NCBI RefSeq assembly: GCF_030704535.1
Contig: NC_081811.1
Coordinates: 361,501 to 425,500, forward strand
Source of the DNA: Vitis vinifera
Taxonomy: Eukaryota > Streptophyta > Magnoliopsida > Vitales > Vitaceae
Reading direction: 5' to 3'
Length of the DNA stretch: 64,000 bases
Below the pieces are notes generated by a model that was not told where the DNA came from, searched no databases, and saw only the letters and a list, made by a program, of their open reading frames with translations. Position numbers and translations under genes: made by a program. Below, in pieces: positions 1 to 64,000 of this stretch (the first letter of the stretch is position 1; every line of letters starts with the position of its first letter).

Positions 1-717
1 AAATTCTTAACTTTATACTATCTCATCATTTCCAGCCAGTTAAAAGAAAGCTCCAGTAGAAATCTTATAAAAAACCAATTAAGAAGCTCACTTTGAATTT
101 AATATATATCTTAAGAATTGCTCCTATTACATTTTTTTTTTCCTTCCTTTTTACTAAAGGGCGGTCATTGAACTCCATTTTTGAACATTATCATCCCAAA
201 TGTTCTAGAACCTGAATACCATAACAATCTTCAGTAATCATGTGCATGTGCATGGATTAACATCCACCAATTTCCACAACCTCCATGTCAAACAACTATT
301 AGATTCATCATATGTTTACATTGTTTAGAAATAAAAAGAAGCTAACATACTGTGGAACCACCACCAAACACTATAACACACACAAAACTAGACAAATAGC
401 AGAAAATCCCTGGGGTCTCATGAGCTACTCACCTATTATAGTTTTCTTTCATAATTATTTCTCATAAAAGATAAAATGCCATTAGTTGAGTCATAGATGC
501 CTTGTACATTTGCAAGGCTATTAATCATGCAATAAGTGCATCTTGTGAGCTCCCCTTTCATATGATACACTCAAAATCCAAACATCTCAACTTGAAGTAA
601 TTGCTTCTTTTCCATGATACTCTACTATATATGAGCAACTGACTACCATTTGAGAAAAGAGAAATATAAAGATTGAAAGAGAAGGTGGCAAAGCAGCAGG
701 TAAAAGAAAGGTCTAAC
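1..717 (-). other. Intron of the DRIP-like gene
   Basis: AT-rich sequence downstream of exon 2 of the RING ligase on the minus strand. I searched for the next family exon (basic stretch after the RING) and saw none, so this is read as intron 2 running off the window. Confidence 0.5.
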
Positions 718-1888
718 CTCAGTTTCTCCAGTGGAACACAACCCAGATCTGTGTTGCATATTGGACAGCATTCTAGTTCCTCATCCGATATCTTGTTATA
801 TATGCATTTTCTGCAAACTGGATTTAAATCAAAAGACAAAACCGTAAGAAATTCACGGTCTATAGTGTCAAAAAAGGTACTAAAAAGGGGCATTGCCCAG
901 TCAAGTTGAGTTAAAGACGTTCAGAAGGGGCATACTCACATGGACCTAATCTTATCCAAATTTGTGCATCAAGAAAGTACTCAAAAAAACTTAGGATTTC
1001 AGAGAATGGACTTTATAGATTTTTGCATAGGGTTGAGAAAGTGATTATAAAAACTTATGCCAATCAAATATTTGGAATCACAAAACAGTGTGCAAGTTAC
1101 ATTCTTCTCCAACAGAATAAAATAGAAAACAAGAGGCAAATACAGAAGATGCCCTAGTCCCAACTAAGCATCAAAACAAATTCAAAGATAACAATCTACT
1201 TATAAGCATAAATTTGAAACAAACAGATACCAAGACTGTTCAACAGAAACCTATGAGTGAAAACTAGATTTAAAAAGACAGATTGCATTCATGAAAGAAA
1301 CAATGAGACTTTAGATAAACTAAACCTGTAGACTGCTCAAAGCATGAACTTTAAAGAAAAGGGCTTTTGACAGCAAGGTAACGGAGAAAAACTTGTGAAT
1401 GAAATTTAACAGGAAAGCACCCATGAACATCTTGATACTTAATTCTCCAATTTCCGAAAAATACTAAATCGTATCTGAATGGCTAGATCAATGAAACAGG
1501 AAGGTTACTTATACTTAGTTGTTAAATTCAAATCTCACCCATTAAATCTTCAATATTGGATAGAGAAAATATCAAAAGCCCATTCACAACTATGAAATAC
1601 CCAGATCAATATAGATCAAACCAAACCAAGGCAAACCCAGATGAGGGAAATGCCAAATAACCAGAACCCAGATCATAAAAAATGGAAAATGCAGAGAAAA
1701 CACATAAAAGAGATCAAAGATTTGAAGAATTAACGTCAAAACAGGGTTACAGAAACAGATTAGAGAAACTCACACGTATGGAGACATTCAGAAATGGTGG
1801 TAGCATCCCTCAAGAGCTTGTTGCAGAGAGGACATGTCATGCATGCCGCAATCGTCTCTCTCCTCACCTTCACCACCTGATTCGACAT
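718..1888 (-). CDS. DRIP-like RING E3 ubiquitin ligase, first two exons (partial, continues beyond the left edge)
   Basis: Two exons read on the minus strand: exon 1 at 1888-1774 (ATG at 1888, donor GTGAGT) and exon 2 at 817-718 (acceptor CAG, donor GTTAGA). They join in phase to give 71 residues plus two bases. The protein starts [19 protein letters not shown] and carries a C3HC4 RING finger: Cys19-x2-Cys22, Cys35-x-His37-x2-Cys40-x2-Cys43, Cys56-x2-Cys59, followed by [11 protein letters not shown]. That RING plus tail is characteristic of plant DREB2A-interacting proteins (DRIP1/2), nuclear E3 ligases that ubiquitinate the drought factor DREB2A; relatives are about 420-430 residues, so most of the protein lies left of base 1. 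No further exon is recognisable in 1-717. The intron of about 950 bp shows nothing else. Family assignment is strong; the substrate is inferred from family. Confidence 0.85.
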
Positions 1889-2380
1889 CTCCCCAATCCC
1901 TCCTTCAACCCTTAAACTTCACCCACGTGCCCACTTGGTGCATGTTAGCATCAAAGACAACAAACACATGAAATTTACGTCCATTCTCCTATCCCCGCCT
2001 GCATTAAACCCAAAATACCAAACCAAAAACAAAACATTACAGATAACCACACCCAAAAATACAACAACAAATAGAAAAGAAAAGGCAAAAAAAACCCAAA
2101 AAATAAAAACAATAACTTCCAGCCTTGCACACACACCAACAAAAAGAAAAATATCACATGGGAATCATGGGCTGGGTGCATAGAGACCTGCGAATTAGAG
2201 AGAGATAAGGGTTTGAAGGTTAAAAAAATAAAATGGGTAGGGGTGATTTGCTGAGAAATGAGAAGGGTTTGGTGGATTTGGAGAGATGATGATGAAGATG
2301 ATGATCTGTTTGGTTTGGAAGAGTCGAAATGTAGAGAGAGAGAGAGGGGCTAGAGAGAGAAACAAGAGGCTTTTGCTTGT

Positions 2381-2387
2381 TTTTATA
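2381..2387 (-). promoter_or_regulatory. Putative TATA box of the DRIP-like gene
   Basis: TATAAAA on the minus strand about 490 bases upstream of the ATG. Transcription would start near 2352, next to a GA/CT microsatellite (about 2334-2346) that would lie in a CT-rich 5' leader, a common arrangement in plant genes. Confidence 0.5.
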
Positions 2388-2391
2388 TTAT

Positions 2392-5196
2392 CCTAGAAGT
2401 GGCCAACACGCAAATCTACAATTCCATCAATACTAATAATTGTTTCTTCATGTGCTTATCCAAATTATTTTCCCCAGGAAGTCTTCATCATTTCTTACTG
2501 AAATTTATATTTATTTTTCTGGATTTTTTTTATTTATATTAACTTTATTAAATCAAATTTTCCCTACAACTCTTTATTTCATCTACGCACCTTTTCTAAT
2601 AATTTCATAAATTTTAAATTATTTATTGCTAATTTTTTGTTTTTGTTTTTGTTTAATAGTTTAGGAAAAAAATCAAAACAAAAAAAAACAAATAACAGAG
2701 TAGACTAGTCAAAGGGAGTTGCTGGAATAAAGTGCACCGGGAGTGCGCAGAAGTGTAAGATGCGCACGAGTCTCGTGTCTACTACAGGAAGTTTGGGGTG
2801 GATGAGGATGTTGAATGTCACTACAGGCGCATATTAGAGATGCATTCATTATCATTTTCTTATCCTTCCGCTCCAATTTTCAACTTAAATGTAGATAAAT
2901 TTTAGATGTTGTATTAACATGAAAATTTTAAAAAATAGGAAGATTTAGGGTCCGTTCAATAATATTTTCGAAAATAATTTTAAATTAGTTTTAAAATAAT
3001 TGAAATTTTAAATATAAAAAAATACCTTTAAATGATATGTTTTTCATAGTGAATTTTAAAATATGTATGTTAAGTCAAAATTTTGTAAAACATGTTTTCT
3101 GAATTAAAAAATTGTTTATATTTAAAACATATATAAAATTATTTTTTAGAACAATTCTCCAACAAATCTTTAATTTTTTAATTAATAGAAAAATATTACT
3201 AATATGTCTAGCTAAATTCAAATTTTTATTCATTTGGCTTGAACATTTATTTTCTCAAATATTTAAAAGGTCAAAATTAAATGTTATGATTTTTAAATCA
3301 AACTAATTTCATCTCTCATTTTTTTGTTCCATAAAATAGTACCCTACACTACAAAAACAAAACTATATCCTTTTTGGTCTAGAGCTTCCTCCTTCAATAA
3401 TTATAATAAGGGTCAATAGGGGTGGATTCCCATTATTAAAAAAACTAAAATAAAATAAAATCCTAATGTAAAGTAGAAGTATATAAAATAGTTTAAATTA
3501 CAATTTAATTACCACCAATTTATATATATGAGTTAATTTCGGTATCTTCTTTATCTTTCGTATTTGTTTATTTTTTAACCACCTCAAGAAGAATATATGT
3601 ACATTGCGGGATATATTAAATTGAAGGATAAAAGGAAGAGATACAATGCATGTAAGCCAAGGAAGGCATGAAAACAACAGCACTGAGAAAATGTCATTTC
3701 TTTCACATGAAGGCCATGGGAAAGGGCAGACACACTGCTGCATTTGAAGGATGGATTTTACAAGCTGTGGGAAGTCAAAAAAGGCGATGCCAAATGGCAT
3801 TTCTGTGTGGAAAAGCAGAGGGCATAATAGTCTCATCCTCCATCTCACCAAACCAGAGTCCCACTGCCTATGTGTGTGGACTATGGACCCCTTTCACCTG
3901 CCCCCTGGTGTTCATACCTTGATTCTTCAAATACCCCTAAAAGTCCATATCATTTGATGGCCTTGGGGGGCCACTGCCCTAAACCTAAAGTGTCAAGCTT
4001 CATGGGGTGGACCTCTCTTTCTGGGTCTTAGCCTGATGGTAAAATTTGAAAGGATATGGGAACAAAAATGTAATTTTTCCGAGGAATTTTTTGTATATAT
4101 ATAGATCAATATATATACATGTGCATCATCTATATATGTAATTTAACAAATGAGATATATCAATATTTATCCAATAAAGACCATCACATGTATATTGATC
4201 TATCTGGATTATTGATGTCCTGTTGACAATAATTCTATGATCAAGAACAGTTTAGATTAAAATTATTAAAAGAATTGCTTCTCATTATCATAATCTCTAT
4301 CATGATAACAATTTTTCAAATTTTAATCAAGGACCTTATCATATAAACTATTTTAAACAAATATGATAATGAAATAAAGAATTAATACCTTATTAAAACT
4401 AAAGTTGATTACATGATAGATTGGATCTTGGGCATACATTTATCCCCAACACAAAAATGAAAGACTAGTGCTCCATATTTTGGTCAAATTGAATGAGTTG
4501 GATACAATTTACAAACACCATTTGATATGGAAGTTGGGACACTTCCTTTAGTTTTGGTGGGTGGGGGCCGTTTCGGGTCTATTTAGCCCAGCAGAAAAGG
4601 GGGAGTCGTATAAAGATAATACCACCTGCACCAACCTTATCATCACTGTTTCAACAAACCAACCATCAATCATTTGGATCAAAATGAGTAGCTATACCTA
4701 AAATGAGGGAAAAATCATCAGAACTGTTGGCACTAAAATGCCAAAGAAGGGTTGTTATTAATTCATCGCATGCCCGTTCCTCATGTATGCCATGCTCGGC
4801 TTAATTCACAGGGTAATGGGAGGATCATGTGTGAGAACTAGTGTGGCAGGACAGTAACTTGAGATCAGACATAAGCAAATCTAATACCCTCTTCCATTAA
4901 ATGTGAACTTACATAATTCACTTCAATAAAGTTGAATTCACCTACCAGCTATTTTTACGTCTTTTTCTTACAGCAACAATGCTACATCTCTAGCTATATC
5001 ACATCACATTCTAATAACATGATATACTGATACAAGTACCTTTTCATTCATTGGCTAATGCCACCTGCATTGAATGGACTAAGTTGTTAACCAGCTCCAC
5101 AAGCCCTCAAGTAATCAGCAATGCTTCATCAATCTCATCTGCAGGCTCATTTGGAGCGGCTGCACATTTGTTTCACCTCCCAAATGATTTTATTTT
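2392..5196. other. Intergenic region, no supported gene
   Basis: AT-rich DNA between the DRIP-like promoter and the 3' end of the MRS2-like gene. A less AT-rich patch at about 3640-4010 has overlapping short ORFs on both strands but no family signature, no splice structure and no signal I can name. A TATA-like TATAAAGATA near 4610 has no ORF behind it. Confidence 0.4.
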
Positions 5197-8100
5197 TCAA
5201 GACCCAACAAGACCTTTGCTCCGAGCATATGAAATTATTGACAAGAAAATGGATGCACAAGCCATTCCTGAGAGGATGACCACCTAGGCATAAAAATTGA
5301 GGGAAAAAACAAAACTAAACAATCAAAACCTTGGCAATGTGTTTTTTTATTCTTTTTTTGGCAGTGAGATGATGAACTCCACATACCCATTTGAACATGT
5401 ATCCATGGTCGTTCCTCCATGTATATGGGATGTTCATGCCAAATATAGCAGCCACCAAAGAATATATAGACAAACAGACAGTTCCAGAACTTAGAAAGAG
5501 CTCAAGCTGCCGCCATAGAAAAGTGAAAATTGATTATGACTGGAAGTTTATATGCATAAAGGATGTGAATGGAACTTTTCAAGATACAGCACCTGAATCA
5601 GCTGGTTTCGATGATTGTCAAGCTGCAACAAGGAACACACTAGATCACAAAACAATAATATTATCTTTAAATACTTCTTAAAGTAAGAGAGAAATTTTCC
5701 TTTTTGTCTAATACATGTAAAAAGACTCCATCAATATTATCAACCAATTTAATTCTGTTTTTGGTGTCAAGTACCAAGTTGTCCAACCATTTACCTGAAT
5801 ATTAATGTAGTCTTCAGTGTCATCAATGTATTCACGCAGCTGGATATGGAAAAAAGGCCAAAATATAAACCAGAAAAAAAAAATATATATATATATATAT
5901 ATGAAAACGCAAGCAGAGAGATACCAAAATAAAAAATAAAAAAAAATCCAGCAGACTGCAATATTCCCGGTGAGTCTGCTTCAATCAGAATGAGAATATC
6001 CCGGCAGTGCTTACAAATGCAACTGTTCAAATAAAAAAGAAGCCTGTATACAACAAATTTGGTGCATACCGTGGATAATTTATTCAATGTGCCGTCAATT
6101 TGCATAAAGTAAGCCTGCAAATTTAGGAGGATTCATCTTAGAATTCAGCATGTGTTTAACAAAATAAATGGCATTTGGATAACAGTTACAACCTCAAGCA
6201 ACATCTCCAGCTCCTCAACGTCATTCTCCTCATGAGTTGTTACTGCACTTGCTCTACTTGTTCTGGATATCCTTGAGCCTATTGTAGGAGATGCAAGCAA
6301 CCAGAGGGGAGCACCAGAACCACTGGATGATGAAGAAGCCCTAGTCAATTTTCTTGATAAGTACAGGTCTGCCATATCATCATCATCATCCAGAAGTTGT
6401 TCAAGCTCATCTCTTACCTGGAACCAAAAGCATCTGAAAGGATAAGTTTAAAATTCCAGGTACAGAAGTCCTTACAATAACAATATTTACTAATTTCAAC
6501 CGACAAACATACACCAAGTGTGTATATGCATCACGGATATGAATTGAGAATACAGTGTGAAACTCAGGCTGATCATACTGGTACAAGAATTGAAGTCTAT
6601 TTTTCAGGTGTGCGTCCTCTTGCACTAGTGTATTAGTTCAAAAATTTCTATTCTGCCTAATATCAATGTGGAAAAAAAATTACTTCATTTAGAATACGCA
6701 GTTATGAGAATGAGCCATAATCCAAACAATTCACAACCAAAATCTGATTATCACGATAAAACTGAGCACATTGCAGTGCATTGACATTTTATTAATGAAA
6801 TATAAAGACTGACCATGTACCCCTGAGTCTGAATTTTGGAGATCAATTGACAAATATTCTAACCGAAGGAATTGTTAGCTCTATTTTCAAAATGTGTCCA
6901 GAAAGTTGGGCAAGTGTGGTATATATGGACCATCTAGATGGAAAATTTTCATCTCTCTTCTTCCTTTATTTTGCTAATGTTTGAGGAGCATCATAAAAAA
7001 TGAACTGAAACCTAACAAAACATAGAGCATCTTAATATATCATTGAAGAAAGAAAAACCAATCTTGCATTTGAAACAGCTTATCCAATTTCAATTAGTGA
7101 TATAAAGTATAATTTGTCACCACATGCTCATTCACCTTCCGCATACCCAACAATCCATGTATCAGGTAACTTTTTTTAATCTTTTTCCTTACAAGCGAAT
7201 ATCAAAAAAGGGAATTTCAGGTAATTCAGTTGATAGCTTACCTAGCTAAACATGACAATGCCTTCACACCAGCTACTTGGGGCTTATAATTCAATTAATA
7301 GGTTGAGGTGAGTATTAAAGTCAAAATTATTGCTTTACGAGGAAGGCTTTTTATTCGTTGGAGTTCACTTAGGAAGTCAGAATTACTGATTTAAAAATTG
7401 AGGAAGGCTAGACTTGACAATGCCTTCACACCAGCTACTTAGGAGCTAATAATTCAATTAATAGGTTGAAGTTAGTATATAAAGTCAAAATTATTGCTTT
7501 AGGAGGAAGGCTATTGACCTGGCAATGCCTTCACACCAGCTACTTGGGGCTAATAATTCAATTAATAGGTTGAAGTTAGTAATATAAAGTCAAAATGATT
7601 GCTTTAGAAGGAAGGCTATTTCTTCATTGGAGTTCACTTAGGAAGTCAAATTTACTGATTTAAAAAATTAGATTAATTAATGTACTTCAGGTCAAAAAGG
7701 ATGAAGTCTCCAAGTAAACAGAGAATCATTTAATGCTAACTGATATAATGATTTAACCTCTTTGTTTAAAGGGAGGAGAGTAAAATACTCTGGTGTCCAA
7801 TTCTTCCACAAAGATTATCTATAATAAAGAAAAATGATTCACAGACATCACTGAACAGTTGAATTCTCATTTCCGTTTTTATTTTCTTGAAATGACCATG
7901 TTATAAACCATAATACAAAACTGAGTAAGCTACCATGAAACACCTAAACACACGTCCTGGGCTTTTCAAAGTCCAAGCATGTCATTAAAGATAATAAATC
8001 AATTTTCATGGGCTCACCTCAAAGTAAAATGCTTGAATTGGATCCCATATAAGTATATAATTGTAATTTAATACTGAAAGAAAGGAATCCAGCCCAAAAT

Positions 8101-10240
8101 TGAGAAAAATATTAGTGTGTTAGAGATATAAACATGCCTTCTGAACCCGATTGGTCAACCTTGTCATGGCACTCTTCAATTTACGAACCCGATCCAAATT
8201 ACGACTGCTAATCTGCACGTAATTGTAACTGTTTCACTACAAATGATGAAGGGGAAGAGAAGTATCTAAATTGTACACAAATTGGATAAAATGAACATCA
8301 TGATCATGATAGTAGCAATCATATGAAAACCCAAATACTCATTCCAATTTAAAATATCTAAAGACTAGCACTCACTAAACCTTGCAACAAGCTTGCAAAA
8401 ACTAGCAACTCTGGTATATGGTCGCAAAAAAGATGACTATTAAATTATGTTAGAACCAGCATGATACAGGGATTCTACCCCAAAGCTGGAACATGAAGTG
8501 ATTCTACTCCAAAATCCAGAACATAGTCTTTATGAACAAAATCTCTTCTTCTTTTTTTGTGTGTGCTTTTTATTGTACAGTGCTGATTGCAGGGTCAAGA
8601 AAATTGTCAGATGAAGGGCCTGGAAGAACAGCAGATACTGGATGGTTGTGATTGCCCTTTTGCTCGATTTTTTAGTTTGAACTCTCATGTTCCTAACAAT
8701 GCTCCCTTCCACTACAGCTGTACAGGATGTATAGATTCATGTAACTATTCTAGCTAAGAACCAAAAGAAACTTTTAGCTTGGTAACAAACAAAATTTCAA
8801 TTTCAACTCAAGGTTAGTAGAATAAGCAGTTAAATGTTTCTATCTTCCAATATCATTCATCTCCCCTAAGTCTGATTTTTCCCAGAAGTTGACTATCCTC
8901 AAAGTTGAGTGTGATAACAGGCTTTTTCAGTAAATAATCCCACCAATTAGACTTTAACCTCAATGAGGGTACCTAAAACAACATAATGTTCTTAAGAGAG
9001 GAAAATCCGAGCCCCTGAAAGTTATCTGCAAGGGTATGTTAATAAAAGAAAATCGAACTCCAGTTAACACTATCAAGGGATTTGAGACATGATAGTCTGG
9101 AAAATAGAGTTGCTAATTCCTAGATGAATTGAACTATATGGATCAAGCAGAGAGAGTACTTTGTTAACCAAGCCCTTACCTTGGAGGTTAGCTCATCTAA
9201 AGCTGGGTAAGCAGCAGTTTCCAGCTCCCTTGTCCGCGCATCAAGAAAGCTACAGATGGCTTCTAGTGCTACTTCAAGAGCCCGGAATTCAAATGGAAAT
9301 TCTATATTGAATGACTCAGTGCATCAGGATACTAAAAACTCGTATGATAGAGCAACAAAGAATAATAACTGGTACCAAAATCAACCCTAAATAGAAATAA
9401 GATGTGACAACATTTCCATTCTATCAATTGTTAAAGTCACAAGGAAAGAACCCAAAAAGGAAAAACTAACTGCAATTCACCATTTTCTTCAGCAGCTTCA
9501 GCATCATTTTGCGCTCCAAGGTCTTCCTCTTCTCCTTGGCCTTGGAAACTGGTACTTACTGCTGGCAACCGCCTTTGGAGCTCCTCAACAATAGGAATAA
9601 CATTATCATCCATCGGATCTCGAAGCAATACCTGCCCCAAAAACAAAGGACAATTTGCCTTAAAACCTGTCTCAATCTACTCCAGACTAACCCCAGTTCT
9701 CCTCATTTACTTGAGATACTCCGAGGAGAACAAAGTAAGAATCCCAATTTTGAAAATCAACCCAAACAACCCAATTTTTTATTCCAAAATGTTTGCATAA
9801 ATTACCCCTCCACAAACTCAGACAGAATGCACTTAGAGACAAATCAGTGTAGAGAGATTTACCTCATCTGCTGTGATAATTGCTTTGATGTGCTGAAACC
9901 GGAAAGAAGAAGAAAAGAAAAAAGCCACAAAAAAACAAAGGAAAATCAACAACAAACCAAACACTGAGATTGCAAAGGGAAAGAAAAATCAAGAATTCAC
10001 CTCCAAATTGAGAACAATAGCTCTTTCTCTTCCAAGAATGGTCGAAGGATATGACAAGAGAGGATCAAGAATGCGCAGATCTCTGGCATGAATATGCACG
10101 CGGCGCATGATGACATACTTGTCCACATCCAGAATTGTACTCTCCCCATTGTCATTCATCAAAACCCAACTACTAACGGCGGTCTTCTTCTTCGAAGCCA
10201 GTTGAATATCCCCGGGAACGACAAACCCGTCTCGACCCAT
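5197..10240 (-). CDS. MRS2: MRS2/CorA-type magnesium transporter, MRS2-7-like clade, complete (11 exons)
   Basis: Minus-strand exons: 10240-10001, 9892-9863, 9631-9481, 9301-9180, 8212-8138, 6417-6193, 6114-6070, 5839-5795, 5622-5593, 5506-5387, 5283-5197. All join in phase to 389 residues. The protein is a plant MRS2 (MGT) channel that carries Mg2+ across membranes as a pentamer. The signature GMN is at residues 344-346 between the two C-terminal membrane helices (about 330-343 and 361-381); the long coiled-coil cytosolic part includes [20 protein letters not shown] and [20 protein letters not shown]. Length, [20 protein letters not shown] near the N terminus and VVILSG...[10 protein letters not shown] at the end fit the MRS2-7/-2 group (about 390 residues). 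The start chosen gives MGRDGFV; an in-frame ATG seven codons upstream is possible. Intron 5 uses a GC donor (AAG|GCATGT at 8137). No transit peptide is evident. Confidence 0.93.
7253..7672. repeat. Three tandem copies of a ~105-158 bp unit inside an MRS2 intron
   Basis: Copies start near 7253, 7411 and 7516. Each contains AATGCCTTCACACCAGCTAC followed by a stretch with CAATTAATAGGTTGA and GTCAAAAT. Copies 1 and 3 also share GGAGTTCACTTAGGAAGTCA; copy 2 lacks that end. Intronic, with no coding capacity. Confidence 0.85.
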
Positions 10241-10289
10241 TACCAAACATTCAAACCACACCTCTGGTACATAAAAACAAACACCACAT

Positions 10290-10517
10290 CTACATGAACT
10301 TATATGGCAAAAGGTAACGGAAACCAGAGAATTTCTGCAGTTTGGTGAAGTGGGGTTGTGAAAAATTCACATGGGTTGGGACTGAGCAGAGTGGTGGTGT
10401 GGGAGAAGGGAGATTTACGGTTTTGGAGGGTGAGGGAGAAGGGAGATTTACGGTTTTGGAGGGTGAGGGAAAGTGAAAGGCACTGGTAAAAGCTTGGAGG
10501 CTCTGAGATATTTGCAT
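10290..10517 (-). other. Possible 75-codon upstream ORF in the MRS2 leader
   Basis: An ATG at 10517 opens a 75-codon frame that ends 50 bases before the MRS2 start and is not in frame with it. It contains the translated 33-bp tandem duplication (residues SPSKTVNLP twice). If the leader begins upstream of 10517 this would act as a uORF; the transcript start is not visible from sequence, and the 5' limit of the leader is unknown. Confidence 0.3.
10401..10466. repeat. Perfect 33-bp tandem duplication in the MRS2 5' region
   Basis: 10401-10433 and 10434-10466 are identical by eye; each contains GGGAGAAGGGAGATTTACGG. It lies 160-230 bases upstream of the MRS2 ATG, so probably in the 5' leader. 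Confidence 0.9.
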
Positions 10518-10540
10518 GGCTTAATGGCTGGTAGTGAAGT

Positions 10541-13500
10541 TTGTTGGGTGTAAGTTAAAATTGGAGGGGAAAAGGTTTCAAATAGTCTCATTAATGTTTA
10601 TTTCACTCACGTCTGTCAGCGCGTGTCCCACGCTCCTATCATTGCGTGGATATTGACCATCATCCCCCTTCCTTCCTCCGTCTCACTCCAATCCTTTTGG
10701 GGTTAAAAAAAGTCATTTAAGATGCCACCCACTGAATTTCACGCGCTGCATCTCTTCTAGAAAATGTCAATTGTTTTTTAATTATTAAAAAGGCATTGTC
10801 CTATTTTTTTCATGTACTTTCGTGGAAAAATATTTGTTTAATCAGCATTTACCACTAAATAAAGTGGAAAATAATATTATTATGTTAATAATGGGTGTGC
10901 TTTAAAACCCCCCTTATTTTTTAAGACGAGCAGGAAAAAGCGAAGATAAGTTTAAAAATTAGAAACAAAATATTTGTTTAATCATCATTTATCACTTAAT
11001 AAAGTGAAAATAATATTATTATGTTTTGTATTTTGATGTCATGTGTTTGTATTTGGACGTGATGATTATGATTTTATCATATTTTTTAGAATTTTCTTAG
11101 TAATAAGATAAAAATATTCGTTCAATTTTATTATTTTATATTAAAAGAGATAGTTAATTAAACCTATTTTTAGATTTTCTAATTTTTTTTTAAATGAAAG
11201 TGAGAGAGAGCATATTTTTAATTATTAACCTTTTTAAAATTTATTAAGGAAAATAACATAAACCTAAAAGAGGAATATTAATGTTAAGCCTTGATGGAAA
11301 GTTGACTGAGATAGGCAAATTAAAAGTAATAAAATTATTTTAAAAACTATATATTTTAAAATTAATTATTGTTTTTGTATGAAAAAGAATGGAAAAAATA
11401 AATTTAGTTAAAGATTGTTTTTATTTTGTATTTTTTTCATAGTTCCACAAGTATCAACACCTATTCAACAATATTCTCGATTTTTAAGAATAATTTCTAA
11501 CAAACAATTCTCAATATTTTTATAAATAAAAATATATTTTGGATTCAAGTGTGAAATAGATTTGTGAACTATTCTATAAAAGACACATGAAAATAATTAA
11601 ATTTTATTTTAAAAATCATCATTTTTTGAAAATCATCATTTAAAAAAAATTAAATTGAAGATATTTTTTTTCCTTTAAAATAATTTAAAGCGGGGAGAGG
11701 GGAAAGTTACTTTTAAATTATAAGATCTTGATCATTACTTAAGAGGTGTTTTTTGATTCATTGAAACTATTTGAAGTTTATTATGATATCATGTTAGCAG
11801 CGTAAAAATCACAAGTTTGTTATGATATCTAATATTTGAAATTATATATTTATTATGTTCCTTTCTATAATATATATTTATTTTAAACCCATAAGAACCA
11901 ATTATGTCTAAAGTGGACAATATATACATAAAAGGGAGTGAGTAATTTGTAGAACATAATAAGAATATTATATTTGTATGCATAATGAATTTAATATCTC
12001 ACTTTTAACCATGTATACCCGAAAAACATGTATATGATAAGGGAATTGTCATTATATTTATTGATTGTATAATCTATTAAACATATATATATATTCAAAT
12101 TTACATAGTTCAAAGCAATATTGCATGGGCACTTGAGCTTCCCTATTGGAAATTTAGAAGTATCTCTACCTAGACATGTGACTATTTTGAACAAAATAAA
12201 AATGAATTTAGTGTTGATTTGGTTTGGACATTATTGTCTATTGGATTTGGACTTTTGTGTTTCAAGCATAAGCTTGAACCTTGATATGTTTTATGGATTG
12301 TTCTTAAAACCCTAATGTGTCTCGAGTTTAGGCTTTAACCTTGGTGTGTCTTGAACCTAGGTTTGGAGTTAGGTTTTCTCCAAATCTTTTAATAACTTGT
12401 TTGAATTGACTTCTAAGCTAGAAGTTCATTATCAAGCTCACAAACAATATATATGTTTCTATAGCTAATTTGTTTAAATAGCTTATAACTTAAAAAATAA
12501 TTTATATGGAATTTAGACCTAAGTGTGGAAGTCCCCTCTCCACGATTTTAAAAGCTAAAAGGGCTCTTTCAAAGGTTGAGAAAGGCATATAATTTTTTTT
12601 TAATCACTTATAAATATTATTTTTTAATTAAAGTTAATATTCAGGGAGATTTAAAAGACTATATTTAATAACCTTAATCCTTAAAAATATTATTTTGTAG
12701 TTAAAAAAATAATATTTGATTTTAAATATAAATAAAACTATGTAATTCTTTTATATGCATAATTTTTAATATTTACATGCAAAGAGAAAGAACCATTCTG
12801 TTGTGTAATTGCACATATTTCAATCCTGTAAATATGATAGAAATGATCAAGATAGAGAAATAATGAAAGCATATAAAAAATAAAAATAAAAATAAAAAGT
12901 AAGTTTGACTTTAATAATTTCTAATTCATTTTCATTCTATTCTATTAATATATATATATATATTGTTTTACTACTTTATTGTTAATGCAAGTTCAACATG
13001 GATATCTAATACATATATTAAAAAAAAATGAAAAATAATTTGACCTAATTTAGTAATTTAAATCAAGTTTAGTATTATCTAGTCCAAATGAAAAAGTGTG
13101 CAGTGTTCACATTTCTTCCGCCAACCCCACCTCACCATCACATGTCTTCATGTGTGATATGGTTAGCTCATAGCATGAAATAAATTCTCGCCTGTCATGA
13201 TCTTCCCTTGACTTCGACTTAGTGGCCCAAAAAGAAAAAAAGGGAAGACAGGGATTGTGAGGCCATACTCATTCAAGGAAAAGTCTGGACACTTCGAGAT
13301 TGTTATGAAAAACAGTTTTTGTGATTTAAAAATAGTTTTTGAATTTGAAAAACAAGATTAACAAATGTTGGATTGAGGACATGTTTTTGAGAATTTGTTG
13401 GGAAAAAGAATAAATTTGAGATGTTATCAAATGTTTATAAATCATATTTTAAAAATATAGTTTCTAAATGTTGTAAAAACCATGTTTTTAAAATGGGATT

Positions 13501-14460
13501 TCAAACTCCTATTTTCCTTCTAAATGTTACAAGTAGATATATCATTATGACTTTTGGTTTGTTTGATCAAAAGGCCTTGCTTTGTACAATTTAGAGTTCC
13601 AAGGTATTTGAAAGCGACCAATCATGTGCCCAATATTTTATGTCACCATGTGGCTTGAATCCCAAGGGGGACCTTGGGCAATACCAGGGAGAAAGAATAG
13701 AATATTTGTGCATGGAGGAAACTTACCAATTACTTCACTCCCCTCCACGAAAGCTTTGAGTTGGAAGTCAACATAAATTTGGTTAATTTCATCAAGAGCC
13801 TCAAAGGTGTAATATAAATATATTAATCCATGTTGGGTTTTAAATTTCATCAAATCACCTTTATAAATTTATTTAGTTTATCAAAATTAACCTTTTAAGA
13901 TATTTTAAATAAAAGTATTTAATATTATTTTTTTTATAAAAAATAAAATTTATATATGAAATTTAAATTTTATGACCACTTAATATCTTTTTAGTAAACA
14001 TCAATGAATAACCTTATAAATTTTGAACCACAATTAGAGTGTAAATACTAATAATAATATTTTAGAAAAATAAGGAATTACTATATATTTTCCATAAATA
14101 TTCCAAATAAATCACATTTACAAAAGTTTTACATTTAAAGAAAATTTGGTATTTTTGGCTTTAGATTTTGTGATAATTTTCTTTTTATTTCATATTTTGT
14201 CATAATCAAACAAACAATGGATTCTTTCATGATATCTTGCCTAATATGACAAAATTTTCACCATTTATAGCTTAGGGAACCATCCAAATGACCATGACAT
14301 CATACATTATCATCATCATCCATGTCCCTACCACCATCCACATCATACATCGCCACTCACGCGTCTCCAATCACGACGCGACTCCGGAGAAGTGTAAAAA
14401 TTCCAAACTAAAAACAAATAAAGATGGTTGCTTTTAAAAAACAAAGAAAACAAAAAACAA
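10541..14460. other. AT-rich intergenic region without a supported gene
   Basis: Between the divergent MRS2 and GAUT promoters. It holds a direct repeat of about 58 bp (10829-10888 and 10968-11025, both with AATATTTGTTTAATCA), runs of poly-A/T and short AT microsatellites (about 12949-12962). Short ORFs at 11789-12315 have no recognisable product. Confidence 0.5.
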
Positions 14461-14488
14461 TAAAAACACTTTCTCTCAGTGTCCGAAC

Positions 14489-14512
14489 ATGGGAGAAGCT
14501 CTCTCTTTATAG
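14489..14512 (+). other. Short upstream ORF (7 codons) in the CT-rich GAUT leader
   Basis: ATG at 14489 followed by six codons and TAG. It lies in a CTCTCT-rich stretch (about 14470-14700) typical of a plant 5' leader, 255 bases before the GAUT start. It matters only if transcription starts upstream of it, which cannot be seen here. Confidence 0.3.
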
Positions 14513-14766
14513 ATCTCTCCTACTTCTCCGCTTTCTCTCTCTCTAAAAAATTTTATATTTCTCTCTCTAGAAATCCAAAAGCACGGTGTTGGATGCGTAT
14601 TCATACAGGAACGAACCAAATCAATAGACCAAAAAAACTCTTATTTTTTCTCTCTCTTTGAAGATCCTCTCATTCTCTCTCTAGAATCTACATAGCACAT
14701 GTTCTTGTTGCTGGGAGAAATTGGAAACCCTAGAGTGAGAACGGGTCGCATCTGCTGCTGATCTTG

Positions 14767-17700
14767 ATGAAGCAGTCTTGGCGATGGAAGAGGATCGCCA
14801 TCCTCTATTTGCTCTCTCTTTCTGTCTTCTGTCCACTTATTTTACTCTCTGAAAGGCTCAAGCATGTAGTTTTTTTAGGTGAGATGCATATGCATGTTTA
14901 CATTTGGGTTTTTTTTTTTTGGTCACATGATGAATTGTGTTGGATTATTGATACGTATTGGTTGATATTGTTTGTGAATCTGTGGATGCAGGGAAGAAAG
15001 AGTTTGTGGAGGATTTACCGAGTATTGTATGAATCCTTGTTCTTTGGTTCCAGTTTGCTGTGTTTTCTAAATGGGAGTATGTTTGGTTGCGGAGAAAATC
15101 GAGCCAAAGAGATGGAAAATTTTGAATAGTTGTTTTGCATTAGTGTTAGTGGAGGGGAGGCTCGTTATTTTGTTGGGATTAAAAAAAATAAAAATCTATT
15201 ATTTAGAAATCTTGATTGTTTTATTTTCTTAGATTTTCTTAGCAACCAAATGGGGTAGGTAGTGGTTTTTATAACAGAGACTGACGGTGGGGTTTGTTTG
15301 TTGGTGCAGAAGTATAGGAGAGATGGTGAAACACTTAGTGTTGTCGAGACGGTAATTTAAATTGGGTTGGATCTGCTTTGCATTTGCAGTCTGAGTTTGA
15401 TTAGATACTTATAACTAGTCGAATAACTTTGCGTTTTGATTTAGGAGGAGGATGAAGGCTTAAAAGAGCCAGACCTAGTTGTGTACAGAGACGGATCCAA
15501 GGAGAATCCCAATTCCAACATTTCCAGTGGGTTTACTGCTGATTTGTTGGGAAAAAATGGTTAGTCTTGCTGGGTGTATGTAAATTTCTCTGTATAAGTT
15601 AATCAGTATTTAGTATTTTGAATTTAATCATATTTTGCATTTGGTTTGAATTTCAGGTACTGAACACAAAGTGAAGGAAGAAAACAAGCAAAATCCACAG
15701 AAAAAATTAGCAACAACTTCTGGAGGAAAGGTATGATTGTAGATTTTATCACATTAATGTTGCCTTGAAACCTATAGTGTTGTATATGCTAGTTTTATCC
15801 TATTGATTTGAAATCAAGGAAAATCTTATTGCTTGCAGTTTGAAAATCATTCTACCTGATTCATGCTGCTCTTTATAGAGCTATCTTTTGTGACTAAGAT
15901 CATGCTTAAAATGTTTGTATCCTTAATTGTGAAGATAAATACCTAATTGTCATCAACTACTCCCCATTCAATTAGTCAATACAGATATCTGGATGGTGGA
16001 ATCTGTAGTTGTTTGTGATTTGTATTTTGTGCTATGTGCATGCTTGCAAACAAGCTCAATCATCTAATTCAAATATATAGAGAGTAGAATTTATATTACA
16101 TATAAGTCCAGCCTGTTATTGTGGTTGTAGTTTTGTACAAGTTTGTGACTGAGGTCCTTGCTGGTGGATAGAATTGCAGGGGGTCTTTTGTCTTTATTAC
16201 GAGGGGATGCATTGTAGATTCAGGAGGTCATAATGGGGTATCTTGTGAAAGTGACTTTGAAATTTGATAATATTCATTGGAGAGTTGGAGTTCCTTGATC
16301 AAAATGGCTCCAAACTTTTACCTGTCTGGTGAATTTGATCAGAAGTATTAGTACTACTAGAAGGATAGCTTGTTTGGCAGTGAGATTTTTCAATACTTGG
16401 TATTTGGGAATTGCTTCAGCATGGTTATCATTACGATGATATTGAGATTATCTAAATCCTTATTCCCTAGTTCTATCTGTCTAAATGGATTCATGTGGTC
16501 TTGCCACATGATGTTTTCTTTAATCAGGCAGATCTCATCTAAGGCACAAGTGTGCCACATTATTCCAAAGAATGTATTAGATTTATTCCCCAGATGCACA
16601 AATATGTTTGATGGAAATTAAATAAAATAAATGTATGTGTCAGGCATGCTCACACATTGAACAGGCCGTGCTACAAGTTAGTATGACTACAAAAAATGAA
16701 TATACTTTATGGCATTTGCAACAGTTGATCAATGCCACTAGGTAGTATAACTAGAAAGAATGAATATGCTTTATGGCGTCAGGTTAAACAATGCTAGTGC
16801 AAATACATTGCAAATGCCATGCCACTAGTTAGCATGGGTAGAAAAAGCGGAAGTACGAATATAGTTTATGGGGTTGCAGCAGTTAACTGATCTTAAGGCA
16901 AACTGAACGTGGAAAAGCTTAATTTGGTACTGTTTTTTCTTTCTTCTCTAATATTTTTTTCCCCTTTTTTTCCCCTTTGATAGGCTTAATTGACAACCAT
17001 TTGTAAGAATGCCATATTTGTGAAACATCACCAAAATTTTGAGGACAAAGTGATGTAGAACAGTAGTGGAAAAATAATATAGAGGAGAGATATATAAGTA
17101 AAAGAGAAAAATTCTAAATAATTATGATTATTATTAATCAAAAGTCTAAAGTGTTTAACACCACTAGCCCTATATATAGACAGACAATCCTAACTCTACT
17201 AGGAAACTGGTTCTAATAATAATGTAAAGAATCATAACCATAATAAAATTCTATCACTAGATAATAATAACCCTAAAAGAAACAACCAAATAAAAACATT
17301 ATTATATCCTATAAGTGCACAATTTAACATCTTTATCTCCATCACAAAGATATCATTATTCTTATATTAGGATGTCTACAAAAAACCAGGGAAGGCATTA
17401 TTTTTATATTAGGACATGTCTACAAAAAAGCAGGGAGGGTTTGAGGGGTTGACTAATGTATGGGAGAGCAATGATTCATTGATTGGCTGGGCTCTCCTTG
17501 AGGGTGGGGTTTTTTTGCACCTTCATTTTGATAGCTTTTTTTGTTCCAACTGGGGAGAAGAGGGGGGGATCTATTTTGTATACTTTGAGTCGCTGTTTTG
17601 GCGTCTCTTTTCAATATAGTTCTATCTCGTTTTATTTATCAAAAAGAAAAAAAAAAGGGAGAGCGATGATTCAATTTCTTTCTTAAGTTAGTTTGAACAT

Positions 17701-20700
17701 GTGGATTGAAGCATCTATTAGCATAACTGGAATCATCTCACATGTTCTTGATTCAGCCATTACTTGCTTTGAGATCTTAAAATCATCAACTCACAGGTTA
17801 TAGGAGGGAGTTAAATATTTATTTGTATTAACCTTGAAAGAATTATAATAATGATAAGATGAAATAAGTAAGAGAGCGGAATCTTTCCCTCAGTATAGCA
17901 TGAAACTCTTGGGCTCTTGTAAGAGCTAGCTTTTTTGTTTGGGAAGCGACTTGGGCTAAGATATTGACTTAGGATCAGCTTACAGAGAGGGGTTAGAGGA
18001 TGCCTAATAGATGCTTTTTGTGCAAGACAGAAGAAGAAATGAGGGATCATGTCCCCCTTCATTGTCCAAAAGCGTGTATTTTGTGGCAATTGGTTTTTGC
18101 TCTATTCGACGTACAATGGGTGATGCACTCTTTAATGAGAGGGATGCTCTTGAGTTGGAGCCACTCCTTTGTTGGCAAAAAAAGAAAAATGACTTGGAAA
18201 GTTGCTCCTTTATGTCTTTTTTGGTTTATTTGGAAGGAGAGAAATAGGAGAACCTTTGAGAATTGTAAAAGCTTGGACCAAAGAATTAAAAATTTTTTCC
18301 ATATCATTTTTGGGATTGGATTAGATTGTACATTGGGAATGGTTCTATGTCGTTGATTGATTTTGTGGACTGGTTAGGCTCTCCATAGGGTGTGGTTGCT
18401 TGTTTCCATGTATTCGCACCTTTTGGTTTTTGTTGCTTTGTATACGTTGTGTATACCTTTTAAATTTAATACGATCTTCATTTACCTATAAAAAAAAAAC
18501 AATGGAACATTTTTTTCCCTTTGTGTGTGTGGTCTCTGTTAGAAATTTATGGAGTTAGAATTTAGTTAAGCTTGTGTTTCTTGTTTAAACCTAGACCAGA
18601 AATAGTAAAAGTAGGAGGTTTCTGGATTTCTCATTGTGGTTTGAAGTTTCAGCTGCAAAGATCTATTGGTTGTTTATTGAGTAATACTGTGGAAGTTGTT
18701 TCTGGATTGATGTATTTGTCATTGGTTTTTTATGATTATGAAAGGAAACTGATAGAAGAATCCTTATTATAAGTAAGTGACAAACTTATTATAGTCTTTG
18801 CTGTTGGCTTATCAATGTGGTTTGGTCTTGGTAGCAGGAGCAATCTAGCTTGACAAAAGTTCAACATGACCAGAGCATACGGTCCCAACCACAGAGGGTG
18901 ACTGATGAGAAGATAAAACAGATAAGAGATCAAGTGATTAGGGCAAAAGCATACTTGAATCTTGCACCACCAAGCAGCAATTCCCACCTAGTGAAAGAGT
19001 TAAGACTACGAATTAAGGAGCTGGAGCGGGCTGTGGGTGAAGCCACCAAGGATTCAGATTTGTCAAGGAGGTAAAGCAATTCACTACTTTGTTTGTACAC
19101 TTGCATCTAACTCTGAAATATATAATAGCCCAAAAATGGAGTTGAATGAGGAAATTAAAAATGATTGGTAAATAAGAATATTGTAGATTGGAAGTGATTG
19201 TATTTCACATATAAATTAAATGTTTTGACCAGCTCTGATTTAGGCGGAGAGAGTGCATAAATCCATTTCTCACATAACATCAATGAACTTTGCAGTGCTT
19301 TGCAGAGGATGAGAACCATGGAAGCATCCTTATCCAAAGCGAGTCACATTTATACAGATTGCTCTGCTTTAGTCTCCAAGCTCCGAGCCATGACTAACAG
19401 GGTAGAAGAACAGGTTCGGGCACAGAAGAGTCAAGCAACGTATCTGGTTGAGCTTGCTGGAAGGACAACCCCAAAAGGCTTTCACTGCCTTACTATGAGG
19501 CTGACAGCCGAATATTTTGCCCTGCAGCCTGAGGAGCAGAATTTCCCTAACCAAGAAAAATTGAATGATGGAAATCTCTATCACTATGCTGTCTTCTCTG
19601 ATAATGTTCTGGCCTGTGCCGTGGTTGTGAAATCTACCATCTCCAATGCTATGGTAAACTGTCCTATCTCTTTTCTTCTGAGTTGTATTACTTTTTATAA
19701 CAATTTGGAACTATTGTTGATAAAAGAAAAATAAGAGAACTAAGAAGAATGAAAGAACCTTGAATGTGAAATGGAAAAAATAAATAAAACTAAGTTGAAG
19801 TTACTACTAGAACCAACTGAATAATGATCAGAGAGGCGGTTGGGGTGGGGTGCTTAATGGTCATCCAACTGAATATTCTCTAGCACCCCTGTCTACTTTG
19901 GAGAACACTGTTGGTGTTTCTTTTTTATGATATTCTCTTGCTTTACCGATAAAAAAATGGTCATCAACAAATCCAGCAATAGAAAAAAAAAGTTCTCCTT
20001 GTGGCAATTGTGTTCTTGTTGAAGTTTGATAATTATGTCCTTTTCCAAATATTATAATAAATCATGGATTTGGGTGAAATGCTTTATAATTTTAACAATT
20101 GCAAGAGTTTGGGTTTTTGTGCTTATTCCAATACACCACTAGTAGTACATTGCTGCAATGAATCCACCACTAGTAGAGCCACATACTTTGGAGGCAACTG
20201 AGCAGACTGATTATCTTATTTTGGTGACGATAAGGAATCAATTATCTTTGTTTGACCACTTTCAGGATCCAGAGAAAATTGTGTTCCATGTGGTGACGGA
20301 TTCGCTCAACCACCCAGCAATGTTGATGTGGTTCTTATTAAATCCTCCTGGTGAAGCCACTATACAGATCCAGAGTGTAGAGAAATTTGAATGGTTGGCT
20401 GCCAAATATAATTCAACATTGAAGAAGCAAAACTCCCACGATTCAAGATATACTTCTGCACTGAACCACCTTCGTTTCTATCTGCCAGATGTCTTCCCTC
20501 AACTTGATAAGATTGTGCTCCTTGATCATGATGTGGTGGTGCAGAGAGATCTGAGCAGACTTTGGAGTGTTGATATGAAGGGTAAAGTAAATGGAGCAGT
20601 GGAGACTTGTCAGGAAGTTGAGCCTTCATTCCATCGGATGGATATGTTTATCAACTTCTCTGATCCAATGGTGGCTGAGAGGTTTGATGCCAAGACATGC

Positions 20701-21731
20701 ACATGGGCATTTGGGATGAATTTATTTGATCTGCATGAGTGGAGGCGGCAGAATTTGACAGCTGTCTACCATAAATACCTTCAAATGGTATGGAATTCAT
20801 GTTTTTTGGGTTGTCCTTGCATCCATTTCTTTTTAAACCCAACAGCCTAATCTGCTATCCTAATCTGCCATATATCTCCTTAAGAGAAATATTTTTAGCC
20901 AAGAATCCAACCTATTAGTTCTCGTGATTAGCCCTAGGTACTTGCTGTCCTTCATTGTCACAGCTCTCTGGATTTGATTAAATCATCCATGCTCATCATC
21001 TGTGTGTATGTGGTGTTTCTGTGGGAACTTATATTTCTCCGGAGGTGGTTTCAATTTATGTTTTGTCCTACTCTTTATTGGTAAAGACAGATGATGGGCT
21101 GTGGGGGACATATTCCCTTGTGTCCTACTCCAACAATACATGATGTGCTCCCTTGTGTGTATAGTCCTACATTTTTTAATAATAACTAGTTGGCGAACAA
21201 GGCTTTGTTGTAAATAATGGCCTTGAGATGCTAGTTTATTCTGGTTTCAACCTAGCTTTACTTTTGATATCAGGCCACCAGCCTAATTATATTTCTTTTT
21301 CTGTTTTAGCACTTCATATACACATATTTTATATGTAGTTGTAGATATGGACAGATTCAATGATACCTGATGTACCATAGATTTGTTCATTTGTGTTTCA
21401 ATTTGAGTATGCACCTAATGCCTTTATGTTTGTTTACCCCATGGTTGGTTTGCAGGGACTTGAGAATCCGTTGTGGAAGGCTGGGAGCTTGCCCTTAGGT
21501 TGGGTCACCTTCTATAAGCGGACAGTTGCTTTGGACAGGAGATGGCATGCCCTTGGATTGGGCTATGAGTCTGGTGTGGGGCGGAGCCAGATTGAGCGAG
21601 CAGCTGTAATCCAGTATGATGGAGTTATGAAGCCATGGTTGGAAATTGGAATTTCAAAGTACAAGGGCTATTGGAGCAAACACCTAAACTATGGCCACCC
21701 TTTATTGCAACAGTGCAACATACACGAGTAG
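14767..21731 (+). CDS. Galacturonosyltransferase, GAUT5/GAUT6-like (GT8 family), complete (9 exons)
   Basis: Exons 14767-14878, 14992-15026, 15310-15351, 15445-15559, 15657-15730, 18838-19070, 19296-19653, 20266-20787, 21456-21731 join in phase to 588 residues. The start is ATG at 14767 (MKQSWRWKRIAIL). A single membrane anchor at about residues 9-28 fits a type II Golgi protein. A stem and a charged region (RVTDEKIKQIRDQVIRAKAY) precede the GT8 catalytic domain. The metal/nucleotide-sugar DxD motif is DHD at residues 410-412 in LLDHDVVVQRDL; the C-terminal HYDG-type motif reads QYDGVMKPWLEIG. The enzyme family builds homogalacturonan for cell-wall pectin from UDP-galacturonate. The DHD variant, AKAYLNLAPP and GWVTFYKRT resemble the GAUT5/6 branch; activity of that branch is less well established than for GAUT1. 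Intron 5 (3.1 kb) and intron 7 contain LINE tails. Confidence 0.93.
16676..16890. repeat. Degenerate tandem repeats in GAUT intron 5
   Basis: Three related units of roughly 70-100 bp, each with a GTTAGTATG/GTAGTATAA-like start, AGAA..GAATAT and CTTTATGG. Not coding. Confidence 0.6.
17050..17330 (-). mobile_element. Possible solo LTR or LTR fragment in GAUT intron 5
   Basis: Read on the minus strand it begins TGTTAAATTGTGCAC and ends ...TGTTCTACATCA, i.e. TG...CA ends, with an AT-rich body and a TATATATAGGGC promoter-like segment in the middle. No clear target duplication and no internal genes are seen, so this is tentative. Confidence 0.3.
17462..17673 (+). mobile_element. 5'-truncated LINE insertion with 17-bp target duplication
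   Basis: A 178-bp insert (17479-17656) ends in ATCAAAAAGAAAAAAAAAA and is flanked by GGGAGAGC(A/G)ATGATTCA at 17462-17478 and 17657-17673, 16 of 17 bases matching. The first bases (GATTGGCTGGGCTCTCC) match the end of the coding region and 3' UTR of the longer LINE at 18360-18385 (GACTGGTTAGGCTCTCC). This is a classic 3'-end-only L1-type insertion. Confidence 0.75.
17868..18498 (+). mobile_element. LINE (L1-type) 3' fragment with degenerate reverse-transcriptase zinc-binding domain
   Basis: The plus strand encodes the C-terminal RVT zinc-binding domain of plant non-LTR retrotransposons: ASFFVWEATWAK, then Q-L-T-E-R-G, an in-frame TAG at 17995, then PNRCFLCKTEEEMRDHVPLHC and LFWFIWKERNRRTF, then a 3' UTR ending in a poly-A run at about 18489-18498. 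The in-frame stop replaces a codon that is usually Trp in the family. It lies in GAUT intron 5 in the sense direction. No target duplication was found, so the 5' limit is approximate. Confidence 0.8.
19856..19965 (+). mobile_element. Short LINE-tail-like insertion in GAUT intron 7
   Basis: AATGGTCATC at 19856-19865 is repeated at 19956-19965. The 90-bp insert between ends TTTACCGATAAAAAA, like the TTTACCTATAAAAAA tail of the LINE at 18498. Probably another 5'-truncated copy of the same family. Confidence 0.5.
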
Positions 21732-22384
21732 TTAAAAATCCACAACATGAGAAGTGGTATAGATTGATCCACTCCATAGTACGTACGAGTAACGTCACAT
21801 GTTCAATTAATTCTTTTTCTTCAATCATTTCTCATGTACATTTCGGCTCATTTTTACCCAATTTTTTCAGCTATAATCTTCTTGGAGCTGAGTCAAATTA
21901 TACGGTTATACCAATAATGGAAATGAACTTACCGTCATTTCTGGATTTTGTAATTCTGCTACTTGTGTATATAATTCATCTCAGATGCTCATGTAGTCTC
22001 AGACAGATGACTTGCTTTCAACTTACTGATCAACTTCTCTGCTATTTTATGTTCGCATCTGGGGTTTCGAGAAAGTATGATGTTTCTTGCTATGACAACT
22101 AGTCTGTTTATTCCAGTAGTGTTTGCCATTTAGTTTTACTAGGTTGAAAAGGGGTGCCCCAAACAGAGCCTTGACTTCTTGTCAGGCCAACACCTGCCGT
22201 TTACAGATATGATGCAACACGTGGAGGACGTTGGTTGGATGTATTCAGATATGAGATTTCAAATGAGGGGCTATCATTTATCCAAGTTGTGTGGTTCATT
22301 GGACAGACTTGATGACAACAATATTAACTTTAGTTTGATGCCCTGAATGTGAATCCAACTGATCCTCTCCTTTTGTGAAGAAAA
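21732..22384 (+). other. GAUT 3' UTR and PsbW promoter region
   Basis: Holds the end of the GAUT transcript and the upstream region of psbW. The only element I can name is the G-box listed separately. Confidence 0.4.
22218..22223 (+). promoter_or_regulatory. G-box CACGTG upstream of psbW
   Basis: Palindromic CACGTG 162 bases upstream of the psbW ATG, flanked as ACACGTGGAGG. G-boxes bind bZIP and PIF/HY5-type factors and are common in light-regulated nuclear photosynthesis genes; a role here is inferred from position. Confidence 0.5.
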
Positions 22385-22881
22385 ATGGCCAGCATCACAG
22401 CCAGCACTCCAACCTCATCCCTCCCCCGTGTCGGTCTCCGCCCAAATGGAGGAACAGTGGGGACTTCATCGGCCATTCTGGGTAAGATTTTCTTGTTTAG
22501 TATAGAAATTCTCATTCATTTTCCAACACCTGTCTTTGCCTTAGTTTTATGGATTGATGATTGGTTGCAGGGTTGCCGGTGATGGCAAAGAAGGGAAGAG
22601 TCACATGCTCAATGAAGGAGAAGCCAAGTGTGGAGGATGGAAGCTTGAAGATGGGGATGGGGGCATCACTGATGGCAGCAGCCTGTGCTGCAACCATGTC
22701 AAGCCCAGCCATGGCTCTGGTGGATGAGAGGATGAGCACAGAAGGGACGGGACTTCCATTTGGGTTGAGCAACAACACTCTGGGTTGGATCCTGTTTGGT
22801 GTGTTTGGTCTGATTTGGGCTCTCTACTTTGTCTACACTGCAACTCTTGAAGAGGATGAAGAGTCTGGGTTGTCCCTGTAA
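22385..22881 (+). CDS. psbW: Photosystem II reaction-centre subunit W precursor (PsbW)
   Basis: Two exons, 22385-22481 and 22571-22881 (donor GTAAGA, acceptor TTGCAG), encode 135 residues. PsbW is a small thylakoid protein that stabilises PSII-LHCII supercomplexes. Residues 1 to about 45 are a Ser/Thr-rich chloroplast transit peptide; about 60-81 ([19 protein letters not shown]) look like the hydrophobic thylakoid signal ending in an A-x-A cleavage site. The mature chain starts [16 protein letters not shown], has one membrane span (about 103-121, [19 protein letters not shown]) and an acidic stromal tail [10 protein letters not shown]. Mature length of 54 fits the family. Nearly every mature residue matches what I know of plant PsbW. 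Confidence 0.95.
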
Positions 22882-23865
22882 CTAACCCACACCCATTCAT
22901 GCCCTTCCTACTTTCTTCATAAATCTGTATCTGTGGTTGTAAAACTACCTCTTGTATGCCCAACTACTCTGCCTAGTTTTATAATTGTTCCCTCTTCCTC
23001 TTTTCAGCTTTTTCTTTTCACTTGTTGCTAAAAATGTGGGGTTGGAGAAAAAAAGGAAAAAATTATGTGGAGTAACTCTAATGATTCTTGAAAAGGTGAG
23101 AATGGATTCGGGAGTTAAAAAAGATTATCTGGAAAATACATTGGTCTTTATTAAGGTAATTGAGACATCAGAATACAAGTATATGGGTAAAACAGATCCT
23201 TTATTGGGTGAAGTTGTTGAAAGGGGATGGGCTTGGGGCACCGACCATTGCAAACCAGTTGTGTAATGATGTTAGAAGCTTTGAACATGAATATCCTACA
23301 ATTCTTTTACTTTTATAGTGTCTTAAGTTCCTTTTAAGAATGTTTTTATATAATAATATTGAATATTCTTAATTTATCTATTACCTTCTTCTTCTTCCAT
23401 CTTAATTAAAAGATTTATTTGATATTTAAATATAGTTGGATTAAAATATGATATGATTGAATTAAAATGGGTTAACTCCAAATTTGACTAAATATATATT
23501 CAAAATAAATAACAAATGCAAGAAACAAGCATTTAATGAAATTTTAAATTAATGGGAATTAGGTATAATTAATCAAAATCTTAAGGAAGATGCATAAAAT
23601 TTATCCAATAATTGGATGGAAAAACCCTATCTAATCCATTTCAAAAATAAACTTTGTTTTAAATTTAGAAATCTTGAAATGAAACGAACGAGAAAGAAAA
23701 TTGAAGAAGAAAAAACGTTGAAGTTTCTTAGCAAATTTTTGGGTTTTTGATTCATGGTTTTCATGATCCATGCCCCAAATCTCAACCTACCCTCCCCACT
23801 CCCCTCTCTCTCTCTCTTCCTCTGTGAGAGGTTCTCTCTCTCTCCTACTCAACTGCGCCACACAC
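22882..23865. other. PsbW 3' flank and intergenic DNA
   Basis: Contains the psbW 3' UTR (to about 22990) and AT-rich sequence. An ORF at 22985-23266 has no recognisable domain and lies in the expected 3' flank; I do not call it a gene. Confidence 0.4.
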
Positions 23866-23868
23866 ACC

Positions 23869-24021
23869 CCCCCCCCCCCCGCCCCCCCCAACAAAAAAAA
23901 CCCCACCACCCCTCCTTCCTCTCTCTCTCTCTCTCTGAGAGATGGACCCAGTGTCGCCTAGACGACAAGCTCACCCCACCCCCCCTCCCTCCCCAAAAAA
24001 AAAAAAAACCCCACCACCTGC

Positions 24022-24061
<40 letters not shown>

Positions 24062-24110
24062 AGATGGAGCCAGTGTCGCCTAGAAGACAAACTCACCCCA
24101 CCACCCCTCC
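23869..24110. repeat. Tandem repeat of a C/CT-rich leader-like unit (~115 bp, two copies)
   Basis: Two units, each with ACCCCACCACC, a long (CT)n run, GAGATGGA(C/G)CCAGTGTCGCC and GACAA(G/A)CTCACCCCACC. The second (CT)n runs from about 24026 to 24059. A 15-base C run broken by one G lies at 23869-23888. A single related unit (ACCCCACCACCCCTCCCTCC then (CT)n, then CAGAGGCGACATCC) recurs at 25199-25262 in the leader of the first peptide gene. Confidence 0.75.
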
Positions 24111-25169
24111 CTCAAATTTTGATACAGAAATAATCATAAGTTGATGTATCCCATTTTCCCATTTCTCATATAAATATTTTTAATATTTTGATTATTTTTA
24201 AGTAAATTTTAATAGGAATGAGTAAACTTATAGAGTTGAGAATTGAGACTAAAAAATCTCTCTCCTCTCTCAAATTTTGATTAAAACTCCCCCCTTTCTC
24301 AAATTTTGATTTAAAATAAAGTAAAAAATTACCCCCAAGAATCTCTCCTTCTCTCTACATCCAGGAATGTATGCCCCTTCCCTTGGAATCTCTCCGTCTT
24401 CTCTCTCCCTGCCTTCACAGCCCCCGTCTACAAAAAAGGAAAAACTTATTTGCGGCACACGACCAGCCTCTTCACAACCCCACCTAAAATAAAAAAGTCA
24501 GAAAATGTTGTTTGGGAATTATTAGTGGTTACATGGGAAAACGTATTTGGGCTTCAGCTTTGTCTTTGTCTTGGGCTTCTCCTATTTACCATATTTATTA
24601 TATCAGCATACTCCATAGAGAACCTGCCTTTCTTCCATGTGAAATTTCTTGTTCTGCAGAGGCACATTGCTGCTCCCTCAGAACTGTTTTTACTGACAAG
24701 AGTTTCCTGCACAGAGATAGAGATATGGGTGCTCACTGCTCCCTCATAATTGTTTTTACTGACGAGAGTTATATTTGTTTCATGCATATGTGTCTTGGGT
24801 AGTGGAAAATAAGGAAAGAAAAAAATAATGAAAATAAAAAATAAATTTATTTTTTAAGGCCACTTGACATCTAAATTTCAGGGTAGCACCTCCCCGTCGA
24901 ACCAGAGGATGTGATGGCTCCTCTTCTAAACGCCAAGTCGGTGGGGTTTATGCCAAATGGTTTCCCACGTCTAGGGCAGGGCAAATTACTTTCCCTCACC
25001 GTCCCAACGAGAAGAATAAAATCAAAACAGCCGATTACGCCAGTCACTAAATGCCGCAATCTCATGCACTGTTCTCCCGAATGGCGCGTTTTTCAGTGCA
25101 ACGGCACTTCTGGCTACTTCTTTAGTGAGGTCGACACGTACGGTGAATCCCCGCCTCTCTCTCTCTCTC

Positions 25170-25182
25170 TCTATATATATAT
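25170..25182 (+). promoter_or_regulatory. Putative TATA box of peptide gene 1
   Basis: CTATATATATATA about 110 bases upstream of the ATG at 25289. It would place the transcript start near 25205 and so exclude the much longer in-frame reading that extends back to 24911. Confidence 0.5.
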
Positions 25183-25288
25183 ACCCCCCGAATCCCAAAA
25201 ACCCCACCACCCCTCCCTCCTCTCTCTCCCTTCTCTCTCTCTCTCTCTCAGAGGCGACATCCCCGGCATTTTGCGTCCATTTCATAAC

Positions 25289-25516
25289 ATGAAGACATTC
25301 AACAAGGTCATCATCTGGGCGTTCATCTCAGCCTCTCTCTGGTTGATCCTCACCACAGCTGTTGCGGGAGGCGCTAGGATTAACACCAGCCTTAAGGTCG
25401 CTGATTTAATGATGAAAGGTCCAGTCCCTCCTTCTGCTGAATCTTCCTGTACGCGTATCGGCGGCGGCAATAGAGATGACCCCTGCCCCCGCTCCCCCCC
25501 TTCCCTTCATCATTGA
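25289..25516 (+). CDS. Small secreted peptide precursor 1, CTNIP/SCREW-like, one module (75 aa)
   Basis: Intronless, 75 residues. Residues 1-28 form a signal peptide (MKTFNKVIIWAFISASLWLI, then LTTAVAGGA). A variable spacer ARINTSLKVADLMMK leads to the module GPVPPSAESSCTRIGGGN (44-61) with Cys54 and Cys66 and the end CPRSPPSLHH. The start is the ATG that aligns with the starts of the four paralogues and lies downstream of the TATA box. The layout (signal peptide, variable region, short conserved C-terminal peptide with Pro-Pro-Ser and two cysteines) is that of plant signalling-peptide precursors; the SCTxI core resembles CTNIP/SCREW peptides, apoplastic ligands of the receptor kinase HSL3/NUT in immunity and water-loss control. 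That link is inference. Only 11 residues separate its cysteines (13 in genes 2 and 3). Confidence 0.75.
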   Translation: MKTFNKVIIWAFISASLWLILTTAVAGGARINTSLKVADLMMKGPVPPSAESSCTRIGGGNRDDPCPRSPPSLHH

Positions 25517-25607
25517 TGCTGATGCTGATGCTAATGGCCGATCGAGACGCTTCTGCTAGCTTTTTCTTGTGTGTTTGTGCTAATGATACAATGGGTTCAT
25601 GTTTTAG

Positions 25608-25668
25608 CTTTCAACAACAATGTTATCTTTACTTTTATGCTAATCGTATACTAAGATTGCAGACTGGT
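25608..25668 (+). promoter_or_regulatory. Conserved 3' UTR block after peptide gene 1
   Basis: TTTCAACAACAATG..., then TTTTATGCTAATCGTAT and TAAGATTGCAGACTGGTT. The same string of blocks follows peptide gene 4 (47377-47437) and gene 5 (59048-59107), though the spacers differ. Confidence 0.6.
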
Positions 25669-25734
25669 TTTAATTAATTTTTCTGTTTTGATCAGATTTT
25701 TTTCTTCTTCATCTGCAATGATTTTTGTTTTTTG

Positions 25735-26130
25735 TTTTTTTTTATTTGTTATGTGACTTATGTTGTAAGTGGAAGAACTCAGCGCGCGTGATAACACACC
25801 TTGAAAATTAAAACGCTCGTTTTGATTCTTCTGTGGGTTTCTTCTATCAGATATTTTCTTCTTCATCATAAATTAGGCAAAAGTAGCAAAACGGCTTAAC
25901 AACTAATAGTTTAGTTTGTTGTAAGCCTCTCTGTTTTCCTAATCCCTGCTATATATATAGCAGAGGTATTGTATTGCATATTATTCAATTTTTTCAATAA
26001 AACTCTCTCTTTCTCTCTATCTTCTTTTTTCTATCTTGCAGTAATTTTTTTTTTCCCCATTTGTAATGTATGTAACTTATGTTGAACGTGGAAGGAGTAG
26101 GGGCGCGTGATACAGGGCGTGAAAATTAAA
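25735..26130. repeat. Tandem duplication of ~300-bp unit 3' of peptide gene 1
   Basis: Segments at about 25735-25823 and 26040-26130 share a T-rich stretch, ACTTATGTTG, GTGGAAG, GCGCGTGATA and TGAAAATTAAAA. A weaker relative is found after genes 4 (about 47500) and 5 (about 59210). Confidence 0.5.
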
Positions 26131-26135
26131 AGTGG

Positions 26136-26137
<2 letters not shown>

Positions 26138-26197
<60 letters not shown>
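26138..26197. repeat. (TA)n microsatellite
   Basis: About 29 uninterrupted TA dinucleotides. Translated ORFs here are artefacts of the repeat. Confidence 0.95.
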
Positions 26198-26199
<2 letters not shown>

Positions 26200-26454
26200 G
26201 GGAGTGCATGGGTGTGTAGTGTGCGTACGTACTCTTTGCCTGTAATAAATCATAAAAGGATGCCTTCATCTTCACCGGTTGGTGCTTTTTCGCGGAAAGT
26301 GGAGTTGGAGACGAGAAATCGCTCCCTCCGCAGACCTGACTTGTAAGATGCATGATTAGTGTTTTTTTTTTTTTTGAAGTATCTGAGATGAATTTAGTGG
26401 AAAAGTAGAAGATCAAAAATTTTTTTTATTCTCTGTTGAATTTCTTTAAATAGT

Positions 26455-26905
26455 TTGGGGAGAAATGGTGGATCGATGAAGGAAATGGTGATGTTGGCCG
26501 TGAATTGGAGGTGGCCTCCATCTTTCCGCTCTCTCAACAAGTATACAAGTACGCAAAATTTTCCCTAGTTTTCTTTCATTTGTTGATCTCTACTTTTGGT
26601 TGATTTGTAGCTTCGTATTTCACCGAAATAGAGATCGGTGTTCCTAGATCTGCAATTTTGCAGCGGTTGGGCTTCAAATTTCTGTTGTGATTTGGCTTTT
26701 TCCTTTTCCCAATCGGGCATCAAAGTGGTAACAAAGGCTGCGTTTGATTTGAAGGGGAATGGGTAAATTTTTTTGCTCTTTAGATCTGCAATTTCGCTAC
26801 CATTTCTTCTAAAAATTTCTGCGAAAATAGTAAGGAATAGAAGAAATGCTGTTACTGGCCGTGACCCGATCTTTCCCGTACAAAATTTCCTTTTTCCTAC
26901 ATTTT
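26455..26905. repeat. Segment duplicated 3' of peptide gene 5 (59453-59893)
   Basis: Shared blocks include TGGCCGTGAATTGGAGGTGG, CCTCCATCTTTCC, GAGATCGGTGTT and CTAGATCTGCAATTTTGCAG, in the same order and orientation. It shows that genes 1 and 5 share flanking DNA as well as coding DNA. Confidence 0.8.
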
Positions 26906-27045
26906 TTTCCTTGGTTTTCTTTCCTTTGCTAATCTCTGTTTTGATTCGATTTGGAGCTTTTGAGGTTGTACTGTTTTTTTCCTTCAGAAAGTAGCGATAA
27001 AAGCTTAGAATCGACTTCGGCTCCACCCCAAGGCCTGCAAGGACT

Positions 27046-28700
27046 ATTAGACTTCATTCCTTTTGGATTGAGTTCCCACAAATTTTGTGCAGAATAGTGG
27101 GGTTGAACCAGCAGAGTGACAAAACATTAAAGGCTTCGACGCTTTCAGAAGCGAGCAAGTGGGGCGAGCTAGATTGTCATTTTCATTCTTCTTTGACTAT
27201 TTCGTCTCCATGTTGCCTTGTCATTCATCTCATAAATATTGAAACTTTGTTTCAACTTTGAAGATTTTGAAATGAATCCTGAGCGAAAGAAAATAAAAAA
27301 ATAAAAACATAAATTCAAAATTCTCCTTGTACATTTTTCTATTTTTATTCGGTTTTTTTTTTATAAATAATAATAATAATTAATAACCGACTTTTACATG
27401 AAATCCAATAATTTGTTAAGGCTTATCTATATCTATATTTATATTTATACTATATAAAAAAACAGCCCACTTTTAAGACTTTTGAGATCTAAAAATCCTA
27501 TCAAAAAAAAAAAAAATTATTATCTTAAAAGTCTAAAATTAAACACAAAAAAATCTTTCTACCCTCTTTCAATTTATTTGCTTTATTTTTATCTTTTATT
27601 TTTTATTTTACCCCTGTGCTTTAATTTGGGTGCATTGTATCCGGACCACTTTCCATCCATTCAAGTATATAAATTTTTTTATATATATAAAAAAAGAAAA
27701 AACATTTTTTGTCTTCACGTATTTCCTCTTCCCTTCTTGTTGACTAAACTGTATTTACAGCTGGCTTACGATCCTCCTTCAATTCCAAAGTATATTTACC
27801 TTCTCATTCTTATTTTTATTTTTATATAAATTAAAATTACTTTAAAAACGAAATATATGAATAAAAGATCTTATTATACATGAATTACTTTACTTGGCAA
27901 GAGTGAGTGAGACTTGGCCAACACACAAGAATTTAGAGCATCTTTCATTCTTCCACTGTATACTCAATGATAAGTCGAAATCTTTTGGATTGAGTTCCCA
28001 CAAATTTTGTGCAGAATAGTGGGGTTGAACCAGCAGAGTGACAAAACATTAAAGGCTTCGACGCTTTCAGAAGTGAGCAAGATTGTCATTTTCATTCTTC
28101 TTGCACTATTTCGTCTCCATGTTGCCTTGTCATTCATCTCATAAATATTGAAACTTTGTTTCAACTTTGAAGATTTTGAAATGAATCCTGAGCGAAAGGA
28201 AATAAAATAATAAAATAAATAAATTCTAACTTCTCCTTGTACATTTTTCTAATTTTATTCGGTTTTTAAAATTAAAATAAAAAACAATTAATAACCGACT
28301 TTTACATGAAAGACTTATCTATAAGACTATATCTATATTTATACTATATAAAAAAACAGCCCACTTTTAAGACTTTTTATTATCTTAAAAGTCTAAAATT
28401 AAACACAAAAAAAACTTTCTACCCTCTTTCAATTATTTATCTTTTATTTTTTATTTTACCAAATGACCATTTTACCCCTGTGCTTTAATTTGGGTGCAGT
28501 GTATCCGGACCACTTTCCATCCATTCAAGTATATAAATTTTTTTATATATATAAAAAAAGAAAAAACATTTTTTGTCTTCAGGTATTGCGTCTTCCCTTC
28601 TTGTTGACTAAACTGTCTTTACAGCTGGCTTACGATCCTCCTTCAATTCTAAAGTGTATTTACCTTCTCATTCTTCCACCGTATACTCAATGATACAAAC
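27046..28700. repeat. Tandem direct duplication (~920 bp and ~710 bp copies)
   Basis: Copy 1 about 27057-27972, copy 2 about 27986-28695. Both start with TTTTGGATTGAGTTCCCACA, pass GCTTCGACGCTTTCAGAAG and TGGGTGCA(T/G)TGTATCCGGAC, and end near CATTCTTCCAC(T/C)GTATACTC. Copy 2 has internal deletions. No coding content recognised. Confidence 0.85.
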
Positions 28701-29137
28701 CCATGAAAGGCCCGCTCACACTTTTTCTTCTTGTGTTTGAACCGTGTTACTTCTAGTCGAAGGAAGCCGGAGAATAAGAAATAGAATAAAAAGAATGCAA
28801 TGGCAATGGCATGAATTCAATGGGCGGTGTGCAATTTACACAAACTCCCATCTTTATTGAGTTGTAAGGAGAAATAGAATCAAAAGAATGCAATGGCATG
28901 AATTCATTTGGAGGTGGAGTTGTTGTAAGTTGTAACTGATAAGTGGAAATCTTTGGAAGCATGAATTCAATGGGGGGTGGTGGTGGAGTCTACAAAGCAT
29001 CCTGCTTCCTAATTAACACCTGGCACTTGGGTGGGACCTCCATTAATCAAACTCCATGTATTGGTCAAACAGCAAAATCTCAACTGTATTACTCATGGCT
29101 TTTACTATATTTTAAAATCGGACGGCCAGTAGTGAGC

Positions 29138-29153
29138 AGTCAAAAATTTGACT
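29138..29153. promoter_or_regulatory. Inverted pair of W-box cores upstream of peptide gene 2
   Basis: AGTCAAAAATTTGACT places two TTGACT cores head to head, 126-141 bases before the ATG. W-boxes bind WRKY factors and are typical of defence-induced genes. It is absent at the matching place of gene 3. Confidence 0.45.
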
Positions 29154-29177
29154 CCTTTGAAAGAACCTTTCCCTCGT

Positions 29178-29192
29178 GTGGGTCGGACCCAA
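29178..29192 (+). promoter_or_regulatory. Shared promoter palindrome of peptide gene 2
   Basis: GTGGGTCGGACCCAA, a near-palindrome 87 bases before the ATG. Gene 3 has GTGGGTAGGACCCAA at 35330-35344, 56 bases before its ATG. ACCATCC follows in both. Function unknown. Confidence 0.4.
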
Positions 29193-29278
29193 CACCCAGG
29201 ACCATCCAATTTTCTTTAAAACGGAGACCCAAGCCCCAAGCTCTGTTTGCACAACTCATCACTAACTCATTTTACAAC

Positions 29279-29497
29279 ATGAAATTCATCTGGGTCTCCC
29301 TTTCAATCTCTCTCTGTTTGATTCTCACCTTCACGATTTTGGTTGCAGCTGGTAGGGTTCATAGCATCTCCAAGGACTCTGTTTTAATGGCAAGAGGTCC
29401 AGTCCCACCTTCTTCTGCTTCTTCCTGCACTTATATAGGCGGCGACGATGGGGCCGACCATAGCCCCTGCCTCACTACACCCACTACTCCTCCATGA
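29279..29497 (+). CDS. Small secreted peptide precursor 2, CTNIP/SCREW-like, one module (72 aa)
   Basis: Intronless, 72 residues. The signal peptide MKFIWVSLSISLCLILTFTI then LVAAG is followed by RVHSISKDSVLMAR and the module GPVPPSSASSCTYIGGDD (40-57) with Cys50 and Cys64, then PCLTTPTTPP. Nearly identical to gene 3, with the same length and tail, so these two form a subfamily distinct from genes 1, 4 and 5, whose tails are CPxS..H-like. The ATG was chosen by alignment with the paralogues; the open frame runs upstream to 28943 but that part has no counterpart. A TATA-like TTTAAAAC lies at about 29215. Secreted-peptide reading is well supported; the CTNIP/SCREW link is inferred from the SCTxI core, two cysteines and the PPS motif. 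Confidence 0.75.
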   Translation: MKFIWVSLSISLCLILTFTILVAAGRVHSISKDSVLMARGPVPPSSASSCTYIGGDDGADHSPCLTTPTTPP

Positions 29498-29869
29498 GGT
29501 TGATGATGATCAAGCGCTTCTGGTATATCTTCGCCAATATATGTGTATATATATATATATAAACATAATGCTGTGTGGTTTTGGATTGTTCAATAATAAG
29601 ATCGAGCATGGGTTTGGATTTTTTATTGGTGTTTTGCTGTAGTATGTGGCTCACATCGAGGGAAAGACATATATGGAGAAAAAGGGGCAAAGCGAATATC
29701 TACATGGTCAGTCCTCTAAAAGAGGATGGCGAATCTGTCTATAAGAGGACGTGACATCTACATGGAGCGGGTCTGTCTATAAGAGGATGCAATGTCTGTA
29801 CGGAGATATGAAAAAAATTCATATATATATATATTTGGTTTTTTCAAAACCGTGAGGGTTCATTAGACC

Positions 29870-30430
29870 TAAAATGAATGGATGGGGTGGTTACAAGACT
29901 AGCCATGGCTTGCTCGATCAAAGGGTGAAGGTGGTCTCTCCCAGGTTTCTTGGGCTGTGCATGATTTCATGTATCTGTTTTGATATGACTTTCTTCAAAC
30001 AATGGAACCCATCAACATAACTGTGGAGAGATCAAATTAATTAGCCTTTGGTGGATACCCAGTTTGTTGCTGTACCTTTTCCAATGCATTGTTGCAGATT
30101 GGAGTCTGAGATAAATAAAACTCAAGCATGTCTTCCTCCAATGTGAATACTGTATGTTCTCTTCTGGCGGGTATTCAGTTTGGTGTTGTTTCTCTTTCTC
30201 TCACTGTTTGCTTCTCTCTCTCTAAAACTCAAATCTACTATGGTTTGAATTTTGTATGTGGCTTGAACAACCAATGGTAAAACTTGTGGGCCGTAATGGG
30301 TTGGACACCAATTGCTTCCCATGGGCTCACACTTCCTCTTGCAACCTTTCTGCCAGCCCATTGGATCAAGGAACCTTTCATAGTATTTAGAAAATGTCTA
30401 GGGCTGTTGAGAAGCGGATACATTCCATAC
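29870..30430. repeat. Flank of peptide gene 2 duplicated after gene 3 (36540-37030)
   Basis: Blocks such as TTTCTTCAAACA, CATGTCTTCCTCCAATGTGA, ATTCAGTTTGGTG and TAATGGGTTGGACAC occur in the same order in both flanks. This shows that genes 2 and 3 arose with at least 1.5 kb of flanking DNA. A short ATGGGTTTTGAAG|GTAAGT at 30511 looks like a first exon end, but I cannot join it to anything. Confidence 0.75.
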
Positions 30431-30529
30431 GCGAGAAGGGTCAGAGCAAGTGAAGAATCTATCCTCCTCTCATCCCCTTCTTCTTTTCTTGAGGCATCCT
30501 CTGCAACTACTATGGGTTTTGAAGGTAAG

Positions 30530-32160
30530 TTTTTGGCTTTCTACGACATGCTCTACTTTCAAATAACGGAAAAATTATGATATCCTGAACAATTGGTATT
30601 GGATTTTGTGTTGGTTATAGATTTTTCCTTTTTTGTTTTGGCCTTTTCTTTCATATTTCTTTTCCTATTTCAAAGTTACGAAACATGTAAAAGATTAGCA
30701 CTGTGTGACTAAGGCTAATTAGCATATATTTGAAGTTGAAATAACTGGGTTTGATGAAAATCTTGGGTCGAGGGAGGCCCTTGATTTTAATTAAATATTT
30801 TAGCCTGGCCTGAACGCAAGCTAAGACTTGGCGTGGGTCCTGCCTGGCCTATTTAGTATTTACATGCCTAGTCCTTGGTTGGAGTCCGACTCTTCAATGT
30901 CATGAAGAATATGTGTGGGTTTGAAAAGGATTCTTTTAAGGCATGTTTGGAGGAGCAGTGGGAATAAATTGCTGAACTTAAAATGTTTATACAATGTTGT
31001 AGTATGTGACTCGTATTGAGGGAAATTCATACTTGAGAAAAATAGGCAAATGTACTATTCAGGGGTATTTTTAAAATTTCATTACTAAGGGTTAGTATAA
31101 ACACTCTTTTATCTTGAGATATAGTAAAAGCCTTCTTCCTTATAGGCAATCCGTCGAACAACATTAAATCTGTATGTTTCTTTTGTTTTTTGTCTTAATT
31201 TCTTCACCAAGAATCGTTGCAGAAGTTCAACATACAATGAAACCAGAAGCCCATTTTTCATCAGTCAATAGTTTGTTTTGAAGATTGGGGAATCGATTTC
31301 TGCTTTTGGCCACAAATTCTAGTTGAATCAGGACCACAGGCACTGCCTTCATTAATGATTCTCAGGATCATGTTTGAAAGTATGTTTACCCTTCTATCTT
31401 CATTGCTTTTTTGTGTGTGGTTGGCTTGTTTACCCCTTGATTTGTTAGGATTCAACAGTTAGTGGGTTTTTCTTTTTCTAATTTTTTTCCTGTGATTTTT
31501 TGACATCAATTCTGAAATGAAATTTGTGGAAAAGCAAATAAAGGAGAAAAAAAATTCTTGAATTCTTGGCTTTATATTTGCTTAAAAGTTGTAATTTCTC
31601 TGCCTCTCTAGCTGTGGCTCAACCCTCTTTCTCATTGGGTTGTACAAATCTTTCAGTTGCCTATTGCCGTATGAATTATCAAGAGATGGGCATTGGGCAT
31701 AATTCCAAGATGGCAGCTGCAACAGTTCTAAGGCACCAATTTTGAATCTCATCACATTTGACACCTACCAAATCTCAGAGACATGGGTGTCCTCCAAATT
31801 TATATAAAGTGAATTACAAAAATAATCGTATCTACAAGGTTTTTTTTTTTCAAAAAAATAAAAATAAATATTAGACCATACCCAAATGTTTAATAAACAT
31901 TTTTCTTTGGTTCGAAAATAGATGAAAAAAAATCCATGCAAAAAGCACAAAAAGATTGATATAATTAATTTTTTGTATGATATATTTGGATATATCTGAT
32001 TTATTTACTATGAAAATACTTAATATAATGACCTATTTGGCCTTTAAATTCAAAATTTTTTTTTTTTTTTAAATTAGGGAATAAATTAAAACATGAAAAA
32101 AAAAATGTAGGAATGATTTTTATAGTTTATCTTGTTATATATGTTGTTTTAAAAATACAA
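30530..32160. other. Intergenic DNA, no supported gene
   Basis: Short ORFs only (for example minus 31582-31764), none with a recognisable domain or splice structure. Confidence 0.4.
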
Positions 32161-32169
32161 CGAACATAC

Positions 32170-32560
32170 TGGACATCTCTGTCTAGGTGTGTCTCAACCC
32201 ACTTAAATTTTGGGCATACCTCTCCTTATTAGGCATCTATCTCTCTCTAGGATGTCAGCCCTACAAATTGGGCATCTATCTTTTTCTAGGTGTATCTCAA
32301 GTCTCAACCCACTTGTATTTTGGGCATGCCTCTATATACCTTTATAGTTAAAAGGTCGTTCCATAAATGGGAATGGAATAAACTCTCTTTGGACAAGCTT
32401 TTCTCCTTAGTCCTTACATATTGGGCATCTTTCTTTCTCTAAGCGTGTCTCAATTTAGTTGTATTTTGGGCATGCCTCTCTCCTTAGTCTTCTCTCTCTT
32501 TGGTTATAACTTATACCTCACTCTCCCAAGCCCTTGCATGCTGGGCGTCTCTTTCCCTCT
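32170..32560. repeat. Degenerate minisatellite with GGGCAT core
   Basis: About four imperfect units of roughly 100-130 bp. Recurrent pieces are TTGGGCATCT, TCTAG(G)TGTGTCTCAA, CCACTT(G)TATTTTGGGCAT and CCTCTCTCCTTAG. Not coding. Confidence 0.7.
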
Positions 32561-32979
32561 CTTTTTCTATTTCAACTCACTTACTTTTTGAGCTTTTATC
32601 TATTTTTATTTCCCTTCAGATAAAAGATATAAACTTTTAAGTTACGTTTGTTAGAAATATATATATATATAAAGTCAAAAATTTTGAAAAAAAATAAAAA
32701 GTTGATTTAAAACTAATAAATTATTTATATATTACTTAGAACTCACACTTATTTTAATTCTTTTCATTAATATTTATTATATTTTTATACTAAAATCAAA
32801 CATAAAAAAATATTTTGTAAAGGTAAGGAAAAACATTTTTATTATCTAAATTTGTGTGACAATTTCTAAATTTAAAGAGAAAGAAAATCACACCAAAATT
32901 AGATCAACAAAGAATCCTTCTTCAACTAGGCTTGATATTACAGTAGACATGGCTATCACCTCCATTATTAAAAAATGTT

Positions 32980-34600
32980 TAATTTAATAATATTATAAAG
33001 TATTTAAAAAGAGGAATGTGGTATTAATCTTAAAAATAAACTATAAATAAAATAGAGATATTGTCATTTCCCATATTCTTTAACGTTGCAAGATTTTCAT
33101 TGATGGTATTTTTGGTTCACATGGTGGTCCACTGGTCCTATAGAAAAAGGTCCATAGCTTTACACCTTTATGGTGATTTTGTACCTGATCCAGATGTTGT
33201 GCCGGGTATAGATTTTGCCTTTTTTGAGTCTTTTCCTATATATATTCTCTTCCCATAGGCCCAAGATTTAAGGACCTTGAAAATAAAGAGGTATAGAATG
33301 GGTCCGGAGTCAAAGAATTATTCACAAAGCTGAACAATTGATTTTACTTGCATTGACTTTTCCTTATCTTTTATTATAAGTACAGATTGAAAGAGAAATG
33401 TTTAAATTTGATTTTACTTACAAGAAATTGATTTTACTTTATATTATTTACTTTTGGTATAATTAATTTTTTACAATTTTATTTCCAAAAGAAAATATTT
33501 TATTTCAAATTTTATTTACTAAAAAAGGAAATTTACAAATTATTTAAAGAAGGATTTTTACAAATTTATTTGCAAAATAATATTTCAATTTTATTTTATT
33601 TACATAGGAATTGATTTTTATTATTTTATTGAAAACTAAATTTATGCATTTAAAAAAAACATTAATTTGATTATTATTTGAAAAAAATTATTTTACAAGG
33701 AAAAAGAAGGTTTTCACTTATTTATTAATGTCAAATTCTCGAAAAGTACTAAAAAAAAAATTAAGGAAAATGATTTTCAAATATTTAGTTTTACTATAAA
33801 AATATAAAAAAATCAAATATAATTAAAATTAGTTGAAATTTTATGTATTTTAAATTTATTTAATTTTTATATAATAGAGAAAACTAAATGAAATAAATTT
33901 AAAGAAATATATAAAAATAATTTATTTAATTTTAAATTTATTTTTTATTTTTTTATTTTGATTAGTTTTTTTTTTTTCTCTCACATGTCCTCTCAAATTT
34001 TCCGAGGACCAAACATAGCATAAAAGAAAAGAAAGTTCAATTTAAATCTTTATTTAAGAAATGCGATTTTTACAAATTATTTAAAAGAACATTCCAATCC
34101 AAGTAATTTTTTTTTTACAACTTTTATTTTCAATCTGGTTTTTAGTAAATAAAAAATTTTGTTACAACTTATATTTACCAAATATCTTCAAATTCAAATT
34201 TTATTTTAGAACATTAATTTTACAACTTTATTTTCAAAAATAGTTCCAATGATCTTTATTTTAAGAATGTGATTTTTACAAATTATTTAAAAAATACTCC
34301 AATTCAAAATGATTATTTTACAATTCCTATTTATAAAAATTATTTTCAAATTCAATATTTATTTTAAAAAGAGATTTTTATTTAATTTCATCTAAAAAGC
34401 ATTTTACTAAATGAATTTATTTTTATTAAAGAAAGTTCATCAATTTTATAAAAAATGTTTTACAATTAAAAAAAATGACTTTTTGGACCTTTAAATAAAA
34501 AATAAAAAAATTGGGCTGTTTTTTATTAATGAAAAGATTTTTTAAAATAAAAAATGACAATTTTAAAAAAAAGAAATAATCAGAATATACACCCTTAATA
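32980..34600. repeat. Very AT-rich block with repeated TTTTTACAAATTATTTAAA motif
   Basis: The motif TTTTTACAAATTATTTAAA and close variants recur at about 33532, 34065 and 34270, with intervening ATTTTATTT-rich spacers. It looks like decayed repeat or LTR DNA, without coding domains. The segment at about 34620-34900 is less AT-rich and may be part of the same element. Confidence 0.45.
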
Positions 34601-34925
34601 TATGGAGAAAAAAAAAAACACGCCACCATTGCCTGTACTCTAGGGCCTAGTACCCTTAAATACGGCCCACGACTATTCCTGAACCTTCTCTTGCTCTGCA
34701 AATATGGCCCTGCATGTGGTATGTATCCATGGTGGTTTCATCCAATAACCAGAAATTGGGACCATACTTAGAGTAAATAAAATACAATAAATCAGGCCCA
34801 AAACAAAGCCCAAATGAATAATATTCAACCCCAATCAGATTCAAAGGCTCAAATCAGTTCAATAACCAAACCTAAATAAAGGTTTGCAAACACTCTATCG
34901 TGGAAATTTAAAAAAAGAAACTTAC

Positions 34926-35087
34926 CCGATCTGGAAGTCCTATGACGAGGTCATCGTAATAAACAAAGCAGTTAGGATCACGGCATGATGGGAAACGGGA
35001 ATCCAGAGGAAAAAAAAACAAAGAGACAAGAGGGATGACGGTGGAAAGGAAGTAAACTGATGCAAGGAATGAGAAAGAGAAAGGAGC

Positions 35088-35126
<39 letters not shown>

Positions 35127-35250
35127 GGCTGCAGTGGGTAAGAACGAGAGAAAGTGTGAGAAAAGTGGAGGATGGGATAAGTAGTGAGTAAGCAGGAGAG
35201 TGGGAGAATGTGGTGGTGAGATGAGAGAGGAATAGAAAGGAAAAAAACAA
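34926..35250 (-). other. Possible minus-strand first exon or leader, divergent from peptide gene 3
   Basis: On the minus strand a CT-rich stretch (the (GA)n run at about 35091-35120 read in reverse) leads into a stop-free frame ending CFVYYDDLVIGLPDR, directly followed by a good donor GTAAGTTT at 34925. No convincing ATG is present in that frame near its start, so it could be a non-coding leader exon. A second exon was not found. I do not recognise a family. Confidence 0.25.
35091..35120. repeat. (GA)n microsatellite
   Basis: About fifteen GA units about 280 bases upstream of peptide gene 3. Confidence 0.95.
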
Positions 35251-35329
35251 AAGGGTTTTTGGGTTTTTCTTTTAACTTTTGGGAGTACGCACTTGCACAC
35301 CTCATAACACATTTCACAGCGTTACTTCC

Positions 35330-35344
35330 GTGGGTAGGACCCAA
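35330..35344 (+). promoter_or_regulatory. Shared promoter palindrome of peptide gene 3
   Basis: GTGGGTAGGACCCAA, the partner of the element at 29178 before gene 2, here 56 bases before the ATG. Confidence 0.4.
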
Positions 35345-35399
35345 GACCATCCCTCTTAAGAACTACTCTAATTGCACAACTCATGACTCATTTCACAAC

Positions 35400-35618
35400 A
35401 TGAAGTTCATTTTCCTCTCCATTTCAATCTCTCTCTGCTTGATTCTCACCGCCACAATTCTGGTAGCAGGTGGTAGGGTTCATAGCATCTCCAAGGACTC
35501 TGTTTTAATGGCGAGAGGTCCAGTCCCATCTTCTGCTGCTTCTTCGTGCACTTATATAGGCGGCGACGATAGGGCCGACCATCGCCCCTGCCTCACTACA
35601 CCCACTACTCCTCCATGA
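35400..35618 (+). CDS. Small secreted peptide precursor 3, CTNIP/SCREW-like, one module (72 aa)
   Basis: Intronless, 72 residues, the close paralogue of gene 2. The signal peptide MKFIFLSISISLCLILTATI then LVAGG is followed by RVHSISKDSVLMAR and the module GPVPSSAASSCTYIGGDD with Cys50 and Cys64, then PCLTTPTTPP. The second proline of the usual VPPS is Ser here (VPSS), a change in the most conserved part of the module that could affect receptor binding or proline hydroxylation. The start is fixed by alignment with gene 2; both share a leader ending TTGCACAACTCAT...CATTT(T/C)(A/C)CAACATG. An RPC8 fragment follows 2.2 kb downstream. Confidence 0.75.
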   Translation: MKFIFLSISISLCLILTATILVAGGRVHSISKDSVLMARGPVPSSAASSCTYIGGDDRADHRPCLTTPTTPP

Positions 35619-36539
35619 GGTTGATGATGATCATGCGCTTCTGCTATAGCCCCTGCACTTATGTATATATATGTACATAATGTCGTGTGGTTTTGGATTA
35701 GATAATAATAAGATCGAGCAAGGGTTTGGATTTTTTCTGGGTGTTTGAAGATCATCAGGTCCTTGTGTCAAGATTTAAGTTTTCTGATTGTTTAGTTTTT
35801 TTTTTTGTTTTAATAATCCCTATTAAGCAGGGTAGTTTCCAGCTTTGACTTATTCTCTACTCTTTACCACGTTATTTGTTAGTGTAAAACGTGGGCTGTT
35901 TTTCTTATAAATTAGTTATTGTAAGGCTATTTTATTAGCCAAGGTTGTTGATCAAAAGAGGTGGATTTTTCCCAGTTTTGATTCACAACACCTTGTGTAA
36001 TTTTTTAATTTTGTGATTCATGTTCATTCAAGAATAAAATTCTGTTAGTTAGTTAAACAATTGTTTTTGTAAGAGGATGAGCTGAAATTAGTTTCAGATT
36101 AGTTATAGCTTTCTCTGTTTCCAGTCTCCTATATCTAGACCTTTCCTACTCATATTTCTGATGAAAAGAAAGAGAACGAAACAGAGCACTCTGTTTTCTT
36201 CTTCTCTTCTCTGTTTCTTTTTCTCCTTTCTACTCTGTTTCTTTTTCATAATAAATATCTTTTATCATTTGCTGACTCTGTTATAGCTTCAATCTGTGAC
36301 TCTGTGGGCATTCTCGTCATTTGAGATATCTTGCAAGGCAAGGGAGAAAGTTATAATCTCTTTCATTTTTCATATCATCAATATTTACCACCTTTTCAAA
36401 AGAAGAATTGTAAATGCTGAGACTTGTCATACCCAACATGGGACTGGGAAAACTCATTGGTTCAGAACACAATATGTACTCATCAGGTCCTCTGGATAAC
36501 TCATAGAGAGGTGAAAAAAGTAATATTTTTAAAAACCTT

Positions 36540-37030
36540 GAGCAAAACTGGTCATGATGGGATGGAATGGGTGGCCATGAATTCCTCCATCAAAGGGGTG
36601 AGGGTAGTCTCTCCAGACTTTGGGCTGTGCGTGTTTTCATATATGTGTTTTGATACGACTTTCTTCAAACAGTGTAACCCATCAACAAAACTGTTGAGAT
36701 GGCAGTGGAGAGTGGAGATGAAATAAGCGTCAAGGTATAACCGTATTACCGTATAAGCCATCATGTCTTCCTCCAATGTGAATACTGTACGCTCTCTTCC
36801 GGTGGCTATTCAGTTTGGTGCTGTTTCTCTCACTGTTTCCTTCTGTTTCTCACACTCCCTCTAAAAATCAAATCCAACTGTTGTTTGAATTTTTGTGTGT
36901 GGACTTGTGGGCCATAATGGGTTGGACACAAATTGGTTGGGCTCACACCTCCTCTTGCAAACTTGGACCAGCCCATTGGGTCACCTTTCATAGGGCTATT
37001 GAAGTGGATACATTCCATATGCGACGAAGG
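36540..37030. repeat. Flank of peptide gene 3 duplicated from the gene 2 flank
   Basis: Partner of 29870-30430, with the same order of shared blocks. The short ORFs here are not conserved as protein between the two copies. Confidence 0.75.
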
Positions 37031-37469
37031 TCAAAGGTATCTTATTTCATACATTAAAAGTTTTTTAAAAAATAATATCATAAATTTACTAAACAATTTA
37101 TATATATTATTAAATAAAAAATAAAATTAATATAAAGAATTTTCTTATACTATTTTTTATACATAAATTTAAATATTTTAATAAAAAAAAGCTTCATTAA
37201 AAAAATTTAAATCAAAATTTTAGTGCTGAAATTTAAAATCGTGTGGTTATTACGGTTTTGACAATATTTTTTTAAAAATATTTAAAAAGTTTTACTCTAA
37301 AAAATAATTTATTTAGATAAAAATTTATCAAACCATTTCCAAATTTGATCTAAATTTTTTATAAAGAACTATAAAATTAAAATAAATTTTAATTGTAAAA
37401 TTATTCAGTTAATTTTGACTTGTTTTTTTTTTCAAATTCTTGAAATAATTTTTTCCTTTTCAAACGGGG

Positions 37470-37816
37470 GCTCCCTCTCTCTGTCTCCCTCTCCCTCCCT
37501 CTCAGCCACATTCGTTTCAGTCTCACCGTCGACGAATAGCATCCCTTGGAAGATAACCGTCTTAAGCCGGCGTGACACGTTAGGAAATATTCCTCTCCGT
37601 GGCCGGCTGAAAAGGTGACCGGTTGGAGATCAAAACCCTAGAACAACCAAAATCTCACTGAAGAACCTTACGAAAAACAAAAGCATCGTTGAGACTGCGA
37701 AAACAAGTTAGAGAATAAATTTTTTTATACTATGTACTTAAATTTGTTAATGTTACTGTGATAATCTGCCTCTGCAAATTGATTTTCAGTTTGGAATTTA
37801 CGTTTTCTAGGTTTAG
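37470..37816 (+). repeat. RPC8 leader region, copy 1 (related to 48590-48874)
   Basis: Shared blocks: TCAGTCTCACCGTCGACGA / TCAGTCTCTTCTCTCATTGTCGACGA, CCGGCG, GGTCGGAGAT-like, then AAACCCTAGAACAACCAAAA, and CTGCAA..TTGATTTTCAGTTTGG. This is the 5' leader and first intron of the Pol III subunit gene carried along with exon 1. Confidence 0.75.
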
Positions 37817-37927
37817 ATGTTCTTCCTCGGCTTAATTGAGCACACACTGCATTTGCATCCTTATCTTCCGGACTTTCCTCTCGATGAAGCCATCAAAGGA
37901 GAGCTTGAGAGTTTCTCCTTAGATAAG
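37817..37927 (+). pseudogene. RPC8/RPC25 (Pol III Rpb7-like subunit) relic, copy 1, exon 1 only
   Basis: ATG at 37817, 37 codons (MFFLGLIEHTLHLHPYLPDF, then PLDEAIKGELESFSLDK) and a donor GTGTGG. This is the N-terminal exon of the Rpb7-like subunit of RNA polymerase III, which with RPC9 forms the stalk used in initiation. Exon 2, present in copy 2 at 49079, is deleted: the intron sequence continues straight into DNA matching copy 2 at about 49340. The part carrying exons 4-6 is also absent, since sequence at 38990 jumps to the equivalent of 51050. No later exon was found. Clearly a pseudogene; the intact parent is not in this window. Confidence 0.8.
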
Positions 37928-38403
37928 GTGTGGAGATTGAGCATTGTCTTTGCGTTTTCATTTTGTTATTGTGATTTCAGAGCATCTGGGAGTAATTTTT
38001 GTATCTTATGCATCATGATGACAATGCATTCAAGTGAAAAGAAAAATGTTATTAGGATATGTAAGGCAAAATTTATCTGGATTTAAATGATTTTAATCAT
38101 TGCATTTGATCCAAATGAGTTTATCAATTGTGGTTTCTTCTCAGCCGCCCAATGCTCTCTTTAGAATTTTTTCATGCATGTGTTCTTATTTGTCACTAGT
38201 TACTCGGTTGAAAACTCCTTGATTTAGGCACCCATAAATTTCCTTACCAAATATCCAGATTAGAGATTTCTTAGATAATGCAAACTACTTGCTCATTTAA
38301 CATGGCACACACTCCAAATTCATGAGGAATCCTATCCTCGAAGGAAAATTTCTTTCATATCCTAGATTATGACTAACTGGCGGCAACCATGAAGACATGC
38401 AAT

Positions 38404-38560
38404 TTGCTATTTTTATGGCCGGTTATGGAAATCTGTTTCTTCCATCAGAGAGTTAGAAGCAGATTCAAAATTAGACCATACCATTTGCTATTTTTATGGC
38501 CGGTTATGGAAATCCCCTTTCTTCTACTGGAGAATTAGAAGCAACTTGAGTCCTCAAGTA
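38404..38560. repeat. Tandem ~80-bp duplication in RPC8 copy 1
   Basis: TTGCTATTTTTATGGCCGGT occurs at about 38403 and 38482 with similar following sequence. Copy 3 has one unit (60422). Confidence 0.7.
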
Positions 38561-39610
38561 CTATTGAATTCCTTTTTTGATGCTTGACTATGTCTAGAGT
38601 CATATTACCTATGGAATCACAGGTTATTATTCACCTTTCTCACTACTTTCTTTGCCTTTTCCTTGTCCTTGTCGGGCCTCCAACTGAATCATATTAGTCC
38701 TTTTCGCTAGTGCATTTTCTGCAGCTTTTGCCACACAGGATGAAAACAAAAAAGGCCTCAGGAATCAATGGTATTTCAATTGGAGCATGACATTATTGAG
38801 ATGAAAATGGTATGTACCAGTTGGCTGGTCAATTTACCAGACCTGGGAAATGCCGTTGAATCCTGTTGGCCCTCTATCTTCATATAGTCATTGTCTAGCT
38901 CTATCATAGAAGTGGCATGCTTGGTTCTCAAAGACAGGTTGCAAAATCAGCACTAGAGATTAAAGATTGTTTAAAAAAACTTACATGACTTGTGGCTTGT
39001 CTTTTAGATAGCTACCACCTGGCAAAATTCATATGAGCACATTGAAACAACATTGGCATCGTAAGGGCTAACAAAATAAAGTAAGTAGAATTTTACTAAA
39101 TGATATAGAATAAGCTCCCAAATGATCTTATTTTCCAGACAAATAACCTCTTATTTCTTGATTTTTTTCTACTATTGTGCTTGACTTCACAGTTAATGAT
39201 TAATGTTTTCTAATTTTATTAATTAATAATGCAGTGAGAATATTTTTTCAATAGGAGATTATTTATTTATTGATAAGTAAGCAAGAAGTTTTATAAATAA
39301 AACAACAAAAAACTATACAAATGTGCACAATAGGCATACAAGTTGTATCAAAAGGTTATGCCATAGAGGGGGAAAACAAAAAAAAAACTGTAAACTTCTA
39401 AGGAAAGAGCTGTTTGGTGACAGAATCGACTGCTCCTCACTTATAAAAATACATGTGTGTGTATTCTAGATAGTGACTAACACCCTGTTTGGAAACTGTT
39501 CTTGAAAACAGTTTTCTGTTTATTAGAAATAATCATAACTATTCTTTGAAATGAATTTATATTTCACACTTCTTAAGACTGTTGCTTGAATTTTAATGAT
39601 TATATGCACA

Positions 39611-40122
39611 GATTGTGGACTCACACTGTTAATGTGGATGGAACACTAAACACAGCAAGGCACATGCTAATTGCAGTTGGGAGGTGCCCCTTCATTCCAT
39701 AAATTCCTCTCAGTGGATATGCCATAGGTTCAGATGCTGCCCTTGATTTCCCTCATAACCTAAAAAAATTATGATACTTGGGGGTGAGTGCATCGCTATG
39801 GATTTTGCTGGTATCTTCAATGGTTTGACCGGCTCAGTCCATGTAAGGAACTGCATATGATGTTAGTATTTGTTTTTGCTATTTGCATGGGCAAGAGTGC
39901 CAAACTTGCATTTTCAATGTCTACAGGTCGGAGACTTTGTTGCAGAATAGATGTCTCTAAGAGGAATGGAGTTCCATACAGAAGGGCCTCCTCAGGCTAT
40001 TCTCAAATCAGCTGATAGTTCTGTGTCTTTAGAGAATGACAAAGGAATAGTTGAAGGTTACTCCTAGTCTCCTATATAATATTATCATGTTTGCAACAGG
40101 ACAGGGGTCTAATACAAAGGTC
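39611..40122 (+). pseudogene. Glutathione reductase pseudogene fragment
   Basis: Pieces of the central (FAD/NADPH-binding) part of plant glutathione reductase can be read in changing frames: [44 protein letters not shown], then [20 protein letters not shown] with a TAG just before it, [10 protein letters not shown], and MFATG...NTK. Intact GR has AEQMSLRG at the stop site. Several frameshifts and stops break the frame, and some spacing suggests retained introns. GR reduces glutathione disulfide with NADPH; this copy cannot make enzyme. It sits inside the RPC8 copy 1 block. Confidence 0.75.
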
Positions 40123-40399
40123 GATTTTTGTACGACTTCTACTTGGTATAGCCTTTTTCTTTTCTTGATATTCCAATCAAAGCAACATTAGGTGTGTTTC
40201 CATTTTGTTCTCTTAATGTCAAAAGACGGAATCACACTTCATAACTTCCTGTGATGCCTTGATTGGTAAGTATTCAAAATATGCTTGTACCGTGTACGAC
40301 TCATAATCTTTCTTTTGAGAACTAATTCTACACTTGAAAAGTAACGGATGTGCCAATTCTGATTGGTTACATGAACTAGAAATGCATTGCGGTAAGAGT

Positions 40400-43300
40400 A
40401 TTTGATTCGCTTACCAGCACAGCGTGTGCTGCGTGCTTGTGAGCCTTCCCACTCCAATGTATATGAGCTCACTGTAACAACCAAATGTGGTTCTGCCTTT
40501 TGTAATTGACAATATCTCAATCTATCAAAGACTTCCACAGAAAATTAAATAACTATTTCATACTTGCATGTTACTTAGCACTCCCTTCTATGGCCATTTA
40601 TTTGAGAGTTTTGTTTCTTAATTTAGATGTGACTTTTCAAGAGAGCGTATTCTACACTTATTTTTGCTCTTACCTAATTAAGAAAACCAGGGCTTTTTTG
40701 GTCTTTCTCTCCTTGTTAAAATGAATAACATGTGTACATAGATGGTCATGGTTCTCAATGAAAAGTGATTGAGAGTTGCGAAGAACAATGTATGTTTGTG
40801 TAGTCTGTCTTTTCTTATAAGTTTCAAGAAGGAATATCCTGCACACTTGTTTAGGAGAAGTTGAGCAATGTATCTATTTATCATTTAAAGCAACATGTAG
40901 AGCATTCATCTATCTACCTAGGGGTTTAGCCCTGTATACATTTAAAATAATTCATTTATTATCTCATCTTCCTTTTACTATGGCACTAGTTATATTAATG
41001 GGCTTGTGTCCAAACTCCAGTTGTTCTGCCAAGGGTGCATATGCATGTGCTAGACAACCTATACCATATAACAACCCAACTTCAGTTGTCCTCTCAATTC
41101 AACTGATGTTGAATTATTGAACTTTCACAAAGAAACTCACTAGAGTTTTCATAATTTCTTTGGAAATGTCACCATATTTTGGTGTTGGTTTTTTATATCT
41201 CTGATGCAGCAAGACTATGAAGATGGTTTGAGGGAGCTTTAGAGTCAGTTGTCGAAGTGAATTTCCTTGCATGAATTGCAAAGTAATATTCTTAATGTGG
41301 GTGCTAAAGCGATGGCTGGTAATAATGCACAACCTAGCTGCCAAACACCTTTGACCATAGGAAGCATTATGTCAGGAAGTGGTTAGAAAGACATTCCTAG
41401 GGACACACCAAAAGGGTTGGTTTTCCTTTGATGAATGAGAAGTGTATTAGAGGAGATAACGTGATCCTGCAGCAAAGTTATTGTGTTGACAACTACAACA
41501 TGGTGGTTAGTTTTCTTTTGATGAAATTGTGGTTATGCTAAAGAGAGTGAACACAATGTACTTGGAAACTCTTTGGACATTGATTTTTAGCTAACATTGG
41601 GTCACTTCTCTCTATAAGATGGCTTGTCAAATTGCATCATGATCAAATCCTATTTCATGGTGAAGGTTGTGGGGAATCTTATTTGACAATTTGTTAGTGT
41701 TCCTAAACTCTGGATTAAATGATTAATGGCATTCTTCTTACTGGAAAATTTTCCGAATGTACATATGTATTCTGATATCTAACTGTTATATAAAAGGAAG
41801 GGCGATTCCAACTATAACATTTTATGCTTCTAAGAATCATTTTCTTTTTCTCTATTCTTGACTGATTGTAGAAGCACATTGGAAGTTGGTTGCCAAACTT
41901 ACACAAAATTTTAAGCATTTATGCACCCCTGTAGTGTGGCACCACTTTAATATCTGTGTTTTTAACTTGACCAAGTAAAACTGGATCTTGCTGACAAAAA
42001 CAATAAATGGATTTAATTTAGACTTTTCCCCCCTAAAATATGGATGAGATTCAGGTATTACTTAATGGATTTGAATTCTATGGACTTATGATGAATTCAA
42101 GTATTTGTTGAATCTTTTGATTTTATTTCCTATTTTAGGTCCTTTTTGAAAATGGTTGGGGCTGATTATGGCATAGTGGTTGCTACAAACATGAAAGGTG
42201 CTACAGTGCCTCACTGAGGTGAATCAAAGTTGTCCCCTGGGGAATGGTTGGTGAGTTAATTGTTTCATGATCTAGTAAGAGATTGTTTTAGAAAACTGAA
42301 CATAATAAGCATTAGACTCATTTGGTGGTTGTTGAGTATGTGAACTATTACTTCAACAGGTGGGCTTTGTCACTGGTTGTCAGGCCCCTCCACCATAGAT
42401 CTTGCATGGAAAATCAAAGCTGTTTGATGGAGCATGTCAGACCTATTTTACTGACATGTTGATTGGAAATGGATTCTTCCAGGTTAACATAAGCAAAGCA
42501 TTTGTTTTTATCATACACACACACATACACTTTATCCTGACTGCACTTGTTACAGTTTGTCAATATTAATTTGCATCAAAGGTAGTTTTTGGGCCCACCG
42601 TTTGTCATTTGGTCAGGTGGATCATGGATAAAAGTAATGGGTCAAATTTCTCAACAGGCCTAAAAGCTATGAATCCACATGGAAAGGTCACTCTCTTTTT
42701 CCCTCCCAAATGATTACTTATGTTGTTCTTACGGTTTTATGATAGAAATTTAAGTTGTATTTCTGTGGTGCCACTAGTTTTGCAAATATGCATAAATGTA
42801 AACTGCCTATGAAGTTTAAAAGAGTTTTCATTTGCATTCTGTTGTTTGCAACATTCATCGACTAGTTTTAAAACTTCATATGTTCTATTATTCATCTATT
42901 TAACATAGAATGGAATAAGTAGAGTTGCCACTCTTAGTAGTCCATAATCGAACACAATGATTGTATAAAAGGAAAAAAGGGCTTGTTTCTGTCTCATACC
43001 TGAAGGGTATGATTTTTAGTTGCAGCAACCTTGCTGGTTTAGTGTGGGCTTCAAGCAGTAACTCAATTTTTGTCACCTTTTTAGTCACAGGACCCAACAA
43101 AATATTGGGCTTTAATCATTACATCTTTAGCAATAAAAGATCACAATAATCATTTGATCTGGGGACCTGGGAATGAGACCTTCATAGCATAGACCTTTAA
43201 GGGGTTATTTCCTAGTGCAATGATGACACTTCATTCATTTGGACAATCTAACATATGAATAAAAATGGCAACTTATTATATATATGTATTGTCTCATAAA

Positions 43301-44650
43301 AATTTCCAAAATATTTTCCTTATTGGAATAGGATTAATGGCCATATAGTTAGGGTGTTGCAGAAATGCTAATTCTCTTCTTTTTTTTCCTCGTTTTCTAA
43401 TGAAGCTGCATTTTTTTAATTAAAAAGGGCCCATCTATTTTCTTCCAAATATTCTAGTGAATGGCTGCAAAATGTCTGTGCCTGGCTCCACCCTCGTGAA
43501 GGAATTTGAATGCCCATGCCTTTTTAATGGTTTTGTTCAATTGAGTTCTTTACAAATTCAGATAGCAAAACTTTATTTATTTGTCATATAGTCCTTTGTT
43601 TTCTTTTTTCAATTACCATATCTTTCAAAGTGGAAACTGAAATAGTCCTTTTATGTGGGTTGAAGAGAATGGGAAAGGTATTGTCAAATGGTTGGCTTGA
43701 TGAAATAATATTATGAAGAAAGAAAGAGGCTTAGAGATCATTGATGCATTGGTGAGGTAGATATCTGTAAATTAAGTTGACTATCTGTAAAAAAATTAAG
43801 ACTGCATCTGATTGTACCGCAATTGAATTTTTGCAGAATTCCAATTCCATGGCAGTCAGAAATGTTGCTTTATATGTGGAATTGTTTTGGTGGACTTGAA
43901 GCATTGGAAACAAGGGTACAAACATAGTTTTAAAAGGCCCAAGGCACACCAAGGTGCAAAGTCCTCCTAGAGCTTGATGCACATAAGGTACGGGCTTTAG
44001 TGAAGTGAGCCACGACCTATTTTCTGTCACTAAAAACATAAGAGTTTATTCAGTTGTCAGCAAACTTCTTGGGTTAGACCCACTCAAAGAGAGGTTAACT
44101 GAAAATTTTAATAAATTAATGAACATGAGTAAACCACTAGCTATTGGGAGATGAATGCAATATTCAATCTTAAGCATTTATGTATTACTACAGCATTTGG
44201 GAGATAAATTATTTGTCCTTGACAAGTTTTGCAGTATTAGTGAATGGAGCGTGACCTGAAAGGGAAGACATGATATGGAGAAACAATATGAAGACAATTT
44301 CTTGAAGAGGAACCCAGTCATGGAAATGTTAATAGAAGGTCAGAAGAATCTTGATTGGAAAGGATTTTATATCTAAATATCAAGAAAGCATTAAGTTACA
44401 CCTTCAGGATAACTTTTTCTTTTAAGGCAAGCAAATATGTTAGGTAGTGCCAATAAAAGAAAAATGGGTTGCACCCTATACACACAGTTGAAACAATCTT
44501 CTTTGGAACCCTCAAGTTTCAAAACAAAACAAGGAAAAAAGAGGAGTGTTGAAAAAAAGGAAAGGTAGGTTCCAAACTTGGGACACGTGCTTAAGCTAAC
44601 TATCATTTTAAACCTCATAAGTTTTTCCTTTTTTAATAAGCCAGATGAAG
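40400..44650. other. Long stretch without a supported gene
   Basis: Contains exon-like readings I cannot assign (for example 41200-41340 and 42140-42250, where short stop-free stretches such as GADYGIVVATNMKGATVP occur) and, at about 43925-44030, a sequence of the AAGGCACACCAAGG type seen in plant repeats. No coherent gene model could be built. Confidence 0.35.
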
Positions 44651-44654
44651 GGGA

Positions 44655-44985
44655 GAATAATGATTAATGTTTTCTAATTTTATTAATTGATAATGCAGTG
44701 AGAATATTTTTTCAATAGGAGATTACTTATTTATTGATAAGTAAGCAATAGGACTTTGTTGCAGAATAGATGTCTCTAAGAGGAATGGAGTTCCATACAG
44801 AAGGGCCTCCTCAGCCTATTCTCAAATCAGCTGATAGTTCTCTGTCTTTAGAAAGTATTCAAAATATGCTTGTACCATGTACGAGTCATAATCTTTCTTT
44901 TGAGAACTAATTCTACACTTGAAAAGTAATGGATGTGCCAATTCTGATTGGTTACACGAACTTGAAATGCACTGCAGGACTTAGG
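44655..44985 (+). repeat. Compact rearranged copy of 39195-40395, including a glutathione reductase piece
   Basis: Three non-adjacent parts of the earlier region are joined here: AATGATTAATGTTTTCTAAT... (from about 39197), then GACTTTGTTGCAGAATAGAT...(from about 39931) through the [12 protein letters not shown] coding piece, then AAGTATTCAAAATATGCTTG (from about 40267). The same TAG precedes MSLRG in both copies, so this copy derives from the already broken gene or a shared broken ancestor. Confidence 0.8.
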
Positions 44986-44999
44986 ATTGTAGACAGTTG

Positions 45000-46090
45000 G
45001 AGTAAAAATATTAAGGGGAAAAAAAAAAAAATACATAAAAATATTAAATATAATTAAATTTAGTAAAAAATTTTGCATATTTTTAAATCATTTAATCTTT
45101 ATATTATAAGATTGAACAAGTGAAATGATTTTGAAGTAAGATGTAAAAATAATTTATTAATTTTATTTTTTTTCTCAATATAAAAATGATGTGGTACCGA
45201 AACTTCCCCTGCATGATATTTTCTAGCATTAAATATTAACATTTTTAAACCTTGGTTTTGCTCAACTTGGTCAATTTGACAGTCCGCTGTGTTTTCCCAG
45301 CGACCTACTGGAAGGTGGTCTTGTGTGGAGCAGGTGAAATTGGTCGTGATGAGGAGAAATTATACGGAAACGTGCAGGTAGGTTAGGAAGAATTATTTTG
45401 GAGCATTGAATATGTTACGTGGGATCTGCCATTCATTTTAACAGGTTTTATTTAATTTTGTATTGTAGTTTTTACAGGTGTCAATATCCCATTAGACAAT
45501 ATGTGGAGGTATGTGGCACTGACCATGGTTTGACCTTTACGATTATTATTTGGTAGGGCTGTACAAGAGAATGGAGACATTAAAGCGAACGTGAAGCCCC
45601 CATGTTAGTCAAAACGCGTGGGACCTCTTTGTCGCGCGTGTTGCGTAATGCATGGAATGTCACACTGGGTTGGTGAACTTCTATTTGGTCTCTGAGATCA
45701 GTAGATTGCATCATTTGTTAAACCTTACATGCCTTTGGATATATTTTTTATTATTTGCCTTTCTTTGTGTTTAAGCTCCTAAAAGTTGGATAGGGGCTAT
45801 TGCTATGAAGTTGTCTCTTAACTGCACCGCTGAGTTCCTTTTTGAAAATAAAAGAAAAATAGAAGTATTGAAAAATTGAAAAAAAAAAACAAACAAACAA
45901 AACAAAATTTGTTCATTTAATAATAATAAAATTATACGAAGTTCCTCTCTAAATAAAGGTTCATCTCTTCAAGCCCAGTTACCATATTATTATTATATTT
46001 TTCTAGGGGCCATTGTGAAGCCTGTGGCACTCTCTTTAAACAATGGGGAAGGAACTGAACCTTTTGAAAATGGCATTTCACTGAACTCCG
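45000..46090. other. Intergenic DNA, nothing recognised
   Basis: AT-rich with a less AT-rich island at 45270-45430. No ORF or repeat that I can name. Confidence 0.4.
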
Positions 46091-46252
46091 AATGACTTAC
46101 ATTTTAGCATCCGAGATCAATATGAGAGAGAGGGAGAGGGAGAGGGAACTCTGAATGACTTTCAGTATATTAGCATAAGAGAGAGAAAGAGAGGTAGGGA
46201 AGGTGATTATTTCATCATCGACATCTTTTCTCTCCTCATCCTTTAAAGACTT

Positions 46253-46416
46253 TTGGACATTTGGTTTGGACTCCAACAAGTGAGAACACCAGGGAAGAAT
46301 AGGACAAATAATCCTCAGACTTTTGGGGCTAGGATTTGGCCTCCAACAAGTGAGAACACCAGGGAAGAATAGGACAAATAATCCTCAAGACTTTTGGGGC
46401 TAGGATTGGGCCTCCA
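46253..46416. repeat. Tandem ~73-bp repeat (two full units plus partial)
   Basis: Units share CTCCAACAAGTGAGAACACC, AGGGAAGAATAGGACAAATA, ATCCTC and GACTTTTGGGGCTAGGATT. It lies 550-710 bases upstream of peptide gene 4. Confidence 0.85.
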
Positions 46417-46860
46417 AGTGGTTTATGATGTGTCCTTTTATAACATAATAGTTCCCTAGTGGTTTGGCCTCTCAATTTGGTCGAGGCCTTTGTTGTATGT
46501 TACTTTTGACTATTTATACCTCCTCCCCTCATTTTTGTTGATCCATGTGGATTAATTGAATTAATTAATCCATGATATGGATACGGTATCCACTGAATCT
46601 CACACCCTATTGTGGCACTTGGATGTCTTATGAAAGTCCATGAAATTTCTAGTTTGAACACATCTTTGTCTGTATTATGATTATGATATCGAAAAGTCCA
46701 TGAATTTTCTAGTTTGAGGGGATCTTTGTGTGGGCAGGGAGCCCAGTTTATTCTTTATTCCTCATTCCACTTTTTCTTCTTTTACCTTTTCTTGCCACAA
46801 GTAGATTGCCCCACCAAACACCATTCCCATGAAAACGAAACAAACACTCGAATCCAGCTC

Positions 46861-46881
46861 TACCCAAAGTTCCCAAACATT
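46861..46881 (+). promoter_or_regulatory. Motif TACCCAAAGTTCCCAAACAT shared by peptide genes 4 and 5
   Basis: Also present as TACCCAAAGCTCCCAAACAT at 58138 and TACCCAAAGCTCCCGAACAC at 58174. It lies about 85-160 bases before the ATGs. A TATA-like TTAATAAAAG follows at 46904. Confidence 0.4.
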
Positions 46882-46963
46882 TCCCCTAGACCAACTGATT
46901 TGCTTAATAAAAGCCCGTCGCCCCCTGCTATCCCCTCCACCATCACTCATTTTGATAAACACG

Positions 46964-47314
46964 ATGAAGTCGTTTAAGGAAGTGCACATCCGGCCCCTCT
47001 TCTCAATCTCTGTCTGTCTCTTGTTCATCCTCACAACAACTCTTGTGGCGTCTGCTAGAGTTCAAAGCAGCCTTAAGGACACTGGTGTAAGGACAAGTGG
47101 TCCCGTCCCTCCCTCTGCCGCTTCTTCCTGCACCCATATAGGTGGCCACAATGGACGTGACCATCCCCCATGCCACTCATCCCCTCATCAGGACGCTGTT
47201 TCAATGGCAAAAGCAGCGGCCCCTCCTCCTCCTCCTCCTACCGCTTCTTCATGTACTCGTGTAGATGGCGGCAATGGAAGTGATCGCCCATGCCCCCCAT
47301 CCACTCATCACTGA
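46964..47314 (+). CDS. Secreted peptide precursor 4, CTNIP/SCREW-like, two modules (116 aa)
   Basis: Intronless, 116 residues. The signal peptide (MKSFKEVHIRPLFSISVCLL, then FILTTTLVASA) and spacer RVQSSLKDTGVRTS are followed by module 1, GPVPPSAASSCTHIGGHN (46-63, Cys56 and Cys70). A linker SSPHQDAVSMAKA leads to module 2, in which the usual VPPS has become a run of six prolines followed by TASSCTRVDGGN (Cys97, Cys110) and CPPSTHH. The linker HQDAVxMxKA is the same as between modules in gene 5, so the internal duplication predates the split of 4 and 5 or was exchanged between them. The ATG was chosen by paralogue alignment, and a TATA-like site lies 60 bases upstream. Module 2 has lost the VPPS core and may be inactive or changed in specificity. 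Confidence 0.75.
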   Translation: MKSFKEVHIRPLFSISVCLLFILTTTLVASARVQSSLKDTGVRTSGPVPPSAASSCTHIGGHNGRDHPPCHSSPHQDAVSMAKAAAPPPPPPTASSCTRVDGGNGSDRPCPPSTHH

Positions 47315-47376
47315 TGCCGATGTCCATGCGCTTCTCTTCTGTCTTTAGTGATTATGATATTGTGGGTCGTTTCCTC

Positions 47377-47437
47377 TTTCAACAACAATGCTATTTTTAA
47401 TTTTACGCTAATCATATCGTAAGATTGCCAACTGGTT
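47377..47437 (+). promoter_or_regulatory. Conserved 3' UTR block after peptide gene 4
   Basis: TTTCAACAACAATGCTAT, then TTTTACGCTAATCATAT and TAAGATTGCCAACTGGTT, matching the blocks after genes 1 and 5. Confidence 0.6.
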
Positions 47438-48364
47438 GTCTGGTTTTACTTTCTTTTTCTGTAATTATTATCATTAGTATTATTACTTCCTCTTTGTTAT
47501 GCAAAGGAGTTGGCGAGTGATTTAACGCACGTGCCATTAAAAAATTGTTCGTGTGTGTATATCATTTAGCCCATGTGTACAAAATTTTCCTTGGTTTTTC
47601 CTCTGCTGATGTCTGCTTTTACCCATTTGGAGCTAATTGAGGTTTCGCCCTCTTTTCCTTTTCCTTTCTTTTCCCAGAAAAGTAGAGAGAAAAACACCTC
47701 TGAATCAATAAAATAAAATAAAATTTGAAGAGGAATGCAAGACAGACAAAAATTAAAATAAGATATAAAATAAATTTAAAACCAATATATTAATGTGTTT
47801 TTAAAAATGAAATGTGTAACATAATTCAAAGTCATGAAATGTGTAAAAGAAGTATTAATGCAAAGATGTGGGATTGTGAGAACAATTTAGGTAGGAGGTA
47901 AATATAAATGTTTTCAAAAATTACAAAAATTAAATTAAAAATTAGTAGTGATTATAGAAAATATTTTTAATATTAAAAATATTAAAACGATTTTTGAAAT
48001 TATTGTAAAATGTAGTCTAAAATTAATTGAACAAAATCTAAAGCAGGTAATACGCATCTTTAATCAAGTCCTTTCTTCTTTTGTATATATAATGGATAAG
48101 TATTCTTCATCAAATTTTGTTTATGAGGTATATAGTTGTCATCTAAATGGTTGGGGGTTGTTATATTACCCCCTTGATTCGAAGGGAATCATACGGTTAG
48201 TGGGATTTTTTTTTTTTTGTTTTTTCTAAAGGTGGGTTGATGATGCCCCATTCACCCCATCTGTATATCTAAACAGACCTTAAATTCACTTATTAGTATA
48301 TTCAATTTCAAATTTTCCTATTTTATTGGAGAAAGCCAAGTGGCCGAGGCTGTTTTTGTTAACA

Positions 48365-48600
48365 TTAGGGTGAAGGCCTCGAAAAATCGGGATTTATCGA
48401 AAAAACCCTGGAATGTCGCGGAAAATTCCAAAATATCGGCGAAAGTTAACAAAAATCAGCAAATTAGCTTTGCGAAATATCTCCGAAAATTGGGCGAAAT
48501 TTCTCCAATCATTCAGCGAAATTTATATGAAATGTCTGGCCGAAATTTCTCCGATATTTCCACGAATTCCACGATATTTCCCCAAATTTCCATCCATGCA
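48365..48600. repeat. Minisatellite of CGAAATTTCTCCGATATTTCC type
   Basis: Degenerate short units (about 12-24 bp) around GAAATTTCTCC, GATATTTCC and CGAAAATTGGGCGAAATT. Not coding despite open frames. It lies directly before the RPC8 leader of copy 2. Confidence 0.6.
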
Positions 48601-48874
48601 CACACGGTTCTTTTCAGTCTCTTCTCTCATTGTCGACGAGTAGCAAGCATTCGAGGACAACCATCTCATGCCGGCGCGGCAGTTAGGGAAATATTTCTAT
48701 CGCTGATCGGCGGCAGCGATCACCGGTCGGAGATTAAAACCCTAGAACAACCAAAATCTCATTTATGAAACCATTTGTACTTTTAACTTTAACTGGCTCA
48801 AATTTATGTGATAATCTGCGTCTGCAATTGATTCATTTGATTTTCAGTTTGGAATTTACTTTTCCTAGGTTTAC

Positions 48875-51800
48875 ATGTTCTTCCTTAGCTTAATTGAGCA
48901 CACACTGCGTTTGCCTCCTCATCTTCTGGACCTTTCTCTCGATAAAACCATCCAAGGAGAGCTTGAGAGTCAATTCTTAGATAAGGTGTGAAAATTGAGC
49001 AATGTCTTTGCGTTTTCATTCTGTTATTGTGCTTTCAGAGCATTTAAGGGACTGAGAAGAATGTGTGTTGTGATGAAGGTTATTGCGGATTTGGGACTGT
49101 GTATCTCTGTATATGATATCAGATCTATTGACGGTGACTTTGCCTTTCCTGCGGATGGTGCTTCAACCTATACGGTATACCTAATCTATTTTTCTTTTTA
49201 TAATTTATCCATCAGGGACTTTTGCATTGCCTTCATATTCGTCCGTTTTTGAATTGAATTGAAAAAGGCGATGGGCTGAATCGCATGATGATTAAAACCG
49301 CACATGAATTCAACGAGGTAGTTGTAAAGCAAAATTTTGGGACAATGTTATTAGGATAATGTAAAGCAAAACTTATCTGGATTTAAATGATTTAATCATT
49401 GAAGCAACTCGAGTCAAAATTAAGCAAATCGACAGAGCCTCAATTACTTGGGTTCAGTTATTGAAATCCATTTTTGATGCTCCAATATGTCTAGAGCCAT
49501 ATTACTTATGGAAGCACAATTTATTCACCTTTCTCACTACTTTCTTTGCCTTGCCCTTGCCCCTGTCCTTGTAGGGCTTTCAACTGTATCATATTAGTCC
49601 AGACAAGATGAAAACAAAAAAGGCTTTCGGAGTCATGGTATTTCAATTGATGTATTTGGATGAAAATGACATGTTCCAGTTGTGGGCACTCGTACCAGAC
49701 CTGGGAAATGCTGTTGAATCCTGTAGGCCATTTATCTTCATATAAGTCATTCTCTAGCTCCGTTGTAAAAGTGGCATGCTTGGTTCCCAAAGACTGGTTG
49801 CAAAATCATAGCTAGAGATTGAAGATTGTTTAAAAACACTTTTATAACTTTTAGTTCAGCAGTTATATCCAAATCACTTGTTGATAAGGAACATGTTATT
49901 CATTTACTTTTTCCTAAATACTCTTTTCACAAAATCGTTGCTCCTTGACATTGCTCATGAGTTAAGGAATCAGCTTCCGAAGCATTGTGCATAACACCTG
50001 TGATTATTGGAGTGTGATCTTTCATCTTAGCTAGATACTTAGCTTAGTCCTTTCTAGTTGGTTATTATTTTTATGGGCTTTGCTGCTATGCATTTTCATT
50101 ATGGCCAAGATCATGTTGCTCTTCAAATACTTAATGCAACTTAGTTGTACCCTGTCTCAGTGAGTTACCTCTCGAAGATGTAGAGTGGATATCAGAATTT
50201 TGTTTTTCAATATAAACCTTGTTTTAAGGCATCCTTTGGCTTCTCATCAGTGAAAATAGCTGCTATGCACATGGTGAATTCAATTTTGTGTCATCATCAT
50301 GAATAACACCTATTTAATATCTGCATACTGCTGATATTGAATCTGTAATGGACAGTATCTCTTGGATTCTTTGAAGACGTCTACAGACTGGTCCATCTTA
50401 TGCCAAATCCATCCCGCTGTGAGCCAAACCCATAGAAGAATTTAACTTTTTAATGGAATTAAAATTAGATTTTTCAGGATTTCACCATTTGCTTTCTTTT
50501 TTTCTTTTGTTTTTTTCATTCATTTCATGGCTACTCCTTACATCCGTATATATAGTGTTCTACTTTTTTCCTTTTATGGAATTCCAGGAGTCAAGTCATA
50601 TGGATATGGGATAATCAAGAACAAAAATTTCCTATTGATGGGATGGACAAGGTTTAAGTTGCATAATTCTTTTAACAGTTCTATAATTATGCTAAAACTT
50701 CCAGTTGTGGTTTGCATTAACTTTTGGTGTTCTGCTGCAGATAAGGTTCCAAGTTCAGAGTGTAAGTTATTCTCCAGTTCCAGTTGAGCAACCAAAAGAG
50801 TCAAAGCCATTTGCCCCCATGGTGATTTTGGTAAGTTCATCCTTTGAACTTCATCCTTTCAAGGTTTTTCATCTCTAGAAGTAGGGCACCTCAAGCTCTT
50901 TTTCCTTTGGAAGCTGTGTTATAATTTTAAGGGCCAACTGCAGAGAGATATTGTTACTCCCTAAGATTTTGTTTTCATTGGTAAGAGTTTCTAAGTGCTG
51001 GCTGATGGAGCGTGCTCAAAACTAGTTATGTTATATTGTTTTATGGCTCTTCTTTTAGTTGGGTACCACTCTGGCAGTCGTTTGAGTACATTGAATCAAT
51101 ATTGCTATTATAAGGACTAGAAAAATAAAGTAAACAAACTTTTAGTAAATTATTCAGAATAAGCTCCCAAACATTTATATTTTTTAGACAAATAACCTCT
51201 TATTTCTTGAATTTTTCTAGTAATTTACTTGACTTCTCGGTTAGTAATTAATATTCTCTAATTTTCACTAGGAGATTATTTTTTATCCATTTATTAGAAT
51301 TCTCATATATACAGATACATGTGTGTGTATTAGATATGCCTACTATACTAAGTCTTTAGTTTATGGGTTGATGCCACTTGTGGTAAGCCAAAAGTTTATT
51401 CACTGGTGAAGATGAAATTGTTTTTCATGTTGGTGATATTGAAATCTTTCTTTCTAGACATCATTTTATATGATATGGCACTCTTAATCTAGGACACTGT
51501 TAATATATTATAGGCTTTCTCACTTCACTAAGTTGTAGTTTTTCATTTTCTCTTCTCTTGTTGAGAAACCTGTTGTCTTTTCGTTTCTTTGCTTTTTGTA
51601 TACTGTGCATGTTTATTGATTTTATCTTCTTCCTTTTTTCTTTGTGCAATAAATTGGTTATTCCATAAAGTAAAAAAAATAAAAACCAAAGGCCCATTTT
51701 TATAGGACTCTTTGTCATATTCTTGTTATGTTCAGGCATTCCATTAATTTATACATACCAAAAGGCCCTTTTTTCTGTTACTAATATATACATATGTCAT

Positions 51801-52671
51801 AGGTAATAAGAACATATTTTTTCTAATGTGTTTGTAAATGATATTTTTGAACAATGAATGCATGAATGGAAATGGGGGGAAGACAACTTTATTGTACAGG
51901 AAATGTTTTGGTTGCTTTTATAGAACCTAGTGAGCTACTCTGAATTTCTGTGAAAGCAGCAAATACCACTTATATATGAAGGAAGAAACAAATATAGCTT
52001 GAGCAATAACACTCCCAGAGGTGATTAAGAAAAAAGGAGGTTAAGCCTGTAAGACAATTTTGACAGATCCACCCAATTTGACCTTAGTCACCCATTAGAT
52101 TACCAAAAACAGAGATCCAAATTCATTTCAATATTTGGATATCTGATTGATTCAGTGAGTTCTCCAAGTATATCGTATATGCTCGTAGAGATGGACGCTT
52201 TCCGGATGCTCCGAACTGGTTCCTATTTGCACTAGTTTTAAATAAAAAGGCATTTCTTGTACACAAATATATGTGGATGTCTTGTGGGATATTCATCAAA
52301 TGTGCTTCCTATTAATTGAGAGTGTCAGGTATATATAGATGTGCCCCACTGGAAGAGAATGCCAGCTTCTGATTATTTTGGCTTGTTTTCTTCTTCCAAT
52401 CCAATCTCAATGCTCTAAGTTCTTCAATAAGGAAATTAGTAGTCCTTCGGCAATCCTTAAATCTATTTACATGTCTTTGTAAAATGTAACAATTGATGTG
52501 AGGCACCTTTGTCTTTCTGAAAATCAACTTTATGGTGTCTCTTGAATTTGTTAGGATTGCTGCTTTTGTAAATGACAGTTCCTTTCTGACAAGGAGTTGC
52601 TCCTAGCTCTGTTTTCTGTTTAGCAGGGATCACTTGATTATGATGGTTTAAGTCCTGTTTCATGGTGGTGA
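48875..52671 (+). pseudogene. RPC8/RPC25 (Pol III Rpb7-like subunit) pseudogene, copy 2
   Basis: Recognisable exons: 1 at 48875-48985, 2 at 49079-49174 (VIADLGLCISVYDIRSIDGD then FAFPADGASTYT), a decayed exon 3 near 49216-49290, 4 from 50356, 5 at 50588-50651 (SQVIWIWDNQEQKFPIDGMD), 6 at 50741-50830 (IRFQVQSVSYSPVPVEQPKE, then SKPFAPMVIL), 7 at 52627-52671 (GSLDYDGLSPVSWW, stop). Order and splice sites match the family, which is a stalk subunit of RNA polymerase III. Exon 4 reads SLGFFEDVYRLVHLMPNPSR then CEPNP and hits a TAG at 50433; exon 3 is frameshifted. Most other exons look well preserved, so loss seems recent. Expression of a truncated product cannot be excluded. Confidence 0.75.
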
Positions 52672-52890
52672 TCTGTTAAAAGAAAAGGGAGAAGCAGCAG
52701 GAACAGTAAAGGAAATCATACCCCTAGCATGATTTAAATTTTCTTATCATAGGAGATAAAAATTAAATTTTAGAAACAGTTTCTCATTTTGATTGGAAGG
52801 GGAAACTGCTATTGATATAGCTCTGATTTTTATCAAGAAGAAATATCATCAACCTTGGAATTTTTGCTCAAATTTAAAAGCACATTTGGC
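49403..52890. repeat. Recent segmental duplicate, copy A (partner 60477-63990)
   Basis: Nearly identical by eye over about 3.5 kb to 60477-63990, including introns, with scattered substitutions and small indels (for example 33 extra bases near 63620 in the partner). It carries RPC8 exons 4-7. Confidence 0.9.
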
Positions 52891-53139
52891 AAAAAAAAAT
52901 TTTATAAAACAGTTTTTAAAAATTTGTTCTAAAAATGGGTTGTTTTATGATAATGTGTTTAAATTGCTTTAAGTTGTTTTATGGGGGGTTATTATAAAAA
53001 ATAATTGTATGAATACGGAGAATAATTGAAAATAAAATACTATAAATAAAAGTTATTTTTAAGAAATATTTGGAAACATAAAAAATGATAGAAGAATATT
53101 CCAAGTTTTCAAATAAACTTTTTCTTCATTGAATTACTT

Positions 53140-54205
53140 TTTATTTATTTGTGTATTATTATTTTTATTATTTATATTATTAAGTAAAAACTATGTGAGC
53201 TAGAAATCTTGTGAGAATTTGCTCAAGAAATTGAATGTTGATAATTAAAATATATATATTAGTATCTCATCTTTTGCGGTGGCCTATATACTCATTTTCC
53301 TTAATCATAAGTTCTTCTACCAGCTTTTTTATATTTTATAAAGTTCTTTTATTTCTTTTTCCCTATTTCATAGTACTTCGTAGTTATTCTATTTCATTAT
53401 TAGTTGATTTGTTTATCAATATTGTTTTTGTAGATCATCAATAGCATTCGGCCTTGTAGAATTATAAATAAATAAAAAATAAAAAGTAAAAAAATAAAAA
53501 AACAGAATAAGAAGAACCTTTCAATGGGTTCTAAAAATATCAATCCCAAGGTTTTTAAAAAAAAATATTAATTATAAATATAAGTTTTATTACTTTTAAT
53601 AATTTAAAAAATTCAAAATGTTGGAAAATGTTCTAAAACTGCTAAAAAGGGTTTAATACAAGATTGAATTGGACTTGACTGAGGTTTCATTAAATGATTA
53701 TTTTTATTTATTAGTTTATTATTGTTATTATTTTTATTAATTAACAAAAACTATGGGAACTAGAAATTGAAAGGTGAGAATTAGTACGAGAAATTAAATG
53801 TTGAGAATTTGCAAAGTATCTTTTGAAGTTTTTTGTGATCATCCATAAACTCTTTTTTCCCTATCCATGCACTTCTTCAACCTTCTTTTCCGTATTTTAT
53901 TTCTTTTGTCTAGCCTCATAGTACTTCATATTTTTATTTTACTTCATTTATTTATCCGTACTATTTTTTTCTTAAAAAAAATAGAAAAATCTTTCGAAGA
54001 GTTTTAAAAACATCAATCCCAAGTTTATTTGTTTTAACAATGAAAATTACAAATATAAGTCTTATTAATTTTAATAATTTAAATAATATAATAAGAAAAA
54101 AAAAACTCAAATTATTTGAAATTGTTCCAATGCAACTCAAAAAAGTTTAATATAAGATTGAATTAGACTTGGTCAAGGTTCCATAAAATATTCGCTATTT
54201 GTTTG
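53140..54205. repeat. Tandem direct repeat, two ~500-560 bp units
   Basis: Units about 53140-53700 and 53705-54205 share, in order, AACTATG(T/G)GA(G/A)CTAGAAAT, GAAATT(G/A)AATGTTGA, CATAGTACTTC, CATCAATCCCAAG, AAATATAAGT and AAGATTGAATT(G/A)GACTTG. They precede the retroelement-like sequence and may be its non-coding leader. Confidence 0.7.
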
Positions 54206-55682
54206 TTTATTATTATTGTTATTATTTTTCAAACCCAAATTTCAAACCAATTTCAAGTCTTAGGAAATATCCTTAAGCCTTCTCAAACATTTTATCAAGT
54301 GACCCAAGCCCAACCTTCAAAGCAGGCTCCAAGCAATTACATTGCAAAAGCCCATTTGATGAAAGTTCGAATATTCGAAGTTCATCATCTCAATAAGTCT
54401 GGTTCTTTAGACTTATCAAAAAAATTTCCAAAAGGAAAATATTTTCTTCAAATGATTCCCTCAAAACAAGAAGATTTTATGAATTTATTCTTGTTAATCC
54501 AAATTCTGTAGAAGTTTCCCATATTCAAAACAGAGATTCTACAAAAATTTGTTATTTAAAATGCAAAATTTTCAAAGTTATTTCTGAACTTGAGTGGGGA
54601 CAATCTCTTGTCACCCATAAAACGTTTTCTCAAAATTTTAAGTCATCTTCGTATGATTATTATGATTATATGGATGTGTGGTTTTGTATTTTGCTTTGAA
54701 GTTGATTTGACGCTTTTGAATATTGTTGAAGAGAAAGGACTCCATCTTAGTCCAACGTTGTGTATGGCAAGCTATAACACATGTCTTCATTTTGGGGCTC
54801 TTTGAGAATTGAAGAGGTTGAATCATCATCATCAAAATTTGAAGCCAGTTGAGAGAGGGTTTCCACCGCACGTTGCTGAAGCATTTTGAGGTGTTCTCTC
54901 AACAGCTTGATGGAAGAATGTGCAACTAAAGGTGTTGATGAAGTTGGAATTCCTTCATATAGAAGAAAATGAAGTTAAAAAGGATTTTGAATATTGGAGG
55001 GAGCCTTTGCTGCAATCTAGTTTTTTATATGAGAAAGTTGTTGAGCAGAAGATGGGGAGAAGTTTGACCACCATTTAACTTTGAATTCATACGCCAAATG
55101 CGCGGGAAATAAAAGATCAATTAGATGTGTTTGAACAAAATCTCAACACAAGATTCATGGAATTTGAAAGCGAGAAGTGAAGAAAAGAGTTTGAGAACAT
55201 CGAGCAGAGATCAAACCCTTTGCATGCTCTTTGAAGTAATCAAAAGATGGTTTGATTTGAGGATATAAAATTGTTGGAATGGCGCCAAAGTATAACCACC
55301 ATTCTTGGAACCAATTTGGAAAGGAAGTTTGAAATTTAAATACTAATGGAATAACTAGGAATGATCGAATGGACGAAAGAGAAAAACACAAAACCATGCA
55401 TCCATATAATCATAATAATCATATGAAGATGGCTTAAAATTTTGAGAAAACATTTTATGGGTGACAAGAGATTGTCTCTACTCAAGTTCAAAAATAACTT
55501 TGAAAATTTTGCATTTTGAATAACAAATTTTTGTAGAATCTCTGTTTTGAATATGGGAAACTTCTACAGAATCTGAATCAACAAGAATAAATTCATAAAA
55601 TCTTCTTGTTTTGAGGGAATCATTTTGAAGAAAAAAATTTCCTTTCGAATATTTTTTTGATAAGTCTAGAGAACTAGTCCAT
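54203..55682 (+). mobile_element. Degenerate retroelement-derived sequence
   Basis: Fragments of a polyprotein-like reading, including a YDYYDYMD(V/A)W motif that I associate with plant LTR-retroelement or pararetrovirus-related polyproteins, plus a charged stretch near 55080-55190. Many stops and frameshifts; no intact domain, LTR or integrase was found. The family is uncertain. Confidence 0.4.
54396..55682. repeat. ~285-bp inverted repeat with ~710-bp spacer
   Basis: Left arm about 54396-54677, right arm about 55389-55682 in reverse orientation. Shared blocks are GATTCCCTCAAAACAAGAAG, GTAGAAGTTTCCCATATTCA and CAATCTCTTGTCACCCATAA. Only scattered mismatches by eye, so a read-through transcript would fold into a long hairpin. 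Confidence 0.85.
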
Positions 55683-55746
55683 GTAATACCACATCAATGA
55701 TCCATAAAACCAGCGAGAAAAAAAGAAAGAAAGTTGAAGTACGCAC

Positions 55747-56113
55747 CTAATTAGATTTTTTGAAGTAATCCGAGGAGCTTTGATGGAAACACCAATTAGA
55801 CTACTTCCAGTTATATAAATTCCCCTAAAAATGCAGCAATAACGCAACCATCAAAACAACGATCCAAAAAAAAAAAAAAAAAAAACAAATATAATGTATC
55901 AATTTAACCTAAACCTCCGCTGGTTTGACAAGAATGCAAAAATTTTAGTAGTTGTTTTATTTTGGTGGATTTTACAAGGGATGGAGGGAAGAGAAAGTAC
56001 CAAGCGGCACCTAAGACGAAAACGCCGATGGCAATGGCGATACCGATGGCGAAGAAGGTGTAGGGTGAGATCTGAACCAATGCGCGAGACCATGAGCTCG
56101 ATGCACCCACCAT
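55747..56113 (-). pseudogene. V-ATPase proteolipid subunit c'' (VHA-c''), 5' fragment (two exons)
   Basis: Minus-strand exon 1 is 56113-56001 (ATG at 56113, donor GTACTT), exon 2 is 55824-55747 (acceptor TAG, donor GTGCGT). They join in phase as ISPYTFFAIGIAIAIGVFVL, GAAWGIYITGSSLIG and KAPRITSKNLI, the first membrane helix and loop of the c'' proteolipid in the proton-translocating ring of the vacuolar ATPase. The family has about 175-180 residues; about 64 are present. The exons for the remaining helices, including the essential Glu helix, should lie at lower coordinates but the retroelement and RPC8 copy 2 are there instead. Both splice sites are intact, so this is a truncated rather than decayed copy. 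A very long intron cannot be ruled out, but I found no later exon down to 52900. Confidence 0.75.
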
Positions 56114-57780
56114 TGATTCCGATTATCAATTTTCCCCGGATCTGATCTTCGTTTTAGAAATTAGGGTTTTTGGATCAAGTAATTTGGGAACAAAAAGGAT
56201 ATCATATCACCTTTCCCGGTTTCCTCCCGTAGTCCCTTGTCTCTTCCTTCTGATTCGTTTCTCATTTACCAACACATCCACCTGATAAATTCTTCTCCTC
56301 CGCAGCATTATAACTTTTTTTTTTGGGAAAGTTAGGTTTTGGGTTGTTGATGTTTATCAACAAAATGGGAGACGAGAATGTTACAGAAATGAAAGAGGTT
56401 AGGTTTTACAACATTTTGGGTTTATGAGATTGAGAATGGGAGAGAGAAGGGGAAAAGTAGTATACGAGAGAGATATTGGCTTTGTGGCTTTTCGGAGAGT
56501 TTTTTCTTTTCAGAATTTTCAGATGTCGAATGCTTAGCTGGCAAGGTGAAGGGTATTTTTAGCATTAAAATACACATAAGCTGAAAATGCATGATTCTCC
56601 AAATATTATCTAATTACATTATCAATTTTGAAATATGTAAAATTGAATTTTCAAAATCATATATTTTCCGCATCACCAATCCAAAACCTAACTTTCCCAA
56701 ATTTATTTGTATAAAAATTTACATGAATATAAGTATTTTTGTTGAAAATTTCATAAAATCCAAGGTCCGGCAACATTTCATCCTAGTGCTGGTGCGTGTA
56801 TGGTGTATGTGTCACGGTAATAAGGATCAGTCGCCCTTTTGAGGATAAGTCGCCTTTTTGACTAGTCAATGCCTTTTCACATGTTCTATTAATTGTTTGG
56901 ATTATTAGAAGACTTGCGGAAGCAACGTTCACGCCGTTTTCTTGACGCAGGCTGCTGCTACCACGTCCTTTAGCAGAGCGTGCCAAACACACTTCGTGAC
57001 ACTCTCCTTTTTTTTCCTTTTCTTTTTTTGAAAATTTGAGTTCAAATAGGTAAAAAATATATATATATATTAATTTGATGTTTTAAAAAAAAATTATGTT
57101 TTAAAAAAATGGTCCCAAAAACATACGTTCCACCCTATTCTTGGAATATTATTTTATAAAATCATTATATTTTCAGAAAGTCTACCAATGTCTTATCATA
57201 AGGGCTCTAACTATCTTATCATGTCATAGGCCAATGGAAAGTTACCATGAATTCTCTTCTTTGAACATCATTTCAGGCTTGGTCCCAAATTGGAAATATT
57301 CTTCCACTTTCCGTCTCAATAGATTTTTGTGAATTCATGAGGTTCCTTTGGCTTTCAATTTTCACTCCCAATTAATGACAAAGAATCTAATCATTCTTCT
57401 ACTTGTTCTTCCCAGTGGAGCACAAGTCTTCGGACTCTTCACAATCCTCGATGAATTCTTCTGCTACTTTTTCTAGAAGGCAGCACAAGCCTCAAGCTTG
57501 TCGAATTTTTTTAACAAAGGCCAGGGATCTATTATCTGATGAAAATATTAATAATAACAAATATATTGATTTTATGGATATATCATAAATATATCAATAT
57601 ATATTTTAAAAAAAAATATTGATAAATTTAAAATTATTAAAAACTCATAAAAATATAAAAAAATCTCATAATAATATAATTAAAAGTATAATGAATATTT
57701 TAAAATTATTTTATTAAAAATTTTGATATATTTATAATATGATTTATCATATTTGATAATAATATCGTATATATCGATAA
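56114..57780. other. VHA-c'' leader/promoter and intergenic DNA
   Basis: About 56114-56500 would be the leader and promoter of the V-ATPase fragment on the minus strand. The rest has no supported gene; 57400-57590 has a Ser-rich open frame followed by AT-rich DNA. Confidence 0.4.
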
Positions 57781-57787
57781 AAATATA

Positions 57788-57831
<44 letters not shown>

Positions 57832-57940
57832 AAATTATATATAATATTATGATATTTGATTATAATATATTTAATTTTAAAATATATATTAATATTAAAA
57901 TATAATTTATTTAATTCAATTGTATTAAAACATATTATAT
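57595..57940. repeat. Very AT-rich block with (TA)n
   Basis: Almost pure A/T with a TA run at about 57796-57827 and TATCGATA-like motifs. Confidence 0.8.
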
Positions 57941-57961
57941 AACAAAGGCAAGTTAGTCTAG

Positions 57962-58112
57962 ATGGGGAAATCGCCGATGTCGTGTCGACGTTTTCTTCCT
58001 TGCTACTCTCTTGGGCGGTGGGGGGGAAAGGGGGGGATTGCTACTCTCTTGGGCGCTCTGGGGGGGTGGAAATCGCCGATGTCGTGTCGACATTTTCTTT
58101 CTTGCCACTCTC
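57962..58112. repeat. Direct repeat in the promoter of peptide gene 5
   Basis: GAAATCGCCGATGTCGTGTC occurs at about 57967 and 58070, followed in both by GAC(G/A)TTTTCTT. TGCTACTCTCTTGGGCG occurs at about 58001 and 58039. Confidence 0.85.
58013..58036 (+). promoter_or_regulatory. G-quadruplex-capable G-run
   Basis: GGGCGG-T, then seven G, AAA and seven G: enough runs of three or more G for a four-stranded structure, about 260 bases before the gene 5 ATG. Confidence 0.4.
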
Positions 58113-58235
58113 TCTGCAGCCAATACTTGGGTCACTCTACCCAAAGCTCCCAAACATTCCCAAATCTAGCTTATACCCAAAGCTCCCGAACACTGCCCAC
58201 TTGTCCTACCGGTGCAGATTTACAGTGCATTTGTC

Positions 58236-58241
58236 TATAAA
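58236..58241 (+). promoter_or_regulatory. TATA box of peptide gene 5
   Basis: TATAAA in TGTCTATAAAACCC, 55 bases before the ATG at 58296; start of transcription expected near 58266. It rules out the in-frame ATG at 58212 as the start. Confidence 0.65.
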
Positions 58242-58295
58242 ACCCAACCACCCCCTCCCCATCCATCACTCATGATTTTGCACTCATATTACAAC

Positions 58296-58973
58296 ATGGA
58301 GTTGTTCAACAAAGTCATCAGTTGGGTCTGGGTCTCCTTCTCAATCTCTGTCTGGTTCATTCTCACCACAGCTCTTGTGGGAGGTGCTAGGGTTGATAGC
58401 AGTCTTAAGTACGATGCTTTAATGGCTAAAGGTCCAGTCCCCCCTTCTGCTGCTTCTTCCTGTACCCATATAGGTGGCGGCAATGGAGGTGACCACCGCC
58501 CATGCCCCCCATCCACTCATCAGGACGCTGTTTTAATGGAAAAAGCCCCAGTCCCTCCTTCTGCCGCTTCTTCCTGCACCCATATAGGTGGCGGCAAGGG
58601 AGGTGACCATTGCCCATGCCCCCCATCCACTCATCAGGACGCTGTTTTAATGGCAAAAGCTTCAGTCCCTCCTTCTGCCGCTTCTTCCTGCACCCATACA
58701 GGAGGCGGCAGTGGGGGTGACCATCGCCCATGCCCCCGATCCACTCATCAGGACGCTGTTTTAATGGGAAAAGCTCCAGTCCCTCCTTCTGCTGCTTCTT
58801 CCTGTACCCATATAGGTGGCGGCAATGGAGGTGACCATCGCCCATGCCCTCCATCCACTCGCCAGGACGCTGTTTTAATGGGAAAAGCTCCAGTCCCTCC
58901 TTCTTCTGCTTCTTCCAGTACCCACAAAGGAGGTGACCGTCATCGTCCATGCTCCGCATCCACGCTTCACTGA
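58296..58973 (+). CDS. Multi-unit secreted peptide precursor 5, CTNIP/SCREW-like, five tandem modules (225 aa)
   Basis: Intronless, 225 residues. The signal peptide is MELFNKVISWVWVSFSISVW, then FILTTALVGGA; the spacer is RVDSSLK. Five tandem units follow, 38 residues each and the last 35, at residues 39-76, 77-114, 115-152, 153-190 and 191-225. Each has DA(V)LM.K(A/G)PVPPSAASSC, TH(I)GGGNGGDH and PCP.ST. Cysteine pairs are 56/70, 94/108, 132/146 and 170/184. Unit 2 has an extra Cys106, unit 3 reads SVPPS, and unit 5 has Ser at the first Cys position and keeps only Cys219. The start is set by the TATA box and by alignment with MKTFNKV in gene 1. Each unit resembles the single module of the other precursors, so the protein could release several copies of a peptide. 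Processing sites are not evident as dibasic residues; the CTNIP/SCREW relation is inference. Confidence 0.8.
   Translation: MELFNKVISWVWVSFSISVWFILTTALVGGARVDSSLKYDALMAKGPVPPSAASSCTHIGGGNGGDHRPCPPSTHQDAVLMEKAPVPPSAASSCTHIGGGKGGDHCPCPPSTHQDAVLMAKASVPPSAASSCTHTGGGSGGDHRPCPRSTHQDAVLMGKAPVPPSAASSCTHIGGGNGGDHRPCPPSTRQDAVLMGKAPVPPSSASSSTHKGGDRHRPCSASTLH
58410..58970 (+). repeat. Coding minisatellite, 114-bp unit x 5 in peptide gene 5
   Basis: Units at 58410-58523, 58524-58637, 58638-58751, 58752-58865 and 58866-58970. Shared strings are CAGGACGCTGTTTTAATGG, CAGTCCCTCCTTCTGC and GCTTCTTCCTG(C/T)ACCCATA. The unit is a multiple of three, and similarity at synonymous positions is high, as expected from recent expansion or sequence exchange. 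Confidence 0.95.
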
Positions 58974-59047
58974 TGCCGATAGGCTTCTTCGGTTCTTCGG
59001 GCTTTACCGCTCCTCCTAAATCTTGTGTGTATGGGTTATTTTTTAGC

Positions 59048-59107
59048 TTTCAACAACAATGTTATTTTAATTTTATGTCAATCATATAATAAGATTGCGA
59101 ACTGGTT
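59048..59107 (+). promoter_or_regulatory. Conserved 3' UTR block after peptide gene 5
   Basis: TTTCAACAACAATGTTAT, then TTTTATGTCAATCATAT and TAAGATTGCGAACTGGTT, matching the blocks after genes 1 and 4. Confidence 0.6.
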
Positions 59108-59452
59108 TTATTTTTTATTTTTTTTGTGAGTCTCTTGATCAAATTTTTTCTTCTTTCATCTGCCATGATTTTCATTTTTTTACTTCTCTTGATCAAATCT
59201 TGTGTGGACGGACGTGGAAGAAGTTGGCGCACGTTCTTTGACGCGCGGTGGAAACGCGTAGTATTCGAAAATTGTACATGTGTATAAGTACCTGTTTGGC
59301 TGTCGGTTGGATCCTTTTTATTGAGTAGTGAAGATTGAAGAAGAGGTAGAGATGAGCCCTGGCCCCTGGCTTCCTTCGGAGCTCTGAGTGTTTCTTTCTT
59401 ATCAAATTTTTTTCTCAGTTGAATTTCTTCAAAAAAAATTTGTACAGAAGTA

Positions 59453-59893
59453 GCGGATCGATCATGGTAATGGTGATGCTGGCCGTGAATTGGAGGTGGC
59501 CTCCATCTTTCCCCTCTCTCTCAACATGTACAGAATTTTCCTTCGTTTTCTTTCCTCTGTTAATCTCTGTTTCTGATTGATTTGTAGCTTCAGATTCTAC
59601 CGACGTTGAGATCGGTGTTTCTAGATCTGCAATTTTGCAGGAGTCGGGCTTCGAATTTCTGCGTAATTTGGCCCCTTTTTTTCAACAATTTGTGCAGAAT
59701 GGTGGAATTGGACAGCAAGGTGGCAAAAGCCTACCTTCGATTTGAAAGTGAATGGGCAAAAATTTTGCTGCTCCTTAGATCTGCAATTTCACTATCATTT
59801 CTCCCTAAAATTTGTCCAGAAATGGTGAGAAATCGAAGAAATGCTGCTACTGGCCGGGTCACCTGATCTTTCTGTACGCAATTTTCTTTTTCT
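59453..59893. repeat. Segment shared with the 3' flank of peptide gene 1
   Basis: Partner of 26455-26905; the same blocks in the same order. Confidence 0.8.
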
Positions 59894-60420
59894 CTGTTTT
59901 TAGATCGGAAAATGCTTCTCCACTGAAAAAGTCAGGAATAATACATTATACATGAGAGTTAGTCCCTTGAAAAGGAGTTCTTTAAAGGCATATTTGGTGG
60001 ACTACCAGAGTGCTCAACTCAAATAATTAGGGTACAATGAGTCTAAAATTTTGGACCTGGTCAGCTTAATCCAAATTTCATGTCTATGGACAAATTTTCA
60101 AACTGCTACTTCAAAGCCATATTAATAACAATTTTGATAACATAATGCAAATATGTGATAATGATTAGGGTAGGCTATGGAAGAAAATTTTCTGGTTTCA
60201 TTATGGAAAATTTGAAAGAAAATTAAATACAACTAGGATAAGTTAGATCTTATGTGTTTTTAAATTATTTAACCAGTTAAAATAATTGAAATAAATGTGA
60301 GAGAAATAAACTAGAGAAGAAAAAAATGAGAAAAAATAAAAATTATATTTATATCATATTGGGTTAATGAAAGCACAGGATCAGGGGAAATGTAAATGGT
60401 AAAAAAGATCATTTTCTTAT
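59894..60420. other. Intergenic DNA
   Basis: AT-rich. I looked here for RPC8 exons 1 and 2 (present in copy 2) and found neither. Confidence 0.4.
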
Positions 60421-60476
60421 ATTTGCTATTTTTATGGCTGATTGTGAAAATCCATTTCTTCTACCAGAGAATTGAC

Positions 60477-63400
60477 GCAACTTGAGTCAAAATTAAGCAA
60501 ATCGACAGAGCCTCAATTACTTGGGTTCAGTTATTGAAATCCATTTTTGATGCTCCACCATGTCTAGAGCCATATTACTTATGGAAGCACAATTTATTCA
60601 CCTTTCTCACTACTTTCTTTGCCTTGCCCTTGCCCCTGTCCTTGTAGGGCTTTCAACTGTATCATATTAGTCCAGACAAGATGAAAACGGAGTCGATGGT
60701 ATTTCAATTGATGTATTTGGATGAAAATGACATGTACCAGTCGTTGGCACTCGTACCAGACCTGGGAAATGCTGTTGAATCCTGTAGGCCATTTATCTTC
60801 ATATAAGTCATTCTCTAGCTCCGTTGTAAAAGTGGCATCTTGGTTCCCAAAGACTGGTTGCAATATCAGAGCTAGAGATTGAAGATTGTTTAAAAACACT
60901 TTTATAACTTTTAGTTCAGCAGTTATATCCAAATCACTTCTTGTTAAGGAACATGTTATTCATATACTTTTTCCTAACTACTCTTTTCACAAAATCGTTG
61001 CTCCTTGACATTGCTCATGAGTTAAGGAATCAGCTTCCGAAGCATTGGGCATAATACCTGTGATTATTGGAGTGTGATCTTTCATCTTAGCTAGATACTT
61101 AGCTTAGTCCTTTCTAGTTGGTTATTATTTTTATGGGCTTTGCTGCTATGCTTTTTCATTATGGCCAAGATCATGTTGCTCTTCAAATACTTAATGCAAC
61201 GTAGTTGTACCCTGTCTCAGTGAGTTACCTCTCGAAGATGTAGAGTGGATATCAGAATTTTGTTTTTCAAAATAAACCTTGTTTTAGGGCATCCTTTGGC
61301 TTCTCATCAGTGAAAATAGCTGCTATGCACATGGTGAATTCTATTTTGTGTCATCATCATGAATAACACCTATTTAATATCTGCATACTGCTGATATCGA
61401 ATCTGTAATGGACAGTATCTCTTGGATTCTTTGAAGACGTCTACAGACTGGTCCATCTTATGCCAAATCCATCCCACTGTGAGCCTAACCCATAAAAGAA
61501 TCTCACCTACATTTAACTTTTTAATGGAATTAAAATTAGATTGTTTAGGATTTCACCATTTGCATTCTTTTTTTCTTTTGTTTTTTTCATTCATTTCACG
61601 GCTACTCCTTACATCCGTATGTATAGTGTTCTACTTTTTTGCCTTTTATGGAATTCCAGGAGTCAAGTCATATGGATACGGGATAATCAAGAACAAAAAT
61701 TTCCTATAGATGGGATAGACAAGGTTTAAGTTGTATAATTCTTTTAACAGTTCTATAATTATGCTAAAACTTCCAGTTGTGGTTTGCATTAACTTTTGGT
61801 GTTCTACTGCAGATAAGGTTCCAAGTTCAGAGTGTAAGTTATTCTCCAGTTCCAGTTGAGCAACCAAAAGAGTCAAAGCCATTTGCCCCTATGGTGATTT
61901 TGGTAAGTTCGTCCTTTGAACTTCATCCTTTCAAGGTTTTTCATCTCTAGAAGTAGGGCACCTCAAGCTCTTTTTCCTTTGGAAGCTGTGGTATAATTTT
62001 AAGGGCCTACTGCGGAGAGATATTGTTACTCCCTAAGATTTTGTTTTCACTGGTAAGAGTTTCTAAGTGCTGGCTGATGGAGAGTGCTCAAACTAGTTAT
62101 GTTATATTCTTTTATGGCTCTTCTTTTAGTTGGGTACCACTCTGGCAGTCGTTTGAGTACATTGAAACAATATTGCTATTATAAGGACTAGAAAAATGAA
62201 GTAAACAGACTTTTAGTAAATTATTCATAATAAGCTCCCAAACATTTATATTTTCTAGACAAATAACCTCTTATTTCTTGAATTTTTCTAGTAATTACTT
62301 GACTTCTTGGTTTTTAATTATTATTCTCTAATTTTCACTAGGAGATTATTTATTTATCCATTTATTAGAATTCTCATATATACAGATACATGTTGTGTAT
62401 TAGATATGCCTACTATGCTAAGTCTTTAGTTTATGGGTTGATACCACTTGTGGTAAGCCAAAAGTTTATTCATCGGTGAAGATGAAATTGTTTTTCACGG
62501 TAGTGATATTGAAATCTTTCTTTCTAGACATCATTTTGTATGATATGGCACTCTTAATCTAGGACGCTGTCGATGTATTCTAGGCTTTCTCAATTCACTA
62601 AGTTGCAGTTTTTCATTTTCTCTTCTCTTGTTGAGAAACCTGTTGTCTTTTTGTTTCTTTGCTTTCTGTATACTGTGCATGTTTATTGATTTTATCATCT
62701 TCCTTTTTTCTTTGTGCAATAAATTGGTTATTCCATAAAGGAAAAAAAATAAAAACCAAAGGCCCATTTTTATAGGACTCTTTGTCATATTCTTGTTATG
62801 TTCAGGCATTCCATTAATTTATACATACCAAAAGGCCCTTTTTTCTGTTACTAATATATACATATGTCATAGGTAATAAGAACATATTTTTTCTAATGTG
62901 TTTGTAAATGATATTTTTGAACAATGAATGCATGAATGGAAATGGGGGGAAGACAACTTTATTGTACAGGAAATGTTTTGGTTGCTTTTATAGAACCTAG
63001 TGAGCTACTCTGAATTTCTGTGAAAGCAGCAAATACCACTTATATGAAGGAAGAGACAAATATAGCTTGAGCAATAACAGTCCCAGAGATGATTAAGAAA
63101 AAAGGAGGTTAAGCCTGTAAGACAATTTTGACAGATCCACCCAATTTGACCTTAGTCACCCATTAGATTACCAAAAACAGAGATCCAAATTCATTTCAAT
63201 ATTTGGATATCTGATTGATTCAGTGAGTTCTCCAAGTATATCGTATATGCTCATAGTGATGGACGCTTTCCGGATGCACCCAACTTGTTTCTATTTGCAC
63301 TAGTTTTAAATAAAAAGGCATTTCTTGTACACAAATATATGTGGATGTCTTGTGGGATATTCATCAAATGTGCTTCCTATTAATTGAGAGTGTCAGGTAT

Positions 63401-63990
63401 ATATAGATGTGCCCCACTGGAAGAGAATGCCAGCTTCAGATTATTTTGGCTTGTTTTCTTCTTCCAATCCAATCTCAATGCTCTAAGTTCTTCAATAAGG
63501 AAATTAGTAGTCCTTCGGCAATCCTTAAATCTATTTACATGTCTTTGTAAAATGTAACAATTGATGTGAGGCACCTTTGTCTTTCTGAAAATCAACTCTA
63601 TGGTGTCTCTTGAATTTGTTCTCCTGGTATTTTATAATATTTTATCAGGGAGGATTGCTGCTTTTGTAAATGACAGTTCCTTTCTGACAAGGAGTTGCTC
63701 ATAGCTCTGTTTTCTGTTTTGCAGGGATCACTTGATTATGATGGTTTAAGTCCTGTTTCATGGTGGTGATCTGTTAAAAGAAAAGGGAGAAGCATCAGGA
63801 ACAGTAAAGGAAATCATACCCCTAGCTTGATTTAAATTTTCTTATCATAGGAGATAAATATTAAATTTTAGAAACAGTTTCTCATTTTGATTGGAAGGGG
63901 AAACTGCTATTGACGTAGCTCTGGCTTTGGTCAAGAAGAAATATCATCAGCCGTGGAAATTTTGCTCAAATTTAAAAGCACATTTGGCAA
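60477..63990. repeat. Recent segmental duplicate, copy B (partner 49403-52890)
   Basis: Same content and order as copy A. An extra stretch at 60421-60476 matches copy 1 (38482 onward) but not copy 2, so copy B keeps an older junction that copy A has lost. It extends to the window edge. Confidence 0.9.
61416..63769 (+). pseudogene. RPC8/RPC25 pseudogene, copy 3 (exons 4-7 only)
   Basis: Exon 4 from 61416 with an in-frame TAA at 61493, exon 5 at 61660-61723, exon 6 at 61813-61902, exon 7 at 63725-63769 (stop TGA). The peptides match copy 2 nearly residue for residue (IDGIDK here, IDGMDK there). Exons 1-3 are missing upstream. The stop in exon 4 falls on the same codon as in copy 2 but is TAA rather than TAG. 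Confidence 0.75.
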
Positions 63991-64000
63991 TTTTATTTTA

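Follow-up and report, generated by a model that had tools for sequence, protein, structure and literature searches.

CTNIP/SCREW peptides and multi-ligand precursors

CTNIPs are secreted, stress-induced Arabidopsis peptides whose receptor is HSL3 (HSL3/NUT), with BAK1 (PMC9191895). Residues 48–70 of CTNIP4 are enough for activity, and the double mutation C58S/C68S abolishes both activity and binding (PMC9191895). The size limit was <150 amino acids (aa) in the Arabidopsis search and 300 aa across species. In the confident cross-species set the cysteines lie 9–11 apart, and a relaxed set predates that filter (PMC9191895). The CTNIP motif itself is termed ‘relatively conserved residues’, and >40% of the members were unannotated. 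Perception of the peptides appeared species-matched; they affect root growth, and the bacterial susceptibility of mutants was unchanged in Rhodes et al. (PMC9191895). Reviews place CTNIP/SCREW in stomatal reopening after immune activation and in drought responses (PMC12907539, PMC13056886). CTNIP has been given a PSGP core in common with CLE, PIP, CEP and IDA (PMC11331138); a review describes CTNIPs as having no sequence relationship to IDA, CEP and PIP (PMC12907539).

Precursors that hold several copies of a ligand are known from other plant peptide families. CLE precursors may carry between two and six motifs, spaced ∼30 aa apart (37 and 33 in table rows); examples are rice CLE75/76, wheat CLE30/31 and Medicago CLE68, for which signal amplification has been suggested (PMC2254619). 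CEP9 contains five ligand domains, PIP2, PIP3 and PIPL1 contain two SGPS motifs each (PMC4526919), and the CEP family comprises 1,223 domains in 916 genes (PMC4197245). The sequence-only reading of the locus described here had taken one module per precursor as the rule for this kind of plant peptide; CLE, CEP9 and PIP2/PIP3/PIPL1 show that no such rule holds across plant peptides generally. Repeated-copy precursors are thus known in CLE, CEP and PIP, and what is new here is a CTNIP-like multi-module form.

Among the literature matches listed, a search with subscription papers and supplements outside its scope, there is no report of a multi-module CTNIP precursor. Papers naming CTNIP include, by title, none on grape or on a multi-module CTNIP, and among the matches listed for CTNIP/SCREW and grapevine only PMC9048904 names CTNIP. 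The main text of PMC9191895 mentions neither Vitis or grape nor tandem or duplicated copies. Module motif strings sought in paper texts returned none on this peptide; the matches included tomato IDA and CLE.

A probable five-module precursor gene in grapevine

The window analyzed here is a stretch of 64,000 nucleotides from Vitis vinifera. By tblastn and translation it holds five related genes, all on the + strand, with 1, 1, 1, 2 and 5 modules. The five-module gene, gene 5, has the following features.

58236–58242, + strand: TATA-like TATAAAA, 60 bp 5′ of the gene 5 ATG (consensus match only)
58296–58973, + strand: open reading frame of gene 5 (P0001), a 225-aa precursor, uninterrupted, 0 internal stops
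58296–58388, + strand: probable signal peptide of 31 aa, ending in VGGA and followed by Arg (hydropathy and alignment)
58410–58523, + strand: module 1, 38 aa, core GPVPPSAASSCTHIGGGNGGDHRPCPP from 58431, preceded by Lys; two Cys separated by 13 residues
58524–58637, + strand: module 2, 38 aa, with an extra Cys (HCPC); codon-phased split
58638–58751, + strand: module 3, 38 aa, with ASVPPS and CTHTG variants; codon-phased split
58752–58865, + strand: module 4, 38 aa; 97% identical to module 4 of P0002
58866–58973, + strand: module 5, degenerate, with 35 aa before the stop (three residues shorter; Ser in place of the first Cys); 97% identity with the final module of P0005

The sequence-only reading had described this open frame as five 38-residue modules behind one signal peptide. 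The frame is borne out at 225 aa with no internal stop, as are five tandem modules and a probable signal peptide; module 5, at 35 aa and with Ser for its first Cys, departs from the description. The start codon lines up with those of other members of the family, and a second in-frame ATG lies upstream at 58272. The N-terminus is hydrophobic (hydropathy peak 1.87, residues 15–29), and the signal peptide is called from hydropathy and alignment, with its cleavage site placed by eye. The Arg that follows occupies an aligned position in most members of alignment A1 (13 family members; 14 were prepared and P0021 was left out), and an Arg at the corresponding place has been reported in IDA and PIP precursors (PMC4526919). 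A short RVDSSLK stretch separates the predicted signal peptide from module 1, and AATAAG lies 115 bp 3′ of the stop.

Tandem Repeats Finder reports positions 58411–58924 with period 114 (3 × 38), 4.5 copies, 91% matches, 0% indels and a score of 839. This is the top score among 30 rows in the window, which argues that the repeat is not chance. The coding repeat had been called very uniform: the in-frame 114-bp period without indels holds, but the uniformity was overstated, with pairwise DNA identities of 0.868–0.921 among modules 1–4 and 0.762–0.819 for module 5 against the rest. The open frame is weaker evidence than it looks, because a stop-free 114-bp unit stays open if copied and one antisense frame of the array is nearly open as well (1 stop only; a 207-aa antisense stop-to-stop frame at 58426–59049). 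Lys stands directly before the core in all five modules, and modules 2–5 start with APVPPS or ASVPPS.

The other four family members in the window, all identified by tblastn and translation, are as follows.

25289–25516, + strand: gene 1, paralogue of 75 aa with one module, its Cys separated by 11 residues
29279–29497, + strand: gene 2, paralogue of 72 aa, one module
35400–35618, + strand: gene 3, paralogue of 72 aa, one module
46964–47314, + strand: gene 4, paralogue of 116 aa, two modules, the second with both Cys and without PVPPS

Gene 1 shares 88% identity with PVL29_008298 from Vitis rotundifolia. That species contributed 13 proteins to the A1 profile search described below; ten of them, numbered between PVL29_025390 and PVL29_025416, are located on a single 20.8-Mb contig, a grouping that points to expansion of the family in Vitis.

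A 3.5-kb segment 3′ of genes 4 and 5 (49398–52892 and 60471–63990) is 97% identical between its two copies at an offset of ∼11.1 kb, whereas the two adjoining peptide genes are only 75% identical over their first 228 nt. This contrast may be read as recent conversion of the segment or as rapid divergence of genes 4 and 5. We considered and rejected a protein-coding gene within the duplicated segment: 60400–64000 contains seven stop-to-stop frames of at least 70 aa, the longest of 121 aa, and three of the seven, compared with Pfam, gave no match. An Rfam scan of the window returned 0 matches. Elsewhere in the window, 20158–20850 covers a portion of a family 8 glycosyl transferase gene (PF01501, E 3.8e-42), perhaps a galacturonosyltransferase, and an inverted repeat at 54402–54695 and 55380–55674 (93% identical over 295 bp) is perhaps a mobile element.

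Probable relationship of gene 5 to CTNIP/SCREW peptides

Gene 5 has no family match in Pfam. The sole match among the 13 A1 members was a weak one to DUF4799 (E 0.058), and none of ten further relatives reached the family cut-off. Comparisons with solved structures gave best E values of 0.85, 0.15 and 0.55, which we take as chance; the peptides are short and probably disordered.

A profile search with A1 retrieved 69 proteins with E no higher than 10 (database of 5.8 billion), and its eudicot matches read [KR]GPVPPSxxxxCT[NHY]IPG...C. From this search 23 eudicot proteins were picked by hand as alignment A2; P0052, P0063, P0074, P0077, P0086, P0088 and P0092 were left out, though canonical-like. 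Individual A2 E values range from 5.6e-4 to 7.8, with one of the 23 below 0.001, four below 0.01 and the best literal-CTNIP member at 4.3e-3. Aligned by hhalign, A1 and A2 gave a probability of 98.4 and a score of 80.0, against at most 25.9 in 40 column-shuffled controls, a comparison that is not blind because A2 was gathered with A1. A literal CTNIP, found in 11 of the 23 A2 members and absent from A1, is the independent sign. With GPVPPS and all before it removed, the score was 32.4 (at most 13.0 in 40 shuffles). No relation was seen between the N-terminal parts alone (score 14.4, probability 2.5). The family link runs via A2, not via the Arabidopsis CTNIP1–5 sequences.

Like CTNIP/SCREW precursors, gene 5 encodes a short, probably secreted precursor with a CTxI motif and two cysteines, in a class of genes that is often unannotated (PMC9191895). 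Hydropathy and alignment indicate the N-terminal signal peptide, and the length of 225 aa exceeds 150 aa and lies below the 300-aa limit. Gene 5 also carries a basic residue and then a GPVPPS-type core, a feature of its A2 relatives. Across 30 canonical-like proteins, K or R precedes 28 of the 32 pattern matches, two of the four misses being off-core, and across the 93 proteins examined it precedes 102 of 120. Ten residues precede the first Cys in the gene 5 core (GPVPPSAASS), as in the CTNIP4 active fragment. Modules 1–4 contain two cysteines; module 5 contains the second only.

Several features separate gene 5 from canonical CTNIPs. It has five modules rather than one. In modules 1, 3 and 4 the cysteines are separated by 13 residues, beyond the published 9–11 filter; in module 2 the extra Cys brings the number to 11. 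The motif reads CTHIG in modules 1, 2 and 4, CTHTG in module 3 and STHKG in module 5, instead of CTNIP, and the EMN..AG-type tail of A2 is absent. Intermediate forms occur in P0024 and P0046 (CTHIG, 10 between Cys), P0049 (CTYIG, 12) and P0052 (CTYIP, 10). Given the spacing of 13 and CTHIG for CTNIP, we call gene 5 CTNIP/SCREW-like rather than a confident CTNIP; by the profile link, membership of its modules among the CTNIP/SCREW phytocytokines is likely but incomplete.

Two further relatives came to light. P0067 (CK203_112882, Vitis vinifera) is more canonical CTNIP-like (GPVPPSSPSSCTHIPGQRGG), and its gene model lacks a second Cys afterwards. P0093, from the legume Psophocarpus tetragonolobus, has two modules reading PPSAPS[RH]GCSDPPC (E 9.1); it carries a precomputed Pfam assignment, PF27884.1, a match that the Pfam scan in this analysis did not return.

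Two other families were considered and rejected. IDA/IDL peptides need S(G/A/V)PS and then (R/K)(R/K)HN; the modules read SAASSCTH (modules 1–4) and SSASSSTH (module 5), with no RRHN or KRHN. PIP/PIPL peptides need SGPS and a C-terminal GxGH, neither of which is in P0001.

The multi-ligand arrangement has parallels of different closeness. The CLE motif lacks the two-Cys pattern and CLE peptides use other receptors; CEP and PIP peptides likewise use other receptors and are not known to carry a cysteine pair. Gene 5 resembles animal prohormones and neuropeptide precursors, which also hold several related peptides in one secreted precursor. We know of no homology between them and gene 5, whose linkers lack dibasic sites and which has a single Lys ahead of each core. 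With CLE precursors gene 5 shares several regularly spaced motifs behind one leader (PMC2254619). With CEP and PIP precursors it shares several ligand domains per precursor, CEP9 having as many domains as gene 5 has modules (PMC4526919, PMC4197245); their ligand sequences differ, reading SGPS...GxGH and SPG(I/V)GH (PMC4526919).

The best reading of gene 5 is the one already proposed from the sequence alone, a multi-copy secreted peptide precursor, and its family is probably CTNIP/SCREW-like. Its chief competitors are signalling through another receptor and decay of the array with one module still functional. In the first, gene 5 would be a single- or multi-ligand precursor of a Vitaceae-type family that acts on a receptor other than HSL3, its likeness to IDA and CTNIP reflecting a shared PPS-type core. 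We consider this somewhat unlikely, though the Cys spacing and CTHIG do differ from canonical CTNIP, gene 5 has no Pfam match and A1 only the weak one to DUF4799 (E 0.058), and grape has the more canonical P0067 (SLQPGPVPPSSPSSCTHIPG). In tomato, the IDA sequence is PIPPSAPSKRHN, and P[LI][PS]PSAPSCRSS occurs in three members (PMC12903503). Against this alternative, CT-x-I-[P/G] and the second Cys are held in common and still score without GPVPPS, and there are the intermediate forms P0024, P0046, P0049 and P0052. This alternative is in part compatible with the preferred one, since the multi-ligand element is common to both.

Related sequences and age of the array

Among 8000 scored candidates sharing most words, the closest protein to gene 5 is P0002 (CK203_002463, Vitis vinifera), 89% identical over 94% of the query. 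P0002 has five modules and lies on a 3.8-Mb contig; its gene model takes in an exon further 3′, and module 2 falls short by nine residues. Judged by sequence, it is another allele or assembly of the five-module gene. P0002, P0003, P0004 and P0005 have 5, 3, 3 and 2 modules; the latter three, presumably from Vitis, sit on short contigs (1.4–3.0 kb). P0003 may be incomplete, and P0005 extends into the stretch around the TATA-like box and so looks genomic rather than transcript-derived. These module counts give mild support for function only, as the sequences are predicted proteins and in frame by construction. Other multi-module relatives, from at least one further plant, are P0006, P0009 and P0019 (75.9-Mb contig) and P0010 (73.9-Mb contig), with 2 to 4 modules at 58–71-residue intervals.

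The modules of gene 5 mostly match those of its relatives by position. Module 1 is 0.95–1.0 identical to module 1 of P0002, P0003 and P0005, module 2 is 0.95 identical to module 2 of P0003, and modules 1 and 4 are 95% and 97% identical to their P0002 counterparts. As exceptions, module 3 is slightly closer to module 2 of P0003 (0.89) than to module 3 (0.86), and modules 2 and 3 of P0002 are both closest to module 2 of P0003. The P0004 modules have no clear positional partners, in contrast to those of the other three related sequences. Nei-Gojobori dS values, based on small counts, are 0.11–0.28 among modules 1–4 and 0.36–0.52 with module 5. The dS of 0.11–0.28 and the mostly positional matches with P0002, P0003 and P0005 argue that the array is neither very recent nor freshly homogenized, contradicting the recent expansion or homogenization that the sequence-only reading had inferred from the repeat. 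By these comparisons, the array is older than the split of gene 5, P0002, P0003 and P0005.

Comparison of dN/dS between modules, which had been proposed as a check, gave 0.25–0.80 over all ten pairs (Nei-Gojobori, small counts). Among the cores of modules 1–4 there are 8 synonymous changes; nonsynonymous changes number 6 where 9.9 would be expected (one-sided P 0.026, from only 14 changes). Over whole modules the nonsynonymous deficit has P 0.084, and the linkers have none. The core thus shows a modest sign of constraint, in a weak test.

The second main rival takes the array as decaying or neutral: a former single- or two-module gene grown by unequal crossing-over, yielding a ligand from module 1 only, or none. 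Cys loss in module 5 and gain in module 2, the ASVPPS and CTHTG variants of module 3, the missing PVPPS in gene 4 module 2, the varying module number of related sequences, the unconstrained linkers and the P of 0.084 for whole modules all speak for such decay. Modules 1–4 nevertheless keep both cysteines, Lys stands ahead of all five cores, the core has its nonsynonymous deficit and most modules pair with those at the same position in P0002, P0003 and P0005, so that we regard decay as unlikely. That the extra modules are a tandem-repeat assembly artefact is highly improbable: related sequences on 1.4–3.0 kb contigs do have 3, 3 and 2 modules, but Vitis vinifera P0002 has five on its 3.8-Mb contig, with modules 1 and 4 95% and 97% identical to those of gene 5, and modules 1–4 differ mutually by 8–13%, as a falsely multiplied copy would not.

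Loss of the first cysteine in last modules

The degenerate last module of gene 5 has counterparts elsewhere in the family. The last module lacks the first Cys in seven of 11 multi-module precursors (P0001, P0002, P0005, P0006, P0008, P0009 and P0010) and retains it in four (P0003, P0004, P0011 and P0019); the earlier modules of the same precursors never lack it (0/22). This count was drawn from 12 hand-picked precursors and leaves outside P0007, whose second module the pattern missed, and gene 4, whose last module keeps both Cys. The set does not include two further two-module proteins, P0066, which has no cysteines, and P0093, which has a different Cys pattern. The replacements look like three or so separate losses (to Ser, Phe and Tyr), in rows that are related. 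Among P0006, P0009, P0010 and P0019, Tyr replaces the first Cys of the last module in three.

A more speculative extension, to which we give little credence at present, is that grapevines adjust a phytocytokine through the number of modules. Gene 5 would then be a multi-ligand CTNIP-type precursor of variable copy number, in which repeated loss of the first Cys from the last module would turn that module into a non-signalling cap or into a decoy competing for the receptor or the protease.

Proposed processing and significance

On balance, we favor gene 5 as a secreted multi-ligand precursor of a grapevine CTNIP/SCREW-like phytocytokine family, a reading that leaves the earlier observation partly confirmed and its interpretation partly supported. 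The signal peptide would direct the precursor into the secretory pathway. Proteases, likely subtilases, would then cleave inside the STHQDAVLM linkers and close to the basic residue that precedes each [G/A]PVPPS core, which could release modules 1–4 as ∼26-residue two-cysteine peptides. These may act on a grape HSL3/NUT-type receptor kinase, with module 5, which lacks the first Cys, as an inactive C-terminal cap. Since module 5 lacks one of the two Cys and the pair is needed in CTNIP4, four active peptides are a safer expectation than five. Tandem copies would provide more ligand per transcript as well as slightly different ligands.

Our comparison suggests that the published 9–11 Cys-spacing filter may miss a grape branch of the CTNIP family. 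If the preferred reading is true, the grape array would be a test case for the processing of multi-ligand plant precursors, and grape genes with 1 to 5 ligand modules, together with the differing numbers in related sequences, would form a natural dose series of a crop stress peptide.
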